From an uncultured Christensenellaceae bacterium (GTDB taxonomy: Bacteria > Bacillota > Clostridia > Christensenellales > UMGS416): 64,000 nt of DNA. The DNA lies in the NCBI GenBank assembly GCA_944376795.1, contig CALWDW010000012.1, positions 62,001 to 126,000 on the forward strand. Reading direction: 5' to 3'. The notes below the pieces were generated by a model that worked only from the letters and a program-made list of their open reading frames with translations, was not told where the DNA came from and did not search any database. The position numbers and the translations under genes were made by a program. Below are positions 1 to 64,000 of the stretch, piece after piece. Each line of letters begins with the position of its first letter. Positions within the stretch are counted from its first letter, which is position 1.

Positions 1-1696
1 AGAAACCGCCGCGCGCCATCAGTTCTTGGTGGGTGCCGTGCTCCACGATCCGGCCCTCCTGGAGCACCAGGATCTGGTCGGCCCGGGCGATGGTAGAGAG
101 CCGGTGGGCGATGGCGACAATGGTGCGCTTGCCGGTGAGGGCTTCCATGGCCCGCTGGATCTCCCGCTCGGTTTCGGTGTCCACCGCGGCGGTGGCTTCG
201 TCAAATATGATAATCGGGGAGTCCCGAAGGATGGCCCGGGCAATGGCGATGCGTTGCTTCTGCCCGCCGGAAAGCTTGACGCCCCGCTCGCCTACGACGG
301 TGTCATATCCGGCGGGCATGGACAGGATGCTGTCGTGGATCCGGGCCGCGGTGGCCGCCGCCACCACCTCCTCCATGGTGGCCTCGGGGCGGGCGTAGCG
401 GATATTTTCCCCAATGGTGCCGTTAAACAGGAAGGTATCCTGCAGCACCGGCGCCACCGCCTGGCGGAGGCTTTTCAGGGTGGCATGGCGGACGTCCTGG
501 CCGTCGATGCAGACCCGGCCCGTGTCAGGATCATAAAAGCGGGGGATCAGCTCGGTGAGGGTGGTCTTGCCCACGCCGGTGGGGCCCACCAGGGCGATCA
601 TTTCGCCCGGCGCCGCCGAGAAGCTGATATCCTGCAGCACGGGAACCCCTTCCTCATAGGAGAAGCTGACGTGCTCAAAAGAGATGGCGCCCCGGACACC
701 GGCCAGGTCCCGGGCGTCGGGCTGATCGGCAATGGAGGGCGGGGTATCCAGCACGGCCACCACCCGTTCGGCGCCGGCATAGGCCTGCTGGGATTCCTCC
801 AGGAGCCGCGCCAGCCCTGCAATGGGGGTGTAAAATAGGGAGAGATAGAGCATGAAGGCCACAATATCGGCCACCGAAAGCCCGCCGTGATAGGCCAAAA
901 TGCCGCCGGCTCCTACCACGATCACCGTGCCCGCCGAAGACATGAACTCCACCGCCGGGTGGAAGATGGCGCTGACATGCAGGGCGTGGAGCATGGCTTT
1001 GGTAAATACGTGGGCCTGTTCGGTGACGTGCTGGGCTTCGGTTTCTTCCTTGCCAAAGGACTGGATTTCGTGCATGCCGGAGAAGTTATCCTGGAGCTTG
1101 GCGTTCAGGGAGGCCAGGGATTTCTGCATCACCCGAAAATTGGGCCGTACCTTTTTGGCGAAGTAGCGGCCCGAAAGGAGGATGAAGGGGATGGGGACGC
1201 AGGTCCAGAGCGCCAGCACGGGGTTGATGGTCAGCAGTATGATGAGGACCCCCGCCACCGTTACGGTATTGGTGATCATCTCAGGAATCAGGTGGGCGTA
1301 GAGCAGTTCAAAGGTAGCGGTATCATTCACCACCCGGCTCATCAGGTCGCCGGTCTGGGTGTCGTGGAAATAGTCCATGGAAAGGGTCTGCATGTGGCGG
1401 TAGACGCGGGTGCGCAGGTCTTCCACCAGGTTCCAGGCGGCCCGGTGGGTGAGGTAATTGCTCAGGTAGCGGAAGAGGATGCGCAGCAGGTACAGGCCCA
1501 GCAGCGTCCCAGTTAGCAGCCCTACCTGTGTCATGAATCCTTCGGTAGCTCCCCCTTCCACCAAACCGGTCATGCTGGAGAGGACCTTGGGGGCGGCCAG
1601 GTTAACCAGCGTGAGGGCAAAGGTAGCCAAAATGGCTACCAAGTACTGGGCACGGTAGCGCACCGCTTCCCGTGCAAAGCGCATGATAAATCTCAT
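1..1696 (-). CDS. ABC exporter, fused permease-ATPase (C-terminus outside window)
   Basis: The reading frame is open from the ATG at 1696 to the window edge, about 565 residues, so only the extreme C-terminus is missing. The N-terminal half is hydrophobic and matches the six-helix exporter domain. The ATPase half shows Walker A GPTGVGKTT near residue 371, signature LSGGQKQR and Walker B IIIFDEATAAVD with the catalytic Glu. These are the features of a canonical MsbA/LmrA-type exporter (family knowledge), probably moving drugs or lipids; the substrate is unknown. An AGGGAG ribosome binding site lies 7 nt before the ATG, and a TTGACG-N17-TATACT promoter lies upstream. A partner gene may lie beyond the left edge. 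Confidence 0.93.
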   Translation of the reverse strand, partial: MRFIMRFAREAVRYRAQYLVAILATFALTLVNLAAPKVLSSMTGLVEGGATEGFMTQVGLLTGTLLGLYLLRILFRYLSNYLTHRAAWNLVEDLRTRVYRHMQTLSMDYFHDTQTGDLMSRVVNDTATFELLYAHLIPEMITNTVTVAGVLIILLTINPVLALWTCVPIPFILLSGRYFAKKVRPNFRVMQKSLASLNAKLQDNFSGMHEIQSFGKEETEAQHVTEQAHVFTKAMLHALHVSAIFHPAVEFMSSAGTVIVVGAGGILAYHGGLSVADIVAFMLYLSLFYTPIAGLARLLEESQQAYAGAERVVAVLDTPPSIADQPDARDLAGVRGAISFEHVSFSYEEGVPVLQDISFSAAPGEMIALVGPTGVGKTTLTELIPRFYDPDTGRVCIDGQDVRHATLKSLRQAVAPVLQDTFLFNGTIGENIRYARPEATMEEVVAAATAARIHDSILSMPAGYDTVVGERGVKLSGGQKQRIAIARAILRDSPIIIFDEATAAVDTETEREIQRAMEALTGKRTIVAIAHRLSTIARADQILVLQEGRIVEHGTHQELMARGGF

Positions 1697-2043
1697 GGAG
1701 CTCTCCCTTTTGCTTTATATTTTACGGTAAAAAGTATATAATAACCTGGAAGCCCCGTCAAGGAGCGAAAATGCGGGAATTGGCCGCCTTCCTTGCAAAA
1801 CCGGGGAATAGGACATATCCGGCCTGGGGCGGCGGCCGCAGAGCGCCGCTTCTGCCGCCCGCCGCGTCCGCCAGAAAAATTTGTGAAAAAATTATTTTTC
1901 TGGAAGGGATTGTGAATCCGGCGGAGAATTATTTAAAAAGGGACAATTTGGATTCCTGTTTTGCAAGATTCGATTTGCGGACTTGCAATCTGTGATCCAG
2001 TGGTATTCCGAATATCAATTTTCGTAAAGGAGTTGTTTGCAGC
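1697..2043. other. Intergenic region between divergent ABC exporter and pckA
   Basis: No gene is supported here. The left part holds the exporter promoter. The right part (about 1870-2040) is clearly more AT-rich than the surroundings and should hold the pckA promoter, but no convincing -35/-10 pair is visible. It contains an inverted repeat, CCAGAAAAAT (1871-1880) and ATTTTTCTGG (1894-1903), and two copies of TTGTGAA 29 bp apart (starting at 1881 and 1910). These could be regulator sites for pckA; this is inference. Confidence 0.5.
1733..1761 (-). promoter_or_regulatory. Sigma-A promoter of the ABC exporter
   Basis: On the minus strand TTGACG (1761-1756) is followed after exactly 17 bp by TATACT (1738-1733), giving a leader of about 30 nt before the ATG at 1696. 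Confidence 0.75.
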
Positions 2044-3618
2044 ATGAATACCTATGGTATCGAGAAGCTCGGCTTGATCAACCCCGCTGCCGTGTACCGC
2101 AATCTTCCCGTCAGCATCCTGACCGAGAAGGCCGTTGCACGTGGGGAGGGCACTCTCTCCAACACTGGCGCCCTGGTGGTCAAGACCGGTAAGTATACCG
2201 GCCGCTCCCCGGAGGATCGCTTTGTTGTTGACGAGCCCACTACCCATGACGAGATTGCCTGGGGTAAGATCAATGTGCCTATTACCGAGGCGGCCTTTGA
2301 TGGGATTTATAAGCGTATGTGCGCCTACCTGCAGAATCGGGAGATCTTCATCTTCGACGGCTTCGCCGGCGCCGATCCCAATTATCGCCTGAATGTCCGG
2401 GTGATCAACGAGCTGGCCAGCCAGAACCTCTTCATCCATCAGCTGCTGCTGCGTCCCACCGACGCTGAGCTGGAGGCCTTTGCGCCTGGATTCACCATCA
2501 TCGCCGCGCCTGGCTTCAAGTGCATCCCCGAGGTGGACGGCACCCATTCCGAGGCTGCCATCCTGGTGAACTTCGCCAAGAAGATGGTCATCATCGCCGG
2601 CAGCCAGTACGCTGGTGAGATCAAGAAGAGCGTCTTCTCCGTGATGAACTTCATTCTCCCCGCCAAGGGCGTCTTCTCCATGCACTGCTCGGCCAACATT
2701 GGCAAGGACGGCGACTCCGCCCTGTTCTTCGGCCTCTCCGGCACCGGCAAGACCACCCTCTCCGCCGACCCCGACCGTATGCTCATCGGCGATGACGAGC
2801 ACGGATGGAGCGCCGACGGCATCTTCAACATCGAGGGCGGCTGCTATGCCAAGTGCATCAACCTTTCCCAGGAGAATGAGCCCCAGATCTGGGACGCCAT
2901 CAAGTTCGGCTCCTTGGTGGAGAACGTGGTCATGAATCCCGAGACCCGTGAGCTGGACTTCAACGACGGTTCCCTCACCGAGAACACCCGCGTGGGCTAT
3001 CCCGTGGAGTTCATCCCCAACGCGGCCATCCCCGGCGTGGGCAGCCATCCCAAGACCGTCATCTTCCTGACCGCCGACGCTTTCGGCGTGCTGCCCCCCG
3101 TCTCCAAGCTGGAGCGCGGACAGGCCATGTATCACTTCGTTTCCGGCTACACCAGCAAGCTGGCCGGCACGGAGCGCGGCATCACCGAGCCCCAGGCGAC
3201 CTTCTCCACCTGCTTTGGTGCGCCCTTCCTGCCCCGTCCCGCTCACATCTATGCCGACATGCTGGGCGAGCGCATTGACACCTACGGCGCCAACGTCTAC
3301 CTGATCAACACCGGTTGGTCCGGCGGCCCCTACGGCGTAGGCAAGCGCATGAGCATCAAGTACACCCGCGCCATGGTTACCGCGGCCCTCAATGGCGACC
3401 TGGAGAAGGCTGGCTTCGAGCTGGATCCCATCTTCAACGTGCTGGTGCCCGTTTCCTGCCCCAACGTCCCCAGCGAGGTGCTCAACCCCATGAATACCTG
3501 GGCTGACAAGGCCGCCTACACCGAGGCCGCCAAGAAGCTGGCCAAGATGTTCGTGGAGAACTTCAAGAAGTACACCGATATGTCCGAGGAGATCATTAAC
3601 GCCGGCCCCAAGGCCTAA
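2044..3618 (+). CDS. pckA: Phosphoenolpyruvate carboxykinase (ATP)
   Basis: This 524-residue protein interconverts oxaloacetate plus ATP with PEP, CO2 and ADP (EC 4.1.1.49) in the cytoplasm. In fermenting anaerobes it often runs in the carboxylating direction towards succinate (family knowledge). The P-loop GLSGTGKTT is at residues 230-238 and is followed by the metal and nucleotide motif IGDDEHGW near 248. Length and motifs match the ATP-dependent family, not the GTP form. An AAAGGAG ribosome binding site lies 9 nt before the ATG. The gene stands alone: a strong hairpin terminator follows at 3658, and the gene upstream is divergent. The AT-rich leader suggests regulation, but no regulator can be named. 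Confidence 0.98.
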
Positions 3619-3657
3619 GCGGGAAGGCTTCTCCTGACGGCACCGTGTGAATAGACC

Positions 3658-3695
3658 GCGCCGCAGTACTTTACGTACTGCGGCGCTTGTTTTTT
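3658..3695 (+). terminator. Intrinsic terminator after pckA
   Basis: A perfect 12-bp stem (GCGCCGCAGTAC at 3658-3669 with 3675-3686) and a 5-nt loop are followed by TTGTTTTTT. Confidence 0.9.
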
Positions 3696-3706
3696 GCGGT
3701 TGCGGG

Positions 3707-3874
3707 TCAGTTCTGTTCGCCCCGGCAGTCCTCCAGGCTTTCTACAAAGCAACGAAGGTCTTCCTCACAGGTAAAGTCCAGGCCGCTTTGTTTGACGGAT
3801 TCCTGGATGTAGGCGGGCAGGGTGGCGAAGTAATCCTGCAAGCCGTCGGGGTCCCGGCTGGGCGTACGCTTCAT
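3707..3874 (-). CDS. Small protein of unknown function, 55 aa
   Basis: A 55-residue frame starts at the ATG at 3874, preceded by a very strong GGAGGTGATT ribosome binding site, and ends with TGA at 3707. The product is acidic and soluble. It begins MKRTPSRDPDGLQDYF and contains two cysteines plus an ESVKQSGLDF segment. I do not recognise the family; no signal peptide or membrane segment is visible. The perfect Shine-Dalgarno sequence is the main evidence. A longer frame extending upstream is poor coding sequence and would overlap the GH5 gene. The gene lies between pckA, which converges on it, and the divergent GH5 gene. Confidence 0.7.
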   Translation of the reverse strand: MKRTPSRDPDGLQDYFATLPAYIQESVKQSGLDFTCEEDLRCFVESLEDCRGEQN

Positions 3875-3989
3875 GCAATCACCTCCGGGATTAGTATGTG
3901 GCGTGCACCGCAGGTTTATGCGGCCGCGGCCGGAGGGAATGCGTGGGCGCCTGCCAGCTTCCGCGGCGGTGCTGCCGGCAAGATAGTAT

Positions 3990-4018
3990 TTGACAGGTAC
4001 GTTTGATAATGTTACAAT
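3990..4018 (+). promoter_or_regulatory. Sigma-A promoter of the GH5 gene
   Basis: TTGACA (3990-3995), a 17-bp spacer and TACAAT (4013-4018), about 38 bp before the GTG start at 4056. Confidence 0.88.
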
Positions 4019-4055
4019 CAAACTACAGAAAAAACCGCAAAAGGAGGAGTTATCC

Positions 4056-5156
4056 GTGTCCGAAATTCGTGGCGTCAATCTGGGCAACTGGCTGGTGCTG
4101 GAGAAGTGGATGCATCCTGACCTCTTCCGCGGCACCACCGCCGAGGACGAGACCGAGCTGTGCTGGCAGCTGGGGGAGGAAAAGTATGCCCGGCTCAAGG
4201 AGCACCGGGATACCTACATCACCAAGGAGGACTTTGCGTTCATCGCCAGCAAGGGAATGAATACCGTGCGGATCCCGGTGCCGCACTTTATCTTTGATGA
4301 CTGTGAGCCCTATGTGGGCTGCATCGAGTATCTGGACCGTGCCTTCCAGTGGGCCCAGGAAACCGGCCTGAAGATCCTCATCGACCTGCATACCGCCCGG
4401 GACAGCCAGAATGGCTTCGATAACGGCGGCATCTGCGGCGTGTGTAAGTGGCATCTCAAGCAGGAGAACATTGACCATACCGTGTCGGTGCTGGAGAAGC
4501 TGGCCATCCGTTATAAGGACGATCCCGCCCTGTACGGCATTGAGCTGCTCAACGAGCCCATTGCGCCGGAGATGTTCGCCCATATGCAGGCGGCCAATCG
4601 CTATCCGCCTCACGATCCGGCCCGAGCGGAGGGTTCCTGCGGCGTGCCCGATGCGGTGCTGCGCAAGTTCTATACCGACGCCTACCATGTGCTGCGCAAG
4701 CATCTGCGGGATGAAATTGTGATTATGTTCCACGATGGCTTCCGCCTGAAGAACTGGAAGGACTTTATGCAGTCCGAAGAGTTTGTCAACGTGGTGCTGG
4801 ATACCCATATGTACCTGGGCTTTGCCACCATGGGAGGGAAGAAGCCCTTTGGCGAGGTGCTGCAGATTGCCCTGGCCCAGTTCCAGAACGACATCCAGGA
4901 GATGAGCCAGTACTTCCCCATCGTGGTGGGCGAGTGGTGCTTCTCCTTCCCCATGAGCGTTGCCGACGAGGAGGACAGCGAGCTGGTGCGGCAGTCCATG
5001 ATCCGCGCCGCCGCCGCCTGCCAGCTCTATGCCTTTGAGAAGGCCTACGGCTGGTTCTTCTGGAGCTACAAGCTCATCAGCGAACCCCAGGGCTGGGACG
5101 CCCGGAAGGCTTTCGAAGCAGGCTGGTTCCCCGGCAATGTGGTGACCGGCAAGTAA
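4056..5156 (+). CDS. Glycoside hydrolase family 5, intracellular
   Basis: This 366-residue TIM-barrel enzyme starts at GTG 4056. AAGGAGGAG lies 6 nt upstream, and an upstream in-frame extension would run through the promoter. The GH5 signature is clear: the N-terminal RGVNLGNWLV, the acid/base Glu167 in LLNEP, and the nucleophile Glu293 in VVGEWCFSF. GH5 enzymes cleave beta-linked glucans or mannans; this one most resembles the exo-beta-glucanase/cellulase branch, but the substrate cannot be fixed. There is no signal peptide, so it likely acts on imported oligosaccharides. It is monocistronic with its own promoter. Confidence 0.92.
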   Translation: MSEIRGVNLGNWLVLEKWMHPDLFRGTTAEDETELCWQLGEEKYARLKEHRDTYITKEDFAFIASKGMNTVRIPVPHFIFDDCEPYVGCIEYLDRAFQWAQETGLKILIDLHTARDSQNGFDNGGICGVCKWHLKQENIDHTVSVLEKLAIRYKDDPALYGIELLNEPIAPEMFAHMQAANRYPPHDPARAEGSCGVPDAVLRKFYTDAYHVLRKHLRDEIVIMFHDGFRLKNWKDFMQSEEFVNVVLDTHMYLGFATMGGKKPFGEVLQIALAQFQNDIQEMSQYFPIVVGEWCFSFPMSVADEEDSELVRQSMIRAAAACQLYAFEKAYGWFFWSYKLISEPQGWDARKAFEAGWFPGNVVTGK

Positions 5157-5808
5157 ACGTGCCAAGAGATGCCGCATTACGTGATCGAAAGCGTCCGGGC
5201 CGTAACGGCCGGGCGCTTTGGACTGTCAAAAAACTGCCGCCCCTTGCCGGGAGTTTGGGGAAAGCGGGACAGCTACATAAGCCCTGCCGTTAAGCGGGCC
5301 ATGGTTTTCGGAGAATGGCACGGGGAGCTGCCGGGATGGGGCTCTGGCTGCCGGGCGAAATGGAGCCCGGCAGGGGAGCCTTTCTTTGGCTTTGCTTTCC
5401 CAGGGAGGCTTGATAACTCCCTAGAGGATTGGCCGTTTTTCGGAGCCTCTTGGGCATGGGGGGAAGCACCCCGTCCGCCGGTATGTACGATGGTATGCAG
5501 GGGATATCTGCATCCTTTGGCTCCAATGCTTAAGCGCATCCTCCATGGGCCTAGGCTGATTTGGATCCCTTTGCGGAGCGTATTGCTCCTGTGAGAACGT
5601 AATGCCATGGGAAATCCCTGCCTTTTGGGTTTGATCGTGCCGCCCTGGCACAGAAACGATGCAGCAGAAAGGGAAAAAGCGGCACGGAGGCAAAACCCCC
5701 ATGCCGCTGCTTATTCGATGTAAACCCGATGCAAGCTCCCACCGGCGCCGATGCGCGAAGCATCCGCTGCATCAAGCTGCATGAACCCCGAGAGGTTTCT
5801 GCGGAAGG
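5157..5808. other. Long intergenic region without a recognisable gene
   Basis: This 650-bp stretch separates the converging GH5 and aldo/keto reductase genes. Frames of up to 141 codons exist on both strands, but none has a ribosome binding site, a good start or a recognisable sequence. An imperfect pair AGCGGCA/TGCCGCT occurs near 5680-5712. I see no RNA gene. It could be a decayed gene or long 3' untranslated sequence. Confidence 0.5.
5188..5219 (+). terminator. Possible terminator after the GH5 gene
   Basis: AAAGCG...GGGCCG pairs with CGGCC...CGCTTT across a short loop, with one bulge and one wobble. The U-run is only three bases, so termination is uncertain. Confidence 0.4.
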
Positions 5809-6945
5809 TTACTTCATCTTCTCCGCGAACTCCGCCATCAGCTGGGGAATGCTGATCTTCTGGGGACATACCTTGGCGCAGGCGCCGCAGGCCACGCACT
5901 TGTCCGCGCCATGGCCGTCCTTGGCAATGCGGGCATAGTCCTTTTCAAACATCTCCGGCCGGTCGAACATGCTGGCTCTGTCGGAGGCGCCGAAGATATC
6001 GGGAATTCCTACGCCGAAGGGGCAGGGCATGCAGTACCGGCAGCCGGTGCAGCCGATGCGCACCCGGCTCTTGTAGGCGGTGATGATTTCTTCCATCAGC
6101 TTGTGCTCGGCGTCGGACATGGCGCCGATCTCCGCCTGATCAAAGATCCGCAGGTTATCGTCCAGCTGCTCCATGGTGGAGACGCCGGAGAGGATGACGG
6201 CGATTTCGGGCATATCATACAGGAAGCGGAAGGCCCACTCGATGGGACTGCGCCGGACGGGGAAGGCATCGTAAATGGCCTGAACGTTGGCGGGCGCTGC
6301 GCCGGCCAGGGCGCCGCCGCGGAGGGGCTCCATGATGACCACGGGGATTCCCTTACTGCCGGCGTAGCGGATGCCTTCCAGCTGGGCCTGGTTCTCGGTG
6401 TCCAGGATGTTCATCTGCACCTGGCACATCTTCCAATCGTAGGCGTCCAGGATCTCATGGAAGGCAGCGTTATCATCGTGGAAGGAGAAGGAAGGATACT
6501 TGATCTTACCCTCAGCCACCTTTCGGTCCAGCCACTCCAAAACCCCCGCCTCCTTTGCCGTGCGGAAACGCTCGGCATTCATGGAGTGGAGCAAATAGAA
6601 GTCGATGGAGTCCACGCCCAGGCGCTCCAAGGATTCATTCAGGATCCGCTCGAAGGTTTCTTCGTTGACATTTCCTTCCCAAAGGGGGAGCTTGGTGGCG
6701 ATTTTGACCTTTTCCCGGTAACCGTCCTTCAGCGCCTTCCCCAGGACTACCTCGCTCTGTCCGCCGTGGTAGACATAGGCGGTGTCGATGTAGGTGACGC
6801 CGCTGTCAATGGCGTGGCGGATCATGGCGATGGCCTCGGGCTCGTTGATTTTGCGATTATCCCCATCCAGAATCGGCAGGCGCATGCAGCCCATGCCGAA
6901 GGCCGAAACATCAAATCCCAATTGACCAAAAGGACGCGTTTTCAT
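5809..6945 (-). CDS. Aldo/keto reductase with C-terminal ferredoxin domain
   Basis: This 378-residue protein has an AKR barrel (residues 1 to about 290, beginning MKTRPFGQLGFDVSAFGMGC) followed by a cysteine-rich tail. The tail carries GCTGCRYCMPCPFGV near 300 and a 4Fe-4S motif CVACGACAKVCP with Cys350, 353, 356 and 360. This fusion is common in anaerobic Firmicutes and is thought to let an NAD(P)H-type reductase exchange electrons with iron-sulphur partners (family knowledge); the substrate is unknown. An AAAGGAG site lies 7 nt before the ATG, and a promoter with an extended -10 lies upstream. Confidence 0.95.
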   Translation of the reverse strand: MKTRPFGQLGFDVSAFGMGCMRLPILDGDNRKINEPEAIAMIRHAIDSGVTYIDTAYVYHGGQSEVVLGKALKDGYREKVKIATKLPLWEGNVNEETFERILNESLERLGVDSIDFYLLHSMNAERFRTAKEAGVLEWLDRKVAEGKIKYPSFSFHDDNAAFHEILDAYDWKMCQVQMNILDTENQAQLEGIRYAGSKGIPVVIMEPLRGGALAGAAPANVQAIYDAFPVRRSPIEWAFRFLYDMPEIAVILSGVSTMEQLDDNLRIFDQAEIGAMSDAEHKLMEEIITAYKSRVRIGCTGCRYCMPCPFGVGIPDIFGASDRASMFDRPEMFEKDYARIAKDGHGADKCVACGACAKVCPQKISIPQLMAEFAEKMK

Positions 6946-6977
6946 GCTGTTTCTCCTTTGCGAACTGATTTAAATTC

Positions 6978-7006
6978 ATTATAGCACCAAATGAATCCAC
7001 ACGCAA
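6978..7006 (-). promoter_or_regulatory. Sigma-A promoter of the aldo/keto reductase
   Basis: On the minus strand TTGCGT (7006-7001), 17 bp, then TATAAT (6983-6978), with a TGC extension just before the -10. Confidence 0.85.
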
Positions 7007-7034
7007 TGTCTCTGCCGAGATTCGTGCAGAACAG

Positions 7035-7910
7035 CTAAATGGACAGCAGGACAATGCCGGCCAGTCCAATCATCATGGTGATAACCCCCTGCAGGTTGGT
7101 GCGTTCCCGGTAAATGATCAGGGAGGCGGCCCAGTTGAGAAGGACCATGCCGCCGAGGACCACTGGGTAAGCGATGATGGCAGGGACATAGGCCAGGCTG
7201 CTCAGCACGAAATAGTTGCCCGCCGCCGAGCCCGCACCCATGGAGGCCGCGGTAACATAGAGGGAGGGCCGGCGCCAGGCGATACGTTCCCGGCGGATTC
7301 CCCCATAGTAGGCCACCATCAGCCAGGCCGTAATGGCAGCAAACAGGAAGGCCCAGAAAGAGAACTGGTCAATTTCCCCATTGCCCACCAGGAACTGCTG
7401 GGTCTTTTGCAGCACCGAGAGGGTGCCGTTACTGATCATGGCCAGCAGCGCGGTGAAGAACCATGCCCGTGTCAGCGGCATGGCATCCCGTCCGGCCTTG
7501 GGATTGGCCGAAAGCACCAGGACCGCCAGAATGCACAGAATGCCCAAGCCCGACTTCAGGGTGAAGGATTCGCCGAAAAAGAATACGCCGGCCAATACGG
7601 GCAGGAGCATGCTCAGCGAGTGGATTAAGGAGGTTAGGCCCAGCGGCCCCATGGAGAAGTCCTTAATGAACAGGGTGATGGTGACCACGAAGAGTACGCC
7701 GAAACCCACTGCCAGCAGCATTGTGGTCGGGGAGGCCGCCTGGGCGCCGCCCATGCAGGCGAAGATGATTGCGCAGAGGGTGAGGGCCAGCGCGTTATAC
7801 AGCGCGGTCGAGCTCCGACTGGGAGGAACCCTGCGGCCAAACTCCTTGTTCCCCAGGGACTGGGCCAGGAAGGAAAGAATGGCCAGAAACATGAAATGCA
7901 AACCCGTCAT
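7035..7910 (-). CDS. EamA/DMT-family transporter
   Basis: This is an integral membrane protein of about 290 residues with ten hydrophobic segments in two similar halves, the pattern of drug/metabolite transporters. It begins MTGLHFMFLAILSFLAQ. The start is uncertain. The ATG at 7910 follows AAAAGGAG with no spacer, so a TTG at 7901, 9 nt from the same site, may be the true start. A start further upstream would lie inside the rhaA terminator. The substrate is unknown. Because it lies next to rhaA on the same strand, sugar or metabolite transport is possible, but the terminator between them argues against a shared transcript. Confidence 0.85.
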   Translation of the reverse strand: MTGLHFMFLAILSFLAQSLGNKEFGRRVPPSRSSTALYNALALTLCAIIFACMGGAQAASPTTMLLAVGFGVLFVVTITLFIKDFSMGPLGLTSLIHSLSMLLPVLAGVFFFGESFTLKSGLGILCILAVLVLSANPKAGRDAMPLTRAWFFTALLAMISNGTLSVLQKTQQFLVGNGEIDQFSFWAFLFAAITAWLMVAYYGGIRRERIAWRRPSLYVTAASMGAGSAAGNYFVLSSLAYVPAIIAYPVVLGGMVLLNWAASLIIYRERTNLQGVITMMIGLAGIVLLSI

Positions 7911-7952
7911 CTCCTTTTCTTTTGTGGAATCGCCGGCACGGCTGCCGGTTCC

Positions 7953-7994
7953 AGAAATAAAGGGCCGCAAAGCGGTATGAAAGCTTTGCGGCCC
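7953..7994 (-). terminator. Intrinsic terminator of rhaA
   Basis: GGGCCGCAAAGC (7962-7973) pairs perfectly with GCTTTGCGGCCC (7983-7994). In the minus direction the stem is followed by TTTATTTC. Confidence 0.85.
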
Positions 7995-8009
7995 ACAGGG
8001 CAGAGGGAA

Positions 8010-9266
8010 CTAGACGCGCTTGCTCAGCTCTTCGGACTGGTAGCGGAGCACTTCGTCCATCCAGGCATCCTCGCCGGGGATGTCCTGCTCTGCGCAGTAC
8101 CGGTCCCAGACGATGCCAAAGGGCAGGGTCTTGACCCGCTCCAGCAGGGCCAGGCGGCCGGTGTAGTCGCCGTCCCGCTCCATGCGGCGGAGGGCCTCCA
8201 CCGGCTCCAGCAGGGCCAGGAGCAGCGCCTTCTGCGCATTCCGTGCACCGATCACCCAGGCGGCGATCCGGTTGATGGAGGCGTCGAAGTAGTCCAGGGC
8301 GATGAAGGTCCGAGCGAGGAAGTCGCCCCGCACCAGCTCCTTCATGACGGCCATGACCTCATCGTCCAGGATGATGACGTGGTCGCTGTCCCAGCGGACC
8401 GGGCGGGAGAGGTGCAGCAGCAGGTTCTGGCAGAAGCACATCACCGCCGAGATCTTGTCGGAGACCATTTCGGTGGGATGGTAGTGGCCGATATCCATGG
8501 TCAGCGCCAGCCCGTTTTGGGTGGCATAGCCGGTGTAGAACTCCGAAGAGCCCACGGTGAAGCTTTCGGCGCCGATGCCAAAGAGCTTGCTCTCCATGGC
8601 GTCGACGGTATGCGCCCGGTCATAGGGGATGCTGTAGATTTCGTCCAGCGCCTCCTTAAGCCGCATCCGTGCTCCCACTTTGTCCACCATCTGGTCCTTG
8701 GAGCCGTCTGGAATCCAGAGATTGTCTACGCAAACCTGGCCCAGGGCTTCGCCCATGGCGTTGGCAATGGCGCGGCAGGCCTTGGCATGATCGATCCAGA
8801 AGCCCCGGATGCCGGCGTCGGCATTGCTGAGGGTGAAGCCGTCCGAGCTGAGGGGATGGGAGAAAAATGTGGGGTTAAAGTCTAGGCCGATGCCCTTCTC
8901 CCGGGCATAGTCGATCCAGGGGGCGAAGTGCCGGGGCTCCAGGGCGTCACGGCCCACCTTCTCTCCCTCCAGGATGGCGTAGCTGGCGTGCAGATTCAGC
9001 TTCTTTTTACCGGGGACCAGGCGCAGCACTTGGGAGAAGTCGTCCATCAGCTCCTCGGGGGTGCGGGCCTTGCCGGGGTAGTTGCCGGTCACGGCGATCC
9101 CGCCGGTGAGGGCGCCCATGTCCTCAAAGCCGGACACATCGTCCCCCTGCCAGCAGTGGATGGAGAGCGGGACGGAGGCCAGCCTGCGGATGGCACGGTC
9201 CACATCCACACCCAGGGCGGCGTAGGTTTCTTTGGCGTATTCATACAGCGCATTGCGATCAGGCAT
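8010..9266 (-). CDS. rhaA: L-rhamnose isomerase
   Basis: This 418-residue enzyme interconverts L-rhamnose and L-rhamnulose (EC 5.3.1.14), the first step of rhamnose catabolism. The typical start of the family ([17 protein letters not shown], then [10 protein letters not shown]) and the conserved [11 protein letters not shown] and [10 protein letters not shown] segments with metal-binding residues are present. Length matches the family. The second in-frame ATG (9266) is preferred: AAGGAG is 7 nt before it but only 1 nt before the ATG at 9272. No rhamnulokinase or aldolase gene is nearby, so the pathway must be completed elsewhere. Confidence 0.96.
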
Positions 9267-9297
9267 GTTCATTCTCCTTACAAGCAGATATCCACGT

Positions 9298-9303
9298 ATT
9301 ATA
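9298..9303 (-). promoter_or_regulatory. Probable -10 element of rhaA
   Basis: TATAAT on the minus strand, 32 nt before the start. The -35 position (ACATTT at 17 bp) is poor, which would fit an activator-dependent, sugar-inducible promoter. Confidence 0.5.
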
Positions 9304-9383
9304 TTACCGCATCTTTATGAAAATGTCAGCGTGGTTTCCGTGAAATCTTGAAAAATTTTCATGGCGGCAAAGGGCGCCGCCGG

Positions 9384-10163
9384 TCAGGAGCCGCTGGACT
9401 TGTAGTGGCGGACGCCCAGCCGCCAGAACAGGGTGCTAGGGACAAGGAAGAGCAGCGCCCCCAGGGGGATCAAGGCATACCAGGGGGAGGGCGCACGGTC
9501 CAGCAGGTACAGCAGGGGATAGTACTGGACGCAGGCCAGGGGGATGATGTAGGTGAAGAACCGCAGAATGCGCCGGCCATAGACCGTAAAGGGGTACTGA
9601 CCGAATTCCCTTCCGCCATCGGTGAAGATGTTCATAAATTCCAGCCCCTGGATGGAAAAAAAGCAGAAGGAGGCATAGACGGTGAATAGGCCGGCGAACA
9701 GCAGCGTGCCGCACACAATCATCAGGAGCAGCACGCCGGCTTTGGCCCAGTTCCAGACCACGACGCCGGTGGATAGGGCGTAGGCCATCACAATGCCCGC
9801 CTCGGCAAGCCGGCCTAGCCGGGAGAACTCCATGCGGGTGCACAGCGTCCGGAACATGGGCGATCGGGGCTCCAGGAGGAACCGGTCGAACTCTCCCCGG
9901 GAGATGATCCCGGCAAAGGTGTCAAATCCCCGGAAGACGATCTCGGCCAGGGAAAAGGAGAGCAGCACCACGGCATGGCAGAGCAGCACCTCCTGGAAGA
10001 CGAAGCCCTCTACCTGGTGGAAACGGGCAAATAGGAAATAGATGCTCAAAAAGGCGCCAAAGCTGGTGAGACACTGTCCCAGCACGGTGAGAATGAAGGA
10101 GGTCTTGTACTGCATCTGGCTGCGCAGATGGATGGCGAAGAACTTACCGTATAGTTTGAACAT
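9384..10163 (-). CDS. ABC-2 type transporter permease
   Basis: This 259-residue membrane protein, starting MFKLYGKFFAIHLRSQMQYK, has about six hydrophobic helices. It resembles the ABC-2 permease group often paired with a second permease and a soluble ATPase. Its start at 10163 is set by AAAGGAG 6 nt upstream. It is the last gene of a minus-strand trio (ATPase, permease, permease), and the second permease ends 88 nt upstream. The complex probably exports a drug, lipid or polysaccharide-like substrate; which one cannot be told. Confidence 0.88.
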   Translation of the reverse strand: MFKLYGKFFAIHLRSQMQYKTSFILTVLGQCLTSFGAFLSIYFLFARFHQVEGFVFQEVLLCHAVVLLSFSLAEIVFRGFDTFAGIISRGEFDRFLLEPRSPMFRTLCTRMEFSRLGRLAEAGIVMAYALSTGVVVWNWAKAGVLLLMIVCGTLLFAGLFTVYASFCFFSIQGLEFMNIFTDGGREFGQYPFTVYGRRILRFFTYIIPLACVQYYPLLYLLDRAPSPWYALIPLGALLFLVPSTLFWRLGVRHYKSSGS

Positions 10164-10251
10164 GGTTGCTCCTTTCCGGATCAAACTCTGTGGGCCTAGC
10201 GGCGCCCGTCCAAAGGCAGGGACCGCTTGCCAAGAGGATACTGCATGGGCA

Positions 10252-11082
10252 TCATCCTCCCTGGACGACCACCCGGCGCAGCGTCCGGCGCATGAGAAGC
10301 CGTCCCACTAGGAACAGGATCCCCAGCCAGAAGCATTGCAGCGCCATGGTAGATAGGATCGCGGGGCCGGTTACGCTGCCGCTGTAGATCAGGAAGGGGG
10401 CGTTCTGCATGGAGGCAAAGGGAAGAAGATTGACCACCTGGCGCACGCCGTCCGGGAGGAAGGGCAGGGGAATGAGCCCGCCGGAAAGGAATTCGGACAA
10501 GGCCGATACGGCGATGCGCAGGCCCAGGGGGGACAGGGTATAGAAGGTGGCGATGTAAAGCAGCATCACGAAGGCCACCACCACCAGGAAACCCAATACC
10601 CCCGAAAGCAGCCCGCACAGAAAGGCCTGCCAGGAGGCCGGCGCCGTGAGACCGTAGGGCGCCGGAAGCAGGGCGGCGACCAGCAGCACGGGTACGCACC
10701 GCAGCGCTGCCGACGAGAGACGATGGGCCGCATTCCGGGCAAACCACATGCCGTACAGATCCCAGGGGCGGCAGAGCTCGTAGGCTACTTGGCCGCTGGA
10801 GATGCAGTCGAAGATTTCGTTGTCATTCTGCCAGACGAAGAAGAGGGCCAGGAAGGCCTGCTGCAGCCAGATATAGTTGACCAGCTGGGGAAAGGTCATG
10901 GGGAAAGCGGCTGCATCGGACCGGTAGAAGGCGGCATAGAGGCAGATGGTGAGGCCGCCCCAAAAGAATTGGGTGACCAGGCCTCCCAGGGCTGCTGCGC
11001 GGTACTGCAGTCCGTTAAGAAATCGGATGCGGAGGAAGATTCCATAGGGCCGCCGGAAGCGGGGAAGGTTCTGGACGCTCAT
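10252..11082 (-). CDS. ABC-2 type transporter permease
   Basis: This 276-residue membrane protein begins MSVQNLPRFRRPYGIF and carries several hydrophobic segments. It is the second permease of the ABC-2 trio. The start ATG at 11082 shares bases with the stop of the upstream ATPase (ATGA overlap), which shows translational coupling, and AAGGAG lies 9 nt upstream. Longer upstream frames are shadows of the ATPase. The two different permeases likely form a heterodimeric channel energised by the ATPase. Confidence 0.88.
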   Translation of the reverse strand: MSVQNLPRFRRPYGIFLRIRFLNGLQYRAAALGGLVTQFFWGGLTICLYAAFYRSDAAAFPMTFPQLVNYIWLQQAFLALFFVWQNDNEIFDCISSGQVAYELCRPWDLYGMWFARNAAHRLSSAALRCVPVLLVAALLPAPYGLTAPASWQAFLCGLLSGVLGFLVVVAFVMLLYIATFYTLSPLGLRIAVSALSEFLSGGLIPLPFLPDGVRQVVNLLPFASMQNAPFLIYSGSVTGPAILSTMALQCFWLGILFLVGRLLMRRTLRRVVVQGG

Positions 11083-12053
11083 ATTTGGTACTCCTTGTAG
11101 AGGGCGACCACCATTTCCTCGGCCGTAGGGGCTTCCACCGCAATGTCGGTGATGGAGAGCTGCTGGCTGAGGGACTTGATGGCGTCGGCGGTGGAGGTGC
11201 ATGTGGTGTCCAGGGCCAGCCTGGCATGGCCGGGTTCCTGGGTTAGGACGCGGATCCCCGGAAGCTGGGGCAGCGCGCCGCCCTCGTATGCCAGGGTGAG
11301 GATCCGTCCGGTGGCGAAACGGCGCCGAAGATCCTGAAGACTGCCGTCCAGGAGCAGGCGTCCCCGGCCTATGAGCAGGATCCTTTGGGCCAGCGCCTCA
11401 ATATCCTGCATGTCGTGGGTGGTGAGCAGCACGGTGGTACCCTTATTCTGGTTAAGCTCCCGGATGAAGCTGCGGACTGCCAGCTTGGAAACGGCGTCCA
11501 GCCCGATGGTAGGTTCGTCCAGGAAGAGGATCTTGGGGCTGTGCAGCAGGGCGGCGGCGATTTCGCAGCGCATCCGCTGGCCCAGGGAGAGCTGCCGGGT
11601 GGGGGTGCGCAGCAGCTCCTCCAGGTGGAGCAGTTGGGTCAGCTCCTCCAGGTTCTGCCGATAAAGCGTGTCGGGAATGCTGTAAATGCTCTGCAGCAGA
11701 GAGAAGGAGTCGATCACCGGCACGTCCCACCAGAGCTGAGAGCGCTGTCCGAAGACTACGCCGATTTCCCGCACATGCTCGATGCGCTGCCGCCAGGGGA
11801 TTCGCCCGTTGATGCGGCAGGTTCCGCTGTCCGGGGTGAGGATGCCGCTCATGACCTTGATGGTGGAGCTTTTGCCCGCGCCGTTGGGGCCGATGTAGCC
11901 CACGATTTCCCCGTCGCCGATGGTGAAGCTCAGGTCGTCCAGGGCGTGGATGGTGGTGTACTCCCGGTGCAGGAAGCTGTGCAGGGCGGCCTTCATGCCG
12001 GCGCTGCGCCGGGCAACCCGGAAGGACTTGTGGATGTGTTCCAATTGGATCAA
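11079..12053 (-). CDS. ABC transporter ATP-binding protein (ABC-2 type)
   Basis: This 324-residue ATPase has Walker A GPNGAGKSS, signature LSLGQRMR, Walker B ILFLDEPTIGLD and a switch His in LLTTHDMQD. It also has a C-terminal extension of about 90 residues, as seen in ABC-2 exporters of the DRR/CcmA type. The best start is TTG at 12053, six bases after AAAGGGAG, giving LIQLEHIHKSFRVARRS; the frame upstream does not look like protein. It leads the operon with two permeases. A leader of about 247 nt separates promoter and start and contains a GC-rich hairpin just before the ribosome binding site. Confidence 0.93.
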   Translation of the reverse strand: MIQLEHIHKSFRVARRSAGMKAALHSFLHREYTTIHALDDLSFTIGDGEIVGYIGPNGAGKSSTIKVMSGILTPDSGTCRINGRIPWRQRIEHVREIGVVFGQRSQLWWDVPVIDSFSLLQSIYSIPDTLYRQNLEELTQLLHLEELLRTPTRQLSLGQRMRCEIAAALLHSPKILFLDEPTIGLDAVSKLAVRSFIRELNQNKGTTVLLTTHDMQDIEALAQRILLIGRGRLLLDGSLQDLRRRFATGRILTLAYEGGALPQLPGIRVLTQEPGHARLALDTTCTSTADAIKSLSQQLSITDIAVEAPTAEEMVVALYKEYQI

Positions 12054-12306
12054 AGGATACTCCCTTTCCGCGCACAAAACCAAAGGGGGCGGAGCCCGCC
12101 TCCTGGCATATGCGCTTGTCGTCATGGGGAAGGAGAGCCGCCGCTGTGCCGGCGGGACACGCCGAATTTCTGCCATGGAGCAGGACTGTCGGCGGCAGGC
12201 CGGGCCGGCGGCTTCCCAGGTGACTTTATAAGGCGCTGCAAGGCAACGCACAATAAACCCCAGTTCGGAATCCTCCAAACTGCGGGAACTGCAAAGAGAG
12301 GGTTAT

Positions 12307-12335
12307 AGTATACTGCAGGGAGAGGGAAATGTCAA
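12307..12335 (-). promoter_or_regulatory. Sigma-A promoter of the ABC-2 operon
   Basis: Minus strand TTGACA (12335-12330), 17 bp, TATACT (12312-12307): a near-consensus promoter. Confidence 0.85.
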
Positions 12336-12343
12336 GCAGCGTC

Positions 12344-12372
12344 TTGACAAGGGATGGCCCGGGGCGTATCCT
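12344..12372 (+). promoter_or_regulatory. Sigma-A promoter of the Nudix hydrolase gene
   Basis: TTGACA (12344-12349), 17 bp, TATCCT (12367-12372), about 75 bp upstream of the ATG. Confidence 0.7.
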
Positions 12373-12453
12373 GAAGGGGAACTGTTGGAACATGGATAGG
12401 ACATGGAAGAGCGCGGCCCGGGCAAGGCGGCCGCTTAGAAAGGAGCGCGGGAC

Positions 12454-12921
12454 ATGAAGGATTATATTCGGCAGATGCGCGCAAAGATCGGGCACGACCC
12501 GCTGATTTTCGTAGGGGCGAGCGTGTGTCCCTACCGGGATGGAAAGATCCTGCTCCAGCGCCGCCGGGACAGCGGGCTTTGGGCCGATCACGGCGGATGC
12601 GTGGAATTCGGGGAGCGGGTGGAGGACGCGGCCCGGCGGGAGCTGCGGGAGGAGACCGGGCTCCGGGCCGGTGCGTTGGAGCTGGCCGGGGTCTTTTCCG
12701 GGGAGGAGACCCTCCACGTCTACCCTAACGGCGATCAGGCGTACATTGTGATTGTGGGCTACCTATGCGGGGACTTTGCCGGGGAGCCCCATGCCGATCC
12801 CAAGGAGGTATTGGAATTGGCGTGGTTCTCCCTGGATGCGCTGCCCCCAGAGGAGGAAATCTCTCCGCCGTCCCGCCCTGCGCTGGCGGCCTGCGTGGCC
12901 CGGCTGCGGGAAAGGGTGTAG
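12454..12921 (+). CDS. Nudix hydrolase
   Basis: This 155-residue protein has a complete Nudix box from GGCVEFGER to RRELREETGL (residues about 48-70), whose glutamates bind Mg2+ for pyrophosphate cleavage of nucleoside diphosphate derivatives. The N-terminal sequence (FVGASVCPYRDGKILLQRR) is typical of ADP-ribose or NTP-type Nudix enzymes, but the substrate cannot be fixed. GAAAGGAG lies 8 nt before the ATG. It is monocistronic, with its own promoter, divergent from the ABC-2 exporter. Confidence 0.93.
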   Translation: MKDYIRQMRAKIGHDPLIFVGASVCPYRDGKILLQRRRDSGLWADHGGCVEFGERVEDAARRELREETGLRAGALELAGVFSGEETLHVYPNGDQAYIVIVGYLCGDFAGEPHADPKEVLELAWFSLDALPPEEEISPPSRPALAACVARLRERV

Positions 12922-13108
12922 ATTTCAGCGGGGGAGGGAAACCTTGGGAAAACGGGAAAGACGGAGCGATCGTGGCTTTTTTGTACCGGCCGCTTGGGGG
13001 AACGCAAGTTTTGCGCAGGCGGGACGGAGCCCTTCGAGGCCGGGAGTCCGCTTTCTGCAATAAGGCGGAGGGAACCCTCGCCGGGCCATTTTCCCGGAGC
13101 TTTTTCCA

Positions 13109-13140
13109 CAAAAGAAGGCCGCGCCATACGGCACGGCCTT
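13109..13140 (-). terminator. Terminator of the GGGtGRT operon
   Basis: An 11-bp stem (13115-13125 with 13130-13140, one G-U pair in the minus transcript) and a 4-nt loop are followed by CTTTTG. Confidence 0.8.
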
Positions 13141-13164
13141 TCTCTATGGGAAAATGTAGGGACT

Positions 13165-14163
13165 TTACTTGCTGGCTTCCTCAATGGCCACAGCCAGGGC
13201 CACCGAAGCGCCCACCATGGGGTTGTTGCCCATGCCGATGAGACCCATCATCTCCACGTGCGCGGGCACGGAGGAGGAGCCGGCGAACTGGGCGTCGCTG
13301 TGCATGCGGCCCATGGTGTCGGTCATGCCGTAGGAGGCGGGGCCGGCGGCCATGTTGTCGGGATGCAGGGTGCGGCCGGTGCCGCCGCCGGAGGCCACGG
13401 AGAAGTACTTCTTCCCGGTCTCGTAGCAGAGCTTCTTATAGGTGCCGGCCACGGGATGCTGGAAGCGGGTGGGGTTGGTGGAGTTGCCGGTGATGGAGAC
13501 GTCCACCTTCTCCAGATCCATGATGGCCACGCCTTCGTTGACGCTGTCGGCGCCGTAGCAGCGGACCTTGGCCTTCTCCCCGTCGGAATAGGGGATCTCG
13601 CGGACGATGCTCACCGTCTCGGCGGCATAGTCAAACTGGGTCTGCACGTAGGTGAAGCCGTTGATGCGGGAGATAATCTGGGCGGCGTCCTTGCCCAAGC
13701 CGTTGAGGATGACGCGCAGGGGGGTCTTGCGCACCTTATTGGCGGTGCGGGCGATGCCGATGGCGCCCTCGGCGGCGGCGAAGGACTCGTGGCCGGCCAG
13801 GAAGCAGAAGCACTGGGTTTCCTCACGGAGCAGCATGGCGGCCAGGTTGCCGTGGCCCAAGCCCACCTTGCGGTTCTCAGCCACGGAACCGGGGACGCAG
13901 AAGGCCTGCAGGCCCTCGCCGATGCACTCGGCGGCGTCCGCGGCGGCTGTAACGCCCTTCTTCAGGGCGATGGCGGCGCCCAGGGTGTAGGCCCAGACGG
14001 CGTTCTCAAAGGCGATGGGCTGCACGCCGCGGACGATGCCTTCGGCGTCTACGCCCTTCTCCTGAACAAAGGCCTTGGCTTCGTCCAGATCCTTGAATCC
14101 GTACTTGGCCAGGGTAACGTTAATCTTATCAATGCGGCGATCGTAACCTTCAAACATTGCCAT
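13165..14163 (-). CDS. GGGtGRT family protein
   Basis: This 332-residue protein carries the family-defining motif GGGTGRT at residues 259-265, followed by SYGMTDTMGRMHSDAQ. It belongs to the GGGtGRT domain family (PF14057), whose biochemical role is, to my knowledge, not established. It is soluble, with Cys80, 89, 118, 120, 202 and 246 but no classical iron-sulphur motif. The conserved glycine-rich segment could bind a phosphate or nucleotide (inference). AAAGGAGG lies 10 nt before the ATG. The NifU-like gene begins the same transcript 36 nt upstream, and this pairing is typical of the family, pointing to an iron-sulphur-dependent activity. Confidence 0.93.
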   Translation of the reverse strand: MAMFEGYDRRIDKINVTLAKYGFKDLDEAKAFVQEKGVDAEGIVRGVQPIAFENAVWAYTLGAAIALKKGVTAAADAAECIGEGLQAFCVPGSVAENRKVGLGHGNLAAMLLREETQCFCFLAGHESFAAAEGAIGIARTANKVRKTPLRVILNGLGKDAAQIISRINGFTYVQTQFDYAAETVSIVREIPYSDGEKAKVRCYGADSVNEGVAIMDLEKVDVSITGNSTNPTRFQHPVAGTYKKLCYETGKKYFSVASGGGTGRTLHPDNMAAGPASYGMTDTMGRMHSDAQFAGSSSVPAHVEMMGLIGMGNNPMVGASVALAVAIEEASK

Positions 14164-14198
14164 AGATCATGGTCCTCCTTTTGTAATGGCGAGGCGAA

Positions 14199-14891
14199 TT
14201 ATTCTTGACGGGGATCGATGACCTTGACAGCCTCGGCGAAGCGGCCATAGGTGCCGATATTCTTCTCATAAGCGGCGGCGGGATCGACACCCTTGCGGAT
14301 GGCTTCCATCATCTTGCCCAGGTGCACGAACTTGTAGCCAATGATCTGGCTGTCCTTATCCAGGCCGATGGCCAGCACGTAGCCCTCGGCCATCTCCAGG
14401 TAGCGGGAGCCCTTGGCCAGGGTGCCGTACATGGTGCCAACCTGGCTGCGCAGGCCCTTGCCCAGGTCCTCCAGACCGGCGCCGATGGCCAGGCCGTCCT
14501 CGGAGAAGGCGGACTGGGTGCGGCCGTAGGCGATCTGCAGGAAGAGTTCGCGCATGGCGGTATTGATCGCGTCACAGACCAGGTCGGTATTCAGGGCCTC
14601 CAGGATGGTCTTCCCGGGGAGAATCTCCGAGGCCATGGCGGCGGAGTGGGTCATACCGGAACATCCCAGGGTCTCCACCAGGGCCTCCTGGATGACGCCC
14701 TCCTTGACATTCAGGGAAAGCTTGCAGGCGCCCTGCTGGGGAGCGCACCAGCCTACACCGTGGGTGAAGCCGGAGATGTCCGTGATCTGGGTGGACTGGA
14801 TCCACTTCCCTTCTTCGGGAATGGGGGCGGGGCCGTGATTGGCGCCCTTGGCCACGCAGATCATTTCCGCGACTTCCTTGGAATACTGCAT
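14199..14891 (-). CDS. NifU-like iron-sulphur scaffold protein (GGGtGRT partner)
   Basis: This 230-residue protein has a NifU/IscU-type N-terminal fold. Candidate cluster ligands are Cys49, Cys56, Cys77 (in ETLGCSGMTHSAAM) and Cys106. It is longer than a housekeeping SufU/IscU and has a distinctive C-terminal half from about residue 120 (AYGRTQSAFSEDGLAIG onward), as in the scaffold variant that accompanies GGGtGRT proteins. AAGGAGG lies 7 nt before the ATG and an extended -10 promoter lies upstream. It is the first gene of a two-gene operon. No cysteine desulphurase is adjacent, so sulphur delivery would come from elsewhere. Confidence 0.9.
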   Translation of the reverse strand: MQYSKEVAEMICVAKGANHGPAPIPEEGKWIQSTQITDISGFTHGVGWCAPQQGACKLSLNVKEGVIQEALVETLGCSGMTHSAAMASEILPGKTILEALNTDLVCDAINTAMRELFLQIAYGRTQSAFSEDGLAIGAGLEDLGKGLRSQVGTMYGTLAKGSRYLEMAEGYVLAIGLDKDSQIIGYKFVHLGKMMEAIRKGVDPAAAYEKNIGTYGRFAEAVKVIDPRQE

Positions 14892-14943
14892 GTGAAATCC
14901 TCCTTTGTGGTAAAAGACTCAAAACGGAAAGCTTGTCCTTCTT

Positions 14944-14952
14944 AGTATACCA
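14944..14952 (-). promoter_or_regulatory. Extended -10 promoter of the NifU-like/GGGtGRT operon
   Basis: Minus-strand TGGTATACT (14952-14944), about 50 nt before the ATG; the -35 region is weak. Confidence 0.7.
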
Positions 14953-15047
14953 TAGACAACCAGAAATGAAAATGGCTCCCGGAAAAACTTTGGCTTTTTT
15001 CTGTCAATCCAAGGGGCGTGCGGCCGGGACCACATCCTGCGGCGGCG

Positions 15048-16844
15048 CTACACCAGCAGGGGGACGGATTGGAAACTGATGCAGTCCACCAGGCCGTGAT
15101 TGGTTAGGCGCAGCTCGGGGAGGCAGGCCAGGGAGATCCCGGACATGGTCATAAAGGGAGAGACCATGGTGCAGCCGATCTGCTTCCACGCATCCTCCAG
15201 GACGGCAACCTTCCGTGACATTTCCTCGGCGGGCTGGTCTCCCATGAGCCCGGCGATGGGCAGGGGAACGTGGCCCAGCACCTTGCCGTGCTGCACCACC
15301 ACCATGCCGCCGCCGGAGGCGATTAGCGTATTGGCCGCCAGGGCCATATCCGCGTCGTCGGTGCCCACCACCAGCAGGTTGTGGGCGTCGTGGGCTACGG
15401 TGCTGGCCATGGCGCCGCACCGGATGCCAAAGCCCTTGACAAAGCCCGCGCCATAGGTGCCGGTGGCATGGTGGCGCTCGAAGACAAAGGCTTTGAGCAC
15501 ATCCTGATCCAGGTCTCCGGGAATGCAGCCCTGCCGTACCGGGAGCACGGCGGTGCCGGCGCGGTTATCCACCCGGCCGGAGCTGACCTCGATGACCCGG
15601 ACGGTTACCGTTTGGGCCCCTTCCGGCGCCGGGATGGCAAAGGAATCGGCGGTGATGGCGCCTTGCAGATGCATGGAGTGCCGCGCCCAGTCCGGATACT
15701 GATAGGGAGGGAGCTCCGCGGTCAGGAAGCCGTCCCGGGCCACGATCTCGCCATCAATGAGCACCGTGGTCACCTGCAGCTCCTCTAGGTTATTGAGGAG
15801 CACCAGGTCGGCGCACTTCCCGGGGGTAACGCTGCCCAGCTCATGATCCATGCGGTAGGACTGGGCGGTATTGATGGTGACCATCTGGATGGCGGTAACG
15901 GCATCGATGCCTTCCTCCACGGCCCGGCGGACGATGTGATCCAGGTGCCCCTGGGAAACCAAGGTATGGGGATGGGCGTCATCGGAGACAAGACAGGCGA
16001 AACGGGAATCTACCGCATGCTGGGTGACGGCCTTGGCCACCTCGTGGAGGTCGTGCCAGGCGCTGCCCTCCCGCAGTTGGGCGTACATGCCCAGGCGCAT
16101 CTTGGCCAGGGCGTCTTCGGCGCGGGTGGATTCGTGGCAGCAGCGCATGCCGCTGGCCACGTAGGCGTTAAGTCCCTTACCGTTTTCCGGCATGGAGTAG
16201 TGGCCGGTGGCCACCTTATCGGCCTGCAGGGTTGCCGCGACGATGGCATGGGGCTGGTCTGCCGAGGCGAGGATGCCGGGGAAATTCATCATTTCCCCCA
16301 GCCCCACCACCTCGTCCCGTTCCATGGCCCGGGCCACATCCTCCGGGTCCACCCGGCTGCCGGTGTCTTCAAATCCCGGGACCGCCGGGACGCAGGAGGG
16401 AACCACAAACATGCATTTCAGCGGCGTGCGCCGGGCGTCCTCCATCATGCAGCGGACCCCTTCCAACCCCAGTACATTGCAGATCTCGTGGGGGTCCGGA
16501 TAAATCCCCACCGTACCGTGGGGGATGACGGCGCGGGCGTACTCGCCCACGCTGAGCATGGAGGACTCGATATGGATGTGTCCGTCCAGAAAACCCGGCG
16601 CTAGGTATTGCCCCTTGGCGTCGAGACAGAGGGTATCGGGGCCAATGCAGTGGCGCGCGTCTCCTACTAGGGCAATCCGCCCCTGGGAGACGGCCACATC
16701 GGTATTCTCCAGAATCTCGGCGGTGCATACGTTGACCAGCTTGGCCCCTGTGATGACAAGGTCGGCGGGCTGCCTGCCCATGGCTACGTCCGCCAGGGTT
16801 TGGGTAACCTCCCACAGCGGCTTTTTGCAGAAATGATTTTGCAT
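15048..16844 (-). CDS. ade: Adenine deaminase
   Basis: This 598-residue amidohydrolase converts adenine to hypoxanthine and ammonia (EC 3.5.4.2) for purine salvage. The metal-binding motif DGHIHIESSM lies near residue 87. It is followed by GLGEMMNFPGIL near 190, a later HYSMPE segment and the SDDAHPHTL motif with the catalytic Asp. The family's C-terminal domain (DAHNLLVVGTDDADM and IASGGGMVVV) is present. Length is normal. GAAAGGAG lies about 7 nt before the ATG. It is transcribed alone from a promoter about 165 bp upstream. The leader was checked for a purine riboswitch and none was seen. Confidence 0.97.
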   Translation of the reverse strand: MQNHFCKKPLWEVTQTLADVAMGRQPADLVITGAKLVNVCTAEILENTDVAVSQGRIALVGDARHCIGPDTLCLDAKGQYLAPGFLDGHIHIESSMLSVGEYARAVIPHGTVGIYPDPHEICNVLGLEGVRCMMEDARRTPLKCMFVVPSCVPAVPGFEDTGSRVDPEDVARAMERDEVVGLGEMMNFPGILASADQPHAIVAATLQADKVATGHYSMPENGKGLNAYVASGMRCCHESTRAEDALAKMRLGMYAQLREGSAWHDLHEVAKAVTQHAVDSRFACLVSDDAHPHTLVSQGHLDHIVRRAVEEGIDAVTAIQMVTINTAQSYRMDHELGSVTPGKCADLVLLNNLEELQVTTVLIDGEIVARDGFLTAELPPYQYPDWARHSMHLQGAITADSFAIPAPEGAQTVTVRVIEVSSGRVDNRAGTAVLPVRQGCIPGDLDQDVLKAFVFERHHATGTYGAGFVKGFGIRCGAMASTVAHDAHNLLVVGTDDADMALAANTLIASGGGMVVVQHGKVLGHVPLPIAGLMGDQPAEEMSRKVAVLEDAWKQIGCTMVSPFMTMSGISLACLPELRLTNHGLVDCISFQSVPLLV

Positions 16845-17008
16845 CCCAAGCTCCTTTCTCGGAATTCATTCTCCTATAGCGTTGGCCTGAAGGGAAGGCG
16901 GTGTTTTCGAACGCGGGATTTGACCTTACGCGGGCCGGAGGACGCTCCTTCCGCCAAGGGTCCACACAGACGCTTGCATCCCCGTTGGACGCCGCCTTGT
17001 TTACCTAG

Positions 17009-17017
17009 AGTATAGCA
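17009..17017 (-). promoter_or_regulatory. Extended -10 promoter of ade
   Basis: Minus-strand TGCTATACT (17017-17009); there is no good -35, which the TG extension can compensate. Confidence 0.6.
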
Positions 17018-17092
17018 CACATTGCCCCAAAATCTACCTGCGATTTGGCTGGGAGCTCTGCCTGCATCCGGGGCCCTCCGATTCTGGCAGAC

Positions 17093-17123
17093 GCAAAAGG
17101 ACTTCGGTATACCCGAAGTCCTT
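17093..17123 (-). terminator. Hairpin terminator, probably of the membrane-protein gene
   Basis: A perfect 11-bp stem AAGGACTTCGG/CCGAAGTCCTT with a 5-nt loop; in the minus direction it is followed by TTGCG after CCTT. Confidence 0.65.
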
Positions 17124-17287
17124 GGAAGATGTCCCAATCCCTTGGAAACCGTGCCGGCGCACACATAGATCGCCGTCCAGCATTTCCGGGGCATGCTGTC
17201 CGCTCCGCGCGCAGTGGAGTGGGGGGCTGGAGTATGCCTTTTTGCCGGCCCGGAAACCGGCGTCTGCCGAAACCCTTTGCCAGGGAT

Positions 17288-17779
17288 TTATCGGCCGTTG
17301 GCCAGTTTGGCGCGAAGGGCCTGCACCGCTTGGGCGCGGTTTTTAGCCGCCGCTACCTTGAACGTGGCGTAGGATGTAAAGATCTGGATGCTGTTTTTGG
17401 CCTCCGACACGTTGGTCAGTTCGTCGGAGCGGATGGAAAACTTCTGCAGCGATCCGCTGGAGTTTTTGAGATCGTATTCGGTCACGCCTTCAATGACGCG
17501 CTCGTAGACGTCCACATACGATTTTCCCCGCAGGAAGACAACGATGACCCCATAGCCGGCATAGACGAGGAAAAACACCGGCAGGAAGAACCGCAGAAGA
17601 TTCCCTAGGAAGACATTGCCCAGCAGATCCCGCGCCATCTCGTACATGAGTTTCTCGTTTGCCATCAGGTAGAAGCTGAAAAACAGCAGGATGGCGGCAA
17701 TGACCAGAATACTTACCTTCCGTCCCAGGGTTGCCGACCGGGTGGATGCCAGGAGCTTTCCTTTGCTTGATGATTCCAT
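17288..17779 (-). CDS. Two-helix membrane protein with a probable PH-like domain
   Basis: This 163-residue protein has two hydrophobic helices at residues about 22-39 (ILVIAAILLFFSFYLM) and 61-83 (VFFLVYAGYGVIVVFL). A cytoplasmic domain follows, beginning SYVDVYERVIEGVTEYDL and ending in a basic Ala-rich helix. The arrangement resembles the bacterial PH-domain/YcxB-like proteins, but identity is low and no function can be assigned. The ATG at 17779 has AAAGGA 10 nt upstream. It diverges from an XRE regulator, and its -35 element lies inside a 38-bp palindrome, so the regulator probably controls it. Confidence 0.75.
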   Translation of the reverse strand: MESSSKGKLLASTRSATLGRKVSILVIAAILLFFSFYLMANEKLMYEMARDLLGNVFLGNLLRFFLPVFFLVYAGYGVIVVFLRGKSYVDVYERVIEGVTEYDLKNSSGSLQKFSIRSDELTNVSEAKNSIQIFTSYATFKVAAAKNRAQAVQALRAKLANGR

Positions 17780-17844
17780 GACATAGTTTTCCTTTCTGCA
17801 TTGCAAGTTTTGCAGGAGGGATCGCGATTCCTATGCTTGTACGT

Positions 17845-17873
17845 AGTATACTATATTTTCCAAATAAACGCAA
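17845..17873 (-). promoter_or_regulatory. Promoter of the membrane-protein gene
   Basis: Minus-strand TTGCGT (17873-17868), 17 bp, TATACT (17850-17845). The -35 hexamer is within the left arm of the palindrome at 17862-17899. Confidence 0.8.
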
Positions 17874-17899
17874 GTGCGTATACGCATTTGCGTTTATTT
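17862..17899. promoter_or_regulatory. 38-bp near-perfect palindrome, candidate XRE operator
   Basis: Two 19-bp arms (AAATAAACGCAAGTGCGTA and TACGCATTTGCGTTTATTT) are complementary at 18 of 19 positions with no spacer. It lies between the divergent membrane-protein and XRE genes and overlaps the -35 of the former. It ends 27 bp before the XRE start, so one bound repressor could act on both. A terminator role is unlikely because it precedes both genes. Confidence 0.75.
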
Positions 17900-17926
17900 T
17901 TCTAAAATCGCCACGAGGTGATTTGA

Positions 17927-18169
17927 ATGTCGGTCAAGGATGCTGTCGCAAACCGTGTGCAGTCCCTCTGCGCACAGAGGAAAATCAAACCCAACGAACT
18001 GGCGAACCGCTCAGGTGTGACCCCCTCTACGGTATACAGCCTGCTGGACGAGCGGCGGCGGGATGTCTCGATTATTACCATCAAGAAGCTATGCGACGGG
18101 TTGGAGATCTCACTGGGGGAGTTCTTTACTGCGCCGGAATTCGATGCGCTGGAGCAGGAGATTTTCTGA
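17927..18169 (+). CDS. XRE-family helix-turn-helix regulator
   Basis: This 80-residue Cro/CI-type protein consists almost entirely of the DNA-binding domain. The helix-turn-helix is at about residues 22-41 (NELANRSGVTPSTVYSLLD), followed by SIITIKKLCDGLEISLGEFF, the standard continuation of this family. GAGGTGATTTGA lies directly before the ATG. It lacks an effector domain, so control may depend on protein partners or stability. The adjacent palindrome suggests autoregulation and control of the divergent membrane-protein gene. Confidence 0.93.
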   Translation: MSVKDAVANRVQSLCAQRKIKPNELANRSGVTPSTVYSLLDERRRDVSIITIKKLCDGLEISLGEFFTAPEFDALEQEIF

Positions 18170-18571
18170 CCGGTAAGGCAGGGCCGAGTCTGGCAAACCG
18201 CCGGGCCCGGCTCTGCCTTGCCGGAAAAACGGTTTAGGAGGCCGCTGCCGGGCGCCGCACACAAAAGGCAGACGACTTTGGCGGCGCCCGAGCCCCCGAA
18301 GGATTCGGTCGGCATACCTTTGCGGTTCCCAAACCGTGGAGGAAGCGGGAACACAGTGGGCTTTCGTCCGGCATGTGCAAGAAAATGCCGATGGGAACCC
18401 TAAAAGAGGATTGTTTTCCCCATTGGACGCCAGATCTGTCTCCGAGGCATACGAGACTGTGCCGGTTTCCCTCCGAACCATTCTACAGAAAAAGAGCTCG
18501 CTGCAAAATGTGTTTCTGCAGCGAGCTCTTGCCAGGGTTTTCGGCAAGCCCTACACAGCCCCAAAGCGCTT
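18170..18571. other. Intergenic region, no gene seen
   Basis: A 19-bp imperfect hairpin (about 18169-18224) follows the XRE stop but lacks a U-run. The rest has no frame with a plausible start. The right end holds the acetyltransferase terminator (18486-18530). Confidence 0.5.
18486..18530 (-). terminator. Intrinsic terminator of the AAC(6')-like gene
   Basis: A perfect 14-bp stem AAGAGCTCGCTGCA/TGCAGCGAGCTCTT (18492-18505 with 18517-18530) is followed on the minus strand by TTTTTCTG. Confidence 0.88.
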
Positions 18572-19105
18572 CTAGAGCCGCTTCCCCAGGAGGATATCCG
18601 GCTTGCCGGGACCGTTGGCATCGGGCACCACGCCGATGACCTGGTACCCCAGCTTCATGTAAAAAGCGCTGGCGTGACGGCCTGGATCGAAGGAAGCCAG
18701 GCGGCGGGGCAGATTGTCGAAAAGATCTGTATGGGACAGGGAGGTCTCCCCCTGTTCGTCGTCGGCGCCCAGCCACATGAGGAGGCCGCCCCGCGCCCTG
18801 GCGGTGTCCTCCAGGGCGGTCACCAGGGCGCGCCCGATACCGCGGCCCCGCCGGGACGCCTCCACCGCCAGAGGATGCAGCTCCCATACCCGGCCGTCAT
18901 AGTCGGGAGGAAGCAGCCCTCCCAAACCGGTTACAACGCCGTCCTCTAGGGCAGCCAACAGGCAGCCGCCGGAGGCGAGCAGCTCCTCCAATTCTTCCCA
19001 GGCGGCTTGGAGGGTGGGCCAGCCCAAGGGGAGGCTGGCGGAGAGGATTTGCGCCGCCTGCAGGAGCTGCGTCTCCGTCAGGGCGCTGGCGGGCAAGATA
19101 TCCAT
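18572..19105 (-). CDS. GNAT acetyltransferase, AAC(6')-Ii-like
   Basis: This 177-residue GNAT protein starts at the ATG at 19105 with AAGGAGGA 7 nt upstream. The acetyl-CoA motif is RRGRGIGRALV. The flanking sequence WELHPLAVEASRR, the block TSLSHTDLFDNL, FYMKLGYQVIGVVPDANG and the ending KPDILLGKRL follow the order and wording of the chromosomal aminoglycoside 6'-N-acetyltransferase AAC(6')-Ii of Enterococcus faecium, recalled from family knowledge. Whether it acetylates aminoglycosides or a cellular amine is unknown. It lies 128 bp downstream of groEL on the same strand and has its own terminator; no own promoter is obvious, so read-through from groESL is possible. Confidence 0.88.
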   Translation of the reverse strand: MDILPASALTETQLLQAAQILSASLPLGWPTLQAAWEELEELLASGGCLLAALEDGVVTGLGGLLPPDYDGRVWELHPLAVEASRRGRGIGRALVTALEDTARARGGLLMWLGADDEQGETSLSHTDLFDNLPRRLASFDPGRHASAFYMKLGYQVIGVVPDANGPGKPDILLGKRL

Positions 19106-19162
19106 GAGAAATCCTCCTTTCTGTGAGGGAAGGCCGATTAGGCCTTCGGGACGTAACGACGG

Positions 19163-19207
19163 CAAGGGGCCGTCCCGGAAGGTCTTCCGGAAACAGCCCC
19201 TTGCGAT
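19163..19207 (-). terminator. Possible weak terminator after groEL
   Basis: GCAAGGGGC and GCCCCTTGC can pair around a 27-nt loop that itself contains complementary segments; there is no U-run, so read-through into the acetyltransferase is plausible. Confidence 0.35.
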
Positions 19208-19233
19208 GGGTCTATCGGATGCTTAGATTCGGC

Positions 19234-20877
<1,644 letters not shown>

Positions 20878-20938
20878 TCAATCGAAAGTTGTTTTCAATC
20901 ATATTCCGCCGGCCAGCGGCGGGACGGGCTGCGGGCCG

Positions 20939-21223
20939 TTAGTCGACCACGGCCAGGATGTCGCCCTGGCGGACGATGATGTACTCATTGCCATCCAGCT
21001 TGACTTCGGTGCCGGCGTACTTGGAATAAATGACCTTACTGCCCACTTCCACGTACATGGTGACTTCCTTGCCGTCGACCATGCCGCCGGGGCCCACGGC
21101 CACAACCTCGGCCATCTGGGGCTTCTCCTTAGCGGTGCCGGGCAGGACGATGCCGGACTTGGTGGTCTCGACTTCCTCGAGGCTCTTGATCACGACGCGG
21201 TCACCCAAAGGCTTGATGTTCAT
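20939..21223 (-). CDS. groES: Co-chaperonin GroES (Hsp10)
   Basis: This 94-residue co-chaperonin forms the heptameric lid on GroEL. It has the typical start [13 protein letters not shown], the mobile loop [15 protein letters not shown] and the family ending [22 protein letters not shown] lies 7 nt before the ATG. It is the first gene of the groES-groEL operon, with CIRCE 40 bp upstream of the start. Confidence 0.99.
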
Positions 21224-21262
21224 ATCGGAATCCTCCTTGCAATGGTTAATTTGCTCTGGTTA

Positions 21263-21289
21263 TTAGCACTCTATGCCATTGAGTGCTAA
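21263..21289. promoter_or_regulatory. CIRCE operator (HrcA binding site)
   Basis: A perfect TTAGCACTC-N9-GAGTGCTAA lies at the expected transcription start of groESL. The consensus is that of the HrcA heat-shock repressor. Confidence 0.97.
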
Positions 21290-21297
21290 CACCGTAT

Positions 21298-21326
21298 AGT
21301 TTATGCTAGAAGCCTTAGAAATGCAA
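21298..21326 (-). promoter_or_regulatory. Sigma-A promoter of groESL
   Basis: Minus-strand TTGCAT (21326-21321), 17 bp, TAAACT (21303-21298), immediately upstream of CIRCE. Confidence 0.75.
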
Positions 21327-21555
21327 GAGGTAATTCAAACAAAATCCGTGAGATACAGTGGAAATACGATGGATATAGGAAATTATCTCCTTCACAAATG
21401 CTAAATGCTTCCAATTGCTTTTAATATCTCCTACTATCATGTTTTTAATCCGACGAAATCGTAACCAAATTGTAAACAATCCCCTGCAGTACTTCCGGGA
21501 AGGCCGCCTTAGAGAGAATCACAAAATGCAGGCCGGCTTTTGTGAAAAATGCGCG

Positions 21556-21584
21556 TTGTTCCTGCCGGGCTGGGCCGCTATAAT
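21556..21584 (+). promoter_or_regulatory. Sigma-A promoter of the beta-helix gene
   Basis: TTGTTC (21556-21561), 17 bp, TATAAT (21579-21584), 61 bp before the ATG. The 200 bp between CIRCE and this promoter are strikingly AT-rich and carry no gene. Confidence 0.8.
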
Positions 21585-21645
21585 GGGGACGCAGCGGAAA
21601 ACGCAATATCCCGCGGCGGGACTACGAAGTTAAGGAGACAGAACC

Positions 21646-23070
21646 ATGCGAGAATACTATATCGATTCCCTTCACGGTGACGACAGCCGGGACGGCCGCA
21701 CCCCCCAGACGGCCTGGGCCACCCTTGCCAAGGCCAATGAGACGGTCTTTGCGCCCGGAGATGCCCTGTATCTGGCCCGGGGCAGCCAATTCCACGGCTG
21801 CCTGGCGCCCAAGGGAGCGGGCGACCCCCAGTGCCCGGTGACCATTGCGCCCTATGGCGCTGGTCCGCGGCCCCAGATTATAGGCCGGGAGGAGGATAAG
21901 GCGGCGGTCTTCCTCTACAACACCCATGGCTGGACCATCCGGGGATTGGATATTTCCAACGAACACAAGGGAAGTGATCCCAACTGCTGCGGCATTCTGC
22001 TGCAGGCTGAGGACTTCGGCACCAGCCGCGGCTTCCTGGTGGAGGACAATTACGTCCACGACGTGGTTACCGGGGCGGAGCTGGCCGGCCATCGTTCGGG
22101 CGCCGGGATCCGCGTCCAGGCCGAGAGCCAGGGAACCCTAAGCCGCTTCGACGGCGTGCGCATTACGGGGAACCATCTGGTGCGGACCGATTCGGTGGGC
22201 ATTTTGGTCTGGGGCAATATTAACCGGGACCGCTGGTTTCCCTGCATCCACGTGGTTATCGACCACAACCTGCTGGAGGACCAGGGCGGCGACGCCATCC
22301 TCAACTGCGGCACCGACGGCTGCGTGATCGAGCGGAACCAGGTCTACAAGGGACGCACCCGGGCTACCATGTACTATGCCGGCATCTGGCCGGGGAACGC
22401 CGATAACACCATGATTCGCTACAACGAGGTGGCGGGCTACGTGGGGACCAAGGACGGCCAGGGCTATGACTGCGACTTCAACTGCGTGGGCACCACCCAC
22501 ATGTACAATTATAGCCACGACAACGCCGGCGGATACATGCTGATCTGCACTGCCGGGCAGAAAAACCACCTGCCCCGGGACATTGGCACCATGAACACGC
22601 TGATCCACCGGAATCTGACGGTGAACGACCTGTGCCGCACCTTCCATCCCGCCGGGCCCCTGGTGGGCACGGTGATCTCGGAGAACTGCGTCTATGTGGG
22701 CCGGGGCATCGATATCCCCTGCGTCATGGTGACGGGTTACGCCGAAAAGATGGGCGGGCCGGAGGACATCCTCATGACCCGGAATATCCTGGCCGCCCGG
22801 GGCACCCTGCGCTATGTCCGCTCGGTGGAGCGGCTGGACGACGGTACCTTCAAGTACGTGGACGATCCGGCCATTCCCTGCATGCGCTATGTGGGGAACC
22901 ACTATCTGGGCAACCATGCCGCCAAGCCGGACGATCCCATGCCTCCCGCCTTCCCCCAGGTGACCCTGGAGGATCTGGAGGCCCTGCTCCTGGATGAGAA
23001 CGGCCAGGCCAAGCCCGGGTTGGCTACGCTGGACGCCTATCTGGACTACATGGGCTGGCCCAAGGCGTAG
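21646..23070 (+). CDS. Right-handed parallel beta-helix protein
   Basis: This 474-residue protein begins REYYIDSLHGDDSRDGRTPQ, a start typical of pectate-lyase-like beta-helix proteins. It continues with many short repeats of the coil type (RGLDISNEH, ITGNHLV, IDHNLLED, IERNQVYKG, IRYNEVAGY, IHRNLTV). Members act on or bind polysaccharides such as pectin, alginate or host glycans (family knowledge); the catalytic type is not clear here. Unusually, no signal peptide is present, so it should be cytoplasmic or an exported non-classical protein. It is monocistronic, with a strong promoter and terminators downstream at 23098 and 23311. Confidence 0.9.
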   Translation: MREYYIDSLHGDDSRDGRTPQTAWATLAKANETVFAPGDALYLARGSQFHGCLAPKGAGDPQCPVTIAPYGAGPRPQIIGREEDKAAVFLYNTHGWTIRGLDISNEHKGSDPNCCGILLQAEDFGTSRGFLVEDNYVHDVVTGAELAGHRSGAGIRVQAESQGTLSRFDGVRITGNHLVRTDSVGILVWGNINRDRWFPCIHVVIDHNLLEDQGGDAILNCGTDGCVIERNQVYKGRTRATMYYAGIWPGNADNTMIRYNEVAGYVGTKDGQGYDCDFNCVGTTHMYNYSHDNAGGYMLICTAGQKNHLPRDIGTMNTLIHRNLTVNDLCRTFHPAGPLVGTVISENCVYVGRGIDIPCVMVTGYAEKMGGPEDILMTRNILAARGTLRYVRSVERLDDGTFKYVDDPAIPCMRYVGNHYLGNHAAKPDDPMPPAFPQVTLEDLEALLLDENGQAKPGLATLDAYLDYMGWPKA

Positions 23071-23097
23071 TTTCTAGCGAGCATTTTCTTCAATGAG

Positions 23098-23140
23098 GCC
23101 CCTCTGGGAAGCCTGGCAGGCTTCCCAGAGGGGCTTCTTG
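23098..23140 (+). terminator. Hairpin terminator after the beta-helix gene
   Basis: A perfect 16-bp stem (23098-23113 with 23119-23134) and a 5-nt loop are followed by TTCTTG. Confidence 0.75.
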
Positions 23141-23310
23141 CGAGGAAGCCGCGCCGGGGAGAGCCGAGTGCAGGGACGGGTTTGGTGTACGGAACGCGGC
23201 GGCGCACTTGATCCCGTGAGGGGTCTGCGTTGCGGCAAAACTGTGGGGAGCGGCGGCAAGCCTGCCGCAAAAGGCCGCTTTCCGCCGGGACAGAAAACGG
23301 ACATAGAGAA

Positions 23311-23356
23311 AACTGCAGGGAGGCGTCGGAACGCCGGTTTCCTGCAGCTTTTTTCT
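23311..23356 (+). terminator. Second intrinsic terminator
   Basis: Outer stem CTGCAGG/CCTGCAG and inner GGCGT/ACGCC, followed by CTTTTTTC. Confidence 0.8.
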
Positions 23357-23446
23357 TGGGCCTATTCGTATTTGCAGCATGCCCAGGGGCGCATTGCTTG
23401 GAGGCGAGGATGGCGAGAGGACAGGGGCCGCTTTCCGCTGCGCGGG

Positions 23447-24010
23447 CTAGAAGAGCATGGCGGAAAAATCAATGTACTCCCGGGGGATCCGGCCGGTGAG
23501 CCAGATATCGTTCTTGGCGTGGTAGAATCGGTAGCCATCGGCGTGCATGGCGTCGCAGCGTACCGGCAACACCACAAAGCGGCCGTGGCGGGCCCCCTTT
23601 TTCATGGCTACCTCCGGCAGCTCGGTGAGGAAGATGTGGTCCCGGGGCTTTTTCCCCTTCACGGCGAAACAGACAATGCCCTCCTCCCGGATCCCGTCCA
23701 GGGAGGGTAGCGCCGTGCCGTGGTAGAGGACGGGAGGCGGCGTGCTGTCCGAGGGGAACATGTCCTCCAGCCTGAGACCCAGAGTATGCCCGTAATCGGC
23801 CCGCATGCGGGTGCGGCTGGGATCCAGGCTGAAGCGCTCGTTTTCCGAGATGCGGAGAATCAATGCCTCATCGGCGGGGCAGCCCCGCAGGCGCAGCCCC
23901 TTAATTAGGTCCTGGATGGAAGAATACCCCTGCCGATCCAGGGTCAGCCCTAAGAATGCCGGGTCGTGACGCAGTGCGTACACCACCAGGCGTGCCGGAT
24001 CTCGCTTCAT
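23447..24010 (-). CDS. kptA: RNA 2'-phosphotransferase (Tpt1/KptA)
   Basis: This 187-residue protein matches the Tpt1 family, which moves a 2'-phosphate from RNA to NAD+. In order it shows VVYALRHDPAFLGLTLD, the RISENERFSL segment, RADYGHTLGL, LYHGTALPSLDGIREEGI, and RFVVLPVRCDAMHADG with the ending NDIWLTGRIPREYI. The conserved Arg/His residues of the active site are in these blocks. Bacteria usually lack the tRNA-splicing route that makes the 2'-phosphate, so the cellular role is open (known puzzle). AAGGAGG lies before the ATG, and a TTGCAA-N17-TATAAT promoter lies upstream. Confidence 0.93.
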   Translation of the reverse strand: MKRDPARLVVYALRHDPAFLGLTLDRQGYSSIQDLIKGLRLRGCPADEALILRISENERFSLDPSRTRMRADYGHTLGLRLEDMFPSDSTPPPVLYHGTALPSLDGIREEGIVCFAVKGKKPRDHIFLTELPEVAMKKGARHGRFVVLPVRCDAMHADGYRFYHAKNDIWLTGRIPREYIDFSAMLF

Positions 24011-24039
24011 GGCTCCGCCTCCTTCCTTGTATGGGGCCC

Positions 24040-24068
24040 ATTATAGGGGAAAATCTGGCGCCTTGCAA
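24040..24068 (-). promoter_or_regulatory. Sigma-A promoter of kptA
   Basis: Minus-strand TTGCAA (24068-24063), 17 bp, TATAAT (24045-24040), giving a leader of about 25 nt. Confidence 0.78.
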
Positions 24069-24077
24069 GGACGAGAG

Positions 24078-25130
24078 CTACCGACGGGCGTATTTTTCGT
24101 AGAGCTCGTTGTAGTAGAGGGCGTTCTCCACCGGGGTATTGGCGGGGATGTGGTTGCCCACCGCCAGGATGAAGCCGGGATAGGGCTTGCCGATATCCAT
24201 GCAGCGGCGCATTTCGGCGTCGATCTCCTCCTTACCGCCGGAGAGCAGCACCCGGGTGTCAAAGTTGCCGGTGAAGGAGTGGGTCTTACCGTACTTTTCG
24301 GCGATATAGGCCATGTCCGTGCAGGGTTCCAGCACAAAGCCCGACACGCCGCAGGCGGCGATGTCATCGATGAACTCCGTATAGTTGCCGTCGCTGGTGT
24401 AGAGGATGACCTTGCCGCTCTCCCGCAGGGGGCGGAAGAGCTCCTGGTAGCTGGGAAAGATATAGGTTCGATAGAAATCTGGATGAAGGAACGCGCCGCT
24501 GGTCCAGACGATGTCGTCGTGTACCATGACCACAGGAGCTTCACAGTCGGCCAGCGCCCGAAAATACCGTCCGATCCAGGCGGCGTAGCGGCGGGCCAGG
24601 TTTCCAAAGCGCGCCCGATCGGTGCCGGCTGCCTCCAGGAACATGTTCCAGCCCAGAATCTCCAGCAGGCCTGAGACCAGCGTTACATAGATGCCGGTCA
24701 TATTGACGTAGTCGGGAGAGATTCCGGCCCGGTAGTGGGCATTGTACTCCTTCACCAGCGTGTCGTGGCTGGGGACGCCGTAGAAGGCGTCAAAATCCAG
24801 ATCGAGGGCATCCTCCGGGTCGTCAAAGAGGGTATGGATTTCCGCAGAGTAGTCTACGCCCTCCGCGGCATAGACTGCATGGCCCATTTGGGTGTACTTG
24901 CCGCCGAAGATTTGGTTGTGGGTCAGGATGTTCCACACATAGGCATAGTCCCAAGCCCGTCGGAAGGCCGCGCTGGCCTGCTGCTGGAGGGAGGGATCGC
25001 TGTGGGCGGAGACCGGAATGCCGGTGACTTTTTCAATGAGCGCCCAGTGGCCGTCTGCCGAGTACTCGGTGCGCGGGACCTTATCGGGCATCTCCAGGTG
25101 AAGAGCGGACCAACCGCCTGCGTAGGACAT
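24078..25130 (-). CDS. Uroporphyrinogen decarboxylase-fold protein (methyltransferase-like)
   Basis: This 350-residue protein belongs to the URO-D superfamily, which includes haem-pathway HemE and the corrinoid-linked methyltransferases MtaA/CmuA. The markers are MVHDDIVWTSGAFLHPDFY, VILYTSDGNYTEFIDDI, and GVSGFVLEPCTDM, followed by GNFDTRVLLSGGKEEI. It is not a canonical HemE: no other haem genes are near and the N-terminus differs. This subtype is common near carbohydrate genes in Firmicutes (family knowledge), with unknown substrate. GGAGGAATGAAGTC precedes the ATG. kptA follows 67 nt downstream but has its own promoter. Confidence 0.85.
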   Translation of the reverse strand: MSYAGGWSALHLEMPDKVPRTEYSADGHWALIEKVTGIPVSAHSDPSLQQQASAAFRRAWDYAYVWNILTHNQIFGGKYTQMGHAVYAAEGVDYSAEIHTLFDDPEDALDLDFDAFYGVPSHDTLVKEYNAHYRAGISPDYVNMTGIYVTLVSGLLEILGWNMFLEAAGTDRARFGNLARRYAAWIGRYFRALADCEAPVVMVHDDIVWTSGAFLHPDFYRTYIFPSYQELFRPLRESGKVILYTSDGNYTEFIDDIAACGVSGFVLEPCTDMAYIAEKYGKTHSFTGNFDTRVLLSGGKEEIDAEMRRCMDIGKPYPGFILAVGNHIPANTPVENALYYNELYEKYARR

Positions 25131-25214
25131 GACTTCATTCCTCCGTTTGCATGATGGATGATGGGCTATTGGATGGTGTTGGAACGGGAAAACGCACCTT
25201 TGGAACGCATTCGG

Positions 25215-25243
25215 TTGACGGCAGGAGCCGCCATCGTTACAAT
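25215..25243 (+). promoter_or_regulatory. Sigma-A promoter of the LURP-one gene
   Basis: TTGACG (25215-25220), 17 bp, TACAAT (25238-25243), 39 bp before the GTG start. Confidence 0.82.
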
Positions 25244-25281
25244 CCTGGGTGTAGAGACTCTATGGAAAGGGGAGAAAGCGC

Positions 25282-25752
25282 GTGAAGCTGTACATGAAGC
25301 AGAAAATATTCTCCTGGAACGACCGGTTCCTGATCGGGGATGAGGAGGGCCGGGAATGCTACCGGGTGGAAGGGGAACTCTTTTCCTGGGGGCACAAGCT
25401 CCACATCTATGACGTGGGCGGGCAGGAGGTGGCCTTCCTGCAGCAGAAGCTGATGAGCTGGCTGCCTACCTATCTGATTTATCAGGGGGAGACCCAGGTG
25501 GCGCAGATCACCAAAAAGCTTACGTTCCTGCGGCCCCGGTACATCCTGGAAGGGCTGGGCTGGGAGATCGAGGGGGACGCCTGGGCTCATGACTACCGGA
25601 TTGTCCAGGACGGCGTGACGGTGGCGGAGCTCCACAAGGAGTGGTTTACCTGGGGAGACAGCTATGCTTTGGAGATTGTCCGGCCCGAGGACGCCGTATT
25701 GGCCCTGTGTGTGGCGCTGGTGGTGGACTGCGTCCTGGACGCAAACGACTGA
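25282..25752 (+). CDS. LURP-one-related family protein
   Basis: This 156-residue protein starts at GTG 25282 after AAAGGGGAG. It has the Tubby-like beta-barrel pattern of the LURP-one/YxjI family: LYMKQKIFSWNDRFLIGDE, then repeated strands ending in a hydrophobic helix (VLALCVALVVDCVLD). The family may bind membrane phosphoinositides or act as a scaffold, but a bacterial function is not established. It is monocistronic, between the divergent URO-D-like gene and the converging fucI. Confidence 0.9.
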   Translation: MKLYMKQKIFSWNDRFLIGDEEGRECYRVEGELFSWGHKLHIYDVGGQEVAFLQQKLMSWLPTYLIYQGETQVAQITKKLTFLRPRYILEGLGWEIEGDAWAHDYRIVQDGVTVAELHKEWFTWGDSYALEIVRPEDAVLALCVALVVDCVLDAND

Positions 25753-25769
25753 GGCGATCCGGATACGCG

Positions 25770-25815
25770 CAAAAACGCCCCTCCTCGCAAGGCGTATGGC
25801 TTTGGAAGAGGGGCG
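25770..25815 (-). terminator. Terminator of fucI
   Basis: CGCCCCTC (25776-25783) pairs with GAGGGGCG (25808-25815); in the minus direction it is followed by TTTTTGCG. It may also serve the converging LURP-one gene. Confidence 0.8.
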
Positions 25816-25821
25816 ATGGTT

Positions 25822-27624
25822 TTACTTATACAGCGGACCGTAGGTGGCGCAGGCCCGGTAGTCGGCGCCCTCCTTGTCCATGCCGAAAGCGTTCCAGCAG
25901 GCGGGACGGAAGATCTTCTCCGTGGGCACGTTGTGCATGGCCACGGGGATGCGCAGCATGGAACAGAAGGTGATCAGATCGGCGCCGATGTGGCCGTAGC
26001 TGATGGCGCCGTGGTTGGCGCCCCAGTTGTTCATGACGTCATAGGCGTTCTTAAAGGGGCTGCCCTCCTTGCCATCGCACCGGGGGGTGAACCAGGTGCA
26101 GGGCCAGGTGGGGTTGGTGCGCTCCATGAGGGTGTCGGAAACCTCGTCGGGCAGACGGACCGTCCAGCCCTCGGCGATCTGGAGCATGGGCCCCAGGCCC
26201 TTGACCAGGTTCAGGCGGATCATGGTGACGGGCATTTCCGCACGGGTGGTGAAGTGGGAGGAGAAGCCGCCGCCTCGGAAGTTATCAAAGCCGGCTTCGC
26301 ACCACACGGTGGCATCGGTCATCTTGCGGATATCCTCCTCGGTGACATCCCACCACTGCTTCATCACGGCGCTGCCGTTCTCATCGGTGCACTCGCCGCA
26401 GGCGTCCAGGCAGGCGGCTCCGGAATTGAGCAGGTGGATGATGCCGCCGTTCTCCTTGGCGCGGCCCTCCAGGTCGTAGCCGGTGACCCGCTTGGTGGCC
26501 TCGGGAGACCAGAAGGTGCGTACGTCGGCGAAGATCTGGGCCCGGTGGGTCAGCAGCTTGCCAAAGAGCATGCCCAAGCCGTTGAGCACGTCGTTCTCGG
26601 TGGCCAGGACGATGGGCTCCTTCTTCCCGGTGTAGTCAAAGGAGGAGTTGAGTACGGCCTCGGGATAGTCGCAGTTGGGCCAGTGGTCGGTCCACTGCCG
26701 CTGCCCCTGGAAGCCGGCGCAGATGGCGTTATGTCCCACCATCTCCTCCTCAAAGCCGGCGGGAAGACGGGGATTGCCCTGGATCAGGTCCTTGATGATG
26801 CAGTACATCTTGATGGTGAATTCCCACTGGGCGTCCTTCTGCTCCCGGCTGAACCGGACAAAGTCGGGGTTGTCGTCCCGGCCCTCCTTACAGTGCTCCC
26901 GGGTCCAGGCCAGGGCCTTCTCATAGTCCTCCTGGCAGTAGATGCCCTCCTCCATGCGGCGGAGGATCTCCACCTCGTCCACCGACTCCACCCGCAGGCC
27001 CAGGTATTCCTCCATGAAGGCCTGGTCCATGATGGAGCCGCCGATGCCCATGCACACCGAGCCAATCTGCAGGTAGGACTTTCCCCGCATGGTGGCCACG
27101 GCTACCGCGGCGCGGCCAAAACGGAGGAGCTTCTCCTTCACGTCCTCGGGGATTTGGGTGACCTGGTCCCGATCCTGCACTTCATGTCCGTAGATGCCAA
27201 AGGCGGGGAGGCCCTTCTGGGCGTGGGTGGCCAGCACGCTGGCCAAATAGACCGCGCCGGGACGCTCGGTGCCGTTAAAGCCCCAGACGCCCTTGATGGT
27301 CTGGGGGTTCATGTCCATGGTCTCCGAGCCGTAGCACCAGCAGGGGGTGACCGTCAGGGTGATGGCCACGCCCTCGCGGCGAAACTTTTCTTCACAGGCG
27401 GCCGATTCGGGCACGCGGCCGATGGTGGTATCGGCGATGACCACCTTGACGGGGTCGCCGTTGGAGTAGCGGAGATTTTCCTCAAAGAGCTTGGCGGCGG
27501 CGGTGGCCATCGCCATGGTCTGATCCTCCAGGCTCTCCCGCAGCTTCATGGGGCCGCGGCGTCCATCGATCACAGGACGGATACCGATCACAGGGTACGA
27601 GCCGACATAGGGATTGTTTGCCAT
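25822..27624 (-). CDS. fucI: L-fucose isomerase
   Basis: This 600-residue enzyme converts L-fucose to L-fuculose (EC 5.3.1.25) with Mn2+. The family start ([20 protein letters not shown]) is clear. The metal and substrate segments are also present: NQ-type [43 protein letters not shown], and the C-terminal [16 protein letters not shown]. Length is standard. GAGGAAGAG precedes the ATG and a TTGACC-N17-CATAAT promoter lies about 150 bp upstream. No fuculokinase or fuculose-phosphate aldolase lies near. Together with rhaA and the alpha-galactosidase it suggests use of host mucin or plant glycans. Confidence 0.97.
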
Positions 27625-27771
27625 GATCCTCTTCCTCCATATTGCATTGCTTCCGCCGGCCTCCGGCCGGTGGATCCGAGAAAAACGGGCTGCTGATATA
27701 GAATGCTTTCGCGGCGCTGGCAGCCGGATGAAGGGCTGCTTTTCTTTGCGTCTTTATGTAAGCACAGCCCT

Positions 27772-27800
27772 ATTATGCCTCTGCCGTACCGCTAGGTCAA
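27772..27800 (-). promoter_or_regulatory. Sigma-A promoter of fucI
   Basis: Minus-strand TTGACC (27800-27795), 17 bp, CATAAT (27777-27772); the leader is about 140 nt and shows no recognised element. Confidence 0.75.
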
Positions 27801-27821
27801 GTAAAAGATGAAATGTTTCGC

Positions 27822-27864
27822 GATGAAAATAGAGAACCGGAGCCCGAGGCGTCTCGGACTCCGG
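27822..27864 (-). terminator. Terminator of the PPK2 gene
   Basis: CCGGAGCCCGAG pairs with CTCGGACTCCGG (27837-27864) across a 4-nt loop; the minus-strand tail is TTCTCTATTTTC. Confidence 0.75.
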
Positions 27865-27895
27865 CACGCGGGTGGGAGCCGCCGGACGGGGACGG

Positions 27896-29389
27896 CTACA
27901 GCACGTCTTCCAGGGTCTGGATGATCAGCTCCAGGGTGCGGATGCGGGCATACTTTTTGTCCTGGGACTCAATGACGTACCAGGGGGCGTAGCGGGTGCT
28001 GGTGAGCTGGAGCATTTGGTCCACCGCCTCCTGATACTGGGGCCATTTTTCCCGGTTCCGCCAGTCTTCCTCGGTGATCTTCCACTGCTTTTCCGGGGTA
28101 TTCTGCCGGTCGATGAAGCGGCGGAGCTGCTCGTTCTGGTCAATGTGCAGCCAGAACTTCAGGATGACGGCGCCCCACTGGGCCAATTCGTACTCGAACT
28201 CATTGATCTCCTGGTAAGCGGCTCGCCACTGCCGGGTGGTGCAGAAGCCCTCGATGCGCTCCACCATGACCCGACCGTACCAGGTTCGGTCGAAGATGGC
28301 GATGTGCCCGGTCTTGGGAAGCTGCCGCCAGAACCGCCACAGGTAGTGGTGGTTCAGCTCGGTTTTATCCGGGGCGGCGATGGGGATGACCTCATAGCCC
28401 CGGGGATCCAGGGCGGCGGCTACCCGCTTGATATTGCCGCCCTTCCCGGCGGCGTCCCAGCCCTCGTAGGCCAGGATCAGGGGGACCTTTTGCCGGTAAA
28501 GCTTATTGTGCAGCTGGCTGAGCCGCTGCTGGGCGTCCTTGAGGCGCTGGTCGTATTCCGAAGGATCCAGCGTCTTGTCCAGGGAGATCTGGGAGAGGGT
28601 GGGCATGGGCAGAAGACGCTCGGGGTTGGACAGGTTGATGGGAGCGGACGGGTCGGCTACCAGCTTCTCCTGGTCGGCCTTCTGGGCCAGGGCGCTCTCG
28701 ATGGAGGAGACCACCGTGCGGAAGATCATCAGCTGGGCGGTGGTCTTGTCATGGGCGGGGATGATGTGCCAGGGGGCGTGTGAAACCGTGGTATTCTGCA
28801 GCATGGCCTCATAGGCATCCAGGTAGTCGTCGTAATGCTTATTGCGCCGCCGGTCCTGGGAGGTGACCCGCCAGCGGGTATTTTTGGATGCCTCCAGCTT
28901 ATCCAACCGGTCCTTCTGCTCCTTTTTGGAGATGTGGAGGAAAAACTTGAGAATCAGCGTGCCGTCATCGGCCAGCTGGCGCTCCATGATGCGGATACTC
29001 TCGGTGCGGCGGAGCACCTCCTGACGGGACAGCTTATCCTCCACGGCCAAGGTGGTGATGTCCTGGTACCAGCTCCGGTCCAGGATACTGAAACTGCCGT
29101 AGGCTGGCAGCTTCTCCCAGTAACGTTTCAGCAGGGGATAGCGGCGCTCCGCCTCGTCGGGAGGAAGAATGGAGTAGGTCTTAAAGCCCCGGGGATCCAG
29201 CGTGAGAATCAGGCTGGAGATCATGCTGCCCTTGCCCGCAGCGCTCCACCCCTCAAAGAGAATGATCACGGGGAGCTTATGCTCTTTGACGGTTTGCTGA
29301 AGGGCGCTGAGCCGGGCCTTGAGCGTTCGAAGCTCGGGCTTGGCGGTTTCTTTGGGAATGCGTTGGGTCAGATCCAGAGTCGAAAGCAT
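27896..29389 (-). CDS. Double-domain polyphosphate kinase 2 (polyphosphate:AMP phosphotransferase type)
   Basis: This 497-residue protein contains two PPK2 domains in tandem. The first has Walker A FEGWSAAGKGS near residue 46 and LDRSWYQDI; the second has YEGWDAAGKGG near 310 and FDRTWYGRVMVERIEGF. Fused two-domain PPK2 proteins are class II enzymes that phosphorylate AMP to ADP with polyphosphate (family knowledge). The C-terminal domain keeps the better active-site motif and is probably the catalytic one. GAGGAGGTACC precedes the ATG, and a TTGACA-N17-TACAAT promoter and terminator make it monocistronic. Confidence 0.94.
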   Translation of the reverse strand: MLSTLDLTQRIPKETAKPELRTLKARLSALQQTVKEHKLPVIILFEGWSAAGKGSMISSLILTLDPRGFKTYSILPPDEAERRYPLLKRYWEKLPAYGSFSILDRSWYQDITTLAVEDKLSRQEVLRRTESIRIMERQLADDGTLILKFFLHISKKEQKDRLDKLEASKNTRWRVTSQDRRRNKHYDDYLDAYEAMLQNTTVSHAPWHIIPAHDKTTAQLMIFRTVVSSIESALAQKADQEKLVADPSAPINLSNPERLLPMPTLSQISLDKTLDPSEYDQRLKDAQQRLSQLHNKLYRQKVPLILAYEGWDAAGKGGNIKRVAAALDPRGYEVIPIAAPDKTELNHHYLWRFWRQLPKTGHIAIFDRTWYGRVMVERIEGFCTTRQWRAAYQEINEFEYELAQWGAVILKFWLHIDQNEQLRRFIDRQNTPEKQWKITEEDWRNREKWPQYQEAVDQMLQLTSTRYAPWYVIESQDKKYARIRTLELIIQTLEDVL

Positions 29390-29445
29390 AGGGTACCTCC
29401 TCCTGGCCGTGGTGAAAACGTATGGAAGCCTGCAATTTTTCTATT

Positions 29446-29474
29446 ATTGTAGTCAAATGCCCCGGCCATGTCAA
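29446..29474 (-). promoter_or_regulatory. Sigma-A promoter of the PPK2 gene
   Basis: Minus-strand TTGACA (29474-29469), 17 bp, TACAAT (29451-29446). A hairpin TGCCCCG/CGGGGCA (29458-29485), perhaps the terminator of the upstream alpha-galactosidase gene, overlaps the -35. Confidence 0.87.
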
Positions 29475-29545
29475 GGCACGGGGCACAAGAAACATGGGGG
29501 CTGCTGCAATGGGGATGGGACAGACGAATCTTCTTCCCAGCGTAG

Positions 29546-31366
29546 CTATTCGCTGATCCAGGCGCAGGCGGTAAAGTCGCCGTCCAGGCCGCCGAACTGC
29601 TCCAGGATCCGGCCGGCGGGGGGCTGGATATCCGGAGAATTGGCGAAGCGGTGGGCAATGGTGAGGGTACGGCCATTCCAGACCCGCTCCACAATCTGGT
29701 AGCCTTCGGGGTGCAGGTAGGAGTGGGCGTTGGTCTCTATACGCACGGTTTTGCCGCTGCGGATGATATCCGCCGCCTTACGGTAGAAGGCGATGGCCTC
29801 CCGGAGCAGATCCATCTGGACGTCGGAGAGGTGATGGACGTCGCCGCTGATGCACATTCTGCCCAGGAAGGTGTTGACCAGCGAGTAGATGGTGCGTTCC
29901 CGGGTGTCCTCGGCCCGGAGCACACACCAGATCTGGGACTGGCGGGGCTGGATGACCCGGTGCAGGTTGGCGGCAATGAGGGGAATGCAGGTGCACTCGT
30001 GGGCGTCGGAAAAGCTGGCCTGGGAGAAGAGCTCCATCATGGAGGGCTCCAGCCGGTGGCCGCCGCTGGCGCAGTTCTCCAGCACGATGCCGGGGATTTC
30101 GGCGGCGATTTTGCGGAAGAAGTCCTGGGAGGCCTGGACCTTGTGCCGCAGTCCCTCGCCGGCGCTCTCATAGCCGTCGCATCCGGGACCGATGGTGTCG
30201 TTGTAGTCCAGCTTCATATAGCCGAAGCCCTCGTCCTGGAGCAGGTGGATGACCCGTTGGGTGAGGTAGTCGACCACCGCGGGGTCCTCCATGTCCCAGA
30301 ACCGCTTGTTTCCCGAGCGCAGCGGGTAGCCGTCCCGTACCAGGAAGTGGGCGCCGTAGTCGGCATAGGCCTGGGCCTTGCTGCCCACGGACTCCAGTTC
30401 AAACCAGATGCCGGGGATCATGCCCCGGTCCCGGATGTACCGGGTGACGGCGGAGAGCCCCTGGGGGAACATCTGGGCGTTAGGAATCCAATCTCCGTTG
30501 CACTCCCACCAGTCGGCAGTTTCGGTGCGGTACCAGCCGGCATCGATGACAAAGTACCCAAAGCCCAGACCAGCGATGCGGTCCGTGATGGCCATGATGT
30601 TTTCGGCGGTAGGATTACCCCAGGTGGTGCAATACTCGTTGAACACGATGGGCATGTCCTCGTCGGCGGGGGCAATGGCCGGATGCTGGGCTTGGACCAG
30701 CGTGTGGCACAGGCTGTATAGGTCGTCCGCCTCGGCCACCACGGCCTTGGGGGTGACGAAGCACTCGCCGGGCTGGACATACTTGGACCAGGCGCCGAAG
30801 TCCCGGTCGGCCAGTCCGCCGGCCAGGCGGTAGGTATCCTCAAAGCAGAAGACCTCCAGCTGCCAGGAGGCGGGAATGTACAGCTGTACGCCCACAAAGT
30901 GCCCGCTGGCGCTGTCTTCCAGGGCGGCGAAGGGGAAGAACTGCTTCACCGGCATGGAACCTACACTGCCAAAGCGCAGGCTGCGGATGCCGTTGCCCGA
31001 CCAGGAACGCTCCAGATTCAAATCGATGAGGGAATCCACCTTCATCCTGCCTTCGGCGCTCCAGAAGGACTCCAGCCGGTAGAGACGGTCGGCTTGGATC
31101 CCCGAGAGGGCGAAGCTGGAAAGCATGTCCAGCCAAACAGGCTCCTTGCCGGAGTTGAGGAACTCGGTATGGTAGGCGGTGACGCCGCCGGAGCGGATAT
31201 GGTATTGGGTGATGGTGTGACCATAGGGATTGGTGTATACGGACTTTTCGTCGGTTTCCAAGATAAGGGTGAGACTTTGGGTGGATTCGCTCATGCACTG
31301 GGTCATGCCGCTGGTGTAGCCGCCGCAGGAGTCTCCGCGAATTCGTAGCTCGACGTAGGACTTCAT
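29546..31366 (-). CDS. Alpha-galactosidase, glycoside hydrolase family 36
   Basis: This 606-residue enzyme (EC 3.2.1.22) releases alpha-linked galactose from raffinose-type sugars or galactomannan. The GH36 core is evident: YFVIDAGWYRTETADW, IPGIWFELESVGSKAQ, GYMKLDYNDTIGPGCDG with the nucleophile Asp, then IVLENCASGGHRLEPSM and SFSDAHECT with the acid/base Asp. It has no signal peptide, so it works on imported oligosaccharides. It is shorter than the 700-residue bacterial forms but has both the N-terminal beta-domain and the barrel. AGGAGG lies before the ATG; a near-consensus promoter lies upstream, divergent from helD. Confidence 0.94.
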   Translation of the reverse strand: MKSYVELRIRGDSCGGYTSGMTQCMSESTQSLTLILETDEKSVYTNPYGHTITQYHIRSGGVTAYHTEFLNSGKEPVWLDMLSSFALSGIQADRLYRLESFWSAEGRMKVDSLIDLNLERSWSGNGIRSLRFGSVGSMPVKQFFPFAALEDSASGHFVGVQLYIPASWQLEVFCFEDTYRLAGGLADRDFGAWSKYVQPGECFVTPKAVVAEADDLYSLCHTLVQAQHPAIAPADEDMPIVFNEYCTTWGNPTAENIMAITDRIAGLGFGYFVIDAGWYRTETADWWECNGDWIPNAQMFPQGLSAVTRYIRDRGMIPGIWFELESVGSKAQAYADYGAHFLVRDGYPLRSGNKRFWDMEDPAVVDYLTQRVIHLLQDEGFGYMKLDYNDTIGPGCDGYESAGEGLRHKVQASQDFFRKIAAEIPGIVLENCASGGHRLEPSMMELFSQASFSDAHECTCIPLIAANLHRVIQPRQSQIWCVLRAEDTRERTIYSLVNTFLGRMCISGDVHHLSDVQMDLLREAIAFYRKAADIIRSGKTVRIETNAHSYLHPEGYQIVERVWNGRTLTIAHRFANSPDIQPPAGRILEQFGGLDGDFTACAWISE

Positions 31367-31412
31367 ATTGGCCTCCTAATCTTGCTTATCCGAAATTGAG
31401 GGTAGCAAGCGC

Positions 31413-31441
31413 ATTGTAGCATTGTGCCTGTCGGGTGTCAA
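31413..31441 (-). promoter_or_regulatory. Sigma-A promoter of the alpha-galactosidase gene
   Basis: Minus-strand TTGACA (31441-31436), 17 bp, TACAAT (31418-31413); it has the same hexamers and spacing as the GH5 and PPK2 promoters. Confidence 0.87.
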
Positions 31442-31455
31442 TGAAGGCTCCGCAT

Positions 31456-31484
31456 TTGACGTGCCGGGAATTTACGGGTATAAT
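31456..31484 (+). promoter_or_regulatory. Sigma-A promoter of helD
   Basis: TTGACG (31456-31461), 17 bp, TATAAT (31479-31484), about 42 bp before the ATG. Confidence 0.87.
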
Positions 31485-31525
31485 ATACTTTCTATTCGAT
31501 TGCCATTGATCCGGGAGGTGATGCG

Positions 31526-33823
31526 ATGAACCAGCATCCGGACTTTCCTCAAGAGGCTGCGCGGGTGCGCCAGACGGCAGAGCGCGCCAGGAGCCAGTAC
31601 GGCGAGGCTGTGGAGCGCGAGGCCAAGCAGCGCCAGTATACCGAGGACCTGCGGGTCGCCGTGGGCGGGGACTTCAACAACGACCTGTTTGTGGCCGAAG
31701 TGATCCTAGCGGCCCAGAGCCAGCGGGTGCATAACCTCCGCCAGGCCCAGGAGAAGCCCTACTTCAGCCATATTGATTTCAGGGATGGGCAGGGGAGCCA
31801 CAGCTATTACATTGGAAAGTGGGGGCTTACCGACCCGGTGACCCAGAAGCCCTATGTGGTGGACTGGCGCAGCCCGCTGGCCGACCTGTACTATTCCGGC
31901 CAGGTGGGGCCCTGCGGCTATAATACGCCTGGAGGCAGGGTGGAGGGGGAGATGACCCTCAAGCGGATTCTGACTTGCCAGAATGGGGAGCTTGTGCGCC
32001 TGATGGAGGCCAATATCATCTCCGAGGACGACTATCTGGTGGAAGTGCTTTCCGACCATGCCAACGACCGACTGCGGGATATTGTCACCACCATCCAGGC
32101 CGAGCAGAACGTCATTCTCCGGGCCGACCGGAAGCGCCCCGTCATCGTCCAGGGCGTAGCCGGGGCGGGAAAGACCACCGTGGCGCTGCATCGGATCACC
32201 TGGCTGCTGTACACCTACCAGGATACCATGACTCCCAAGAACCTGATGGTGCTGGCGCCCAACCCCCTGTTTCTCAACTATATCTCAGCGGTTCTGCCTG
32301 AACTGGGGGTGGAGGACGTGCTCCAGGTGACCTTTCACGGCTTGGCGGAGAAGCTCTGCGGCCGGGAACTCTATCCCCTGGACGATGCCGCCACGCTACT
32401 GCGGCTTATCGATCCCTCGGTTCCTGAGGAGGAGCGGGCGCGGCAGGCCCGGGTGGCAAACTTCAAGGGCAGCTTAGACTACAAGCGCGTGGTGGAGGCC
32501 TACATTGAAGCCATGACGGAGAACATCCTTCCCGAAGGGGACGTGATGCTTTCGGCGGTGCGGCTGTATACCGCCGAAGACCTGCGCCACGTCTTTGCCC
32601 GGGAGCTGGCGCCCTTCCCCCTGGAGAAGCGCCGGGGCGAGCTGCGTAAGCATATGAATGAGCGGCTCAAGCTGGGCCGCAGGAAGCTGGAGACCATGCT
32701 GGATAAGCAGATCGAGTCCCGCACCAACCTCCTGCGGGAGCTGATGCCTGAAAATACCAAGGCGCGGCAGGAACGAATGGCGCGAATCTATGCCGCCCGA
32801 GACCAGCGGCGGGAGGAGATCGACCGGCTCTGCCGGGGATATTTGGACCGATGGTTCCGGCAGTGGGGGAAGCTGGATCTGCTGAAGGCCTACCGGGGGC
32901 TGCTGCAGGAGGAGCCGTCGTTCTCTCTTCCCGAAGGGGTGGAGCCCCAGCTCTGGCGGGAGGTCTGTCAGGTGACCGCCGAGAACCTGGAGAGACAGCG
33001 CCTGGACAGCGGCGACATACCGGCGCTGCTGCTGCTGCAAAAGGCGCTCTTTGGCTACGCGGTGCGTCTGGATATCCATCATACTGTCATTGACGAGGCC
33101 CAGGATCTGTCGGCCTTCGCCTACGATATGCTGATGGAACTGTGCTCCAACGCTTCTTTCACCATTGTAGGGGATCTGGGGCAGGGCATCCATTCCTACC
33201 GCGGCGTGCAGGACTGGCATGCCCTGATGGCGCAGGTCTTCCCTAAGGTGGAGTGCAGCTACTACGAGCTGGTGACAAGCTACCGCAATACCGGCCAGAT
33301 TATGAGCTTTGCCTCGAAGGTTTTGCGGCGCTATCCCACCCCGGGCGGCGTTCTGCCCAAGCCGGTGCTCCGCATGGGAAGCAACCCCCGGTGCTTGGCG
33401 CTGGAGGAGGGGGAGAGCTTGGCCCAGGCTGTGGCTGGGGAGATCCGACGCCTGGAGGAGCTGGGCTGCTCTACCGTGGCGGTGGTAATGAAACTGCCCC
33501 GGGCCTGCCGTGATCTGCACTGGGAGCTCTGGGAGAAGCTGGACCGTCCGGTGCGCCTCTTGGACGACCAGGATACCGAGTATACCGGCGGGGTCATGGT
33601 GCTGCCGGCGCACCTGACCAAGGGTCTGGAGTTCGACGCGGTAATCGTGGCGGACGCCGACGCGGAGACGTGGCGGGACGATGCGCTTCATGCGCGGCTC
33701 CTCTATGTCTGCCTGACGCGCCCCCTGCATCATCTGACCCTCTTTCACCGGGGACCGCTTACGGCGCTGCTGGCGGGGGAGAAGCCCGAGGGGGCCCAGG
33801 TTGCCAAGAACGATGCAAAGTGA
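31526..33823 (+). CDS. helD: RNA polymerase recycling helicase HelD (superfamily 1)
   Basis: This 765-residue UvrD/HelD-like ATPase begins with an acidic coiled N-terminal arm. It has Walker A VQGVAGAGKTTVALHR near residue 213, an inserted helical region with KLGRRKLETMLDKQ near 385, Walker B IDEAQDLSAFAYDML near 522, IVGDLGQGIHSYRG, and late helicase motifs LTKGLEFDAVIV and LLYVCLTRPLHHLTL. HelD removes stalled RNA polymerase from DNA or RNA in Firmicutes and Actinobacteria, and some forms affect rifampicin tolerance (family knowledge). GGGAGGTGATGCG precedes the ATG. malQ follows 40 nt later and may be co-transcribed. Confidence 0.93.
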   Translation: MNQHPDFPQEAARVRQTAERARSQYGEAVEREAKQRQYTEDLRVAVGGDFNNDLFVAEVILAAQSQRVHNLRQAQEKPYFSHIDFRDGQGSHSYYIGKWGLTDPVTQKPYVVDWRSPLADLYYSGQVGPCGYNTPGGRVEGEMTLKRILTCQNGELVRLMEANIISEDDYLVEVLSDHANDRLRDIVTTIQAEQNVILRADRKRPVIVQGVAGAGKTTVALHRITWLLYTYQDTMTPKNLMVLAPNPLFLNYISAVLPELGVEDVLQVTFHGLAEKLCGRELYPLDDAATLLRLIDPSVPEEERARQARVANFKGSLDYKRVVEAYIEAMTENILPEGDVMLSAVRLYTAEDLRHVFARELAPFPLEKRRGELRKHMNERLKLGRRKLETMLDKQIESRTNLLRELMPENTKARQERMARIYAARDQRREEIDRLCRGYLDRWFRQWGKLDLLKAYRGLLQEEPSFSLPEGVEPQLWREVCQVTAENLERQRLDSGDIPALLLLQKALFGYAVRLDIHHTVIDEAQDLSAFAYDMLMELCSNASFTIVGDLGQGIHSYRGVQDWHALMAQVFPKVECSYYELVTSYRNTGQIMSFASKVLRRYPTPGGVLPKPVLRMGSNPRCLALEEGESLAQAVAGEIRRLEELGCSTVAVVMKLPRACRDLHWELWEKLDRPVRLLDDQDTEYTGGVMVLPAHLTKGLEFDAVIVADADAETWRDDALHARLLYVCLTRPLHHLTLFHRGPLTALLAGEKPEGAQVAKNDAK

Positions 33824-33862
33824 TACACTTAACGGTATGAAAATACGAGGATGGTGAACGCC

Positions 33863-35395
33863 ATGTTTCAGCGCTCCAGCGGTGTGCTGCTGCACATCAC
33901 TTCGCTGCCCGGCCCCTTTGGCTGTGGCACCTTTGGACGGGAGGCCCGGGACTTTGTCGACCTGCTGGCGTCGACGCGGTGCGCTTGGTGGCAGGTGCTG
34001 CCCTTTGCGCCGCCCCACCTGGGCAACAGCCCCTACAGCGCATACTCGGCTTTTGCGGGCAACCCTCTCTTTATCGATCCGGCCCAGATGCAGGCCGAGG
34101 GCCTTATCGATGTAAAGACCATGCTGGCAGCCCGGTGGAACGGCTCCCCCTACGCCGTGGAGTTTGACGCCTTGATCCCCCAGCGGATGGAGCTGCTCCG
34201 CCACGCCTATGCCTGCCGCAGCGCCGCGGTGGAGGCGGCGGTGGAGGCCTATGCCCGGGAGCAGGCCCATTGGTTGCCCGACTACGCCCTGTTCATGGCT
34301 CTGTGCCAGCAGTACGAGGGTATGGAGTGGCCGGAGTGGCCGGATGAAGGACTGCGGGGCCATGACCCGCAGCGCATCCAGGAGGTGCGGGAGGAATTGA
34401 CGCCGGAGATAGGCTTCTGGTGCTTTGTTCAGTGGCTCTTTTACCGGCAGTGGGACTCATTGAAGGCTTACGCCGCTGAGAAGGGCGTGGGAATCATTGG
34501 GGACATGCCCATCTATATGTCGCTGCACTCGGCCGATGTGTGGGCGCATCCCGAGCTGTACGAGCTGAAGGACGGGGAACCCCTTCGGGTGGCCGGCGCG
34601 CCGCCGGATGCCTTCAGCGCCGACGGGCAGCGCTGGGGCAATCCCCTCTATGACTGGCAGGCCATGAAGCAGGATGGTTACCGCTGGTGGCTGGAGCGGA
34701 TCGGCTGGGCCTTGGCCCAGTTTGACGCCGTGCGCATTGACCACTTCCGCGGCTTTTCCGCCTACTGGGCCATCCCCGCCAACGCGGCCACGGCCAAGGA
34801 GGGAAGCTGGGTCCCCGGGCCTGGGGCGGCGCTCTTTGACGCGGTGGCCGCCCGCTATCCCGATGCGCCCATCATTGCCGAGGACCTGGGGCAGCTGGAC
34901 GAGGATGTCCACGCCCTGCGGGACCGGACGGGTTACCCGGGCATGCGGGTGATGCAGTTTGCCTTCGAGCCGGGGAACGATCCCCATTTGCCCCACAACT
35001 ATCCCGAGAACGTCGTGGCTTATACGGGGACCCATGACAACAATACCACTTTGGGCTATATGTGGGAGATTTCCGGTCCGGTGCGAGATTTCGCTACCCG
35101 GTACATCGGCTTTGACGGCGACTGGAAGCAGGGCGGAGCCCATTCCCCGGTCTGCCGGGCGATGATGCGTTGCCTGTGGCAGTCGGCGGCGCGGGTTGCC
35201 GTGGTTCCCTTCCAGGACCTGATGGGCTGGGGAGAGGATACCCGGATGAACCGGCCGGGTGTGTCCCAGGGCTGCTGGTCGGTGCGGATCTCGCCGCAGG
35301 CCCTCTGGGAGACCGACCGGGATTGGCTGCGGCAGCTGAACTACGACTTTGGACGGGTTAACAAAGGCTTTGTAAGGGAAGAAGGCCGCGAATAG
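33863..35395 (+). CDS. malQ: 4-alpha-glucanotransferase (amylomaltase, GH77)
   Basis: This enzyme of about 510 residues (EC 2.4.1.25) transfers maltosyl units between alpha-glucans in maltodextrin and glycogen turnover. Clear GH77 motifs are SSGVLLHITSLPGPFGCGTFG at the start, VRIDHFRGFSAYWAIP with the nucleophile Asp, IIAEDLGQLDEDVHALRD with the acid/base Glu, and YTGTHDNNTTLGYM. The start is placed at ATG 33863 because CGAGG lies 12 nt upstream; an ATG at 33851 touches that site directly. It follows helD by 40 nt without a clear promoter. A pair of small inverted repeats lies beyond its stop. Confidence 0.95.
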   Translation: MFQRSSGVLLHITSLPGPFGCGTFGREARDFVDLLASTRCAWWQVLPFAPPHLGNSPYSAYSAFAGNPLFIDPAQMQAEGLIDVKTMLAARWNGSPYAVEFDALIPQRMELLRHAYACRSAAVEAAVEAYAREQAHWLPDYALFMALCQQYEGMEWPEWPDEGLRGHDPQRIQEVREELTPEIGFWCFVQWLFYRQWDSLKAYAAEKGVGIIGDMPIYMSLHSADVWAHPELYELKDGEPLRVAGAPPDAFSADGQRWGNPLYDWQAMKQDGYRWWLERIGWALAQFDAVRIDHFRGFSAYWAIPANAATAKEGSWVPGPGAALFDAVAARYPDAPIIAEDLGQLDEDVHALRDRTGYPGMRVMQFAFEPGNDPHLPHNYPENVVAYTGTHDNNTTLGYMWEISGPVRDFATRYIGFDGDWKQGGAHSPVCRAMMRCLWQSAARVAVVPFQDLMGWGEDTRMNRPGVSQGCWSVRISPQALWETDRDWLRQLNYDFGRVNKGFVREEGRE

Positions 35396-35426
35396 CGGCG
35401 GTATGCGGCATTTGTGCAAATGCATC

Positions 35427-35455
35427 TTCCATTTTGGAAGCAGTTGGTATATAAT
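35427..35455 (+). promoter_or_regulatory. Promoter of the lipoprotein gene with inverted repeats
   Basis: TTCCAT (35427-35432), 17 bp, TATAAT (35450-35455). Two inverted repeats sit at and before the -35, CATTTG-TG-CAAATG (35408-35421) and CTTCC-ATTTT-GGAAG (about 35426-35440), and could be operators. Confidence 0.65.
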
Positions 35456-35503
35456 GATGGCGTCTAGGGAGAAATTCCTGTTGTAGAAAGAAGGAACAAA
35501 ACC

Positions 35504-36802
35504 ATGAAAAAACTCATTGCCTTGGCAGCGGCCCTGCTCGTGATCCTGGCCGGCTGCACGGCGGCGCCGGTGTTCGAACCCACGGTAGCCCCCACCGAGG
35601 AGCCCGTGGCAGCCCCCACCGAAGCGCCTACAGAGGCCCCCACCGAGGAGCCCACGGAGGCCCCCGCCGAGGAGCCCACGGAGGCCCCCACCGAAGCGCC
35701 TGCGGAAACCCCTGCCGCGGAGGAGACTCCGGCGGCGCTGGAGCTCCCCAAAGAGACCGCGGCCCCCGCCAATACGGGCAGCGTGGATCTCTACAGCTTC
35801 ACCTTTACCCTGAATGGCGTGGATTACACCCTGCCCTGTGCCTATTCGGTCTTTGTGGAGAATGGATGGGCCATTGAGGACGTGGATGAGCTGGAGATGG
35901 AGGAAAGCCAGTATGCCGTAGCCAACCGGATGGAGCAGAATGGCGCGGAGGTCTACGCCGAGCTGGTGAATCTCACCGAGGATACCATCACCGGCAGCGC
36001 GGCCCAGGTGGGCGGCATCAGCATGGACCAGTACCAGGCCGAAGATGGCGCGCAGCTTGTGTTCCCCGGCGGCATCACCCTGGGAAGCACGGACGAGGCG
36101 GTGCTGGCGGCCTATGGCGCCCCCAGCAGCATCTATAATGGCAGCACCTATGATAAGTATACTTACCAGCTGGACCTCTATAGCTATGCTGAGGTTTGGG
36201 TTGACCTGGAGACCAAGCAGGTCATTGAGCTGGATATGCGCTGCTTCATGACGCCGGAGGTGCCGGTCATGCCGGAGGGCCTGGAGATTCCGGAGGAGAT
36301 CGCCTCCTACCAGGCGCCCGCCGCCATGAGCGAGGATATCACCAGCTTTGAGGTGACCTTGGACGGCGCGGTCTACAAGATCCCGGCTCCCGTGCGCGCG
36401 TTCCTGGACAATGGCTGGATTCTCCAGCAGGCGGACGACGAGATGGTGGATGACGACGATTACACCTACGGCGTGCTGCGCAAGGGCAACCAGGTGATGG
36501 ATACCGTGCTCTACAACATCACCGAGGAAGAGCAGAGCGTGTTCAACTGCGTGGTCAGCCAGGTGGCCGTGAGCGATATTGACTGTGCGGGCCTGGAGAT
36601 GATCCTTCCCGGCGGAATCAAGCGCGGGGATACCGAGGAAGCCCTCGTGGCCGCGTTGGAGGGCGTCCCTTACGAGGTGGATGACGAATCCTCCATGTTC
36701 ACCTATTACGAGATCGAGGCCGACGTCCTCCAGGGTGTTACCATCGCTGTGGATAAGGAGACCGGCCTGGTCTATCAGCTGGAAGTGGAGTTCTGGCCGT
36801 AG
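35504..36802 (+). CDS. Lipoprotein with PTE/A-rich linker and duplicated domain
   Basis: This 432-residue protein has a lipoprotein signal (MKKLIALAAALLVILAGC; Cys18 is the lipidated residue). A linker of about 60 residues made of TEAP and TEEP repeats follows. After it come two related domains of about 150 residues. They start SFTFTLNGVDYTLPCAYSVFVENGW and SFEVTLDGAVYKIPAPVRAFLDNGW, and each carries a later LVFPGGITLGST / MILPGGIKRGDT block. It is anchored outside the cell. The function is unknown; the repeats suggest a spacer through the cell wall. The family is not recognised. A strong terminator follows. Confidence 0.9.
   Translation: MKKLIALAAALLVILAGCTAAPVFEPTVAPTEEPVAAPTEAPTEAPTEEPTEAPAEEPTEAPTEAPAETPAAEETPAALELPKETAAPANTGSVDLYSFTFTLNGVDYTLPCAYSVFVENGWAIEDVDELEMEESQYAVANRMEQNGAEVYAELVNLTEDTITGSAAQVGGISMDQYQAEDGAQLVFPGGITLGSTDEAVLAAYGAPSSIYNGSTYDKYTYQLDLYSYAEVWVDLETKQVIELDMRCFMTPEVPVMPEGLEIPEEIASYQAPAAMSEDITSFEVTLDGAVYKIPAPVRAFLDNGWILQQADDEMVDDDDYTYGVLRKGNQVMDTVLYNITEEEQSVFNCVVSQVAVSDIDCAGLEMILPGGIKRGDTEEALVAALEGVPYEVDDESSMFTYYEIEADVLQGVTIAVDKETGLVYQLEVEFWP
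35575..35720 (+). repeat. Short tandem repeats encoding the TEAP/TEEP linker
   Basis: Imperfect repeats of about 12 and 24 bp, built from GAGGCCCCCACCGA and GAGGAGCCCACGGA, lie within the lipoprotein gene. Such repeats can change copy number by slippage. Confidence 0.7.
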
Positions 36803-36817
36803 ACCGGCGGAGCAGAC

Positions 36818-36850
36818 AAAAGGACCGGGGCAGCCCGGTCCTTTTTGTTT
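36818..36850 (+). terminator. Intrinsic terminator of the lipoprotein gene
   Basis: AAGGACCGGG (36820-36829) pairs with CCCGGTCCTT (36834-36843), followed by TTTGTTT. Confidence 0.9.
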
Positions 36851-37011
36851 GACAAAAAAGCCATATTGCCGAAGACCTCGCGCCCCGCGTTTTTGCCGGC
36901 CTTGGAGGCGGGCCGAGGGGCAAAGCTCCCCGCAGAGGAGGCCCCCTCCTTGCCCCATGTGCTTTCTCTGCCTGGGCAGGGAGCATCGGTCCGGAGGCTT
37001 TTGACAGCCGA

Positions 37012-37045
37012 AAGGGCCGGGGAGAACCCGGCCCTTCTTTTTTTG
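37012..37045 (+). terminator. Second plus-sense intrinsic terminator
   Basis: A perfect 10-bp stem AAGGGCCGGG/CCCGGCCCTT with a 5-nt loop is followed by CTTTTTTT. Confidence 0.85.
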
Positions 37046-37118
37046 CGGGGACAGGAAGGCGCAGGGGCCTTCTCCCGAGGCCTGCTTGGAGAGGCATCCC
37101 CCTGGCAGGAAGCTGCCG

Positions 37119-37607
37119 TCAATCCAGGGGCAGATAGTACAGGCAGATGTCTTCGTAATGTCCGTCCTTCATGCGGAATCCTCCGGGGATGATGCCCAGG
37201 GGGCGGAATCCCAAACGCTGGTACAGCCGGTTAGCTCGGGTATTGGAGGCCACCACGGCGTTAAACTGCATGAGACGGAAGCCGTGGGCCCGGGCCTGGG
37301 CCAGGCTGTCCTTGACCAGGGCCTCCCCTGCGTGCTGGCCCCGGCAGTCCCGCCGGACCGCATAGCTGGCGTTGCCGATGTGGCCGCAGCGGCCGATATT
37401 ATTGGGGTGCAGGATATACAGCCCCAGGAGCTCGCCGTCCCGCAGGGCGACGCCGCAGTGGGTTTGGGCGGCAAAGAAGGCCGCGCCGCTTTCGGGGGTT
37501 AGGAACTCTTCCTGGGGGAAGGCTTCTCCGTCCTCCACCACCTGGTTCCAGATGCGCACCATGGCGGGTACGTCTTCCGGGCGGTAGGCCCGCAGCAAAA
37601 TATCCAT
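37119..37607 (-). CDS. GNAT-family N-acetyltransferase
   Basis: This 162-residue GNAT protein has a degenerate acetyl-CoA loop (RRDCRGQHAGEALVKDSLAQA) and the usual C-terminal LYQRLGFRPLGIIPGGF. The start MDILLRAYRPEDVPAMVRIWNQV resembles phosphinothricin-type or YhhY-like acetyltransferases, but the substrate is unknown. AAGGAGGC lies 7 nt before the ATG. It starts 12 nt after the mntP stop, so both are probably on one transcript governed by the manganese riboswitch upstream of mntP. Confidence 0.9.
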   Translation of the reverse strand: MDILLRAYRPEDVPAMVRIWNQVVEDGEAFPQEEFLTPESGAAFFAAQTHCGVALRDGELLGLYILHPNNIGRCGHIGNASYAVRRDCRGQHAGEALVKDSLAQARAHGFRLMQFNAVVASNTRANRLYQRLGFRPLGIIPGGFRMKDGHYEDICLYYLPLD

Positions 37608-37619
37608 GAGGAAGCCTCC

Positions 37620-38171
37620 TTAGCCGAAAAAGGCAATCTTCAGCCCGATGAGCACCAGGATGATGCCTCCGGCGATCTGCGCCTTATCGCTGAGCAGGGC
37701 GCCGACCTTGTGCCCGATAAAGACGCTGCCCAGGCTGATGCAGAGGGTGGTCAGGGCGATGACGCCGGCGGAGAGAAAAATATTGCTCTCCATAGCGGCC
37801 AGGCTCAGCCCCACCGCCAGGGCGTCGATGCTGGTGGCCACGGCCTGCAGCAGCACCGTGGGAAGGAAGCTGCGGCGAGAGGGAGCCTGGGGCTCTTCCT
37901 TTTTGCAGCCGTCCCAGATCATCTTGCCGCCGACCAGGGCCAGCAGGACGAGGGCGAACCAGCCGGCGAAGGCCTGAACATAGCCCGAGATCAAAGACCC
38001 GGCGGCATAGCCGATCAGGGGCATCAGCCCCTGGAAGAGCCCAAAGGCCAGGGCGATGACCAGACATCGCGCCGTGTTGAATTTCTTCATGGTCAGGCCG
38101 TGGGTCGCGGATACGGCGGCGGCATCCATGGACAGGCCCACGCCGATCAGGACGCATTCGAGGATGGACAT
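37620..38171 (-). CDS. mntP: Manganese efflux pump MntP
   Basis: This 183-residue membrane protein with six helices in two repeats has the family motifs GVGLSMDAAAVSATHGLTM and QAVATSIDALAVGLSLA; the Asp residues in these motifs bind Mn2+ (family knowledge). It exports Mn2+ from the cytoplasm. The start ATG at 38171 follows AAAAAGGAG; the frame upstream is a riboswitch, not protein. A yybP-ykoY riboswitch with terminator lies directly upstream, which independently supports the assignment. A GNAT gene follows 12 nt downstream. Confidence 0.96.
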   Translation of the reverse strand: MSILECVLIGVGLSMDAAAVSATHGLTMKKFNTARCLVIALAFGLFQGLMPLIGYAAGSLISGYVQAFAGWFALVLLALVGGKMIWDGCKKEEPQAPSRRSFLPTVLLQAVATSIDALAVGLSLAAMESNIFLSAGVIALTTLCISLGSVFIGHKVGALLSDKAQIAGGIILVLIGLKIAFFG

Positions 38172-38202
38172 AGCACATTCTCCTTTTTCTTGGGTGGTGG
38201 CA

Positions 38203-38241
38203 ATAAAAAAAGACTTTGCGCGCAAAAAACGCCAAAAGTCT
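38203..38241 (-). terminator. Riboswitch-controlled terminator before mntP
   Basis: In the minus transcript AGACTTT (38241-38235) pairs with AAAGTCT (38217-38211) and is followed by seven U residues. The left strand is also part of the aptamer's conserved end, so ligand binding would prevent the terminator. Confidence 0.85.
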
Positions 38242-38318
38242 CGCAAACCATTCCGGCCGCAGCGCCAGGCCCGAGGCCAGTATGTTGACGCTGCGAAAGA
38301 GCTACTCCCTTTCAACCC
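38234..38318 (-). ncRNA. yybP-ykoY manganese riboswitch
   Basis: On the minus strand the aptamer shows the conserved pieces in order: AAAGGGAGTAGC (gctactccct on the plus strand at 38301-38310), GTCAACATACTGGCC (38289 downward), and GCGAGACTTTT (38244-38234), with paired segments between them. These are hallmarks of the yybP-ykoY class, which senses Mn2+ and turns on efflux genes. Transcription should start near 38316, just before the aptamer. Confidence 0.9.
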
Positions 38319-38322
38319 CATT

Positions 38323-38351
38323 ATTGTAGCCGAAAAACCCCCGCGGCGCAA
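38323..38351 (-). promoter_or_regulatory. Promoter of the riboswitch-mntP transcript
   Basis: Minus-strand TTGCGC (38351-38346), 17 bp, TACAAT (38328-38323). Confidence 0.8.
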
Positions 38352-38435
38352 CCACTTTTTCCGCGTTCCTTCGCACGAATTCCACAAAAAACCGGCTTGC
38401 GCCGTGCGCAGGCTGGATAAAGTTTGAGGGAAAGA

Positions 38436-38464
38436 TTGCATTGGGTTTCCTTTGCGTATAAAAT
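38436..38464 (+). promoter_or_regulatory. Promoter of the ABC exporter at 38506
   Basis: TTGCAT (38436-38441), 17 bp, TAAAAT (38459-38464). Confidence 0.65.
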
Positions 38465-38505
38465 GAACCCATAGGAAATAAGGATAGGAGGATACGGGCG
38501 TACCC

Positions 38506-40263
38506 ATGCATTACGACAAGTTTATGCTCAAAAGGTTTATCGGCTATTACCGCAAGTACAGGGGCCTCTTTTTTACGGACCTGCTTTGCGCGCTGCTGGT
38601 GGCGGCCATTGAGCTAATCTATCCCCGGGTGACCACCGTCATCATTGACGAGTACATTCCCCAGGGCCTGCTGACCCAGATCCTGATTGCCGCGGCGGTG
38701 CTGCTGGGGCTGTACATCCTGATGGCGGGGCTCAATTACTTCCTGCACTACTGGGGGCACATCATTGGCGTCAATATGGAGGCTGACATGCGGGCCGATT
38801 TTTTTGCCCATCTGGAGAGCATGCCCTTCCAGTTCTTTGACCGCAACCGCACCGGTAAGCTGATGAGCCGCCTGGTCAACGACCTCAACCTCATCGCGGA
38901 ATTGGCGCACCATGGCCCGGAGGATATTTTCATTGCCCTGGTCATGTTTATTGGTTCCTTTGTGGTGCTGGTGCAGACCGAGTGGAGGATGACCTGCATC
39001 ATCTATTTCGGCATTGTACCCATCATTTTCTGGTTTGCCATCACCCAGCGCCGGAAGATGGGGGAGGGCTTCCGCATGGTGCAGAAAAGCACCGCCGACA
39101 TCAATGCCCAGATTGAGAACAGCCTCTCCGGCGTCCGGGTTTCCAAGAGCTACACCAACGAGGACTATGAGATCCAGCGCTTTGCCGAGGGAAACAGCAA
39201 GTTCCGCGGGGCCAAGGACTACTCCTACAAGTGCATGGCCCGGTTCATGACGGGCATGGGCTTCTTGGTCTCCATCCTGAATCTGTCGGTACTCACCTTG
39301 GGCGGGGTTTTCTGCTGCACCGGGGTGATTACCACCGGCGAGCTGGCGGGTTTTCTGCTCTATGTGAACCTGGTGATCCAGCCGGTGAACCGCTTGGTCA
39401 ACTTCACCCAGCAGTTTGAACAGGGCATGACAGGCTTCAGCCGTTTTCATGAGATCATGTGCGTTAAGAGCGACATCGTAGGCGGGCAGCGGGTGCTGGA
39501 GAACGTCCGGGGGGCCATTACGTTTGATAAGGTGACCTTTTCCTACGATGAGGAGGAGACCATCCTGCGGGATATCAGCCTGTCGGTGGAGCCGGGAACT
39601 ACCGTGGCCCTGGTGGGCCCCTCCGGCGGAGGCAAAACCACCCTGTGCCACCTGATTCCCCGGTTCTATGACGTGCAGCAGGGTGCGATCCGGATTGATG
39701 GCTGCGATATCCGGGAGTTTACCCTCAAGTCTCTTCGGGATCAGATCGGCCTGGTGCAGCAGGATGTCTTTCTCTTTACCGGCACCATTGGAGAGAACAT
39801 TCTGTACGGCCGTCCCAGCGCCTCCCGGGAGGAGATGATCCAGGCCGCCAAGCGGGCCGATATTCACGACTTTATTGAGAGCCTCCCCGACGGGTACGAT
39901 ACTTGGGTGGGAGAGAAGGGCGTGCGCCTCTCCGGAGGACAGAAGCAGAGAATTTCCATTGCCCGGGTTTTCCTGAAAAACCCGCCCATCCTGCTGCTGG
40001 ATGAAGCCACCAGCGCCCTGGACAATGAGACCGAGATTAAGATTCAACACGCCCTGGAGGAGCTCAGCCGCGGACGGACTACGCTGGTCATTGCCCACCG
40101 CCTTTCTACGATACGAAATGCGGACGTCATCCTTGTCATGACCAGCGAGGGGATTGTGGAGCAGGGCAGCCATCGTGAACTGTATGAGAAGGGCGGGATT
40201 TACCGCCGGCTCTACGACGCCCAGTTCCGCTTCGAGGAGGATCGGGCCGACTTGTTTGGCTGA
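38506..40263 (+). CDS. ABC exporter, fused permease-ATPase
   Basis: This 585-residue MsbA-type half transporter has six helices in residues 1 to about 320, then Walker A GPSGGGKTTLCH near 373, signature RLSGGQKQRISIARV, Walker B ILLLDEATSALD and a switch His in VIAHRLSTIRNAD. Both catalytic motifs are intact, so a homodimer is likely. The substrate is unknown. AGGAGGATACGG precedes the ATG, with a long spacing of about 13 nt. It is divergent from the mntP transcript and lies upstream of the aromatic operon, separated by a hairpin and the pheA promoter. Confidence 0.95.
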   Translation: MHYDKFMLKRFIGYYRKYRGLFFTDLLCALLVAAIELIYPRVTTVIIDEYIPQGLLTQILIAAAVLLGLYILMAGLNYFLHYWGHIIGVNMEADMRADFFAHLESMPFQFFDRNRTGKLMSRLVNDLNLIAELAHHGPEDIFIALVMFIGSFVVLVQTEWRMTCIIYFGIVPIIFWFAITQRRKMGEGFRMVQKSTADINAQIENSLSGVRVSKSYTNEDYEIQRFAEGNSKFRGAKDYSYKCMARFMTGMGFLVSILNLSVLTLGGVFCCTGVITTGELAGFLLYVNLVIQPVNRLVNFTQQFEQGMTGFSRFHEIMCVKSDIVGGQRVLENVRGAITFDKVTFSYDEEETILRDISLSVEPGTTVALVGPSGGGKTTLCHLIPRFYDVQQGAIRIDGCDIREFTLKSLRDQIGLVQQDVFLFTGTIGENILYGRPSASREEMIQAAKRADIHDFIESLPDGYDTWVGEKGVRLSGGQKQRISIARVFLKNPPILLLDEATSALDNETEIKIQHALEELSRGRTTLVIAHRLSTIRNADVILVMTSEGIVEQGSHRELYEKGGIYRRLYDAQFRFEEDRADLFG

Positions 40264-40323
40264 CCTTCCTCCGTCGACGCGGGAGATGTCCTGCCGCGTC
40301 CTGCATCTTCATTGCCTGAAGTG

Positions 40324-40354
40324 GAAGCCCTTCGCCGGGAGCGCGGAGGGCTTC
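40324..40354 (+). terminator. Possible terminator after the ABC exporter
   Basis: GAAGCCCTTCGC pairs imperfectly with GCGGAGGGCTTC; the U-rich stretch comes only 20 nt later. Confidence 0.45.
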
Positions 40355-40390
40355 TGATCATACCATGGGCAGATTTTTTTTGCTAAGGAA

Positions 40391-40419
40391 TTTTCCACAG
40401 CGCAAAAATATGGTATACT
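40391..40419 (+). promoter_or_regulatory. Promoter of the aromatic amino acid operon
   Basis: TTTTCC (40391-40396), 17 bp, extended -10 TGGTATACT (40411-40419). The leader is about 50 nt and shows no T-box or attenuator. Confidence 0.72.
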
Positions 40420-40474
40420 ATGCAGCAGTGCGCAGGGGAAGGAGCGCGCAGCAAACCGGAAAAGGAGCCGCAGG

Positions 40475-41563
40475 ATGACAACGTTAGAGGAAGCACGCGA
40501 GAAGATCAACCGGATTGACCGGGAAATGGCCCGGCTCTTTGAGGAGCGGATGCAGGCGGTGGAGGACGTGGCGTCCTATAAGATCGCGCATAATATGCAG
40601 ATCCTGGACAGCGGAAGGGAGCGGGCCGTCATCGAGAGGAACAGCGCCCTGATCCGCAATCCCGCCTATAAGGACAGCTATGTCCGCTTCATCCAGGGGA
40701 CGATGGCCATCTCCCGCGCCTACCAGAATACCCTGGCCCAGCGGAACGTGGTGGGTTACCAGGGGGTGGAGGGCGCCTTTTCCCACATTGCCCTGATGCG
40801 CCTTTTCCCCGGAAGCCCCTGCCGCGCCTACGGCACATGGGCGGAGGTCTTTGACGCGGTGGAGCGGGGCGAACTGGCCTGCGGCGTCATTCCCTTGGAG
40901 AATTCCCAGACCGGCGAGGTGGGGGAGGTGCTGGACCTGCTGCGCAGCCACAGCTGCCACATCCAGGCGGTCTATGATCTGCCGGTGGAGCAGAACCTGC
41001 TAGCCCCGCCCGGGGCCCAGCTCTCCGAGATCCGGGAGGTGTATTCCCATCCCCAGGCTATCGCCCAGTCGGCGGATTTCCTCCGGCGGCAGGGCCTTTC
41101 GGCGATCCCCTATGCCAATACTGCGTTGGCTGCCCAGTTCGTGGCCCGGTCGGGCGACCCTCACAAGGCGGCCATTGCCTCCCGGGAAACGGCGGCCCTC
41201 TATGGGCTGGAGGTGCTGGTCCCGGATATCCACACCGATAAGGGGAATACCACCCGCTTCATCGTCATTGGCCGGGCGCTGCAGGAGGAGGGGAACCGCT
41301 TTTCCCTGCTCTTTACCATCAGCCACGCCCCCGGCCAGCTGGCCCGGGTGGTGCAGATCATCAGCGGGCTGGGCTTTAATCTGGAGTCCATTAAGTCTCG
41401 GCCCTTGAAGTACGTGCCCTGGCAGTACTACTTCTACGTGGAGGTGGTGGGCAGCCTGCGGGATACCCTCAGCCAGCGCCTGCTGGAGGAACTGCGGGAG
41501 GTCTGCCAGGAGGTAAAGGTGCTGGGCGCCTATCGAAGGGAGGAAGAGCCATGCAGGAGCTGA
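40475..41563 (+). CDS. pheA: Bifunctional chorismate mutase / prephenate dehydratase
   Basis: This 362-residue P-protein converts chorismate to prephenate and then to phenylpyruvate (EC 5.4.99.5 and 4.2.1.51). Residues 1-85 form an AroQ-type mutase (EEAREKINRIDREMARLFEER). About 92-270 is the dehydratase (GYQGVEGAFSHIALM, CGVIPLENSQTGEV, KGNTTRFIVIG). About 280-355 is an ACT domain with LESIKSRP, the phenylalanine-binding signature, so feedback inhibition is expected. AAAGGAG precedes the ATG. It opens the nine-gene operon and its last 13 nt overlap aroB. Confidence 0.97.
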   Translation: MTTLEEAREKINRIDREMARLFEERMQAVEDVASYKIAHNMQILDSGRERAVIERNSALIRNPAYKDSYVRFIQGTMAISRAYQNTLAQRNVVGYQGVEGAFSHIALMRLFPGSPCRAYGTWAEVFDAVERGELACGVIPLENSQTGEVGEVLDLLRSHSCHIQAVYDLPVEQNLLAPPGAQLSEIREVYSHPQAIAQSADFLRRQGLSAIPYANTALAAQFVARSGDPHKAAIASRETAALYGLEVLVPDIHTDKGNTTRFIVIGRALQEEGNRFSLLFTISHAPGQLARVVQIISGLGFNLESIKSRPLKYVPWQYYFYVEVVGSLRDTLSQRLLEELREVCQEVKVLGAYRREEEPCRS

Positions 41564-42567
41564 CCATACGCCTGGCGTCCTGCCAATATCCCATCTACCT
41601 GGAGCGGGGGGTGTTGGACAAGATTGGGAGCCATATGAACCTGGACCGGGAGGTGCTGGTGATAACCGACGATGGAGTGCCTGCGGCATATGCCCAACGG
41701 GTGCTGGCCCAGTGTCCCCAGGGGCAGCTGTTTACCGTGGGGCAGGGGGAGGGCGCCAAGAGCTTCCCCGTGTGGGAAAGCATCCTGGAAAAGATGCTGG
41801 AAATGGGCTTTTCCCGGAAGTCGCTGGTCATGGCCCTGGGCGGCGGGGTCATGGGGGATCTGTCGGGCTTTGCTGCGGCCTGCTACATGCGCGGCATTGA
41901 CTACGTGGGCATCCCCACCACCACCCTCTCCCAGATCGACAGCTCCATCGGCGGGAAGACCGCCGTCAATATGGCCGGTGCTAAGAATGTGGTGGGGGCG
42001 TTCCACCATCCCATTGCCGTGTTTGTGGATCCGGATACCCTGGCAACTTTGCCCCGCCGCCACTTTATCAACGGGCTGGCCGAGGCGGTGAAGGCCGGGC
42101 TGATTGCCGACCCGGCGCTGTTTGCTCTCTTTGAGGAAGAAGACTGGGAGACGCACCTGGAGGAGATCCTGCTGCGTTCCCTGCGGGTCAAGCAGCGGGT
42201 GGTGCAGGAGGATGAAAGGGAATCTGGCCTGCGGAAGATCCTAAACTTTGGCCACACCCTGGGCCACGGCATCGAGTCGGCTTGCCATCTGGGCGGGCTC
42301 TACCACGGGGAGTGTGTGGCCCTGGGGATGCTGCCCATGCTGGAGGACGAGGCGCTGCGGCAGCGGGTGCTGGCGGTCTACCGCCGGCTGGGCCTACCCA
42401 CCCAGGCGGCGTACGATCCCAACGCGGCGTATGCCGCCATGGTTCACGATAAGAAGGCCGCCTCGGGCATGGTGACCGTGGTGAAGGTGGCGCGCCTGGG
42501 CGAGGCACGGCTGGAACAGGTCCCCATGGCATCCCTGCGGGCGCTGTTGGAAGGAGGAAGGGTATGA
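41551..42567 (+). CDS. aroB: 3-dehydroquinate synthase
   Basis: This 338-residue NAD-dependent enzyme converts DAHP to 3-dehydroquinate (EC 4.2.3.4), the second shikimate step. Motifs include VMALGGGVMGDLSGFAAACY, IPTTTLSQIDSSIGGKTAVN, and the zinc ligands in FGHTLGHGIES and LYHGECVALG. Length is normal. It overlaps the end of pheA by 13 nt and shares ATGA with aroC, so translation is coupled in both directions. Confidence 0.98.
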   Translation: MQELTIRLASCQYPIYLERGVLDKIGSHMNLDREVLVITDDGVPAAYAQRVLAQCPQGQLFTVGQGEGAKSFPVWESILEKMLEMGFSRKSLVMALGGGVMGDLSGFAAACYMRGIDYVGIPTTTLSQIDSSIGGKTAVNMAGAKNVVGAFHHPIAVFVDPDTLATLPRRHFINGLAEAVKAGLIADPALFALFEEEDWETHLEEILLRSLRVKQRVVQEDERESGLRKILNFGHTLGHGIESACHLGGLYHGECVALGMLPMLEDEALRQRVLAVYRRLGLPTQAAYDPNAAYAAMVHDKKAASGMVTVVKVARLGEARLEQVPMASLRALLEGGRV

Positions 42568-43664
42568 AGAGCACCTTTGGAAAAAATTTGACCGTCAGCC
42601 TGTTCGGGGAATCCCACGGCGCGGCCATCGGCGTGACGCTGGACGGCTTGGCGCCGGGAATCCCCCTGGATCTGGATGGGATCCGGCACCAGCTGGATCT
42701 GCGCCGTCCTGCGGGGGCGATTTCCACCGCCCGGAGGGAGGCCGACGCGTTTCAGATCGTCAGCGGGTTCTTTGACGGACATACCACAGGGACGCCCTTG
42801 ACCCTTTTGATCCCCAACCAGGACACCAAGAGCCGCGACTATGCCGCCACCCGCTTTCTGCCCCGGCCCGGCCATGCCGACTATACGGCCTTTGCCAAGT
42901 ATGAGGGGTACCAGGACTACCGCGGCGGCGGCCACTTCTCGGGGCGGATTACCGCGCCGCTGGTGGCGGCCGGGGCCATTGCCATGCAGATTCTGCGGCG
43001 CCACGGCGTGACGCTGGGCACCCACATTGCCCAGTGCGCCGGCATTGGGGACCGGGACTTTGCTGCGGAGCGGTTGGATGAAGACCTGGAGTGCCTTTCC
43101 CAGCGGACCTTCCCCGTGCTGGACGAGGAACGGGGGGCGGCCATGCGGGAGGCCATTGAGGCCGCCCACGCCCAGGGAGATTCGGTGGGAGGTATCCTGG
43201 AGACCTGTGTGCTGGGAATGCCTGCCGGCGTGGGGGAGCCCTACTTCCACTCGGTGGAGAGCGTGCTCTCTCATCTGCTCTTCAGTGTTCCCGCCGTCAA
43301 AGGCGTGGAATTTGGTTTAGGCTTTGGCTTTGCCGGCCTGCGGGGAAGCCAGGCTAACGACCCCTTCCGGTACGACGGTGATCGGGTAGTTACCACCACC
43401 AACCATAACGGCGGCGTCAACGGCGGCATCACCAACGGCATGCCCATCCTCTTTCGAGTCTGTGTCAAGCCCACGTCTTCCATTTATCTGCAGCAAGATA
43501 CGGTGGATTTGGCCCGAGGAGAAAATGCGACCCTGCTGATCAAGGGCCGCCATGATCCTGCCATCGTTCACCGGGCGCGGGTGGTGGTGGACAGTGTGAC
43601 CGCCCTGGGGCTGACCGATCTCATGATCGAGCGGGCGGGCACCGCTTGGATGCGGGGAGAATAG
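42564..43664 (+). CDS. aroC: Chorismate synthase
   Basis: This 366-residue FMN-dependent enzyme converts EPSP to chorismate (EC 4.2.3.5), the last common step. It shows GESHGAAIGVTLDGLAPGI at the start, DYRGGGHFSGRITAPLVAAG in the middle and NHNGGVNGGITNGMPI towards the end; all are signature segments. It starts within the aroB stop (ATGA) and is followed after 1 nt by aroEK. Confidence 0.98.
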   Translation: MKSTFGKNLTVSLFGESHGAAIGVTLDGLAPGIPLDLDGIRHQLDLRRPAGAISTARREADAFQIVSGFFDGHTTGTPLTLLIPNQDTKSRDYAATRFLPRPGHADYTAFAKYEGYQDYRGGGHFSGRITAPLVAAGAIAMQILRRHGVTLGTHIAQCAGIGDRDFAAERLDEDLECLSQRTFPVLDEERGAAMREAIEAAHAQGDSVGGILETCVLGMPAGVGEPYFHSVESVLSHLLFSVPAVKGVEFGLGFGFAGLRGSQANDPFRYDGDRVVTTTNHNGGVNGGITNGMPILFRVCVKPTSSIYLQQDTVDLARGENATLLIKGRHDPAIVHRARVVVDSVTALGLTDLMIERAGTAWMRGE

Positions 43665-43665
43665 C

Positions 43666-44922
43666 ATGCGCTACGGACTGATTGCCCAGCAGCTGGGCCA
43701 CTCCTTTTCCAAGCCCATCCACGAAAAATTGGCCGGCTATACCTATGACCTGATGCCTATGCCGCCCCAGGAGGTAGGCCCTTTCCTCCAGCGGCGGGAG
43801 TTTGCCGCCATCAACGTGACCATCCCCTACAAGGAGACGGTGATTCCCTACTGTGACGAGGTGGACGAGGCGGCCCGGGCCATCGGCGCGGTGAATACCA
43901 TTGTCAACCGGGACGGCCGGCTCTATGGCTACAACACCGACTTTGCCGGGGCGGTATATATGCTGGAATCCCATGGCGTCCGTCTGGAAGGCCGCCGCGT
44001 GCTGATTCTGGGTACCGGCGGAACCTGCAAGACCTTTGCCGCCGTGGCCCGGCATCTGGGGGCGCGGGAGGTTCTCCGGGCCGGACGGAAGGCGGCGGAG
44101 GGCGTGCTGGATTACGAGGCCTGCCGGAAGCTGCAGGACGTGCAGGTGATTCTCAACGCTTCGCCTCGGGGTATGTATCCCCACGGCGAAGAGGCGCCCC
44201 TGGTGCACCTGGAGGACCATCCTCGGCTGGAGGCGGTGGCCGACGCGGTGTACAACCCCCTGCGCACCCGGCTGCTCCAGGAGGCGCAGGCCCGGGGCAT
44301 CCGAGCGGTGAGCGGGCTTTCCATGCTGGTGGCCCAGGCCAAGTACGCGGTGGAGCGGTTCCTGGATACCTCCCTTCCGGAAGAGCGCATCGGGGAGATC
44401 ACGCTGGACATGCTTCGGGAGCGGAGCAATATGGTGCTGATCGGCATGCCCAGCGCCGGGAAGACCACGCTGGGCCGAGAACTGGCCCGGCGCACCGGCA
44501 AGACCCTGGTGGACATGGACGACCGGATCCGGGATCGCATCGGCATGGAGATCGCCGACTACTTCGCCCGCTTTGGCGAGGGGCCCTTCCGGGAGGTGGA
44601 GCGGGCGGTGGCCGAGGAGCTGGCCCAGGAGACCGGGCTGGTGATCGCCACCGGCGGCGGCGTGGTCAAGGATCCGGCCAATATGGCGTGTCTGGCCCGC
44701 AACGGGGTGATTCTGCGGATCGACCGGGCGCTGCCCAAGCTGCTGGCGGGGAACGGACGTCCCCTCTCCTCGACCCCCGAGGCGGTGGAGAAGCTTTATC
44801 GGGAGCGGACGCCCCTGTACCGACGGTATGCCCAGGTCTCTGTGGACAATAACGGGGAGCTGCAGGCCGCTGTGGAGGACGCATTGCAAGGCTTTGAAGC
44901 GATTCTGGGAGGTCAGGTATGA
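43666..44922 (+). CDS. aroEK: Shikimate dehydrogenase-shikimate kinase fusion
   Basis: This 418-residue fusion catalyses two consecutive steps. Residues 1 to about 250 are AroE (EC 1.1.1.25): GHSFSKPIHE, NVTIPYKE with Lys56, YNTDFAG with Asp92, and NADP loop ILGTGGTCKTFA. Residues about 255-418 are AroK (EC 2.7.1.71): P-loop GMPSAGKTTLG at 260-270, DMDDRIRDRIG, and ATGGGVV near 328. The linker is short (TLDMLRERSNMVLIG), and there is no frame break, so it is a true fusion. AroE-AroK fusions occur in some bacteria, while the plant fusion is AroD-AroE. It overlaps aroQ by 4 nt. Confidence 0.96.
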   Translation: MRYGLIAQQLGHSFSKPIHEKLAGYTYDLMPMPPQEVGPFLQRREFAAINVTIPYKETVIPYCDEVDEAARAIGAVNTIVNRDGRLYGYNTDFAGAVYMLESHGVRLEGRRVLILGTGGTCKTFAAVARHLGAREVLRAGRKAAEGVLDYEACRKLQDVQVILNASPRGMYPHGEEAPLVHLEDHPRLEAVADAVYNPLRTRLLQEAQARGIRAVSGLSMLVAQAKYAVERFLDTSLPEERIGEITLDMLRERSNMVLIGMPSAGKTTLGRELARRTGKTLVDMDDRIRDRIGMEIADYFARFGEGPFREVERAVAEELAQETGLVIATGGGVVKDPANMACLARNGVILRIDRALPKLLAGNGRPLSSTPEAVEKLYRERTPLYRRYAQVSVDNNGELQAAVEDALQGFEAILGGQV

Positions 44923-45350
44923 AGCTGCTGATTATCAATGGACCCAATTTGAATATGCTGGGCATCCGGGAGCCGGGAATTTACGGTGCGTCCACCTATG
45001 CCGACCTGGTAGCCTATCTGGAGGCGGCGGCCCAGGAGGCGGGGGTGGAGATCACCTGCTTCCAGAGCAACCATGAGGGAGCGATTGTGGATGCCATCCA
45101 GGGAGCCTATGGGGTGATGGACGGCATTGTCATCAATCCAGCGGCCTATACCCACACCAGCGTGGCCATACTGGACGCCCTGAAGGCGGTGGCGCTCCCG
45201 GCGGTGGAGGTGCACATCTCCGACGTGAAGAGCCGGGAGGACTTCCGCCAGGTGTCCTACGCGGGGATGGCCTGCGAAAAGACCTACGCGGGGATGGGAT
45301 TTGCCGGCTATCGGGAAGCGATACGATACTTGAAGGAGCGGTACACATGA
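44919..45350 (+). CDS. aroQ: 3-dehydroquinate dehydratase, type II
   Basis: This 143-residue enzyme forms dodecamers and dehydrates 3-dehydroquinate to 3-dehydroshikimate (EC 4.2.1.10). Classic motifs are IINGPNLNMLGIREPGIYG with the catalytic Arg/Tyr lid, QSNHEGAIVDAI, NPAAYTHTSVAILDAL and EVHISDVKSRE. It overlaps aroEK and the next gene by 4 nt each (ATGA). Confidence 0.98.
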   Translation: MKLLIINGPNLNMLGIREPGIYGASTYADLVAYLEAAAQEAGVEITCFQSNHEGAIVDAIQGAYGVMDGIVINPAAYTHTSVAILDALKAVALPAVEVHISDVKSREDFRQVSYAGMACEKTYAGMGFAGYREAIRYLKERYT

Positions 45351-45916
45351 GGTTCGTCCTGCTTTTTGGGCCCCAGGCAGTGGGCAAGATGACGGTGGGA
45401 GAGGAATTGGCTGCCATGACCGGGCTGAAGCTCTTCCACAATCATATGACCATTGAACTGGTGAGCCATTTCTTCCCCTATGATTCTCCGGAGGGCAGGC
45501 GGCTGGTGAATCTCTTTCGCCGGGAGATTATGGAGGCCGTGGCGCGGAGTGAGCTTCCGGGGATGATCTTTACCTTTGTCTGGGCTCTGGATCAGAAGGA
45601 AGACTGGGAGTATGTCCGGGGGATTACGGACATCTTTGCCCGGCAGGGGGCGGAGATTGACTATGTAGAGCTGGAGGCCGATCTCGCCGTTCGGCTGGAG
45701 CGGAACAAATCGCCCCACCGGCTGGCAGAGAAACCCACCAAGCGGAATGTCAGCTGGTCCGAGGCGGAGCTGCTGGACTGTATGCGCAAGTACCGGCTCA
45801 ATTCCCTGCCCGGGGAGATTCCTGGAGACCATTTCCTGCGACTGGACAATACCAGCCTTTCGCCCCGGGAGGCGGCGGAAAGGATTTACCGTCGATTTTG
45901 GCGGGGAGAGGTCTGA
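45347..45916 (+). CDS. P-loop kinase-like protein inside the aro operon
   Basis: This 189-residue protein has Walker A GPQAVGKMTVG at residues 8-18 and FHNHMTIELVSHFF, which resembles the substrate region of small-molecule kinases. A lid-like basic segment RNKSPHRLAEKPTKRNV lies near 125. It resembles stand-alone AAA/shikimate-kinase-like proteins of unknown substrate; the AroK function is already supplied by the aroEK fusion. Translation is coupled to aroQ by ATGA. A gap of 138 nt follows before aroF. It could phosphorylate an aromatic-pathway intermediate or a nucleoside; this is inference. Confidence 0.85.
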   Translation: MRFVLLFGPQAVGKMTVGEELAAMTGLKLFHNHMTIELVSHFFPYDSPEGRRLVNLFRREIMEAVARSELPGMIFTFVWALDQKEDWEYVRGITDIFARQGAEIDYVELEADLAVRLERNKSPHRLAEKPTKRNVSWSEAELLDCMRKYRLNSLPGEIPGDHFLRLDNTSLSPREAAERIYRRFWRGEV

Positions 45917-46054
45917 CGCGAACCGGAAGTCCTTTCCTCTGCGCGGAGTGGACGGCAGGGCGGCGGCAGTGCCCCCTCTGCCCCAGGCCTCTCCCGAAGC
46001 CGGAATCTAGCCTATAAGACGGTAAAAATTTGTCAACGCAAGGAGATATACGCC

Positions 46055-47071
46055 ATGATCATCAGTATGAAAAACAGCGCGCCCCAGGCCGAGGTGCAGA
46101 AGCTTATCGACAGCATTGAGAAAAAGGGCCTCTCTGTGACCTTGATCCGCGGCGCCAACTACAACGTATTCGGCGTGGTGGGAGATACCACCATCCTGGA
46201 CGAGAAGCTCATCGCCGCCAATCCCTATGTGGACGACGTCACCCGCATCGCCGCCCCCTACAAGAAGGCCAACCGCATCTTCCATCCCCAGGATTCGGTG
46301 ATCGACGTCCGGGGCGTCAAGGTGGGCGCGGGACAGAAGATCTGCGTCATCGGCGGGCCCTGCTCGGTGGAGGGGGAGGAGTCCCTCATGACCATTGCGG
46401 CGGCGGTGAAGGAAGCGGGGGCTACCATGCTCCGCGGCGGCGCATACAAGCCCCGCACCTCCCCCTACGCCTTCCAGGGCTTGGCCACCGAAGGAATCAA
46501 GATCCTCTGCGAGGCCCGGGAGAAGTTTGGCCTGCCCATCGTCACCGAGCTCATGAGCGTGGAAAAGCTGGACGAGTTCGTGGAGAACGTGGACCTCATC
46601 CAGGTGGGCGCCCGGAACATGCAGAACTTTGACCTGCTCAAGGCCCTGGGCCGGGTGAAGACCCCGGTGCTCCTCAAGCGCGGCCTGTCCAATACCATAG
46701 AAGAGTGGCTGATGGCCGCCGAATACATCATGGCCGGAGGCAATGAGAACGTCATCCTCTGCGAGCGCGGCATCCGCACCTTTGAGAAGTACACCCGCAA
46801 CACCGTGGATCTGTCGGTGATTCCCATCGTCAAGAGCAAGAGCCATCTGCCCATCATCATTGACCCTTCCCACGCCACCGGCGACTGGCGGCTGGTGGAG
46901 TCCATGTCCCTGGCAGCCATCGCGGCCGGGGCCGACGGCCTGATTATCGAGGTGCACAACTGCCCTGAAGCTGCATGGTCGGACGGCGCCCAGTCCCTGA
47001 AGCCCGACAATTTTGCTGCTCTGATCCAGAAGGGGCGCAAGATTGCCCAGGTGGTAGGCAGGGAAATGTAA
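46055..47071 (+). CDS. aroF: 3-deoxy-7-phosphoheptulonate synthase (DAHP synthase, type I beta)
   Basis: This 338-residue enzyme condenses PEP and erythrose 4-phosphate (EC 2.5.1.54), the first shikimate step. Residues 1-70 form the ferredoxin-like regulatory domain of the beta subgroup, the site of Tyr or Phe feedback in relatives. The barrel follows with VIGGPCSVEG (metal ligand Cys103), RGGAYKPRTSPYAFQG and IIIDPSHATGDWRLV. AAGGAGATATACGCC sets the start at 46055. It lies 138 nt after the P-loop gene and overlaps aroA by one base (TAATG). Confidence 0.97.
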   Translation: MIISMKNSAPQAEVQKLIDSIEKKGLSVTLIRGANYNVFGVVGDTTILDEKLIAANPYVDDVTRIAAPYKKANRIFHPQDSVIDVRGVKVGAGQKICVIGGPCSVEGEESLMTIAAAVKEAGATMLRGGAYKPRTSPYAFQGLATEGIKILCEAREKFGLPIVTELMSVEKLDEFVENVDLIQVGARNMQNFDLLKALGRVKTPVLLKRGLSNTIEEWLMAAEYIMAGGNENVILCERGIRTFEKYTRNTVDLSVIPIVKSKSHLPIIIDPSHATGDWRLVESMSLAAIAAGADGLIIEVHNCPEAAWSDGAQSLKPDNFAALIQKGRKIAQVVGREM

Positions 47072-48345
47072 TGGATATCCGGGTCTATCCCGGCCCCAGC
47101 GGGGGCCGGATCCTGGCGCCGCCCTCCAAAAGCCTGGGGCATCGGGCGGCGCTCTGCGCCATGCTGGCGGAGGGAGAGAGCCGTCTGACCCGGCTGCCGG
47201 ATTCCCAGGATATGGAGGCTACCTTAGCCGCTGCCGCCCTCTGGGGCGCCCGGGTGGAGCGGCGGGGGGACGCCGCCCGGATCCAGGGGGATCCTACGGG
47301 CGGAGGATACCGGGGCACGCCGGTCTTCTGCCGGGAATCGGGCTCCACGCTGCGCTTCCTCATTCCTATATTTGCCACCCGCCGGGGGGAAGCGTGCTTC
47401 ACCGGATCGGGGCGGCTGATGGAGCGGCCCCAGGAGGTATATGCGGAGCTTTTCCGGGAACGGGGGCTGCCCTTTGCCCTGGAGAACGGCGTGTTGCGGC
47501 TCCGGGGCCCGCTGACGCCGGGCACCTATTGCCTGGACGGCGGGGTGAGCAGCCAGTTTGTTTCGGGTCTGCTCTTTGCGCTGCCTCTCCTGGCAGGGGA
47601 CTCGGTGCTGGAGGTGCGTCCGCCCTTTACCTCCCGCTCCTATGCTCTGCTGACCACCGATATGCTGGTTCGCTTCGGCGTCCACGTGGAGTGGACGAAG
47701 GAAAACGTCTGCCGGATCCCCGGCGGGCAGCGCTACCGCGGCTGCGATTACGCCGTGGAGGGGGATGACTCCCAGGCGGCCTTTTTCGCAGTGCTGGGGG
47801 CGGTGAACCGCCCCGTGGAGATTGAAGGACTGGCCCGGGATTCCCGGCAGGGAGACCGGGTGGCGGCCGATATTCTCCGAGACTGCGGAGCGGAGGTCCT
47901 TTGGCGGGACGGAGCGGTGTCCTTTGCGGGCGGCGCACTGCATGCCCAAGAAATCGATCTGATGGACTGCCCTGACTTGGGTCCCATCCTTACGGTGCTG
48001 GGACTGTTCTGCCAGGGCACCACCCGGATCTACCATGCCGGGCGGCTGCGCTACAAGGAGTCCGACCGCATTGCCGCCATGGAGACCGAGCTGCGCAAGC
48101 TGGGGGCCCAGGTCGCCTCCGGAGAGGACGAGGTCTTCGTAACCGGCGGGCGGCCCCTCGTCCCCGCCGCGCCCCTGGAGGGGCACAATGACCACCGCAT
48201 CGTCATGGCCCTGGCGGTGGCGGCCACCCGCGCCCAGGCGCCGGTGATCATCCGCGGGGCCGAAGCGGTGCGCAAGTCCTACCCTGGCTTCTGGGAAGAC
48301 CTGGCCCGGGCGGGAATCCACTGGGAGGAGGTAAGGGATGTCTAG
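47071..48345 (+). CDS. aroA: 3-phosphoshikimate 1-carboxyvinyltransferase (EPSP synthase)
   Basis: This 424-residue enzyme adds PEP to shikimate 3-phosphate (EC 2.5.1.19), the glyphosate target. Motifs are APPSKSLGHRAALCAML, CRESGSTLRFLIPIFA, GGVSSQFVSGLLFALPL, RYKESDRIAAMETELRKLG and DHRIVMALAVAA. The SGSTLRFLIP segment differs from the class I G-N-A-G-T signature, which makes glyphosate behaviour uncertain. The start at 47071 is the A of the aroF stop. The last 8 nt overlap tyrA. Confidence 0.97.
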   Translation: MDIRVYPGPSGGRILAPPSKSLGHRAALCAMLAEGESRLTRLPDSQDMEATLAAAALWGARVERRGDAARIQGDPTGGGYRGTPVFCRESGSTLRFLIPIFATRRGEACFTGSGRLMERPQEVYAELFRERGLPFALENGVLRLRGPLTPGTYCLDGGVSSQFVSGLLFALPLLAGDSVLEVRPPFTSRSYALLTTDMLVRFGVHVEWTKENVCRIPGGQRYRGCDYAVEGDDSQAAFFAVLGAVNRPVEIEGLARDSRQGDRVAADILRDCGAEVLWRDGAVSFAGGALHAQEIDLMDCPDLGPILTVLGLFCQGTTRIYHAGRLRYKESDRIAAMETELRKLGAQVASGEDEVFVTGGRPLVPAAPLEGHNDHRIVMALAVAATRAQAPVIIRGAEAVRKSYPGFWEDLARAGIHWEEVRDV

Positions 48346-49183
48346 TCAAACCTTTCTCATTGTCGGCCTGGGGCTGATTGGCGGCAGCTATGCCCGGGGC
48401 CTGCACGCAGCGGGCCATACGGTGTGGGCGCTGGATCGGGACCAGGACGCCCTAGACTATGCTCTGCAGGAGGGCTTTATCCAGCGGGGTGCGGTCTATG
48501 ACAAGGAACTGGTTTCGGGTGCGGAGCGGGTGATCTTTGGCCTGTATCCCCGGACCATGATCGATTGGCTGGACGCCCACGGCGGCGACCTGCATCCCGA
48601 GGCGCTGGTAACCGACGTGTCAGGGGTCAAGCGGGGGGTGGTGGAGGCCGCCCAGGACCGCATGGCCCCGGGACAGGAGTTCCTGGCCTCCCATCCCATG
48701 GCAGGCCGGGAGGTCAGCGGGGTGCGCAGCAGCGACGCCGCCATTTTCCAAGGGGCCAATTTTATCATCACGCCCACTGGGCGGAATACCCCCCAGGCGA
48801 TGGAGGCCCTGCGGGCTTTGGCGGAGGAACTAGGGTTTGGACATATCAGCGTGCTGACCCCCCAAGAACATGATGAGATGATCGGCTATGTTTCCCAGCT
48901 GACCCACGCCATTGCTGTCAGTCTGATGAACGCCAACGATAATACCCACCTGCGGGAGTACACCGGGGATTCCTTCCGGGATCTCACCCGCATTGCCAAA
49001 ATCAATGAAAACCTGTGGAGTGAGCTGTTCCTGGCCAACCGGGACATCCTTTTGGGAGAGATCGACGCCTTTGCGGAGGCCCTGGGGGGGCTGCGGGCCG
49101 CCTTGGCGGCAGGGGATGAGGAGGAGCTGCGGCGGCTCTTTATCCAGTCCACCCATAGACGGAGGATCTTTGACGGAGAGTAG
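48338..49183 (+). CDS. tyrA: Prephenate dehydrogenase
   Basis: This 281-residue NAD-dependent enzyme converts prephenate to 4-hydroxyphenylpyruvate (EC 1.3.1.12). It has the Rossmann loop VGLGLIGGSYARGL, the family HPMAGRE motif near residue 120 and SQLTHAIAVSLMNAN. No ACT domain is present, so feedback control must occur elsewhere. It ends the operon. The first U-tailed terminator on this strand is about 360 bp further on. Confidence 0.97.
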   Translation: MSSQTFLIVGLGLIGGSYARGLHAAGHTVWALDRDQDALDYALQEGFIQRGAVYDKELVSGAERVIFGLYPRTMIDWLDAHGGDLHPEALVTDVSGVKRGVVEAAQDRMAPGQEFLASHPMAGREVSGVRSSDAAIFQGANFIITPTGRNTPQAMEALRALAEELGFGHISVLTPQEHDEMIGYVSQLTHAIAVSLMNANDNTHLREYTGDSFRDLTRIAKINENLWSELFLANRDILLGEIDAFAEALGGLRAALAAGDEEELRRLFIQSTHRRRIFDGE

Positions 49184-49597
49184 GGGAGGGCGGTTTCCCC
49201 GTCCATGCTCTTGCCAGCAGGACCTTGCCCCTGGAGAGGGGGAGTTCGTGCGGGAGCGCCCCGCCAGGCGTAAGGGACGGGAACCCTGGAAAGAGACGCT
49301 TGCGTGAGGTACCGTCTGGCAGTGGCAGCTTACAAGGAGGGGGAAAGCGGATCGGGCACAGCGCGCCTCACCCGGGAACGCCGGAAAGGGTTCGCGACCA
49401 TAGAATGCGCACCATTTGCCTTTCTCCAAGGGGCAAAGCAGGGGCCTTCCTTGGAGATCGCCATGGCCCATCTCGCCTACCGTGAGACGGGCGAAACCTC
49501 TTTCCGCAGGGGTTTCTGCGGCAGGGCTTTGCGGCAGATGAAAGCGGCGGCTAGGAATGCGTTTCGTTCCTTGACCGCCGCCTTTTTGTACCGTTTC
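49184..49597. other. Intergenic region between tyrA and the esterase gene
   Basis: These 414 bp hold no convincing gene; frames present run through the terminator at 49544-49588. Nothing resembling RNase P, tmRNA, SRP or 6S RNA was recognised. It may be the long 3' end of the aromatic operon. Confidence 0.5.
49544..49588 (+). terminator. Intrinsic terminator, probably of the aro operon
   Basis: GCGGCGG (49544-49550) pairs with CCGCCGC (49575-49581), with TAGGAA/TTCCTT pairing inside, and is followed by CTTTTTG. Confidence 0.75.
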
Positions 49598-50263
49598 TTA
49601 GCTCCAGGAGGGTTCGGCCAGCGCCGCGATGCCGCGGGCCAGCCGTCCCAAGGGATCGTCAAAGTGGCCGCCGGGGTTCTGCTCCAGCCGGGTGGGACAT
49701 AGGGCGGCCCAGTGGGCCGCCAGCCGTTGGGTGGCGCCCTTGACCGCGGCCATGCGCCGGTTCCGGGTACGGTGCTCCTGGCTGCCCAGGGACAGGTAGA
49801 TGCGGGGCTGCTCTGCCATCAGGGGATGGGACAGGGCGTAGTCCTCCCAGCCGTCATACCATAGGGAACCGGAGACGCTAGCGGCATCCTGGAAGAGAGG
49901 ACTGTGGTAGAGGGCGTAAACCGCGAAAAGCCCGGCCAGCGAATAGCCGGCGATTCCCCGGCGCAGGACAGGGAAACCCAGCAGCGCTTCGGCTTCGGGA
50001 AGCAGCGCCTCCAGCGCCGTGAGATGCTCCGGGGCGCCGCCGGTAAAGCTGGCTTCCCCCCTAAAAAGGGCGGGCGCCGGCCAGGGGGACAGGTCCGGGA
50101 GACCGTCCTCCTTCTCCACACAGATGAGGGCGCAGCGCCCCTCCAGACGCTGGGCCAGCGCATCCGCATCATGGGAATGTACCCAGATCACCGGCCGGGG
50201 CTCGTGGCCCGTGCCGTAGATGCGCAGGCGGTACGGGGGACGCTCCAGAAACAGGGCTTCCAT
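49598..50263 (-). CDS. Alpha/beta-hydrolase, esterase D-like
   Basis: This 221-residue protein has the nucleophile elbow GYSLAG (Ser108), SVSGSLWYDGWEDY downstream, and a late His in NPGGHFDDP, fitting the putative esterase family related to Fes and esterase D, which hydrolyse siderophores or acyl esters (family knowledge). The substrate is unknown. AAGGAGGAACC lies before the ATG. It lies 33 nt after the CPT-like kinase in a four-gene minus-strand operon. Confidence 0.85.
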   Translation of the reverse strand: MEALFLERPPYRLRIYGTGHEPRPVIWVHSHDADALAQRLEGRCALICVEKEDGLPDLSPWPAPALFRGEASFTGGAPEHLTALEALLPEAEALLGFPVLRRGIAGYSLAGLFAVYALYHSPLFQDAASVSGSLWYDGWEDYALSHPLMAEQPRIYLSLGSQEHRTRNRRMAAVKGATQRLAAHWAALCPTRLEQNPGGHFDDPLGRLARGIAALAEPSWS

Positions 50264-50296
50264 AGGGTTCCTCCTTATGCGGGGGCAGGGCTTGTT

Positions 50297-50821
50297 TTAG
50301 CGGATGTCTGGGAAGAGCGCCGCCGCGATTTGGTCGGCGCATTCCTGGGGCGAGAAAAGGCTGGTATCCACCCGGAGGCTGTAGGCGATATTCTGCGCCA
50401 TCAGGGCGGCCTGCTCTTCGGACTGGGAGGGGTAGCGGTCTCCTCGCTGGATATTTCTCTGGCGGCACACGTCCAGGGGACAGTCCACGTGGACAATGTC
50501 CAGGGGGTACCCCTGGAAAATCTCCCGCACCAGGGCATAGTGGGGGGCGATCTCGGGCTGCTCCACCAGTATGCCATCGATGAGGATGTTTTTCCCATGG
50601 TCGGAGAAGAGCCGGGCGGTATAGTACATCATTCGCACCGCCTCGGCCAGGTATTTCCAATAGTTCTCCCGGAGAAATCGCTCCCCCACCGTCTCCTGAA
50701 AGAGATCGTTGGCCACCACATAGAAGAAGGGGCGCTCCCGCTCCTGGAGGGCCTCCACGATGGAGGTCTTCCCCGCGCTTGTCACTCCATTCAGGAATAG
50801 AATCCTTCCCTTTTCCATCAT
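50297..50821 (-). CDS. Chloramphenicol 3-O-phosphotransferase-like kinase
   Basis: This 174-residue P-loop protein starts KGRILFLNGVTSAGKTSIVEAL. Walker A and a putative catalytic Asp in VVANDLFQ match the CPT-like family, as does the lid segment CPLDVCRQRNIQRGDR. The family inactivates chloramphenicol in Streptomyces producers, but most members in other bacteria have unknown substrates. It begins with an ATGA overlap with the YaiI-like gene. Calling it a resistance gene is not justified. Confidence 0.85.
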   Translation of the reverse strand: MMEKGRILFLNGVTSAGKTSIVEALQERERPFFYVVANDLFQETVGERFLRENYWKYLAEAVRMMYYTARLFSDHGKNILIDGILVEQPEIAPHYALVREIFQGYPLDIVHVDCPLDVCRQRNIQRGDRYPSQSEEQAALMAQNIAYSLRVDTSLFSPQECADQIAAALFPDIR

Positions 50822-51255
50822 GTCTCCTCCAATAATAGCCTCCGCAGCGCGCCGCGGAAGGCCGTGTCCTGTGCTGGGGTCCGCTTCTTGGGCCCCTTCG
50901 TTCGTCCCCCGGCCCGGCGGTAAACCTGGGCCTGGTGGCGCATGGCCAAGAGGCCGTCCATATTCTCCTCCCGATAGCGCCAGCCGTCTTGATGCAGGGG
51001 CCGGGCGCCTCGCGCCAGGGCCATGGCGGCCAGGCCATAGTCCTGGGTGACCACGATGTCTCCCGGCTGCGCCCGGTTGACCAGGGCCAGATCCACGCTG
51101 TCCGCCCCGCGATCCACCGTAATGGTCTGGGCGCCCGGCCGCTCCAGCCGGTGGGCAGTGTCGCAGAATAGGAGAATCTCGGCGCCGGCCCGGCTGCCTT
51201 CCTCCAGTAGGATGCCCACCACCGGGCAGGCGTCGGCGTCTACCAAGATGCGCAT
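50818..51255 (-). CDS. YaiI/YqxD family protein (DUF188)
   Basis: This 145-residue protein begins MRILVDADACPVV, the hallmark of the YaiI/YqxD (UPF0178) family, which has a NYN/PIN-like fold and is suspected to act on RNA. VTQDYGLAAMALARGA and the ending TAFRGALRRLLLEE are also conserved. GGAGGTCATACC precedes the ATG at 51255. It overlaps the RluA-like gene by 16 nt and the CPT-like gene by 4 nt. Confidence 0.93.
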   Translation of the reverse strand: MRILVDADACPVVGILLEEGSRAGAEILLFCDTAHRLERPGAQTITVDRGADSVDLALVNRAQPGDIVVTQDYGLAAMALARGARPLHQDGWRYREENMDGLLAMRHQAQVYRRAGGRTKGPKKRTPAQDTAFRGALRRLLLEET

Positions 51256-52163
51256 GGTATGACCTCCATGTCTCGGGTTAAGGCCTCCATGTCGGCGGGC
51301 AGGGGAACGGCAAAGGACAGCGGCCGTCCGGTGGAAAGCTGTCGGAGCCGCAGTACCGCCGCATGGAGGGCGGTGCGCGTCATGCCACCGCTGCCCTCCG
51401 TGCCGTAGAGAAAATCCCCGGCCAGAGGATGGCCCAGATAGGCCATATGCACCCGGATCTGGTGGGTGCGGCCGGTGTCCAGTACCAGGCGCAGCAGGGA
51501 AAAGGAAGCCCCCGCCGCTTCCGTGCGGTAGTGGGTAATCGCCCGCTGTCCCGCGGGATCCACCTGCCGCCGCAGCACCGAACCGGGCAGCCGGGCAATG
51601 GGAACATCCACCGTGCCCTGGGAAGGTGCGGGCCTGCCCTCTGCTACCGCCAGGTATTCCCGTACCAAAAGGCCGCTCTCCCGCTGGCGGCGCAGGTGTT
51701 CCTGCACGTAGGCACTCTTGGCCACGGCCAGCAGCCCCGAGGTGCACTTGTCGAGGCGGTTCACCGGACGGAATACCAGAGACTCCCCGCGTCGGGCAAA
51801 GTGCCACGCAGCAAAGTTGGCCAGGCTGTCCCGCAGGTGGCCGGAGGAGGGATGCACCGGTATTCCCGCCGGTTTGTTCAGTACCAGCAGGTCCTCGTCC
51901 TCGTAGACGATATCCAGGGGACCCTCCACCGGCTCTACACCGGGGGAGGTAGCTGTCGCCGGCTCCAGTAGGACTTCCAGCACTGCGCCGGCTCGGGCCC
52001 GGGCGTCAACATGCACCGGCTGGCCGTCCAGGCGTATGCCGCCGGGGTAGGTCTTGATCCGCTTGAGCAGGGTATGGGAAATGCCCAGTTCACCCCGCAG
52101 AATGGGCAAAAGGGGTATGCCCTCCTGGGCGGGGGTTAACGTGACGCGGAGAATCCGTTCGAT
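51240..52163 (-). CDS. RluA-family RNA pseudouridine synthase
   Basis: This protein of about 307 residues has an S4-like N-terminal part (HTLLKRIKTYPGGIRLDGQPV) and the RluA catalytic core with DLLVLNKPAGIPVHPS, VNRLDKCTSGLL (catalytic Asp), TGRTHQIRVHMAYLGHPLAGD. It modifies rRNA or tRNA; the target is unknown. No ATG, GTG or TTG lies near the expected N-terminus. The best start is ATC at 52163, eight bases after a perfect AAAGGAGG, giving IERILRVTLTPAQEG. It leads the four-gene operon. Confidence 0.9.
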   Translation of the reverse strand: MERILRVTLTPAQEGIPLLPILRGELGISHTLLKRIKTYPGGIRLDGQPVHVDARARAGAVLEVLLEPATATSPGVEPVEGPLDIVYEDEDLLVLNKPAGIPVHPSSGHLRDSLANFAAWHFARRGESLVFRPVNRLDKCTSGLLAVAKSAYVQEHLRRQRESGLLVREYLAVAEGRPAPSQGTVDVPIARLPGSVLRRQVDPAGQRAITHYRTEAAGASFSLLRLVLDTGRTHQIRVHMAYLGHPLAGDFLYGTEGSGGMTRTALHAAVLRLRQLSTGRPLSFAVPLPADMEALTRDMEVIPCASW

Positions 52164-52409
52164 GGCGGGAGCCTCCTTTCTTGGGTTGGGGGAATATTCG
52201 CGGCAAAACCCGCCGCATCCTGCCGCCAGTCTGTCCAGAAAATCCGACCGCAGTCTTTTTTGCGTAAACCCGGGAGAAGGGAGCTCCCGGAAGAACGCAG
52301 GGGAGCAGCTGCAAGATGCATGCAGCCGTTCCCCTGTTAACCATAAGGCAGCCTTCTTGCTGGAAAACCCACGCTCGCACAAGGCTTGCGCAGCAGCAAT
52401 TCCGTCCCG

Positions 52410-52977
52410 CACGCAGAACCCAGCGCTTGGCCCACCCTATCCTCCCCCTAAAGTTTGAGAAAGGAGGGGGTACGGGGGAGGGCCCCCTTTGGGGAAGGCG
52501 CGCTTTTCCCCGCAGGAACCCCTATATCCGCAAGGACGCCTCAAGGCTCTCTCACCCGTGTACAGGACCCGGCCGCTTGGCCCGCCCTATCCTCCCCCTA
52601 AAGTTTGAGAAAGGCGGGAGGTACGGGGGAGAGGCCCCCTTTGGGGAAAGCGCGCTTTTCCCCGCAGGAACCCGTATTTCCGCAAGGACGCCTCAAGGCT
52701 CTCTCGGCCCGCGTACAGGACCCGGCCGCTTGGCCCGCCCTATCCTTCCCCTAAAGTTTGAGAAAGGTGGGGGTACGGGGGAGGGCCCCCTTTTGCAGAA
52801 GGCGCGCTTTCCCCGCAGGAACCCGTATTTTCGCAAGGGTGCCCCCAAGGCTCTCTCGCCCGTGTACAGGACCCGGCCGCTTGGCACGTCCTATCCTCCC
52901 CCTAAAGTTTGAGAAAGGTGGGGGTGCGGGGGAGGGAAACCTTTTTCAAAAGGTTTCCCTCCCCCGGAACTTGCGCA
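52410..52977. repeat. Tandem array of about 151-bp GC-rich repeats
   Basis: The core CCTCCCCCTAAAGTTTGAGA occurs at 52441, 52591, 52744 (one base changed) and 52895, spaced 150, 153 and 151 bp. Each unit also has CGCTTGGCCC before the core, a GGGGAA...TTCCCC segment and CAAGGCTCTCTC. The array has about 3.7 units and ends in the 18-bp hairpin at 52928-52965. Frames through it are not genes. Similar core and hairpin sequences are, as I recall, dispersed intergenic repeats in gut Clostridia. Confidence 0.9.
52928..52965. terminator. Perfect 18-bp hairpin at the end of the repeat array
   Basis: GGGGGAGGGAAACCTTTT (52928-52945), 2 nt, then its exact complement (52948-52965). It lies just after the ABC gene stop (52989, minus) and could end that transcript, but it has no U-run; it may be part of the repeat family. 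Confidence 0.6.
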
Positions 52978-52988
52978 AAATACGAAGC

Positions 52989-54728
52989 CTATCCCTCGGC
53001 CTGGGCGAATTGGGCGTTGTACAGCTTGGCGTAGAAGCCGCCTCGGGCCAGCAGTTCCTCGTGCCGGCCCTGCTCCACGATGTGGCCGGCGTCCATGACC
53101 AGGATGCAGTCGGCCTCCCGGATGGTGGAGAGCCGGTGGGCCACGATGAAGGAGGTGCGGCCCTGCATCATTTTCTGGAAGGCCCGCTGGATGCGGATCT
53201 CGGTACGGGTATCGATGGAGCTGGTGGCCTCGTCCAGGATGAGCATGGCCGGGTCGGTGAGCATGACCCGGGCGATGGACAGCAGCTGCTTCTGGCCCTG
53301 GGAGATATTGCCACCCTCCTCGGCAATGACGGTATCATAGCCCTGGGGCAGCCGCTGGATGAAGCTGTGGGCATGGGCGGCCTTGGCGGCGGCGACGATC
53401 TCCTCCATGGTGGCTTCCGGCTTGCCGTAGGCGATATTGTCCCGGATGGTGCCCGCGAAGAGCCAGGTGTCCTGGAGCACCATGCCATACTGCCGGCGCA
53501 GGTTCCCTCGGGGTACCTGGCGGATCGGGATCCCGTCCACCCGGATTTCCCCGGCATCCACATCGTAGAAGCGCATCAGCAGGTTGATCAGTGTGGTCTT
53601 GCCGCAGCCGGTGGGCCCGACGATGGCAATGCGTTCGCCGGGCTGGGCCACCAGGCTCAGGTTCTGGATCAGGGGGCGCTCCGGCAGGTACGAGAAGTCC
53701 ACGTGATCTAGCTCCACACGGCCCTGGCAGTCCCGGAGGGTGTGCTGGGTGGAGTCGGGGGATTCGGCGGGCTCGTCGATGACGGCAAAGACCCGCCGCG
53801 CCGATGCAAAGGCGCTCTGCAGCTCGGTGACTACGCCGGAGATCTCGTTGAAGGGCTTGGTGTACTGGTTGGCGTAGGTGAGGAAGGCCGAGATATCCCC
53901 TACGCTGATGCGGCCCATCACCGCGCTGATGGCCCCGGTGATGCCCACCGCCGCGTAAACCAGGCCGTTGACAAAGCGGGTGCAGGGGTTGGTGATGGAG
54001 GAGTAGAATTGGGCCTTGCGTCCGCTGGTGTAGAGGCGGCCGTTGATCTCCTCAAAGGCAGCTTGGGCCCGCTGCTCGTAGCCAAAGGTTTTGACCACCT
54101 TTTGTCCGCCTACCATTTCCTCGATATAGCCCCCCAGCTCGCCCTGGATGGCAGAGGACTGCTTGAAGAAGGCGTAGGTTCTCTTGGCGATGAAGGACGC
54201 CACAAACAGGGAGACGGGGGTGAGCAGCACCACCACCAGCGTATTGCCCCAGTCCAGGGACAGCATGAAGCCCAGGGTGCCCAGGATGGTGACAATCCCA
54301 GTGAAGAGCTGGGTAAAGCCCTGGAGAAGGCCGTCGCTGATGCGCTCGATGTCATTGACCACCCGGCTGATGAGGTCGCCATGGGCGTGGCTGTCCACGT
54401 ACCGCAGGGGGACCTGGGAAAGCTTGGCAAAGACGTCTACCCGGATATCCCGTACCGTACGGTGGCTGACCACGTTGTTGCACAGGCCCAGCAGCCACTG
54501 GAACAGGGCGCTGACCCCTACGGTAATCCCCAGCTGGAGGGCGATCCGCAGGATCCCCGGGAAGTCCACCTGTCCGGGGCCCACAATCAGGTCTACGCCG
54601 CGGCCTACCAGGACCGGAGCGTAGAGGGTTAGAGAGGTGCCGATCAGGGCACTGAGCAGCGCTAGCGCCAGGTAGAGGCGGTAGGGGCGGGTATAGGACA
54701 GAATTCTCCGCAGCACGCTCTTATCCAT
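52989..54728 (-). CDS. Heterodimeric ABC exporter, consensus-site subunit
   Basis: This 579-residue half transporter has six helices, then Walker A GPTGCGKTTLINLL, signature NISQGQKQLLSIARV, and Walker B LILDEATSSID with the catalytic Glu; switch His in FIVAHRLSTIREAD. The ISQGQ signature and intact Glu mark it as one partner of a heterodimer. The upstream gene overlaps its start by 8 nt and supplies the other half. GGAGGAGG precedes the ATG. The substrate may be drugs or lipids. Confidence 0.95.
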   Translation of the reverse strand: MDKSVLRRILSYTRPYRLYLALALLSALIGTSLTLYAPVLVGRGVDLIVGPGQVDFPGILRIALQLGITVGVSALFQWLLGLCNNVVSHRTVRDIRVDVFAKLSQVPLRYVDSHAHGDLISRVVNDIERISDGLLQGFTQLFTGIVTILGTLGFMLSLDWGNTLVVVLLTPVSLFVASFIAKRTYAFFKQSSAIQGELGGYIEEMVGGQKVVKTFGYEQRAQAAFEEINGRLYTSGRKAQFYSSITNPCTRFVNGLVYAAVGITGAISAVMGRISVGDISAFLTYANQYTKPFNEISGVVTELQSAFASARRVFAVIDEPAESPDSTQHTLRDCQGRVELDHVDFSYLPERPLIQNLSLVAQPGERIAIVGPTGCGKTTLINLLMRFYDVDAGEIRVDGIPIRQVPRGNLRRQYGMVLQDTWLFAGTIRDNIAYGKPEATMEEIVAAAKAAHAHSFIQRLPQGYDTVIAEEGGNISQGQKQLLSIARVMLTDPAMLILDEATSSIDTRTEIRIQRAFQKMMQGRTSFIVAHRLSTIREADCILVMDAGHIVEQGRHEELLARGGFYAKLYNAQFAQAEG

Positions 54729-56460
54729 TTTGACGAACCTCCTCCTCCCGCAGCTGGGACAGGCAGATTTCCCGGTAGACCTGGCAGCTCTCGAAGAGCG
54801 TCTCGTGGGTGCCTAGGCCGGCGATCCGGCCTTCATCCAATACCAGGATCCGGTCGGCACCCCGCACGGTATGCACCCGCTGGGAGACCATGAGCACAGT
54901 GCAGCCGGCGGTTTCCCGGCGGATCGAGCGGCGCAGGGCCGCATCGGTGGCAAAGTCCAGGGCGCTGGCGCTGTCGTCCAGAATCAGGATGTCTGGATGT
55001 CCCACCAGGGCGCGAGCGATGGTTAGCCGCTGCCGCTGGCCTCCCGAGAAGTTCCGGCCGCCCTGCTCCACGCGGGTGTTTAGACCGTCGGGAAGCTTGT
55101 CCACGAATTCGGCGGCTTGGGCTACTTCCAGCGCCTGATGGATGGATGCATCCGAGGCATCCTCCTGGCGCCATTGCATATTCTCCCGCAGGGTGCCGGA
55201 GAAGAGCAGCGTCCGCTGGGGGACGATGCCCATCTTACCCCGGAGCCAGGACAGCGGCGCCTGGGAAATATCTACGCCGTCCACCAGGATGGAACCGGCG
55301 GTTACGTTATAAAAGCGGGGGATAAGATTGACCAAAGTACTCTTTCCCGAGCCGGTGCCGCCGATGATGCCCAGCGTTTCTCCGGGACGGATCTCCAGGG
55401 AAATATCCGTGAGGGCGTTCTCCTGGGCTTCGCCGTAGGCAAAGGAGACGTTGCGGAACGCGATGCGAGGCGCGCCGGGAACCGGGACCGGATCGGCGCC
55501 GGCAAGATCCGCCACCGACGGCACGATATCCAGCACCGCGTTCACCCGGGCGGCGGAGGCCGCCGCCTTGGTGAAGATGACCACCAGATTGGCCACCACG
55601 ATGAGGGCCAGCAGGATCTGGTTCATGTAATTGATGATGGCAATCAACTCGCCCTGGGTCAGATGTCCGGCATCCACCCGGATGCCGCCAAAGTAGAGAA
55701 TCGCTACAATGGCCAGATTGACGATGATAAAGGTCAGCGGGCTGAGCAGCGCGGAAATCTTGCCCACCCGGATGGTGGCCCGGGTCAGTTCGTCGGCAGC
55801 GCTGTCAAAGCGCGCCTTCTCGGCTTCTTGCTTATGGAAGGCGCGGATGACCCGGACGCCGGAGAGGTTTTCCCGGGTAATTAAGGAAATCCGGTCCAGA
55901 TATCCTTGGATGCGGCCAAAGAAGGGGACCGAGCGGCTCATGATGGCGTACAGTGCCAGAGCGATCAGCGGGGCGGCGCACCAGAAGATGATGGAGAGGC
56001 GCAGATCCAGCGTCATGGCCATGACCGTGGCGCCAATCACCAGGAAGGGGGCGCGGATCACCAAACGGATCAGCATGGCCACCGCCAGCTGGAGTTGGTT
56101 TACATCGCTGGTCAGCCGGGTGATGAGGCTGGGGGTGCCGATGGCGTCAATCTCCCGGTGGGAGAGGCGGTTGATATGGGCGAAGAGGGCGTTGCGAACC
56201 ACCGTGCCAAAACCCTGGGAGGCCTTGGCGGCCGAGTACTGGCAAAAGAGGGAGCAGCCCAGGCCCACCACCCCCAGGCCCACCATCACCGCGCCCATGC
56301 GGAGGATATAGCCGGTATCCCCCTGGGCGATACCTACATCGATGATGGAGGCCATGACTAGGGGGACAATCAGCTCAAAGATGGCCTCCACCAGCTTAAA
56401 AATCGGCCCTAGGATCACCTGCTTGCGGAAATCCTTGAGAAACCGCGCGATTTTGATCAT
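54721..56460 (-). CDS. Heterodimeric ABC exporter, degenerate-site subunit
   Basis: This protein of about 579 residues begins MIKIARFLKDFRKQV. It has Walker A GGTGSGKSTLVNL, signature FSGGQRQRLTIARAL, but Walker B reads LILDDSASALD, where the catalytic Glu is Asp. This is the typical change in one half of heterodimeric exporters such as BmrCD or TM287/288 (family knowledge). The start at 56460 follows GGGGAG by 10 nt; an ATG at 56487 is possible. Divergent LysR gene. Confidence 0.94.
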   Translation of the reverse strand: MIKIARFLKDFRKQVILGPIFKLVEAIFELIVPLVMASIIDVGIAQGDTGYILRMGAVMVGLGVVGLGCSLFCQYSAAKASQGFGTVVRNALFAHINRLSHREIDAIGTPSLITRLTSDVNQLQLAVAMLIRLVIRAPFLVIGATVMAMTLDLRLSIIFWCAAPLIALALYAIMSRSVPFFGRIQGYLDRISLITRENLSGVRVIRAFHKQEAEKARFDSAADELTRATIRVGKISALLSPLTFIIVNLAIVAILYFGGIRVDAGHLTQGELIAIINYMNQILLALIVVANLVVIFTKAAASAARVNAVLDIVPSVADLAGADPVPVPGAPRIAFRNVSFAYGEAQENALTDISLEIRPGETLGIIGGTGSGKSTLVNLIPRFYNVTAGSILVDGVDISQAPLSWLRGKMGIVPQRTLLFSGTLRENMQWRQEDASDASIHQALEVAQAAEFVDKLPDGLNTRVEQGGRNFSGGQRQRLTIARALVGHPDILILDDSASALDFATDAALRRSIRRETAGCTVLMVSQRVHTVRGADRILVLDEGRIAGLGTHETLFESCQVYREICLSQLREEEVRQNG

Positions 56461-56502
56461 ATTTCCATCGCTCCCCTCTTGTTCCATCGCGCTTTCTCTC
56501 GT

Positions 56503-56511
56503 ATTATATCA
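56503..56511 (-). promoter_or_regulatory. Extended -10 promoter of the heterodimeric ABC operon
   Basis: Minus-strand TGATATAAT (56511-56503). A GGAACCATA copy (56517-56525) lies in the promoter's spacer. Confidence 0.75.
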
Positions 56512-56542
56512 TAGAAGGAACCATACGAAACCAATCTCATTA

Positions 56543-56557
56543 ATATGGGAACCATAT
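56543..56557. promoter_or_regulatory. Candidate LysR operator (T-N11-A)
   Basis: The perfect inverted repeat ATATGG-GAA-CCATAT contains T-N11-A, the LysR box pattern. Its right half is repeated (GGAACCATA) 31 bp away at 56517, close to three helical turns. It lies 29 bp before the LysR start. Confidence 0.7.
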
Positions 56558-56585
56558 ATTTTTTGTATAGATATGGAGACGCATT

Positions 56586-57488
56586 ATGGACATCAAGCAA
56601 TTGGAGTATTTTGCCGCCATTGCCCAGGAGGGGAGCATCTCCGCCGCTGCCCGCAAGCTGCACATCAGCCAGCCGCCTCTGAGCCAGCAGCTGCGCCTAT
56701 TGGAGGAGGAGCTGGGCCTTTTGTTGGTGGAGCGCGGACCGAGAAGGGCAACCCTCACCGAAGGGGGACGGCTGCTGTACGAGAGGGCCCAGGCGATCCT
56801 GGAATTGGCCGACAACACCGCCCGGGAGCTGCGGGATCTGGGCAGCGGTCTTTCGGGGACGCTGCGGCTGGGGGTGATTTCCTCCAGCGGGGCCATCCTG
56901 ATGCGGCGGAGCATGGCGGCGTTTTCCCATGCCCATCCCCGGGTACGGTTTGATATCCGGGAGGGAAATACCTATGAGCTGGTGGAACGGGTGCTTTCGG
57001 GGATGATCGAGGTGGCGGTGGTGCGCACACCCTTCTCCACCGACGGGTTGGCCTGTCGCCCGGTGCTGGAGGAACCCATGACGGCGGTGGCCCAGCCGGG
57101 AACCTGGCAAGAGGATGGGCCCATGACCTTGGCACAGCTGGCTGCGTATCCTTTGATCCTTTACCGGCGCTTTGAGCACATTATACTTCCGGCCTTCCTC
57201 CGGGAGGGGATCGACTGCACCATTCTTTGCAAGAACGACGACGCCCGCACCACCCTTCTGTGGGCCCAGGCGGGCCTAGGGGTGGGGCTGGCCCCCCGTT
57301 CGGCTACCGAAATCTTTTCTCCCGGAAGCCTCCAGGTGCGGGTGGTGGATTATGAAGGGCTGCGTACCCAGGTTACGGTGATTACCAAGGCGGGAGGCTA
57401 TCTTTCCCAGATTGCTCGGCGCTTTGTCGACTTCTTTGCGCCGGAGGCTTCCGGGAAGGATGCGGCGCCGGAAAGCGGCGGCGTTTAG
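56586..57488 (+). CDS. LysR-family transcriptional regulator
   Basis: This 300-residue protein has an N-terminal winged helix (MDIKQLEYFAAIAQEGSISAAARKL, then ISQPPLSQQLRLLEEELG) and a periplasmic-binding-like effector domain from about residue 90 (LSGTLRLGVISSSGAIL). It is divergent from the heterodimeric ABC exporter, with a T-N11-A operator between them, so it probably controls the exporter and itself in response to an unknown ligand. GGAG lies 7 nt before the ATG. Confidence 0.95.
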   Translation: MDIKQLEYFAAIAQEGSISAAARKLHISQPPLSQQLRLLEEELGLLLVERGPRRATLTEGGRLLYERAQAILELADNTARELRDLGSGLSGTLRLGVISSSGAILMRRSMAAFSHAHPRVRFDIREGNTYELVERVLSGMIEVAVVRTPFSTDGLACRPVLEEPMTAVAQPGTWQEDGPMTLAQLAAYPLILYRRFEHIILPAFLREGIDCTILCKNDDARTTLLWAQAGLGVGLAPRSATEIFSPGSLQVRVVDYEGLRTQVTVITKAGGYLSQIARRFVDFFAPEASGKDAAPESGGV

Positions 57489-57584
57489 GGAGCTGGGCTC
57501 TGTCCCGGGAAGCGGGCGGGGCTGCTGCCCCTAGGAAAGCCAGGCTTGGGACACAGCGCCTTTCGACAGGATGGGATCGGCAAA

Positions 57585-57621
57585 CCCGTCCATAAATTGA
57601 CGGACTGGCTCTATGGACGGG
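57585..57621. promoter_or_regulatory. Perfect 10-bp inverted repeat before the dehydratase genes
   Basis: CCCGTCCATA (57585-57594) and TATGGACGGG (57612-57621) are separated by 17 bp that include TTGACG. There is no U-run. It could be an operator for the downstream cluster or a LysR transcript terminator. Confidence 0.55.
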
Positions 57622-57692
57622 ACGGGGCCCCTGCGGTATGATCAGGCTATCCATATGCGCCGCGATGCGCGGCAGAATCGAGGTATTGTCCC

Positions 57693-58802
57693 ATGCGGAT
57701 TACGCGCGTAACCCCGCTCTACAGCGGAGCCAATCTTTTTGTGCGAGTGGATACCGATGAAGGCATTGCAGGCTATGGCGAGGGTACCCTCAATACCCGG
57801 GTCAAGGCCGTGGCTGCCGTGCTGCAGGATCTGGAGCCGGTGTTGATGGGGAAGGATCCCCTGCAGACCGAGCGGCTGTGGCAGGAGATCTACCGGGGAA
57901 CCTTCTGGCGCGGGGGACCGGTGCTGCTTTCGGCCCTTTCGGCGGTGGATATGGCCCTGTGGGACATCAAAGGTAAGGTGCTCCATACGCCTGTCTATAA
58001 TCTTTTGGGCGGCCCCAGCCGGGAAAAGATCCGCATGTATGTCCATGCCAGCGGGACGAACCCGGAGGAGCTTTGCCGCAATGCCGAGGCACTCCTTGCC
58101 CAGGGCTTTACCTGCCTGCGCATTTGTCCCCATGACAATTTGGAAGCCGGACGCTATGAGCCCGGGGTGCAGGTCCGCAAGAGCGTCGCCTTCATGAAGG
58201 CGCTGCGGACGGCGGTGGGAGAGGATGCAGAGATTATCTTCGAATGCCATACCCGGCTGACCCCTGCCTGGGCTGCGGCGCTCTGCCAGGAGATTGCGCC
58301 CTACCGCCCGCTGTTTGTGGAGGACGCCCTTCGGGCCGACAGCCCCGAGAGCTACCGGACCCTCCGGGCCCGCACCGACGTTGCTCTGGGGACGGGGGAG
58401 AAGTTTGGCGGGATCTGGGACTATAAGACGGTGTTCGAGGAAGATTTGATCGATTACGCCCGCACGGATATCTGCAATTGCGGTGGGATTACGTCCTTTA
58501 TGAAGATCGCTCACTATGCCGAGAGCCATTATATCGAGATGGTCCCCCACGGGATTCCCGGGCCGGTAGGCATGATGGCGGCGCTGCACTGCGATCTGGC
58601 GGCTGCCAACTTTGCCATGCAGGAGCAGGGGGCGTTCACCGCCGGCTTTGCGGAGACCGACGTCGTGCTGCGGAACGGGTTCCTGTATCTGGGGAATGCC
58701 CCTGGCCTGGGGGTGCAGATCCATGAGGACCGGCTGGAGCCGGTAAGCCATTATGAGCATCCCCATTGGGCTCGGGAAGACGGCTCGGTGCAGGACTGGT
58801 AA
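57693..58802 (+). CDS. Enolase-superfamily sugar acid dehydratase (ManD/RspA-like), copy 1
   Basis: This 369-residue protein belongs to the mandelate racemase/muconate lactonising group. Likely Mg2+ ligands are Glu184 (IIFECHTRLTP), Glu210 (LFVEDALR) and Glu236 (GTGEKF); His186 and His286 (MVPHG) are catalytic candidates. The capping domain is at residues 1-110. The pattern is closest to D-mannonate/D-galactonate dehydratase-like and RspA proteins. The exact sugar acid is unknown. It is followed by a close paralogue at 38 bp. Confidence 0.9.
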   Translation: MRITRVTPLYSGANLFVRVDTDEGIAGYGEGTLNTRVKAVAAVLQDLEPVLMGKDPLQTERLWQEIYRGTFWRGGPVLLSALSAVDMALWDIKGKVLHTPVYNLLGGPSREKIRMYVHASGTNPEELCRNAEALLAQGFTCLRICPHDNLEAGRYEPGVQVRKSVAFMKALRTAVGEDAEIIFECHTRLTPAWAAALCQEIAPYRPLFVEDALRADSPESYRTLRARTDVALGTGEKFGGIWDYKTVFEEDLIDYARTDICNCGGITSFMKIAHYAESHYIEMVPHGIPGPVGMMAALHCDLAAANFAMQEQGAFTAGFAETDVVLRNGFLYLGNAPGLGVQIHEDRLEPVSHYEHPHWAREDGSVQDW

Positions 58803-58840
58803 ACTTGCGGCCGTTACGCCGCTGAAATAGGAGGAAATAC

Positions 58841-59956
58841 ATGAAAATCACTTCGGTCAAGCCTTTGCAGAGCGACAAGAACGTATTTGTGAAGATCACC
58901 ACCGACGAGGGAATCTTTGGCATCGGCGACGGAACCCTGCACACCCGGGCCAAGGGCGTGGTGGCCGTGCTCACCGACCTGGAGCCGGTGCTGGTGGGGA
59001 AGGATCCCATGCAGACCGAGCGGCTGTGGCAGGAGATCTACCGGGGGACCTTCTGGCGCGGCGGCCCCATTCTGATGGCGGCCTTGTCGGCGGTGGACAT
59101 TGCCTTGTGGGATATCAAGGGCAAGGCGCTCAATACACCCGTCTATAATCTTTTGGGCGGCCCCAGCCGGGAAAAGATCCGTATGTATACCCATTGCAAT
59201 GGAAAGACCCCGGAGGAGCTTTGCCGCAATGCGGAGGCGCTGCTCAAGGAAGGCTATACCTGCCTGCGCATCTGCCCCTATGACAATCTCAAGGACGGCT
59301 TTTTTGAGCCGGGGATCCAGGTGCGGAAGGTTGCGGCATATATGAAGGCTCTGCGCGACTGTGTGGGGGAGGATGTGGAGATCATTCTGGAGTGTCATAC
59401 CCGTCTGACTCCCTCCTGGGCCATCAAGCTCTGCGAGAGCGTAGCGCCCTATCATCCGCTCTTTGTGGAAGATGCGCTGCGTGCCGATAGCCCGGAAAGC
59501 TACCGTGTGCTCCGCGCCCATACCAACCTGGCCTTGGGAACCGGGGAAAAGTTCGGAGCCCCCTGGGACTACAAGACGGTGTTTGAGGAGGACCTGATCG
59601 ACTACTGCCGCACCGATATCTGCAATGGAGGAGGCATCACCTCCTTTATGAAGATCGCCCACTACGCCGAGAGCCACTACATTGAGATGGTACCCCACGG
59701 ACTGCCCAGTCCCATCGGGCAGATGGCCGCCCTCCACTGCGATTTGGCCGTTACCAACTTTGCTCTCCAGGAACGGGGGCTGCACCGCCCGGACATTCCG
59801 TTCATTCAGGCGGATATGACGTTTAAGGACGGCTTTATTTACCTGGGCAGCGAGCCGGGTATCGGCATTCATCTGGATGAAAAAGCGCTGGATCCTATCC
59901 GGCACTATGAACATCCCCACTGGGTGCGGGAGGACGGCTCGGTGCAGGATTGGTAG
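58841..59956 (+). CDS. Enolase-superfamily sugar acid dehydratase (ManD/RspA-like), copy 2
   Basis: This 371-residue protein is roughly two-thirds or more identical by eye to the preceding protein and ends in the same EDGSVQDW. Metal ligands (ILECHTRLTP, LFVEDALR, GTGEKF) and MVPHG are conserved. Differences cluster near the active site: MYTHCNGKTPEE instead of MYVHASGTNPEE, and CNGGGIT instead of CNCGGIT, so substrate or stereochemistry may differ. A run of 41 identical bases (57993-58033 and 59141-59181) suggests recent duplication or gene conversion. AGGAGGAAATAC precedes the ATG. Confidence 0.9.
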   Translation: MKITSVKPLQSDKNVFVKITTDEGIFGIGDGTLHTRAKGVVAVLTDLEPVLVGKDPMQTERLWQEIYRGTFWRGGPILMAALSAVDIALWDIKGKALNTPVYNLLGGPSREKIRMYTHCNGKTPEELCRNAEALLKEGYTCLRICPYDNLKDGFFEPGIQVRKVAAYMKALRDCVGEDVEIILECHTRLTPSWAIKLCESVAPYHPLFVEDALRADSPESYRVLRAHTNLALGTGEKFGAPWDYKTVFEEDLIDYCRTDICNGGGITSFMKIAHYAESHYIEMVPHGLPSPIGQMAALHCDLAVTNFALQERGLHRPDIPFIQADMTFKDGFIYLGSEPGIGIHLDEKALDPIRHYEHPHWVREDGSVQDW

Positions 59957-60040
59957 CTTTTTGACGCGGTTGCGTCGGCGGAGGCTTCTCCCCGGCGCAG
60001 CCGATGGCTTTTCAAAAACGTGGGATAGGTAGGTGAGAGT

Positions 60041-61180
60041 ATGGATTTTTCCGCATTGACGAAGCTGATGGACGCCCTGGAGCCTGAGTACGGGATTCCC
60101 GGCGCCGATCTTTGGGTGTATGCCAATCATGAGACGGTGTACCATCACAGCGTGGGATTTGCCGACGCCGCGCGGACCCGTCCGGTATCCGATACGGATA
60201 TTTACATCCTTTACTCGGCCACGAAGGTCTTCACCAATACGGCCGTAACCAGGCTCATTGAGGAGGGCCGGCTTGCCCTGGAGGATGAGGTGCGGCGGTA
60301 TCTTCCGGAATTCGGCCGGGTGGTGGTGCGCCAGGGGCAGGAATTTGTGCCGCCCAAGCGGGTGATGACCATCCGGGATCTGATGACCATGACCGCCGGC
60401 CTGAGCTACAATATGGATACCATCTACATGGCCGAGGTGCTCCGCCGCCGCAAGGGAATGGCCACTACCCGCCAGGTGATGGAGGCCATTGCCGCCGAGC
60501 CTCTGCTCTTTGAGCCGTCGACCCACTTCCAGTACAGCCTTTGTCACGATGTGTTGGGGGCCGTGATTGAGGTGGTTACGGGCATGACCTTTGGAGAATA
60601 CCTGCGGCAGATCATCTTTGAACCTCTAGGCATGACGGATACCACCTTTGACCCCACACCGGCCCAGCAGGAGCGCATTGCGGCTCAGTACCGCTATCAG
60701 CCGGAAACCAAAACAGTGGAGGAGATCCCCAGGAAAAATGCATACCGTCTTTCGCCCCGGTACGAGAGCGGCGGCGCGGGGCTGTACGCCACGGCGCCTG
60801 ACTATCTGCGCTTTGCCGCGGCCTTGGCCAATGGCGGTACCGCCGACAACGGGTACCGGCTGTTGAAACGGGAAAGCATTGACCTGATGCGCCGGGGGGA
60901 TCATCTGTGCCCGGCGGCTGCGGCTGACTTTGATACCTGGGGCCGCCATGGCTATACGTATGGCCTGGGTGTGCGCACCATGGTGCATCCGGAGGCCTAT
61001 GGCTTCCATACGCCCCGGGGAGAGTTTGGGTGGGACGGCGCGGCTTCCTCCTATGTGGCCATCCAGCCTGACTGTGGCGTAGCTATATTCTTCGGTATGC
61101 AGGTGCTGAATTGCGGCGTCACGTATGAGAAGATTCATCCTGCGCTCCGGGAAGCGGCCTTCCAGGCGCTGGGATACTGA
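60041..61180 (+). CDS. Serine hydrolase, beta-lactamase class C fold
   Basis: This 379-residue protein has the S-x-x-K motif Ser59-Ala-Thr-Lys62 and QYSLCHDVLG (Tyr165) in the position of the Y-x-N loop, the pattern of EstB-like esterases and penicillin-binding-protein relatives. FGWDGAASS near 325 may be the third motif. No signal peptide is present, so a cytoplasmic esterase, perhaps of acylated sugars, fits the neighbourhood better than a beta-lactamase. GGTAGGTGAGAG precedes the ATG. Confidence 0.9.
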   Translation: MDFSALTKLMDALEPEYGIPGADLWVYANHETVYHHSVGFADAARTRPVSDTDIYILYSATKVFTNTAVTRLIEEGRLALEDEVRRYLPEFGRVVVRQGQEFVPPKRVMTIRDLMTMTAGLSYNMDTIYMAEVLRRRKGMATTRQVMEAIAAEPLLFEPSTHFQYSLCHDVLGAVIEVVTGMTFGEYLRQIIFEPLGMTDTTFDPTPAQQERIAAQYRYQPETKTVEEIPRKNAYRLSPRYESGGAGLYATAPDYLRFAAALANGGTADNGYRLLKRESIDLMRRGDHLCPAAAADFDTWGRHGYTYGLGVRTMVHPEAYGFHTPRGEFGWDGAASSYVAIQPDCGVAIFFGMQVLNCGVTYEKIHPALREAAFQALGY

Positions 61181-61268
61181 GGACCCGACGCGGCCCGGGG
61201 CGGGAGTGCCTGCACCCGCGCTCCGGGGAGCGGAAACGGAAAGGAAACTTGTTTTTTGACGGTACAGG

Positions 61269-61290
61269 AGGCTGCCCAATTTGGCAGCCT
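61269..61290 (+). terminator. Hairpin after the serine hydrolase gene
   Basis: AGGCTGCC pairs with GGCAGCCT across a 6-nt loop; there is no strong U-run. Confidence 0.45.
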
Positions 61291-61354
61291 CTGCCTATAT
61301 TCCAAGGGACGCGCCGCACGGGCGGAAAATGTCCGGTGCCGCTGAATTGCAGGA

Positions 61355-61383
61355 TTCTGCGGCGGTGTGAAGAATATTATATT
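61355..61383 (+). promoter_or_regulatory. Promoter of the isomerase-MFS gene pair
   Basis: TTCTGC (61355-61360), 17 bp, TATATT (61378-61383), in a short AT-rich stretch. Confidence 0.6.
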
Positions 61384-61432
61384 TTATCCCATTGTGTGAT
61401 ATAGCCAGCGGAAGAACAAGGAGGACGATCCT

Positions 61433-62203
61433 ATGAAGTTTGGCGTGTGCGCCGGCATTGATGCGCTGCCGACCGCAGCAGAGGCGGGCTGTGACTATTT
61501 GGAGATGGGCTTTGCCACCGTGGCTGCCCTGCCGGATGAGGCGTTCCGGGAAGTTTTGGACAAGGTGGAGGCTTCCCCCATCCGGGTGGAGGCGATGAAT
61601 GGTTTTCTGCCGGGGACCATGCGGCTTACCGGCCCAGAGGCCGATCATGAGCAGCCCCTGCCTTTTATTACAAAAGGCTTTTCCCGGGCAAAGGCCCTGG
61701 GAACCCAGGTGGTAGTCTTTGGAAGCGGCGGTGCGCGGAGCGTGCCGGAGGGCTTCCCTATGGAGGCAGCCAAGGAGCAGATGGCGGCCTTTGCCCGGAA
61801 GGCGGCGGCCTGCGCCCGGGAGGCCGGGATCCGGCTGGCTCTTGAGCCCCTGAGCCGGCATGAGTGCAACTTTCTCCACACGGTAAAGGAGGGGCTGGAG
61901 ATCTACCATATGGCAGGGGAGCCGGAAGGCCTCTGTGTGCTGGCCGATCTCTATCACATGGCGTCCAATGGGGAGGACTTTTCTGGCATACTGGAAGCCG
62001 GACCGCTGCTGGCCCACTGCCATATTGCCGCGCCGGAAAGCCGGGTGTACTGTATGCCCGGTCAGGCAGACGAACTGTACCAGGGCTTCTTTGCTGCGCT
62101 GCGTGCCATTGGCTATACCGGACGGATCAGCCTGGAAGGGCACTGCGAGGATATGCGCCGGGAGCTTGCGCCCTCGGTGGCCTATCTGCGGAGTCTGGCG
62201 TAA
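61433..62203 (+). CDS. Sugar phosphate isomerase/epimerase (TIM barrel, AP-endonuclease 2 fold)
   Basis: This 256-residue protein starts MKFGVCAGIDALPTAAEAGC. It has GTQVVVFGSGGARSVPEGF, IRLALEPLSRHECN with a Glu ligand, VLADLYHM with an Asp, LAHCHIAAPESR with a His, and RISLEGHCED: the metal-binding pattern of the xylose-isomerase-like epimerase family. The substrate is unknown; the neighbours suggest a keto-sugar or sugar-acid derivative. AAGGAGGACGATCC precedes the ATG. The MFS gene follows 88 bp later. Confidence 0.92.
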   Translation: MKFGVCAGIDALPTAAEAGCDYLEMGFATVAALPDEAFREVLDKVEASPIRVEAMNGFLPGTMRLTGPEADHEQPLPFITKGFSRAKALGTQVVVFGSGGARSVPEGFPMEAAKEQMAAFARKAAACAREAGIRLALEPLSRHECNFLHTVKEGLEIYHMAGEPEGLCVLADLYHMASNGEDFSGILEAGPLLAHCHIAAPESRVYCMPGQADELYQGFFAALRAIGYTGRISLEGHCEDMRRELAPSVAYLRSLA

Positions 62204-62291
62204 CTGCCTCGCCTTTTTCTTGGAGTGATTCAAAAGCAAAGCCCCCATGACCCACGGCATGGCGCCGTACAGTAAGGAGGACTGTAACCCC

Positions 62292-63668
62292 ATGAAGCGG
62301 CTGTTATCCCGCCTGCGCGGCATGCGTTCTCCGATGCGCATGCTCTTTGACGAGGCCCGGCTGGCCCAAGATATCCGCAGGAGCCTGTATTTTATCCTGA
62401 TGGGCAATATCTGCGGCAACTTTTTTGGCATTATCTGCGGCACGGGCACTACGGCCATGATTGGACTGGCCAATGACCTGGGCGCCGGGGACCTGACCTT
62501 TGGCATCCTCAACGGCCTGGGCTCGGGGCTGGCGCTGATGCAGATTCCCTTCGCCGCCCTGGTCAGCCGGACCCAGAAGCGGAAGAAGTATATGCTCACC
62601 TATGGGCTGTTTTCCCGGGCGCTTTGGCTGCTTTTTGGGCTAATCCCCTTCCTGGTGCCGGGGGATCCGGATTGGCTCCAGATCACCACGCTGCTTTTCT
62701 TGGTGGGGATTTCCGGGGTTGCCGGCGCCTCCATCAATGTGTGCTGGATGCCCTGGCTGGCCGATCTGGCCCCCATCCGGATCCGGGGACGCTGGCTTTC
62801 CATCCGGGATGCCTTTAACTCGGTGGGCGGCGTAATCTTTGGACTGCTGGTGGCCTACATGCTGGATCACATTGCCAGCCCCCTGCGATACCTGGTAATC
62901 TTCCTGATCGGCGGCACCTTCGGTGTGCTGGATATGTGCTGCTTCGCCTTTGCCAAGGAGGTGTATTCCGCGCCGCCCGCCGCGCGCCGGAAGAAGGAAG
63001 GGGTGCTGCGGCAAATCCTGGGGGATGCTCCTTTTCTGCGGTTCCTCATATTTTGGACGGCTTGGTGCTTTACTAGCAACCTGTCTGGGGCCTACCTTAC
63101 CCGCTATGCGATGAACGAGATGGGTCTGACCAATTTCCAGGTGACCCTATTTGGAACCATTGCCGCCTCCCTGGTGACGGTGCTGGTGGTTTCCCGCTGG
63201 GGGCGGCTGCTGGATCGCTTTGGCTGCAAGCCGGTGATGATGGTGGCGGGATTGGCAGCAGCCCTGACGCCGGGCTTCTTTCTCCTGTCTACGCCGGGCA
63301 GCATACTGCCCATGCTGCTGCACAATGTGCTGGGGGCCTTTTTCTGGTCGGCTACCAACCTGGCTGCTACCAACATGCAGTTTACCTACTCTCCGGACGC
63401 GCAGCGGGCCTCGTACATTGCCTACTTCTCCTGCATTACGTCCTTAGTGGGGTCAGCGCTGGGGATGGTCTCGGGAGGCGCGCTGCTGGAGTGGTTTGCT
63501 GCGTGGGGGAATTTTGACCGGTACAAGGCCCTGATCCTGCTGTCGGTGATCCTGCGCTTCGCCGTGGTGTGGATCTTGGTGCCGGGGATGCAGAACGACC
63601 GGGAGGGCAGCGTGCGAGGCATGTTCCGCTTTATTTTCCGCCACAAGCCCATGGATGGGCCGCTGTAG
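62292..63668 (+). CDS. Major facilitator superfamily transporter
   Basis: This 458-residue membrane protein has about twelve hydrophobic helices. VSRTQKRKKYMLTYG in the loop between helices 2 and 3 matches the basic MFS signature, and SRWGRLLDRFGCKPVMM is the equivalent in the second half. RIRGRWLSIRDAFNSVGG lies in the middle. AAGGAGG, 11 nt before the ATG at 62292, sets the start. It probably imports the substrate used by the neighbouring isomerase and dehydratases (inference). Confidence 0.92.
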   Translation: MKRLLSRLRGMRSPMRMLFDEARLAQDIRRSLYFILMGNICGNFFGIICGTGTTAMIGLANDLGAGDLTFGILNGLGSGLALMQIPFAALVSRTQKRKKYMLTYGLFSRALWLLFGLIPFLVPGDPDWLQITTLLFLVGISGVAGASINVCWMPWLADLAPIRIRGRWLSIRDAFNSVGGVIFGLLVAYMLDHIASPLRYLVIFLIGGTFGVLDMCCFAFAKEVYSAPPAARRKKEGVLRQILGDAPFLRFLIFWTAWCFTSNLSGAYLTRYAMNEMGLTNFQVTLFGTIAASLVTVLVVSRWGRLLDRFGCKPVMMVAGLAAALTPGFFLLSTPGSILPMLLHNVLGAFFWSATNLAATNMQFTYSPDAQRASYIAYFSCITSLVGSALGMVSGGALLEWFAAWGNFDRYKALILLSVILRFAVVWILVPGMQNDREGSVRGMFRFIFRHKPMDGPL

Positions 63669-63681
63669 GCGCAGACCGTGC

Positions 63682-63725
63682 AAAAAGCCGCCGGGGAAGG
63701 AATGCTTCCCCAAGCGGCTTTTTGT
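63682..63725. terminator. Bidirectional intrinsic terminator
   Basis: AAAAAGCCGC...GGGGAAG pairs with CTTCCCC...GCGGCTTTTT. U-runs occur in both directions, so it ends both the MFS gene and the converging glycosidase gene. Confidence 0.9.
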
Positions 63726-63735
63726 TGGGAATGAC

Positions 63736-64000
63736 TTAGGCGTAGAATTCTTTGATGCGCCGGTATTCTTCCGGGGTAATGGTCAGGATGGTGCCGTGCT
63801 TGAAACCATAGGGGAAGGAGAAGGACGCGTCTGAGCGGATAAACCGGCCGGTGGCGATGTCGTCGGCTACAAAGGGAACGTAGCCCTGCTTGTCCTTGGT
63901 GGTGCCGTAGAAGTCCAGGAAGAGGCACCAGCGGCCGTCCTCGGTCTTGACGGCGGTGGGGGCTTCGTACTGTCCCTGTTCCAGCTTGGCCATTTCGGGA
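63736..64000 (-). CDS. C-terminus of a probable GH43-type glycosidase (N-terminus outside window)
   Basis: Eighty-eight residues are visible and the frame is open to the window edge. The sequence QYEAPTAVKTEDGRWCLFLD, then GYVPFVADDIATGRF and FSFPYGFKHGTILTITPEEY, resembles the end of the five-blade propeller of GH43-like arabinosidases/xylosidases. The Glu in YEAPTAVK may correspond to the acid residue. The ATG at 63993 is probably internal because coding sequence continues upstream. The assignment is tentative. Confidence 0.65.
   Translation of the reverse strand, partial: PEMAKLEQGQYEAPTAVKTEDGRWCLFLDFYGTTKDKQGYVPFVADDIATGRFIRSDASFSFPYGFKHGTILTITPEEYRRIKEFYA

Follow-up and report, generated by a model that had tools for sequence, protein, structure and literature searches.

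The best described relatives of the element discussed here are riboswitches of the yybP-ykoY class, which is represented in Rfam by the model RF00080 (Manganese). In Lactococcus lactis, the yybP-ykoY riboswitch is a transcriptional ON switch that contains a switch helix, P1.1, whose 3' segment otherwise joins a terminator (PMC11087558). Mn2+ stabilises P1.1, so the terminator does not form (PMC11087558, PMC6754395, PMC7838592), and the result is Mn2+-induced read-through (PMC11087558). The contrary statement can be found in a review, where Mn2+ riboswitches are called OFF switches (PMC11477304). Loops L1 and L3 make up the metal-binding core of the L. lactis riboswitch, which was solved as a four-way junction (PMC6754395). 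A three-helix version of the family has been reported as well: the yybP-ykoY element of Streptococcus mgtA is described as a three-way junction (PMC9495176). According to a survey of the regulon, a large portion of the controlled genes encode transporters (PMC3766115), and a review likewise places putative cation transporters under yybP-ykoY control (PMC7266159).

A compact element of this kind precedes the Mn2+ transporter gene mntP in the window, the whole stretch of 64,000 nucleotides that was analysed. On the minus strand, 38351-37119 holds, in this order, a promoter-like site, the aptamer, a terminator, mntP and a GNAT acetyltransferase gene. Very probably this is a yybP-ykoY (Mn2+) riboswitch that acts on transcription as an ON switch before mntP, with the GNAT gene as a read-through passenger. 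As a riboswitch before mntP, it is an ordinary member of a known family. The features are as follows; the two promoter boxes and the ribosome-binding site of mntP were read from the sequence. R1 denotes the lineage covariance model described below.

38346 to 38351, minus strand: possible -35 element TTGCGC (3 of 6 consensus positions)
38323 to 38328, minus strand: possible -10 element TACAAT (5 of 6 consensus positions; spacer of 17)
38229 to 38319, minus strand: yybP-ykoY Mn2+ aptamer, compact, without P2 (R1 63.5 bits, E = 2e-14; RF00080 25.6 bits, P3 arm only)
38309 to 38316, minus strand: 5' strand of P1.1 (8 bp with 38231-38238, 3 of them G-U)
38302 to 38309, minus strand: L1 core GGGAGUAG (the first G closes P1.1 and the last G opens P1.2; invariant alignment columns)
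38286 to 38295, minus strand: 5' strand of P3.1 (paired with 38258-38267; 10 bp as used)
38279 to 38285, minus strand: loop L3, ACAUACU (agrees at every base with the RF00080 consensus)
38268 to 38278, minus strand: P3.2 hairpin GGCC-UCG-GGCC (4 bp)
38247 to 38257, minus strand: P4 hairpin GCC-GGAAU-GGU (3 bp including one G-U)
38231 to 38238, minus strand: 3' strand of P1.1, CUUUUGGC (common to the 5' arm of the terminator; the switch)
38205 to 38241, minus strand: intrinsic terminator, made up of a hairpin (38241-38211; -13.2 kcal/mol) and a U run ending at 38205
38180 to 38185, minus strand: AAGGAG, ribosome-binding site for mntP (8 nt upstream of the ATG)
37620 to 38171, minus strand: mntP, Mn2+ efflux pump of 183 aa (Pfam Mntp, 1.3e-43)
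37615 to 37619, minus strand: GGAGG, ribosome-binding site for the GNAT gene (adjoins the stop codon of mntP)
37119 to 37607, minus strand: GNAT acetyltransferase of 162 aa (Pfam Acetyltransf_1, 1.4e-15)

Membership in the family was assessed with two covariance models. R1 was built from 11 aligned compact homologues in other genomes, with the window and its sister left out, and its structure annotation consists of P1.1, P1.2, P3.1 and P3.2. It finds one match in the window, 38319-38229 on the minus strand, which covers the model from end to end (1-97 of 97). Over the 2.68-Mb genome the same site is found alone (E = 8e-13; 150 of 477 first-look candidates scored). Across the order, 77 of 396 genomes match at E <= 0.001, with the sister genus (G001) ranking first and the window third. 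In the sister genus the match (73.2 bits, C16:59496-59589) lies just before that genome's own mntP, which begins at 59652. The sister genome also holds a second, sub-threshold RF00080 match (G001:C5:31064-31192, L148; 26.8 bits) on a contig other than that of mntP.

The preliminary description had named an Rfam covariance search as the way to confirm the aptamer. In that form the confirmation does not hold, since RF00080 gives no match in the window at its gathering score of 45 bits; it is the full-length match to R1 that bears out the assignment. At a permissive threshold, RF00080 matches only 38293-38260, the P3 arm with L3 (25.6 bits, model positions 48-84), and the remainder of this 177-position model is left unmatched by the element. 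Two further RF00080 matches in the genome (13 and 12.1 bits) were considered as other Mn2+ riboswitches; they are not seen by R1 and are probably due to chance.

Taken literally, the Rfam miss is the outcome that the preliminary description would have counted against the aptamer; it does not refute the assignment and is not decisive, because the same cut-off misses all 20 homologues (12 compact, 8 with P2) and the lineage model matches strongly. Four of 10 homologues missed at the gathering score are seen by RF00080 at E <= 0.1. None of 61 relatives reaches the gathering score, and 2 of 14 control genomes do, whereas the lineage model matches in 77 of the order's genomes. The Rfam manganese cut-off therefore misses such elements in this order, and the manganese regulons of the order are probably under-annotated.

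The conserved features of the class are present in the window element: L1 (GGGAGUAG) and L3 (CAACAUACU), together with the GAGA strand that faces L3. Both loops agree with the conserved bases of the homologue group and of RF00080. These loops, read here as the metal-binding core as in L. lactis (PMC6754395), support placing the element in the Mn2+ class, and this copy would be expected to bind Mn2+.

The architecture is reduced relative to the four-way junction of L. lactis (PMC6754395). P1 and P3 are clear, P1.2 has 2 bp, P2 is missing, and P4 is a short hairpin of 3 bp. A junction of three helices would be shared with the Streptococcus mgtA element (PMC9495176). P4 lies between P3.1 and P1.2 in the homologue group, where it is supported by folding: for 33 of the 41 members aligned, no more than 10 of 200 shuffles equal or better the native fold, and the stem sequences differ. 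The mean energy of the P4 segments is -4.0 kcal/mol, versus -0.7 kcal/mol for shuffles, over 41 members of which some are near-identical and which are thus not 41 independent cases. In the window copy P4 is weak, 24 of 200 shuffles being equally good. The alignment spans 40 loci, that of the window among them, and in 38 of its 41 members P1.1 reaches 5 bp or more (counted without a shuffle control).

The absence of P2 can be followed in the distance between L1 and L3. This gap is 12 nt for the window element, for that of the sister genus (L086) and for L102, and 13 nt for L005; in the other 20 elements listed it is 19-38 nt, which leaves room for a P2 hairpin. A pattern search of 391 genomes of the class found matches in 66, and 16 of the 70 matches, window included, have a gap of at most 14 nt. 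The missing P2 likely explains the poor match to RF00080. Compact Mn2+ riboswitches without P2 from the same class and order resemble the window element in their gap of 12-14 nt, their P4 hairpin and their overlapping terminator. The window copy differs from them by its short P4 stem and by the linker CUCUUUC, which it shares with the sister genus.

A reduced element may also be a decayed one, in which the P3 arm survives and the rest no longer binds Mn2+. This reading would account for the match of the P3 arm alone to RF00080 and for the weak P4. It also draws on the predicted fold: the aptamer structure is calculated at -30.5 kcal/mol and the predicted minimum for the same stretch at -35.5 kcal/mol, a calculation that leaves out tertiary contacts and Mn2+. 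In the minimum the aptamer is replaced by a competing hairpin, GAAAGGG-AGUAG-CUCUUUC (38313-38295), which buries L1. Decay is nevertheless very unlikely. The lineage model is matched over its full length, L1, L3, the GAGA strand and the overlap between P1.1 and the terminator are all intact, and the sister genus has the same layout. The short form moreover recurs (16 of 70 matches) and is therefore not the decay of one copy.

The competing hairpin was also considered as an internal latch that ties up L1 and the 5' strand of P1.1 when Mn2+ is absent. With 27 of 300 linker shuffles equally good, the latch is unproven. At -7.1 kcal/mol (24-nt segment) the hairpin is found only in the window and the sister genus among the 41 members, and 17 of the 41 have no such hairpin.

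The mntP product carries the Pfam Mntp domain over most of its length, at 148.8 bits (cut-off 24.4; query taken one codon early, from 38174), and is the sole Mntp match in the genome. The NCBIfam MntP equivalog gives 114.5 bits, short of its cut-off of 214. Transporters of other kinds are frequent at the same position in the homologue group. The first genes behind 40 group elements comprise 17 P-type cation ATPases, 10 Na/Ca exchangers, 4 MntP, 4 GDT1 and 2 CitMHS transporters; none was found for L156, and a fifth mntP, beyond the four tallied, lies behind the group element at L187.

Variants of yybP that differ in ion specificity are expected according to a review (PMC7266159), and the element could sense a metal other than Mn2+. 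For the window copy this is most unlikely: its L3 has the consensus sequence ACAUACU and it stands before mntP, whereas many members with an altered L3 precede other transporters.

Variation of this kind can be seen elsewhere in the order. Ten compact elements precede the Na/Ca-exchanger cluster (named after the Pfam tally as a whole rather than from each member). In 6 of them a G-C pair replaces the A-U pair next to L3, and L3 is usually changed, for example to UCAUC-AC. The six, all among the order's R1 matches, are L195, L198, L204, L206, L210 and L211, and lie near 1501-1600 of their loci (L195: 1158-1253). Of the 31 remaining members of the alignment, L201 and L214 also have G-C at this place. 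The six genomes belong to one family and the comparison covered the 30 best loci, so the six may represent one event. Such elements may have an altered ion specificity. One locus, L212, carries two riboswitches: that at 691-786 has a long L1-L3 gap and stands before an mntP-like gene, and that at 1501-1601 is compact, has a different L3 and is followed by a member of the Na/Ca-exchanger cluster.

The direction of switching can be predicted from the way in which aptamer and terminator overlap. The last strand of the aptamer and the first strand of the terminator have AGACUUU in common, as the preliminary description had observed and as the helix pairs and the terminator fold bear out. More exactly, CUUUUGGC (38238-38231) forms the 3' strand of P1.1 and is also part of the 5' arm of the terminator. 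The group shows the same overlap: for 39 of the 41 members aligned, this strand of P1.1 takes part in the best hairpin that precedes a U run, a count made without a shuffle control. A consensus terminator scan of the window does not list the riboswitch terminator, and the 2x2 internal loop in its stem is taken as the reason.

Because P1.1 (on its 3' side) and the terminator (on its 5' side) compete for one strand, Mn2+ should switch mntP ON, the same logic as the Mn2+-induced read-through of L. lactis (PMC11087558). At low Mn2+, CUUUUGGC would pair into the terminator hairpin and RNA polymerase would stop at the U run, short of mntP. Under excess Mn2+, the ion would bridge L1 and L3 and P1.1 would stay together. 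The terminator could then not form, mntP would be transcribed, and Mn2+ would be exported. Transcription would probably continue across the GNAT gene, which begins 12 nt further on and whose expression would rise with Mn2+ as a passenger. The earlier reading of the switching logic from the strand overlap, with mntP as the controlled gene, is in this way supported by R1, by the folds and by comparison with the group.

A promoter-like site can be seen before the aptamer. It agrees with the consensus at 8 of 12 positions, which is under the threshold of the consensus scan, so the scan does not list it. The candidate is weak, with a good -10 box and a poor -35 box. If it is a real promoter, the RNA would be expected to begin near 38316, where P1.1 has its first base. 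Compared with dinucleotide shuffles of itself, the leader has the better fold (z = -2.65; 2 of 200 shuffles equally good). With this weak promoter-like site, the R1 match of 63.5 bits and a hairpin of -13.2 kcal/mol followed by a U run, the three parts named in the preliminary description (promoter, yybP-ykoY aptamer and terminator) are all present. On the other side of the promoter-like site, about 155 nt away, starts a divergent gene for an MsbA-like ABC exporter (38506-40263), which does not reach the cut-off for any of the 25 NCBIfam models listed.

The second gene of the putative transcript encodes a GNAT protein that scores 58 bits against Acetyltransf_1 (cut-off 20.7) and reaches the cut-off of none of 8 NCBIfam models. 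Its best solved relatives are a GCN5-related N-acetyltransferase (4h89, 4.9e-22), then the MPR1 protein, then phosphinothricin-type enzymes. The gene does start 12 nt after mntP, as described earlier (gap 37619-37608), and the gap begins with GGAGG. Co-transcription with mntP, and hence a response to Mn2+, is likely from this position: the gap is short, GGAGG follows the mntP stop codon, and the consensus scan lists no sigma-70-type site on the minus strand in either gene. It does list a terminator-like site of 5 bp in mntP (38014-37999, minus strand), which would oppose read-through; 4 sites of that kind were found, with 3.2 expected from shuffles, about the level of chance.

Co-transcription can be meaningful or incidental. 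The preliminary description proposed the former, with the acetyltransferase as an unexpected member of the Mn2+ regulon. On that reading the GNAT gene was recruited for Mn2+ tolerance in this lineage and forms a true two-gene regulon with mntP. The spacing of 12 nt, the gene's own ribosome-binding site and the lack of a listed minus-strand promoter-like site in either gene are in its favour. If true, an enzyme, in this case an acetyltransferase, would join the transporters for which the riboswitch regulon is known.

Comparison with other genomes argues against this. In a tblastn search of 154 loci, GNAT and mntP occur together only in the window's own locus, which is present in four copies. 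After removal of repeats (L001, L004, L115, L145, L153 and L154), 110 mntP loci were counted, including 30 taken in from relatives; also dropped was L150, a confirmed mntP that is not counted elsewhere and that gave no GNAT match. A same-strand open reading frame of at least 60 aa starts within 80 nt of mntP at 55 of these loci (window included) and is missing at 51; the other 4 have too little downstream sequence. Three of these 55 close followers contain a GNAT domain (window, L047 and L073), and 4 are HAD hydrolases. The GNATs of L047 and L073 are unlike that of the window, with no match at E 1e-4 by tblastn.

Close orthologues of the GNAT protein can be found in 7 of 60 relatives, at 49-68% identity. 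All seven lie on a contig other than that of mntP or at least 50 kb from it. At the five loci surveyed (all but L122 and L116, where the frame found overlaps the GNAT frame itself) the neighbours are truA (twice), dapB, an acyl-ACP thioesterase gene, and an amidohydrolase gene with a MATE transporter gene. The orthologue beside the acyl-ACP thioesterase gene is fused to cinA; at L118:1486-2574 the GNAT orthologue and a CinA domain share one open frame.

GNAT and mntP were thus rejected as a conserved operon, since the linkage is seen only in this genome and the seven orthologues are away from mntP. For the same reasons the GNAT gene looks like a passenger in the riboswitch transcript, and the claim that it is a meaningful member of the regulon is not supported. 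Recruitment of the gene for Mn2+ tolerance is unlikely, and it is equally improbable that the protein has a true Mn2+-induced function, such as acetylation of a metabolite or protein under Mn2+ excess. The genus contains one genome, that of the window. An acetyltransferase with a yybP-ykoY element may already have been noted in the literature; the main text of PMC3766115 makes no mention of one.

A further observation concerns the gene at 35504-36802 of the window, which encodes a protein of 432 aa. An NCBIfam search with this protein gave no match. It contains a repeat region towards its N-terminal side (Pfam PT, 3.4e-07), and by eye it resembles two related halves.

What the first reader, a model, noticed from the sequence alone, without database searches (positions are those of the whole stretch)
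52410..52977. Tandem array of about 151-bp repeats ending in a perfect 18-bp hairpin
Four cores (52441, 52591, 52744, 52895) with near-constant spacing are rich in short inverted repeats, lie between two minus-strand operons and encode nothing. Within-array divergence is low, suggesting recent amplification. It could be a dispersed intergenic element, a structured RNA or a protein-binding array.
Basis: seen in the sequence. Interest (0 to 1): 0.6.

Follow-up and report, generated by a model that had tools for sequence, protein, structure and literature searches.

The report
Dispersed triple-helix-type repeat between genes
The four-copy array is a local tandem expansion of a short palindromic DNA repeat that occurs at least 118 times in this gut-type bacterium, almost always just after the ends of genes; across about 16 related genomes the repeat's unpaired leader changes together with its hairpin as the third strand of a triple helix would, so it gives an unusually testable case for triple-stranded DNA in living bacteria.

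Summary
The array is real: four units, spacing 150/153/151, the last ending in a perfect hairpin; only that copy still folds. It is the local form of a dispersed intergenic repeat. The genome holds at least 118 copies of its core (module A), usually in ordered mosaics [C or D]-B-A, none inside genes, mostly between convergent genes, with A about 37 nt from a stop codon. B is an intrinsic terminator reading from the A side. The window's 75-nt spacer is unique to this locus, so the array arose by local tandem duplication of A plus flank. A-like modules recur patchily in other Clostridia with changed but still complementary arms (14 of 15 pairs compensated). The unpaired leader covaries with its own hairpin by the base-triplet code of an intrastrand triple helix (best of 512 codes; own versus foreign arms p = 5e-5, the permutation floor). 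The closest known kind is the PIT/BoxC intrastrand-triplex repeat; this is a new variant with a strand switch, outside the published detection rules. It is not a REP/RAYT element: no Y1 transposase, no GTAG/CGTC tag. Formation of the triplex in cells and any host function remain unshown. Arrays probably reflect replication slippage at this block.

The parts
52300..52334 (-). Module B hairpin (terminator-type) of the composite repeat, here without its T-run
   Evidence: 86% match to the B consensus; folds at -28.2 kcal/mol, z -6.1; flank shows no T-run
52433..52518 (+). Unit 1: A leader plus degenerate palindrome
   Evidence: R1 match 56.3 bits; hairpin no better than shuffles
52511..52582 (.). 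Locus-specific spacer 1
   Evidence: matches only the other spacers of this array among 40 own-genome loci
52583..52670 (+). Unit 2: A leader plus degenerate palindrome
   Evidence: R1 47.5 bits
52663..52735 (.). Locus-specific spacer 2
   Evidence: 93% to spacer 1
52736..52821 (+). Unit 3: A leader plus degenerate palindrome
   Evidence: R1 62.2 bits
52813..52886 (.). Locus-specific spacer 3
   Evidence: 89-90% to spacers 1 and 2
52887..52972 (+). Unit 4: the complete module A
   Evidence: R1 97.7 bits, E 1e-21; one of at least 118 copies in the genome
52901..52926 (+). Leader, the proposed third strand of the triple helix
   Evidence: triplet-code score 12 against its own 5' arm
52927..52966 (+). 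Perfect palindrome of module A
   Evidence: I2
52989..54728 (-). Flanking gene: ABC exporter half-transporter; its stop codon lies 23 nt from the palindrome
51240..52160 (-). Flanking gene: RluA-type pseudouridine synthase (start approximate; the longest ORF runs to 52412)
   Evidence: function read from the translation, no profile search was run
12928..12955 (+). Truncated remnant of the module A palindrome, about 8 nt after the stop codon of the gene at 12454-12921, between convergent genes

Best explanation
The array is a locally expanded copy of a dispersed, non-coding composite repeat. The core (module A) is a leader of about 26 nt followed by a 40-nt perfect palindrome. On the strand read leader-first, the palindrome forms a hairpin and the leader folds back along it as a third strand: G.GC and A.AT triplets antiparallel to the G/A-rich 5' arm, then, after the purines switch to the other arm, G.GC, T.AT and C+.GC triplets. 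This is an intrastrand triple helix of the PIT/BoxC kind, extended by a strand switch. Such a structure is expected to stall DNA polymerase when the strand is single; restart upstream duplicates the flank plus leader, which gives arrays such as this one with locus-specific spacers and a complete palindrome in the last copy. In most composite copies the accompanying B hairpin is an intrinsic terminator reading from the gene on the A side, so the mosaics end transcription between genes. SHOWN by computation: copy number, order of modules, location, terminator direction, arm compensation, leader-hairpin covariation by triplet code. INFERRED: that the triplex forms in cells, that stalling causes the arrays, that termination matters to the host. 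UNKNOWN: what spreads the repeat; no RAYT was found.
For: At least 118 cores and about 101 B hairpins in the genome, backward-pattern control 0. Recurrent order [C or D]-B-A in 80 loci. No block inside a gene; the A-side gene faces the element with its stop codon in 53 of 63 blocks (p 3e-8), median 37 nt; convergent neighbours 25 of 42 versus 9 of 53 gene pairs in the window (p 3e-5). T-run of at least 4 on the far side of B in 72 of 86, against 11 of 86 on the A side (p 7e-22). Cross-genome hairpin: 14 of 15 pairs with compensatory change. Leader versus hairpin: the triplet code is the best of 512 codes (10.89, next 9.89; Watson-Crick 126th); with 21 element types own arm 12.24 versus foreign arms 9.34 versus shuffled leader 7.08, p 5e-5, and p 5e-5 again after removing the basal G-run; inside this genome A leaders fit A arms (12.5) better than C arms (8.9), and C leaders fit C arms (10.4) better than A arms (8.3). 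Spacer unique to the locus; similar arrays with other spacers at other loci (L257, L268, L056). 53 of 118 copies lie within 600 nt of a contig end, 3.3 expected. Intrastrand-triplex repeats are reported to block polymerase in vitro and to mark unstable loci (PMC4666352).
Against: No biophysics or RNA-seq. For the E. coli analogue the triplex forms as an isolated strand in vitro, but in vivo footprinting did not support stable formation, and no promoter or terminator activity was found (PMC4666352). The same paper states that purine-motif triplexes do not form in RNA. The strand-switch part needs less stable triplets, some protonated. Only 7 of 21 leaders have their own arm as best or tied best, and the 21 types are not phylogenetically independent. 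In co-directional gene pairs the elements show no orientation preference (8 versus 7), which argues against termination being the selected function. No empty site or second strain was available, so slippage and dispersal are inferred. The window copy has lost its terminator features.
Confidence: 0.66

Rival explanations
1. An RNA element: modules A and B act in the mRNA 3' end as terminator and decay barrier; the leader is conserved for an RNA or RNA-protein reason, and the triplex match is a by-product.
For: Location downstream of stop codons; B is a directional intrinsic terminator; very stable hairpins.
Against: Leader-hairpin covariation follows triplet rules best and Watson-Crick poorly; purine-motif triplexes are reported not to form in RNA (PMC4666352); A has no T-run; no orientation preference in co-directional pairs; in other genomes A often lies before start codons.
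Confidence: 0.15
2. A protein-binding array (nucleoid protein, gyrase or a partition-type factor) with near-constant spacing.
For: Conserved leader AAAGTTTTTGAAAGG and regular spacing inside some arrays.
Against: Spacing differs among arrays (133-153, 204, 240, 320-360) and the conserved leader covaries with the hairpin, which a fixed protein site would not need.
Confidence: 0.1
3. REP/REPIN elements moved by a RAYT (Y1 HUH transposase).
For: High copy, intergenic, palindromic, inverted pairs and mosaics as in BIMEs and REPINs.
Against: No Y1_Tnp candidate at all in the own genome (95% complete) and no match in G536 and G836, which carry many copies, although the family is found in 74 of 200 genomes of the order; no GTAG or CGTC tag.
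Confidence: 0.04
4. A MITE mobilised by a DDE transposase whose inverted ends are modules A and C.
For: C-B-A is an overall inverted repeat of about 240 bp; G536 has A-spacer-A inverted pairs; patchy distribution.
Against: No target duplication seen by eye in the flanks; many truncated and solitary A copies; no transposase was linked to it, though DDE families were not searched.
Confidence: 0.1
5. Assembly artefact.
For: Repeats of this family do break the assembly.
Against: The four units differ from one another at 7-28% of positions and have a unique spacer; analogous arrays occur elsewhere.
Confidence: 0.02

Closest known systems
Intrastrand-triplex repeats: PIT elements / BoxC / TM_ECO (Hoyne and Maher 2000; Holder et al. 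2015, PMC4666352)
   Same: Short, GC-rich, intergenic, dispersed repeats in which three segments of one strand fit triplet rules; two subtypes paired in inverted orientation (type A with type B in E. coli; modules A and C here); very uneven copy number between relatives; linked to unstable loci.
   Different: Class I order (third strand at the 5' end) instead of class II; continues past a purine strand switch to the loop; the part beyond the homopurine block is too long for the ITxF loop rule; Clostridia instead of Proteobacteria; built into mosaics with an intrinsic terminator; found here mostly downstream of genes.
REP / BIME / REPIN elements (PMC3733652, PMC2817692, PMC3116915)
   Same: High-copy intergenic palindromes, inverted pairs and mosaics, mostly between convergent or co-directional genes.
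   Different: No GTAG or CGTC tag, no RAYT found in the genome, long covarying leader, larger modules (up to 183 nt).
Intrinsic (Rho-independent) terminators
   Same: Module B: GC-rich hairpin followed by a T-run in one direction.
   Different: Dispersed as part of a repeat in about 100 similar copies; decayed in the window.
Palindromic candidate structured RNAs of human microbiomes (PMC8040213)
   Same: Computationally found palindromes, most predicted to be terminators.
   Different: No match to this family could be established; the examples named there are mostly from Bacteroidetes.

Membership tests
Intrastrand-triplex (PIT/BoxC/TM) repeats | Three segments of one strand compatible with A(T).AT / G.GC triplets, third strand antiparallel to the purine strand | tested here: met
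   Basal G/A block fits; triplet score own 12.24 versus shuffled 7.08; perfect runs of 16, 14, 13 and 12 triplets in several genomes
Intrastrand-triplex (PIT/BoxC/TM) repeats | ITxF rule: stems of 6-15 nt, both loops 1-6 nt, stems within one triplex class | tested here: not met
   Read from the consensus: loop 1 is about 3 nt, but after the homopurine block the rest of the hairpin is 14 nt or more; the fit continues only by a strand switch (rules)
Intrastrand-triplex (PIT/BoxC/TM) repeats | Intergenic, multi-copy, overrepresented | tested here: met
   118 copies, 0 of 81 blocks inside genes
Intrastrand-triplex (PIT/BoxC/TM) repeats | Triplex forms (CD, NMR) | not testable with these tools
   Needs oligonucleotide biophysics
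Intrastrand-triplex (PIT/BoxC/TM) repeats | Loci more rearranged among close strains | not testable with these tools
   No second strain or congener held; tandem arrays and contig breaks are only indirect
REP / REPIN (RAYT-dependent) | GTAG or CGTC tag at one end of the palindrome | tested here: not met
   Consensus of 43 and of 38 copies has the leader AAAGTTTT..GGGGG and no such tag
REP / REPIN (RAYT-dependent) | RAYT (Y1_Tnp, PF01797) in the genome | tested here: not met
   0 candidates in the own genome; no match in G536 and G836 either
BIME-like mosaic (architecture only) | Alternating inverted palindromes in ordered intergenic mosaics | tested here: met
   [C or D]-B-A units, C inverted relative to A
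Intrinsic terminator (module B) | GC hairpin followed by a T-run | tested here: met
   72 of 86 copies with at least 4 T on the far side, 11 of 86 on the A side; not met for the window copy
MITE | Terminal inverted repeats plus target-site duplication | tested here: inconclusive
   Overall inverted repeat present; no duplication visible by eye, no empty site available
Rfam families | Match to any curated RNA family | tested here: not met
   0 matches at gathering thresholds over the window

The most novel reading that the evidence does not exclude
A natural alternate-strand intrastrand triple helix, with a continuous third strand that switches from the purine motif to the pyrimidine motif, is under selection in many Clostridia: leader, 5' arm and 3' arm covary together across genomes. 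This would be comparative evidence that such triplexes form in living bacteria, and the repeat would be a new class beyond the four published ones.
Probability: 0.45. Interest if true: 0.85.

Novelty: new variant of a known kind. Interest (0 to 1): 0.68.

Why it matters
Whether intrastrand DNA triplexes form and matter in bacterial cells is an open question: the E. coli motif forms one in vitro, but in vivo footprinting was negative. A family whose three strands change together across genomes is the kind of comparative evidence that has been missing, and it makes the question testable by mutations that break triplets but not duplex pairs. It would also explain a class of tandem arrays and assembly breaks in gut-bacterial genomes, and it adds a REP-like high-copy repeat without a RAYT.

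Tried and rejected
RAYT/REP membership: rejected. Rfam: no match. G-quadruplex: a G3+N1-7 motif is present in only 34 of 65 A copies and would not explain the covarying T-run. An alternative hairpin between leader and 5' arm: Watson-Crick code only 126th of 512, and own versus foreign arms barely differ. Presence in phages or plasmids: composite patterns 0 matches; the leader alone gave 11 viral contigs, none followed by the hairpin; plasmids no match. Published sequence fragments: none relevant. Empty-site comparison: not possible, no close relative held.

Full report
OBSERVATION. The array is present at the stated place. The repeat finder gives four copies with start-to-start distances 150, 153 and 151, and Tandem Repeats Finder gives 52424-52936, period 151, 91% matches. 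The last copy ends in a perfect palindrome at 52927-52966. Copies 1-3 keep the leader and most of the 5' arm, but their 3' arms have decayed: they fold no better than shuffled sequence (z -0.10 to -0.42), whereas copy 4 has z -6.5. The array lies between the stop codon of a minus-strand ABC exporter (23 nt away) and an RluA-like gene on the same strand.

GENOME-WIDE. The window is part of a 2.68-Mb, 62-contig genome. A search with the array DNA returned 142 matching places, nearly all to the 3' core. A covariance model of the core (R1, from 43 aligned copies) finds 118 full-length copies of at least 69 bits (counted). These numbers are lower bounds: 53 of the 118 lie within 600 nt of a contig end where 3.3 are expected, so the repeat breaks the assembly. 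A second hairpin, B, occurs about 101 times, while the same pattern read backwards occurs 0 times.

ANATOMY. Four modules recur in a preferred order. A is a leader of about 26-34 nt plus the 40-nt palindrome CGGGGGAGGGAAACCTTTTGCAAAAGGTTTCCCTCCCCCG. C is a diverged relative of A in opposite orientation with palindrome TTGGGGGAGAGGGCCCTTTTGCAAAAGGGCCCTCTCCCCCAA. B is the hairpin GGGGAACGGCTGCA..TGCAGCCGTTCCCC. D is a 183-nt module. Units read [C or D]-B-A, repeated head to tail with periods of about 240 (C units) or 320-360 (D units). The window array is an atypical form: a B hairpin at 52300-52334, then four A units without B, C or D between them.

LOCATION. In 81 blocks from 80 loci (138 A modules) none lies inside a called gene. 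The gene on the A side has its stop codon facing the element in 53 of 63 blocks, median distance 37 nt; when both neighbours are known, 25 are convergent, 15 co-directional and 2 divergent, against 9, 35 and 9 among neighbouring genes of the window (p 3e-5 for convergent). In co-directional pairs orientation is even (8 versus 7). My gene caller is a codon-usage script, so single calls may be wrong. B carries a T-run of at least 4 on the side away from A in 72 of 86 copies and on the A side in 11 of 86 (p 7e-22), so it is an intrinsic terminator for transcripts arriving from the A side. The B copy in the window lacks the T-run, and no B-type terminator is predicted there.

HOW THE ARRAY AROSE. 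The 75-nt spacers match each other (89-93%) and nothing else among 40 loci from this genome; the whole-genome search also hit only the A-like stretches. The repeated unit is therefore A plus local flank, duplicated in place. Other loci show the same process with their own spacers: L257 (138, 133, 136), L268 (about 147), L056. In L257, as in the window, the upstream copies are degenerate and the last is complete. That is what stalling at the palindrome and restart upstream would leave; this step is inferred.

RELATIVES. DNA-level copies are confined to this genome; seven other genomes of its family have none. With the covariance models, A-like modules appear in 14 of 200 genomes of the order (including this one), in five further genomes of a 291-genome class sample, and in one further genome of a 398-genome phylum sample: patchy, often with many copies where present. 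In G047, G090 and G072 A mostly stands alone; in G536 it forms inverted pairs around a palindromic centre. The nearest relatives by the ABC exporter are Christensenella-like and other Clostridia. Across 38 modules the hairpin keeps pairing while its sequence changes: 14 of 15 pairs show two-sided compensatory change.

THE LEADER. The leader is not paired in the consensus hairpin, yet it is conserved. It proved to be a mirror image of its own 5' arm. In an unbiased test over all 256 base-to-base codes in both orientations, the best relation is antiparallel G->G, A->A, C->G, T->T (score 10.89; next 9.89; plain mirror 8.89; Watson-Crick rank 126). This is the code of a third strand on the hairpin duplex: G.GC and A.AT antiparallel to the purines of the 5' arm, then, where the purines are on the 3' arm, G.GC, T.AT and sometimes C+.GC parallel to them. 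With 21 element types scored by legal triplets, the leader fits its own arm (12.24) better than arms of other types (9.34) and better than a shuffled leader does (7.08), p 5e-5, the floor of the permutation test; L091 fits 16 of 16, L084 14 of 14, L103 13 of 13 and L090 12 of 12. The result holds without the basal G-run (9.10 versus 7.15, p 5e-5). Inside this genome the paralogues A and C give an independent swap test: A leaders score 12.5 on A arms and 8.9 on C arms; C leaders 10.4 on C arms and 8.3 on A arms. With C positions scored neutrally the leader opposite C is G in 27 and C in 8 of 51. Caveats: alignment maximises identity, the types share ancestry, and only 7 of 21 leaders rank their own arm first or tied first.

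COMPARISON. Intrastrand-triplex repeats are known in bacteria as PIT elements, BoxC or TM_ECO (PMC4666352, read). They are intergenic, multi-copy, uneven among relatives, paired as inverted type A plus type B, block polymerase in vitro, mark unstable loci, and showed no promoter or terminator activity; in vivo footprinting did not support stable triplex formation. The present element works like these and has the class I order, but fails the published detection rule because its homopurine block ends well before the loop and the fit continues across a strand switch. A triplex using alternating purine and pyrimidine tracts has been built in vitro with a peptide's help, with a polarity assignment differing from the one proposed here (PMC3660596). 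REP elements share location and mosaic architecture (PMC3733652), but the GTAG/CGTC tag and the RAYT are absent: no Y1_Tnp candidate in this genome and no match in G536 and G836, while 74 of 200 genomes of the order have one.

VERDICT. Most likely it is a new variant of intrastrand-triplex repeat, embedded in BIME-like mosaics with intrinsic terminators, and this array is a local slippage product. The triplex in vivo, the cause of the arrays and the means of dispersal remain to be shown.

Noticed in passing
window 12921-12955: Truncated module A palindrome (GCGGGGGAGGGAAACCTT) about 8 nt after a stop codon, between convergent genes: a second, decayed copy in the window.
   Followed up: partly
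window 35579-35712: Tandem repeat of 12/24/48 bp inside the gene at 35504-36802, with Pro/Thr/Glu-rich coding content, probably a flexible linker of a surface protein.
   Followed up: no
window 23098-23134: Perfect 18-bp hairpin GCCCCTCTGGGAAGCCTGGCAGGCTTCCCAGAGGGGC just after the gene ending at 23070; probably an ordinary terminator.
   Followed up: no
window 17862-17899: Long palindrome AAATAAACGCAAGTGCGTATACGCATTTGCGTTTATTT in an intergenic gap next to the gene at 17288-17806; could be an operator or bidirectional terminator.
   Followed up: no
window 57693-59956: Two adjacent, clearly similar enolase-superfamily dehydratase-like genes on the plus strand, probably a tandem duplication.
   Followed up: no
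L192 1660-1740: In genome G536 an A-like hairpin lies directly before a ribosome-binding site and ATG, so in other hosts the element can sit in a 5' leader; in foreign genomes the palindrome lies close to a gene edge, start or stop.
   Followed up: partly
L221 around 1630-1750 (G047): Several short direct repeats of the 3' arm plus flank (AAAAAGTTTTCCCCC..) after a complete element, another sign of slippage at the palindrome.
   Followed up: no
L088 1501-2848 and L232 1500-2950: In G122 and G072 A-like elements flank a small operon that begins with a gene coding for MMNKGYLTCGR.., suggesting that the element travels with a mobile element in those genomes.
   Followed up: no
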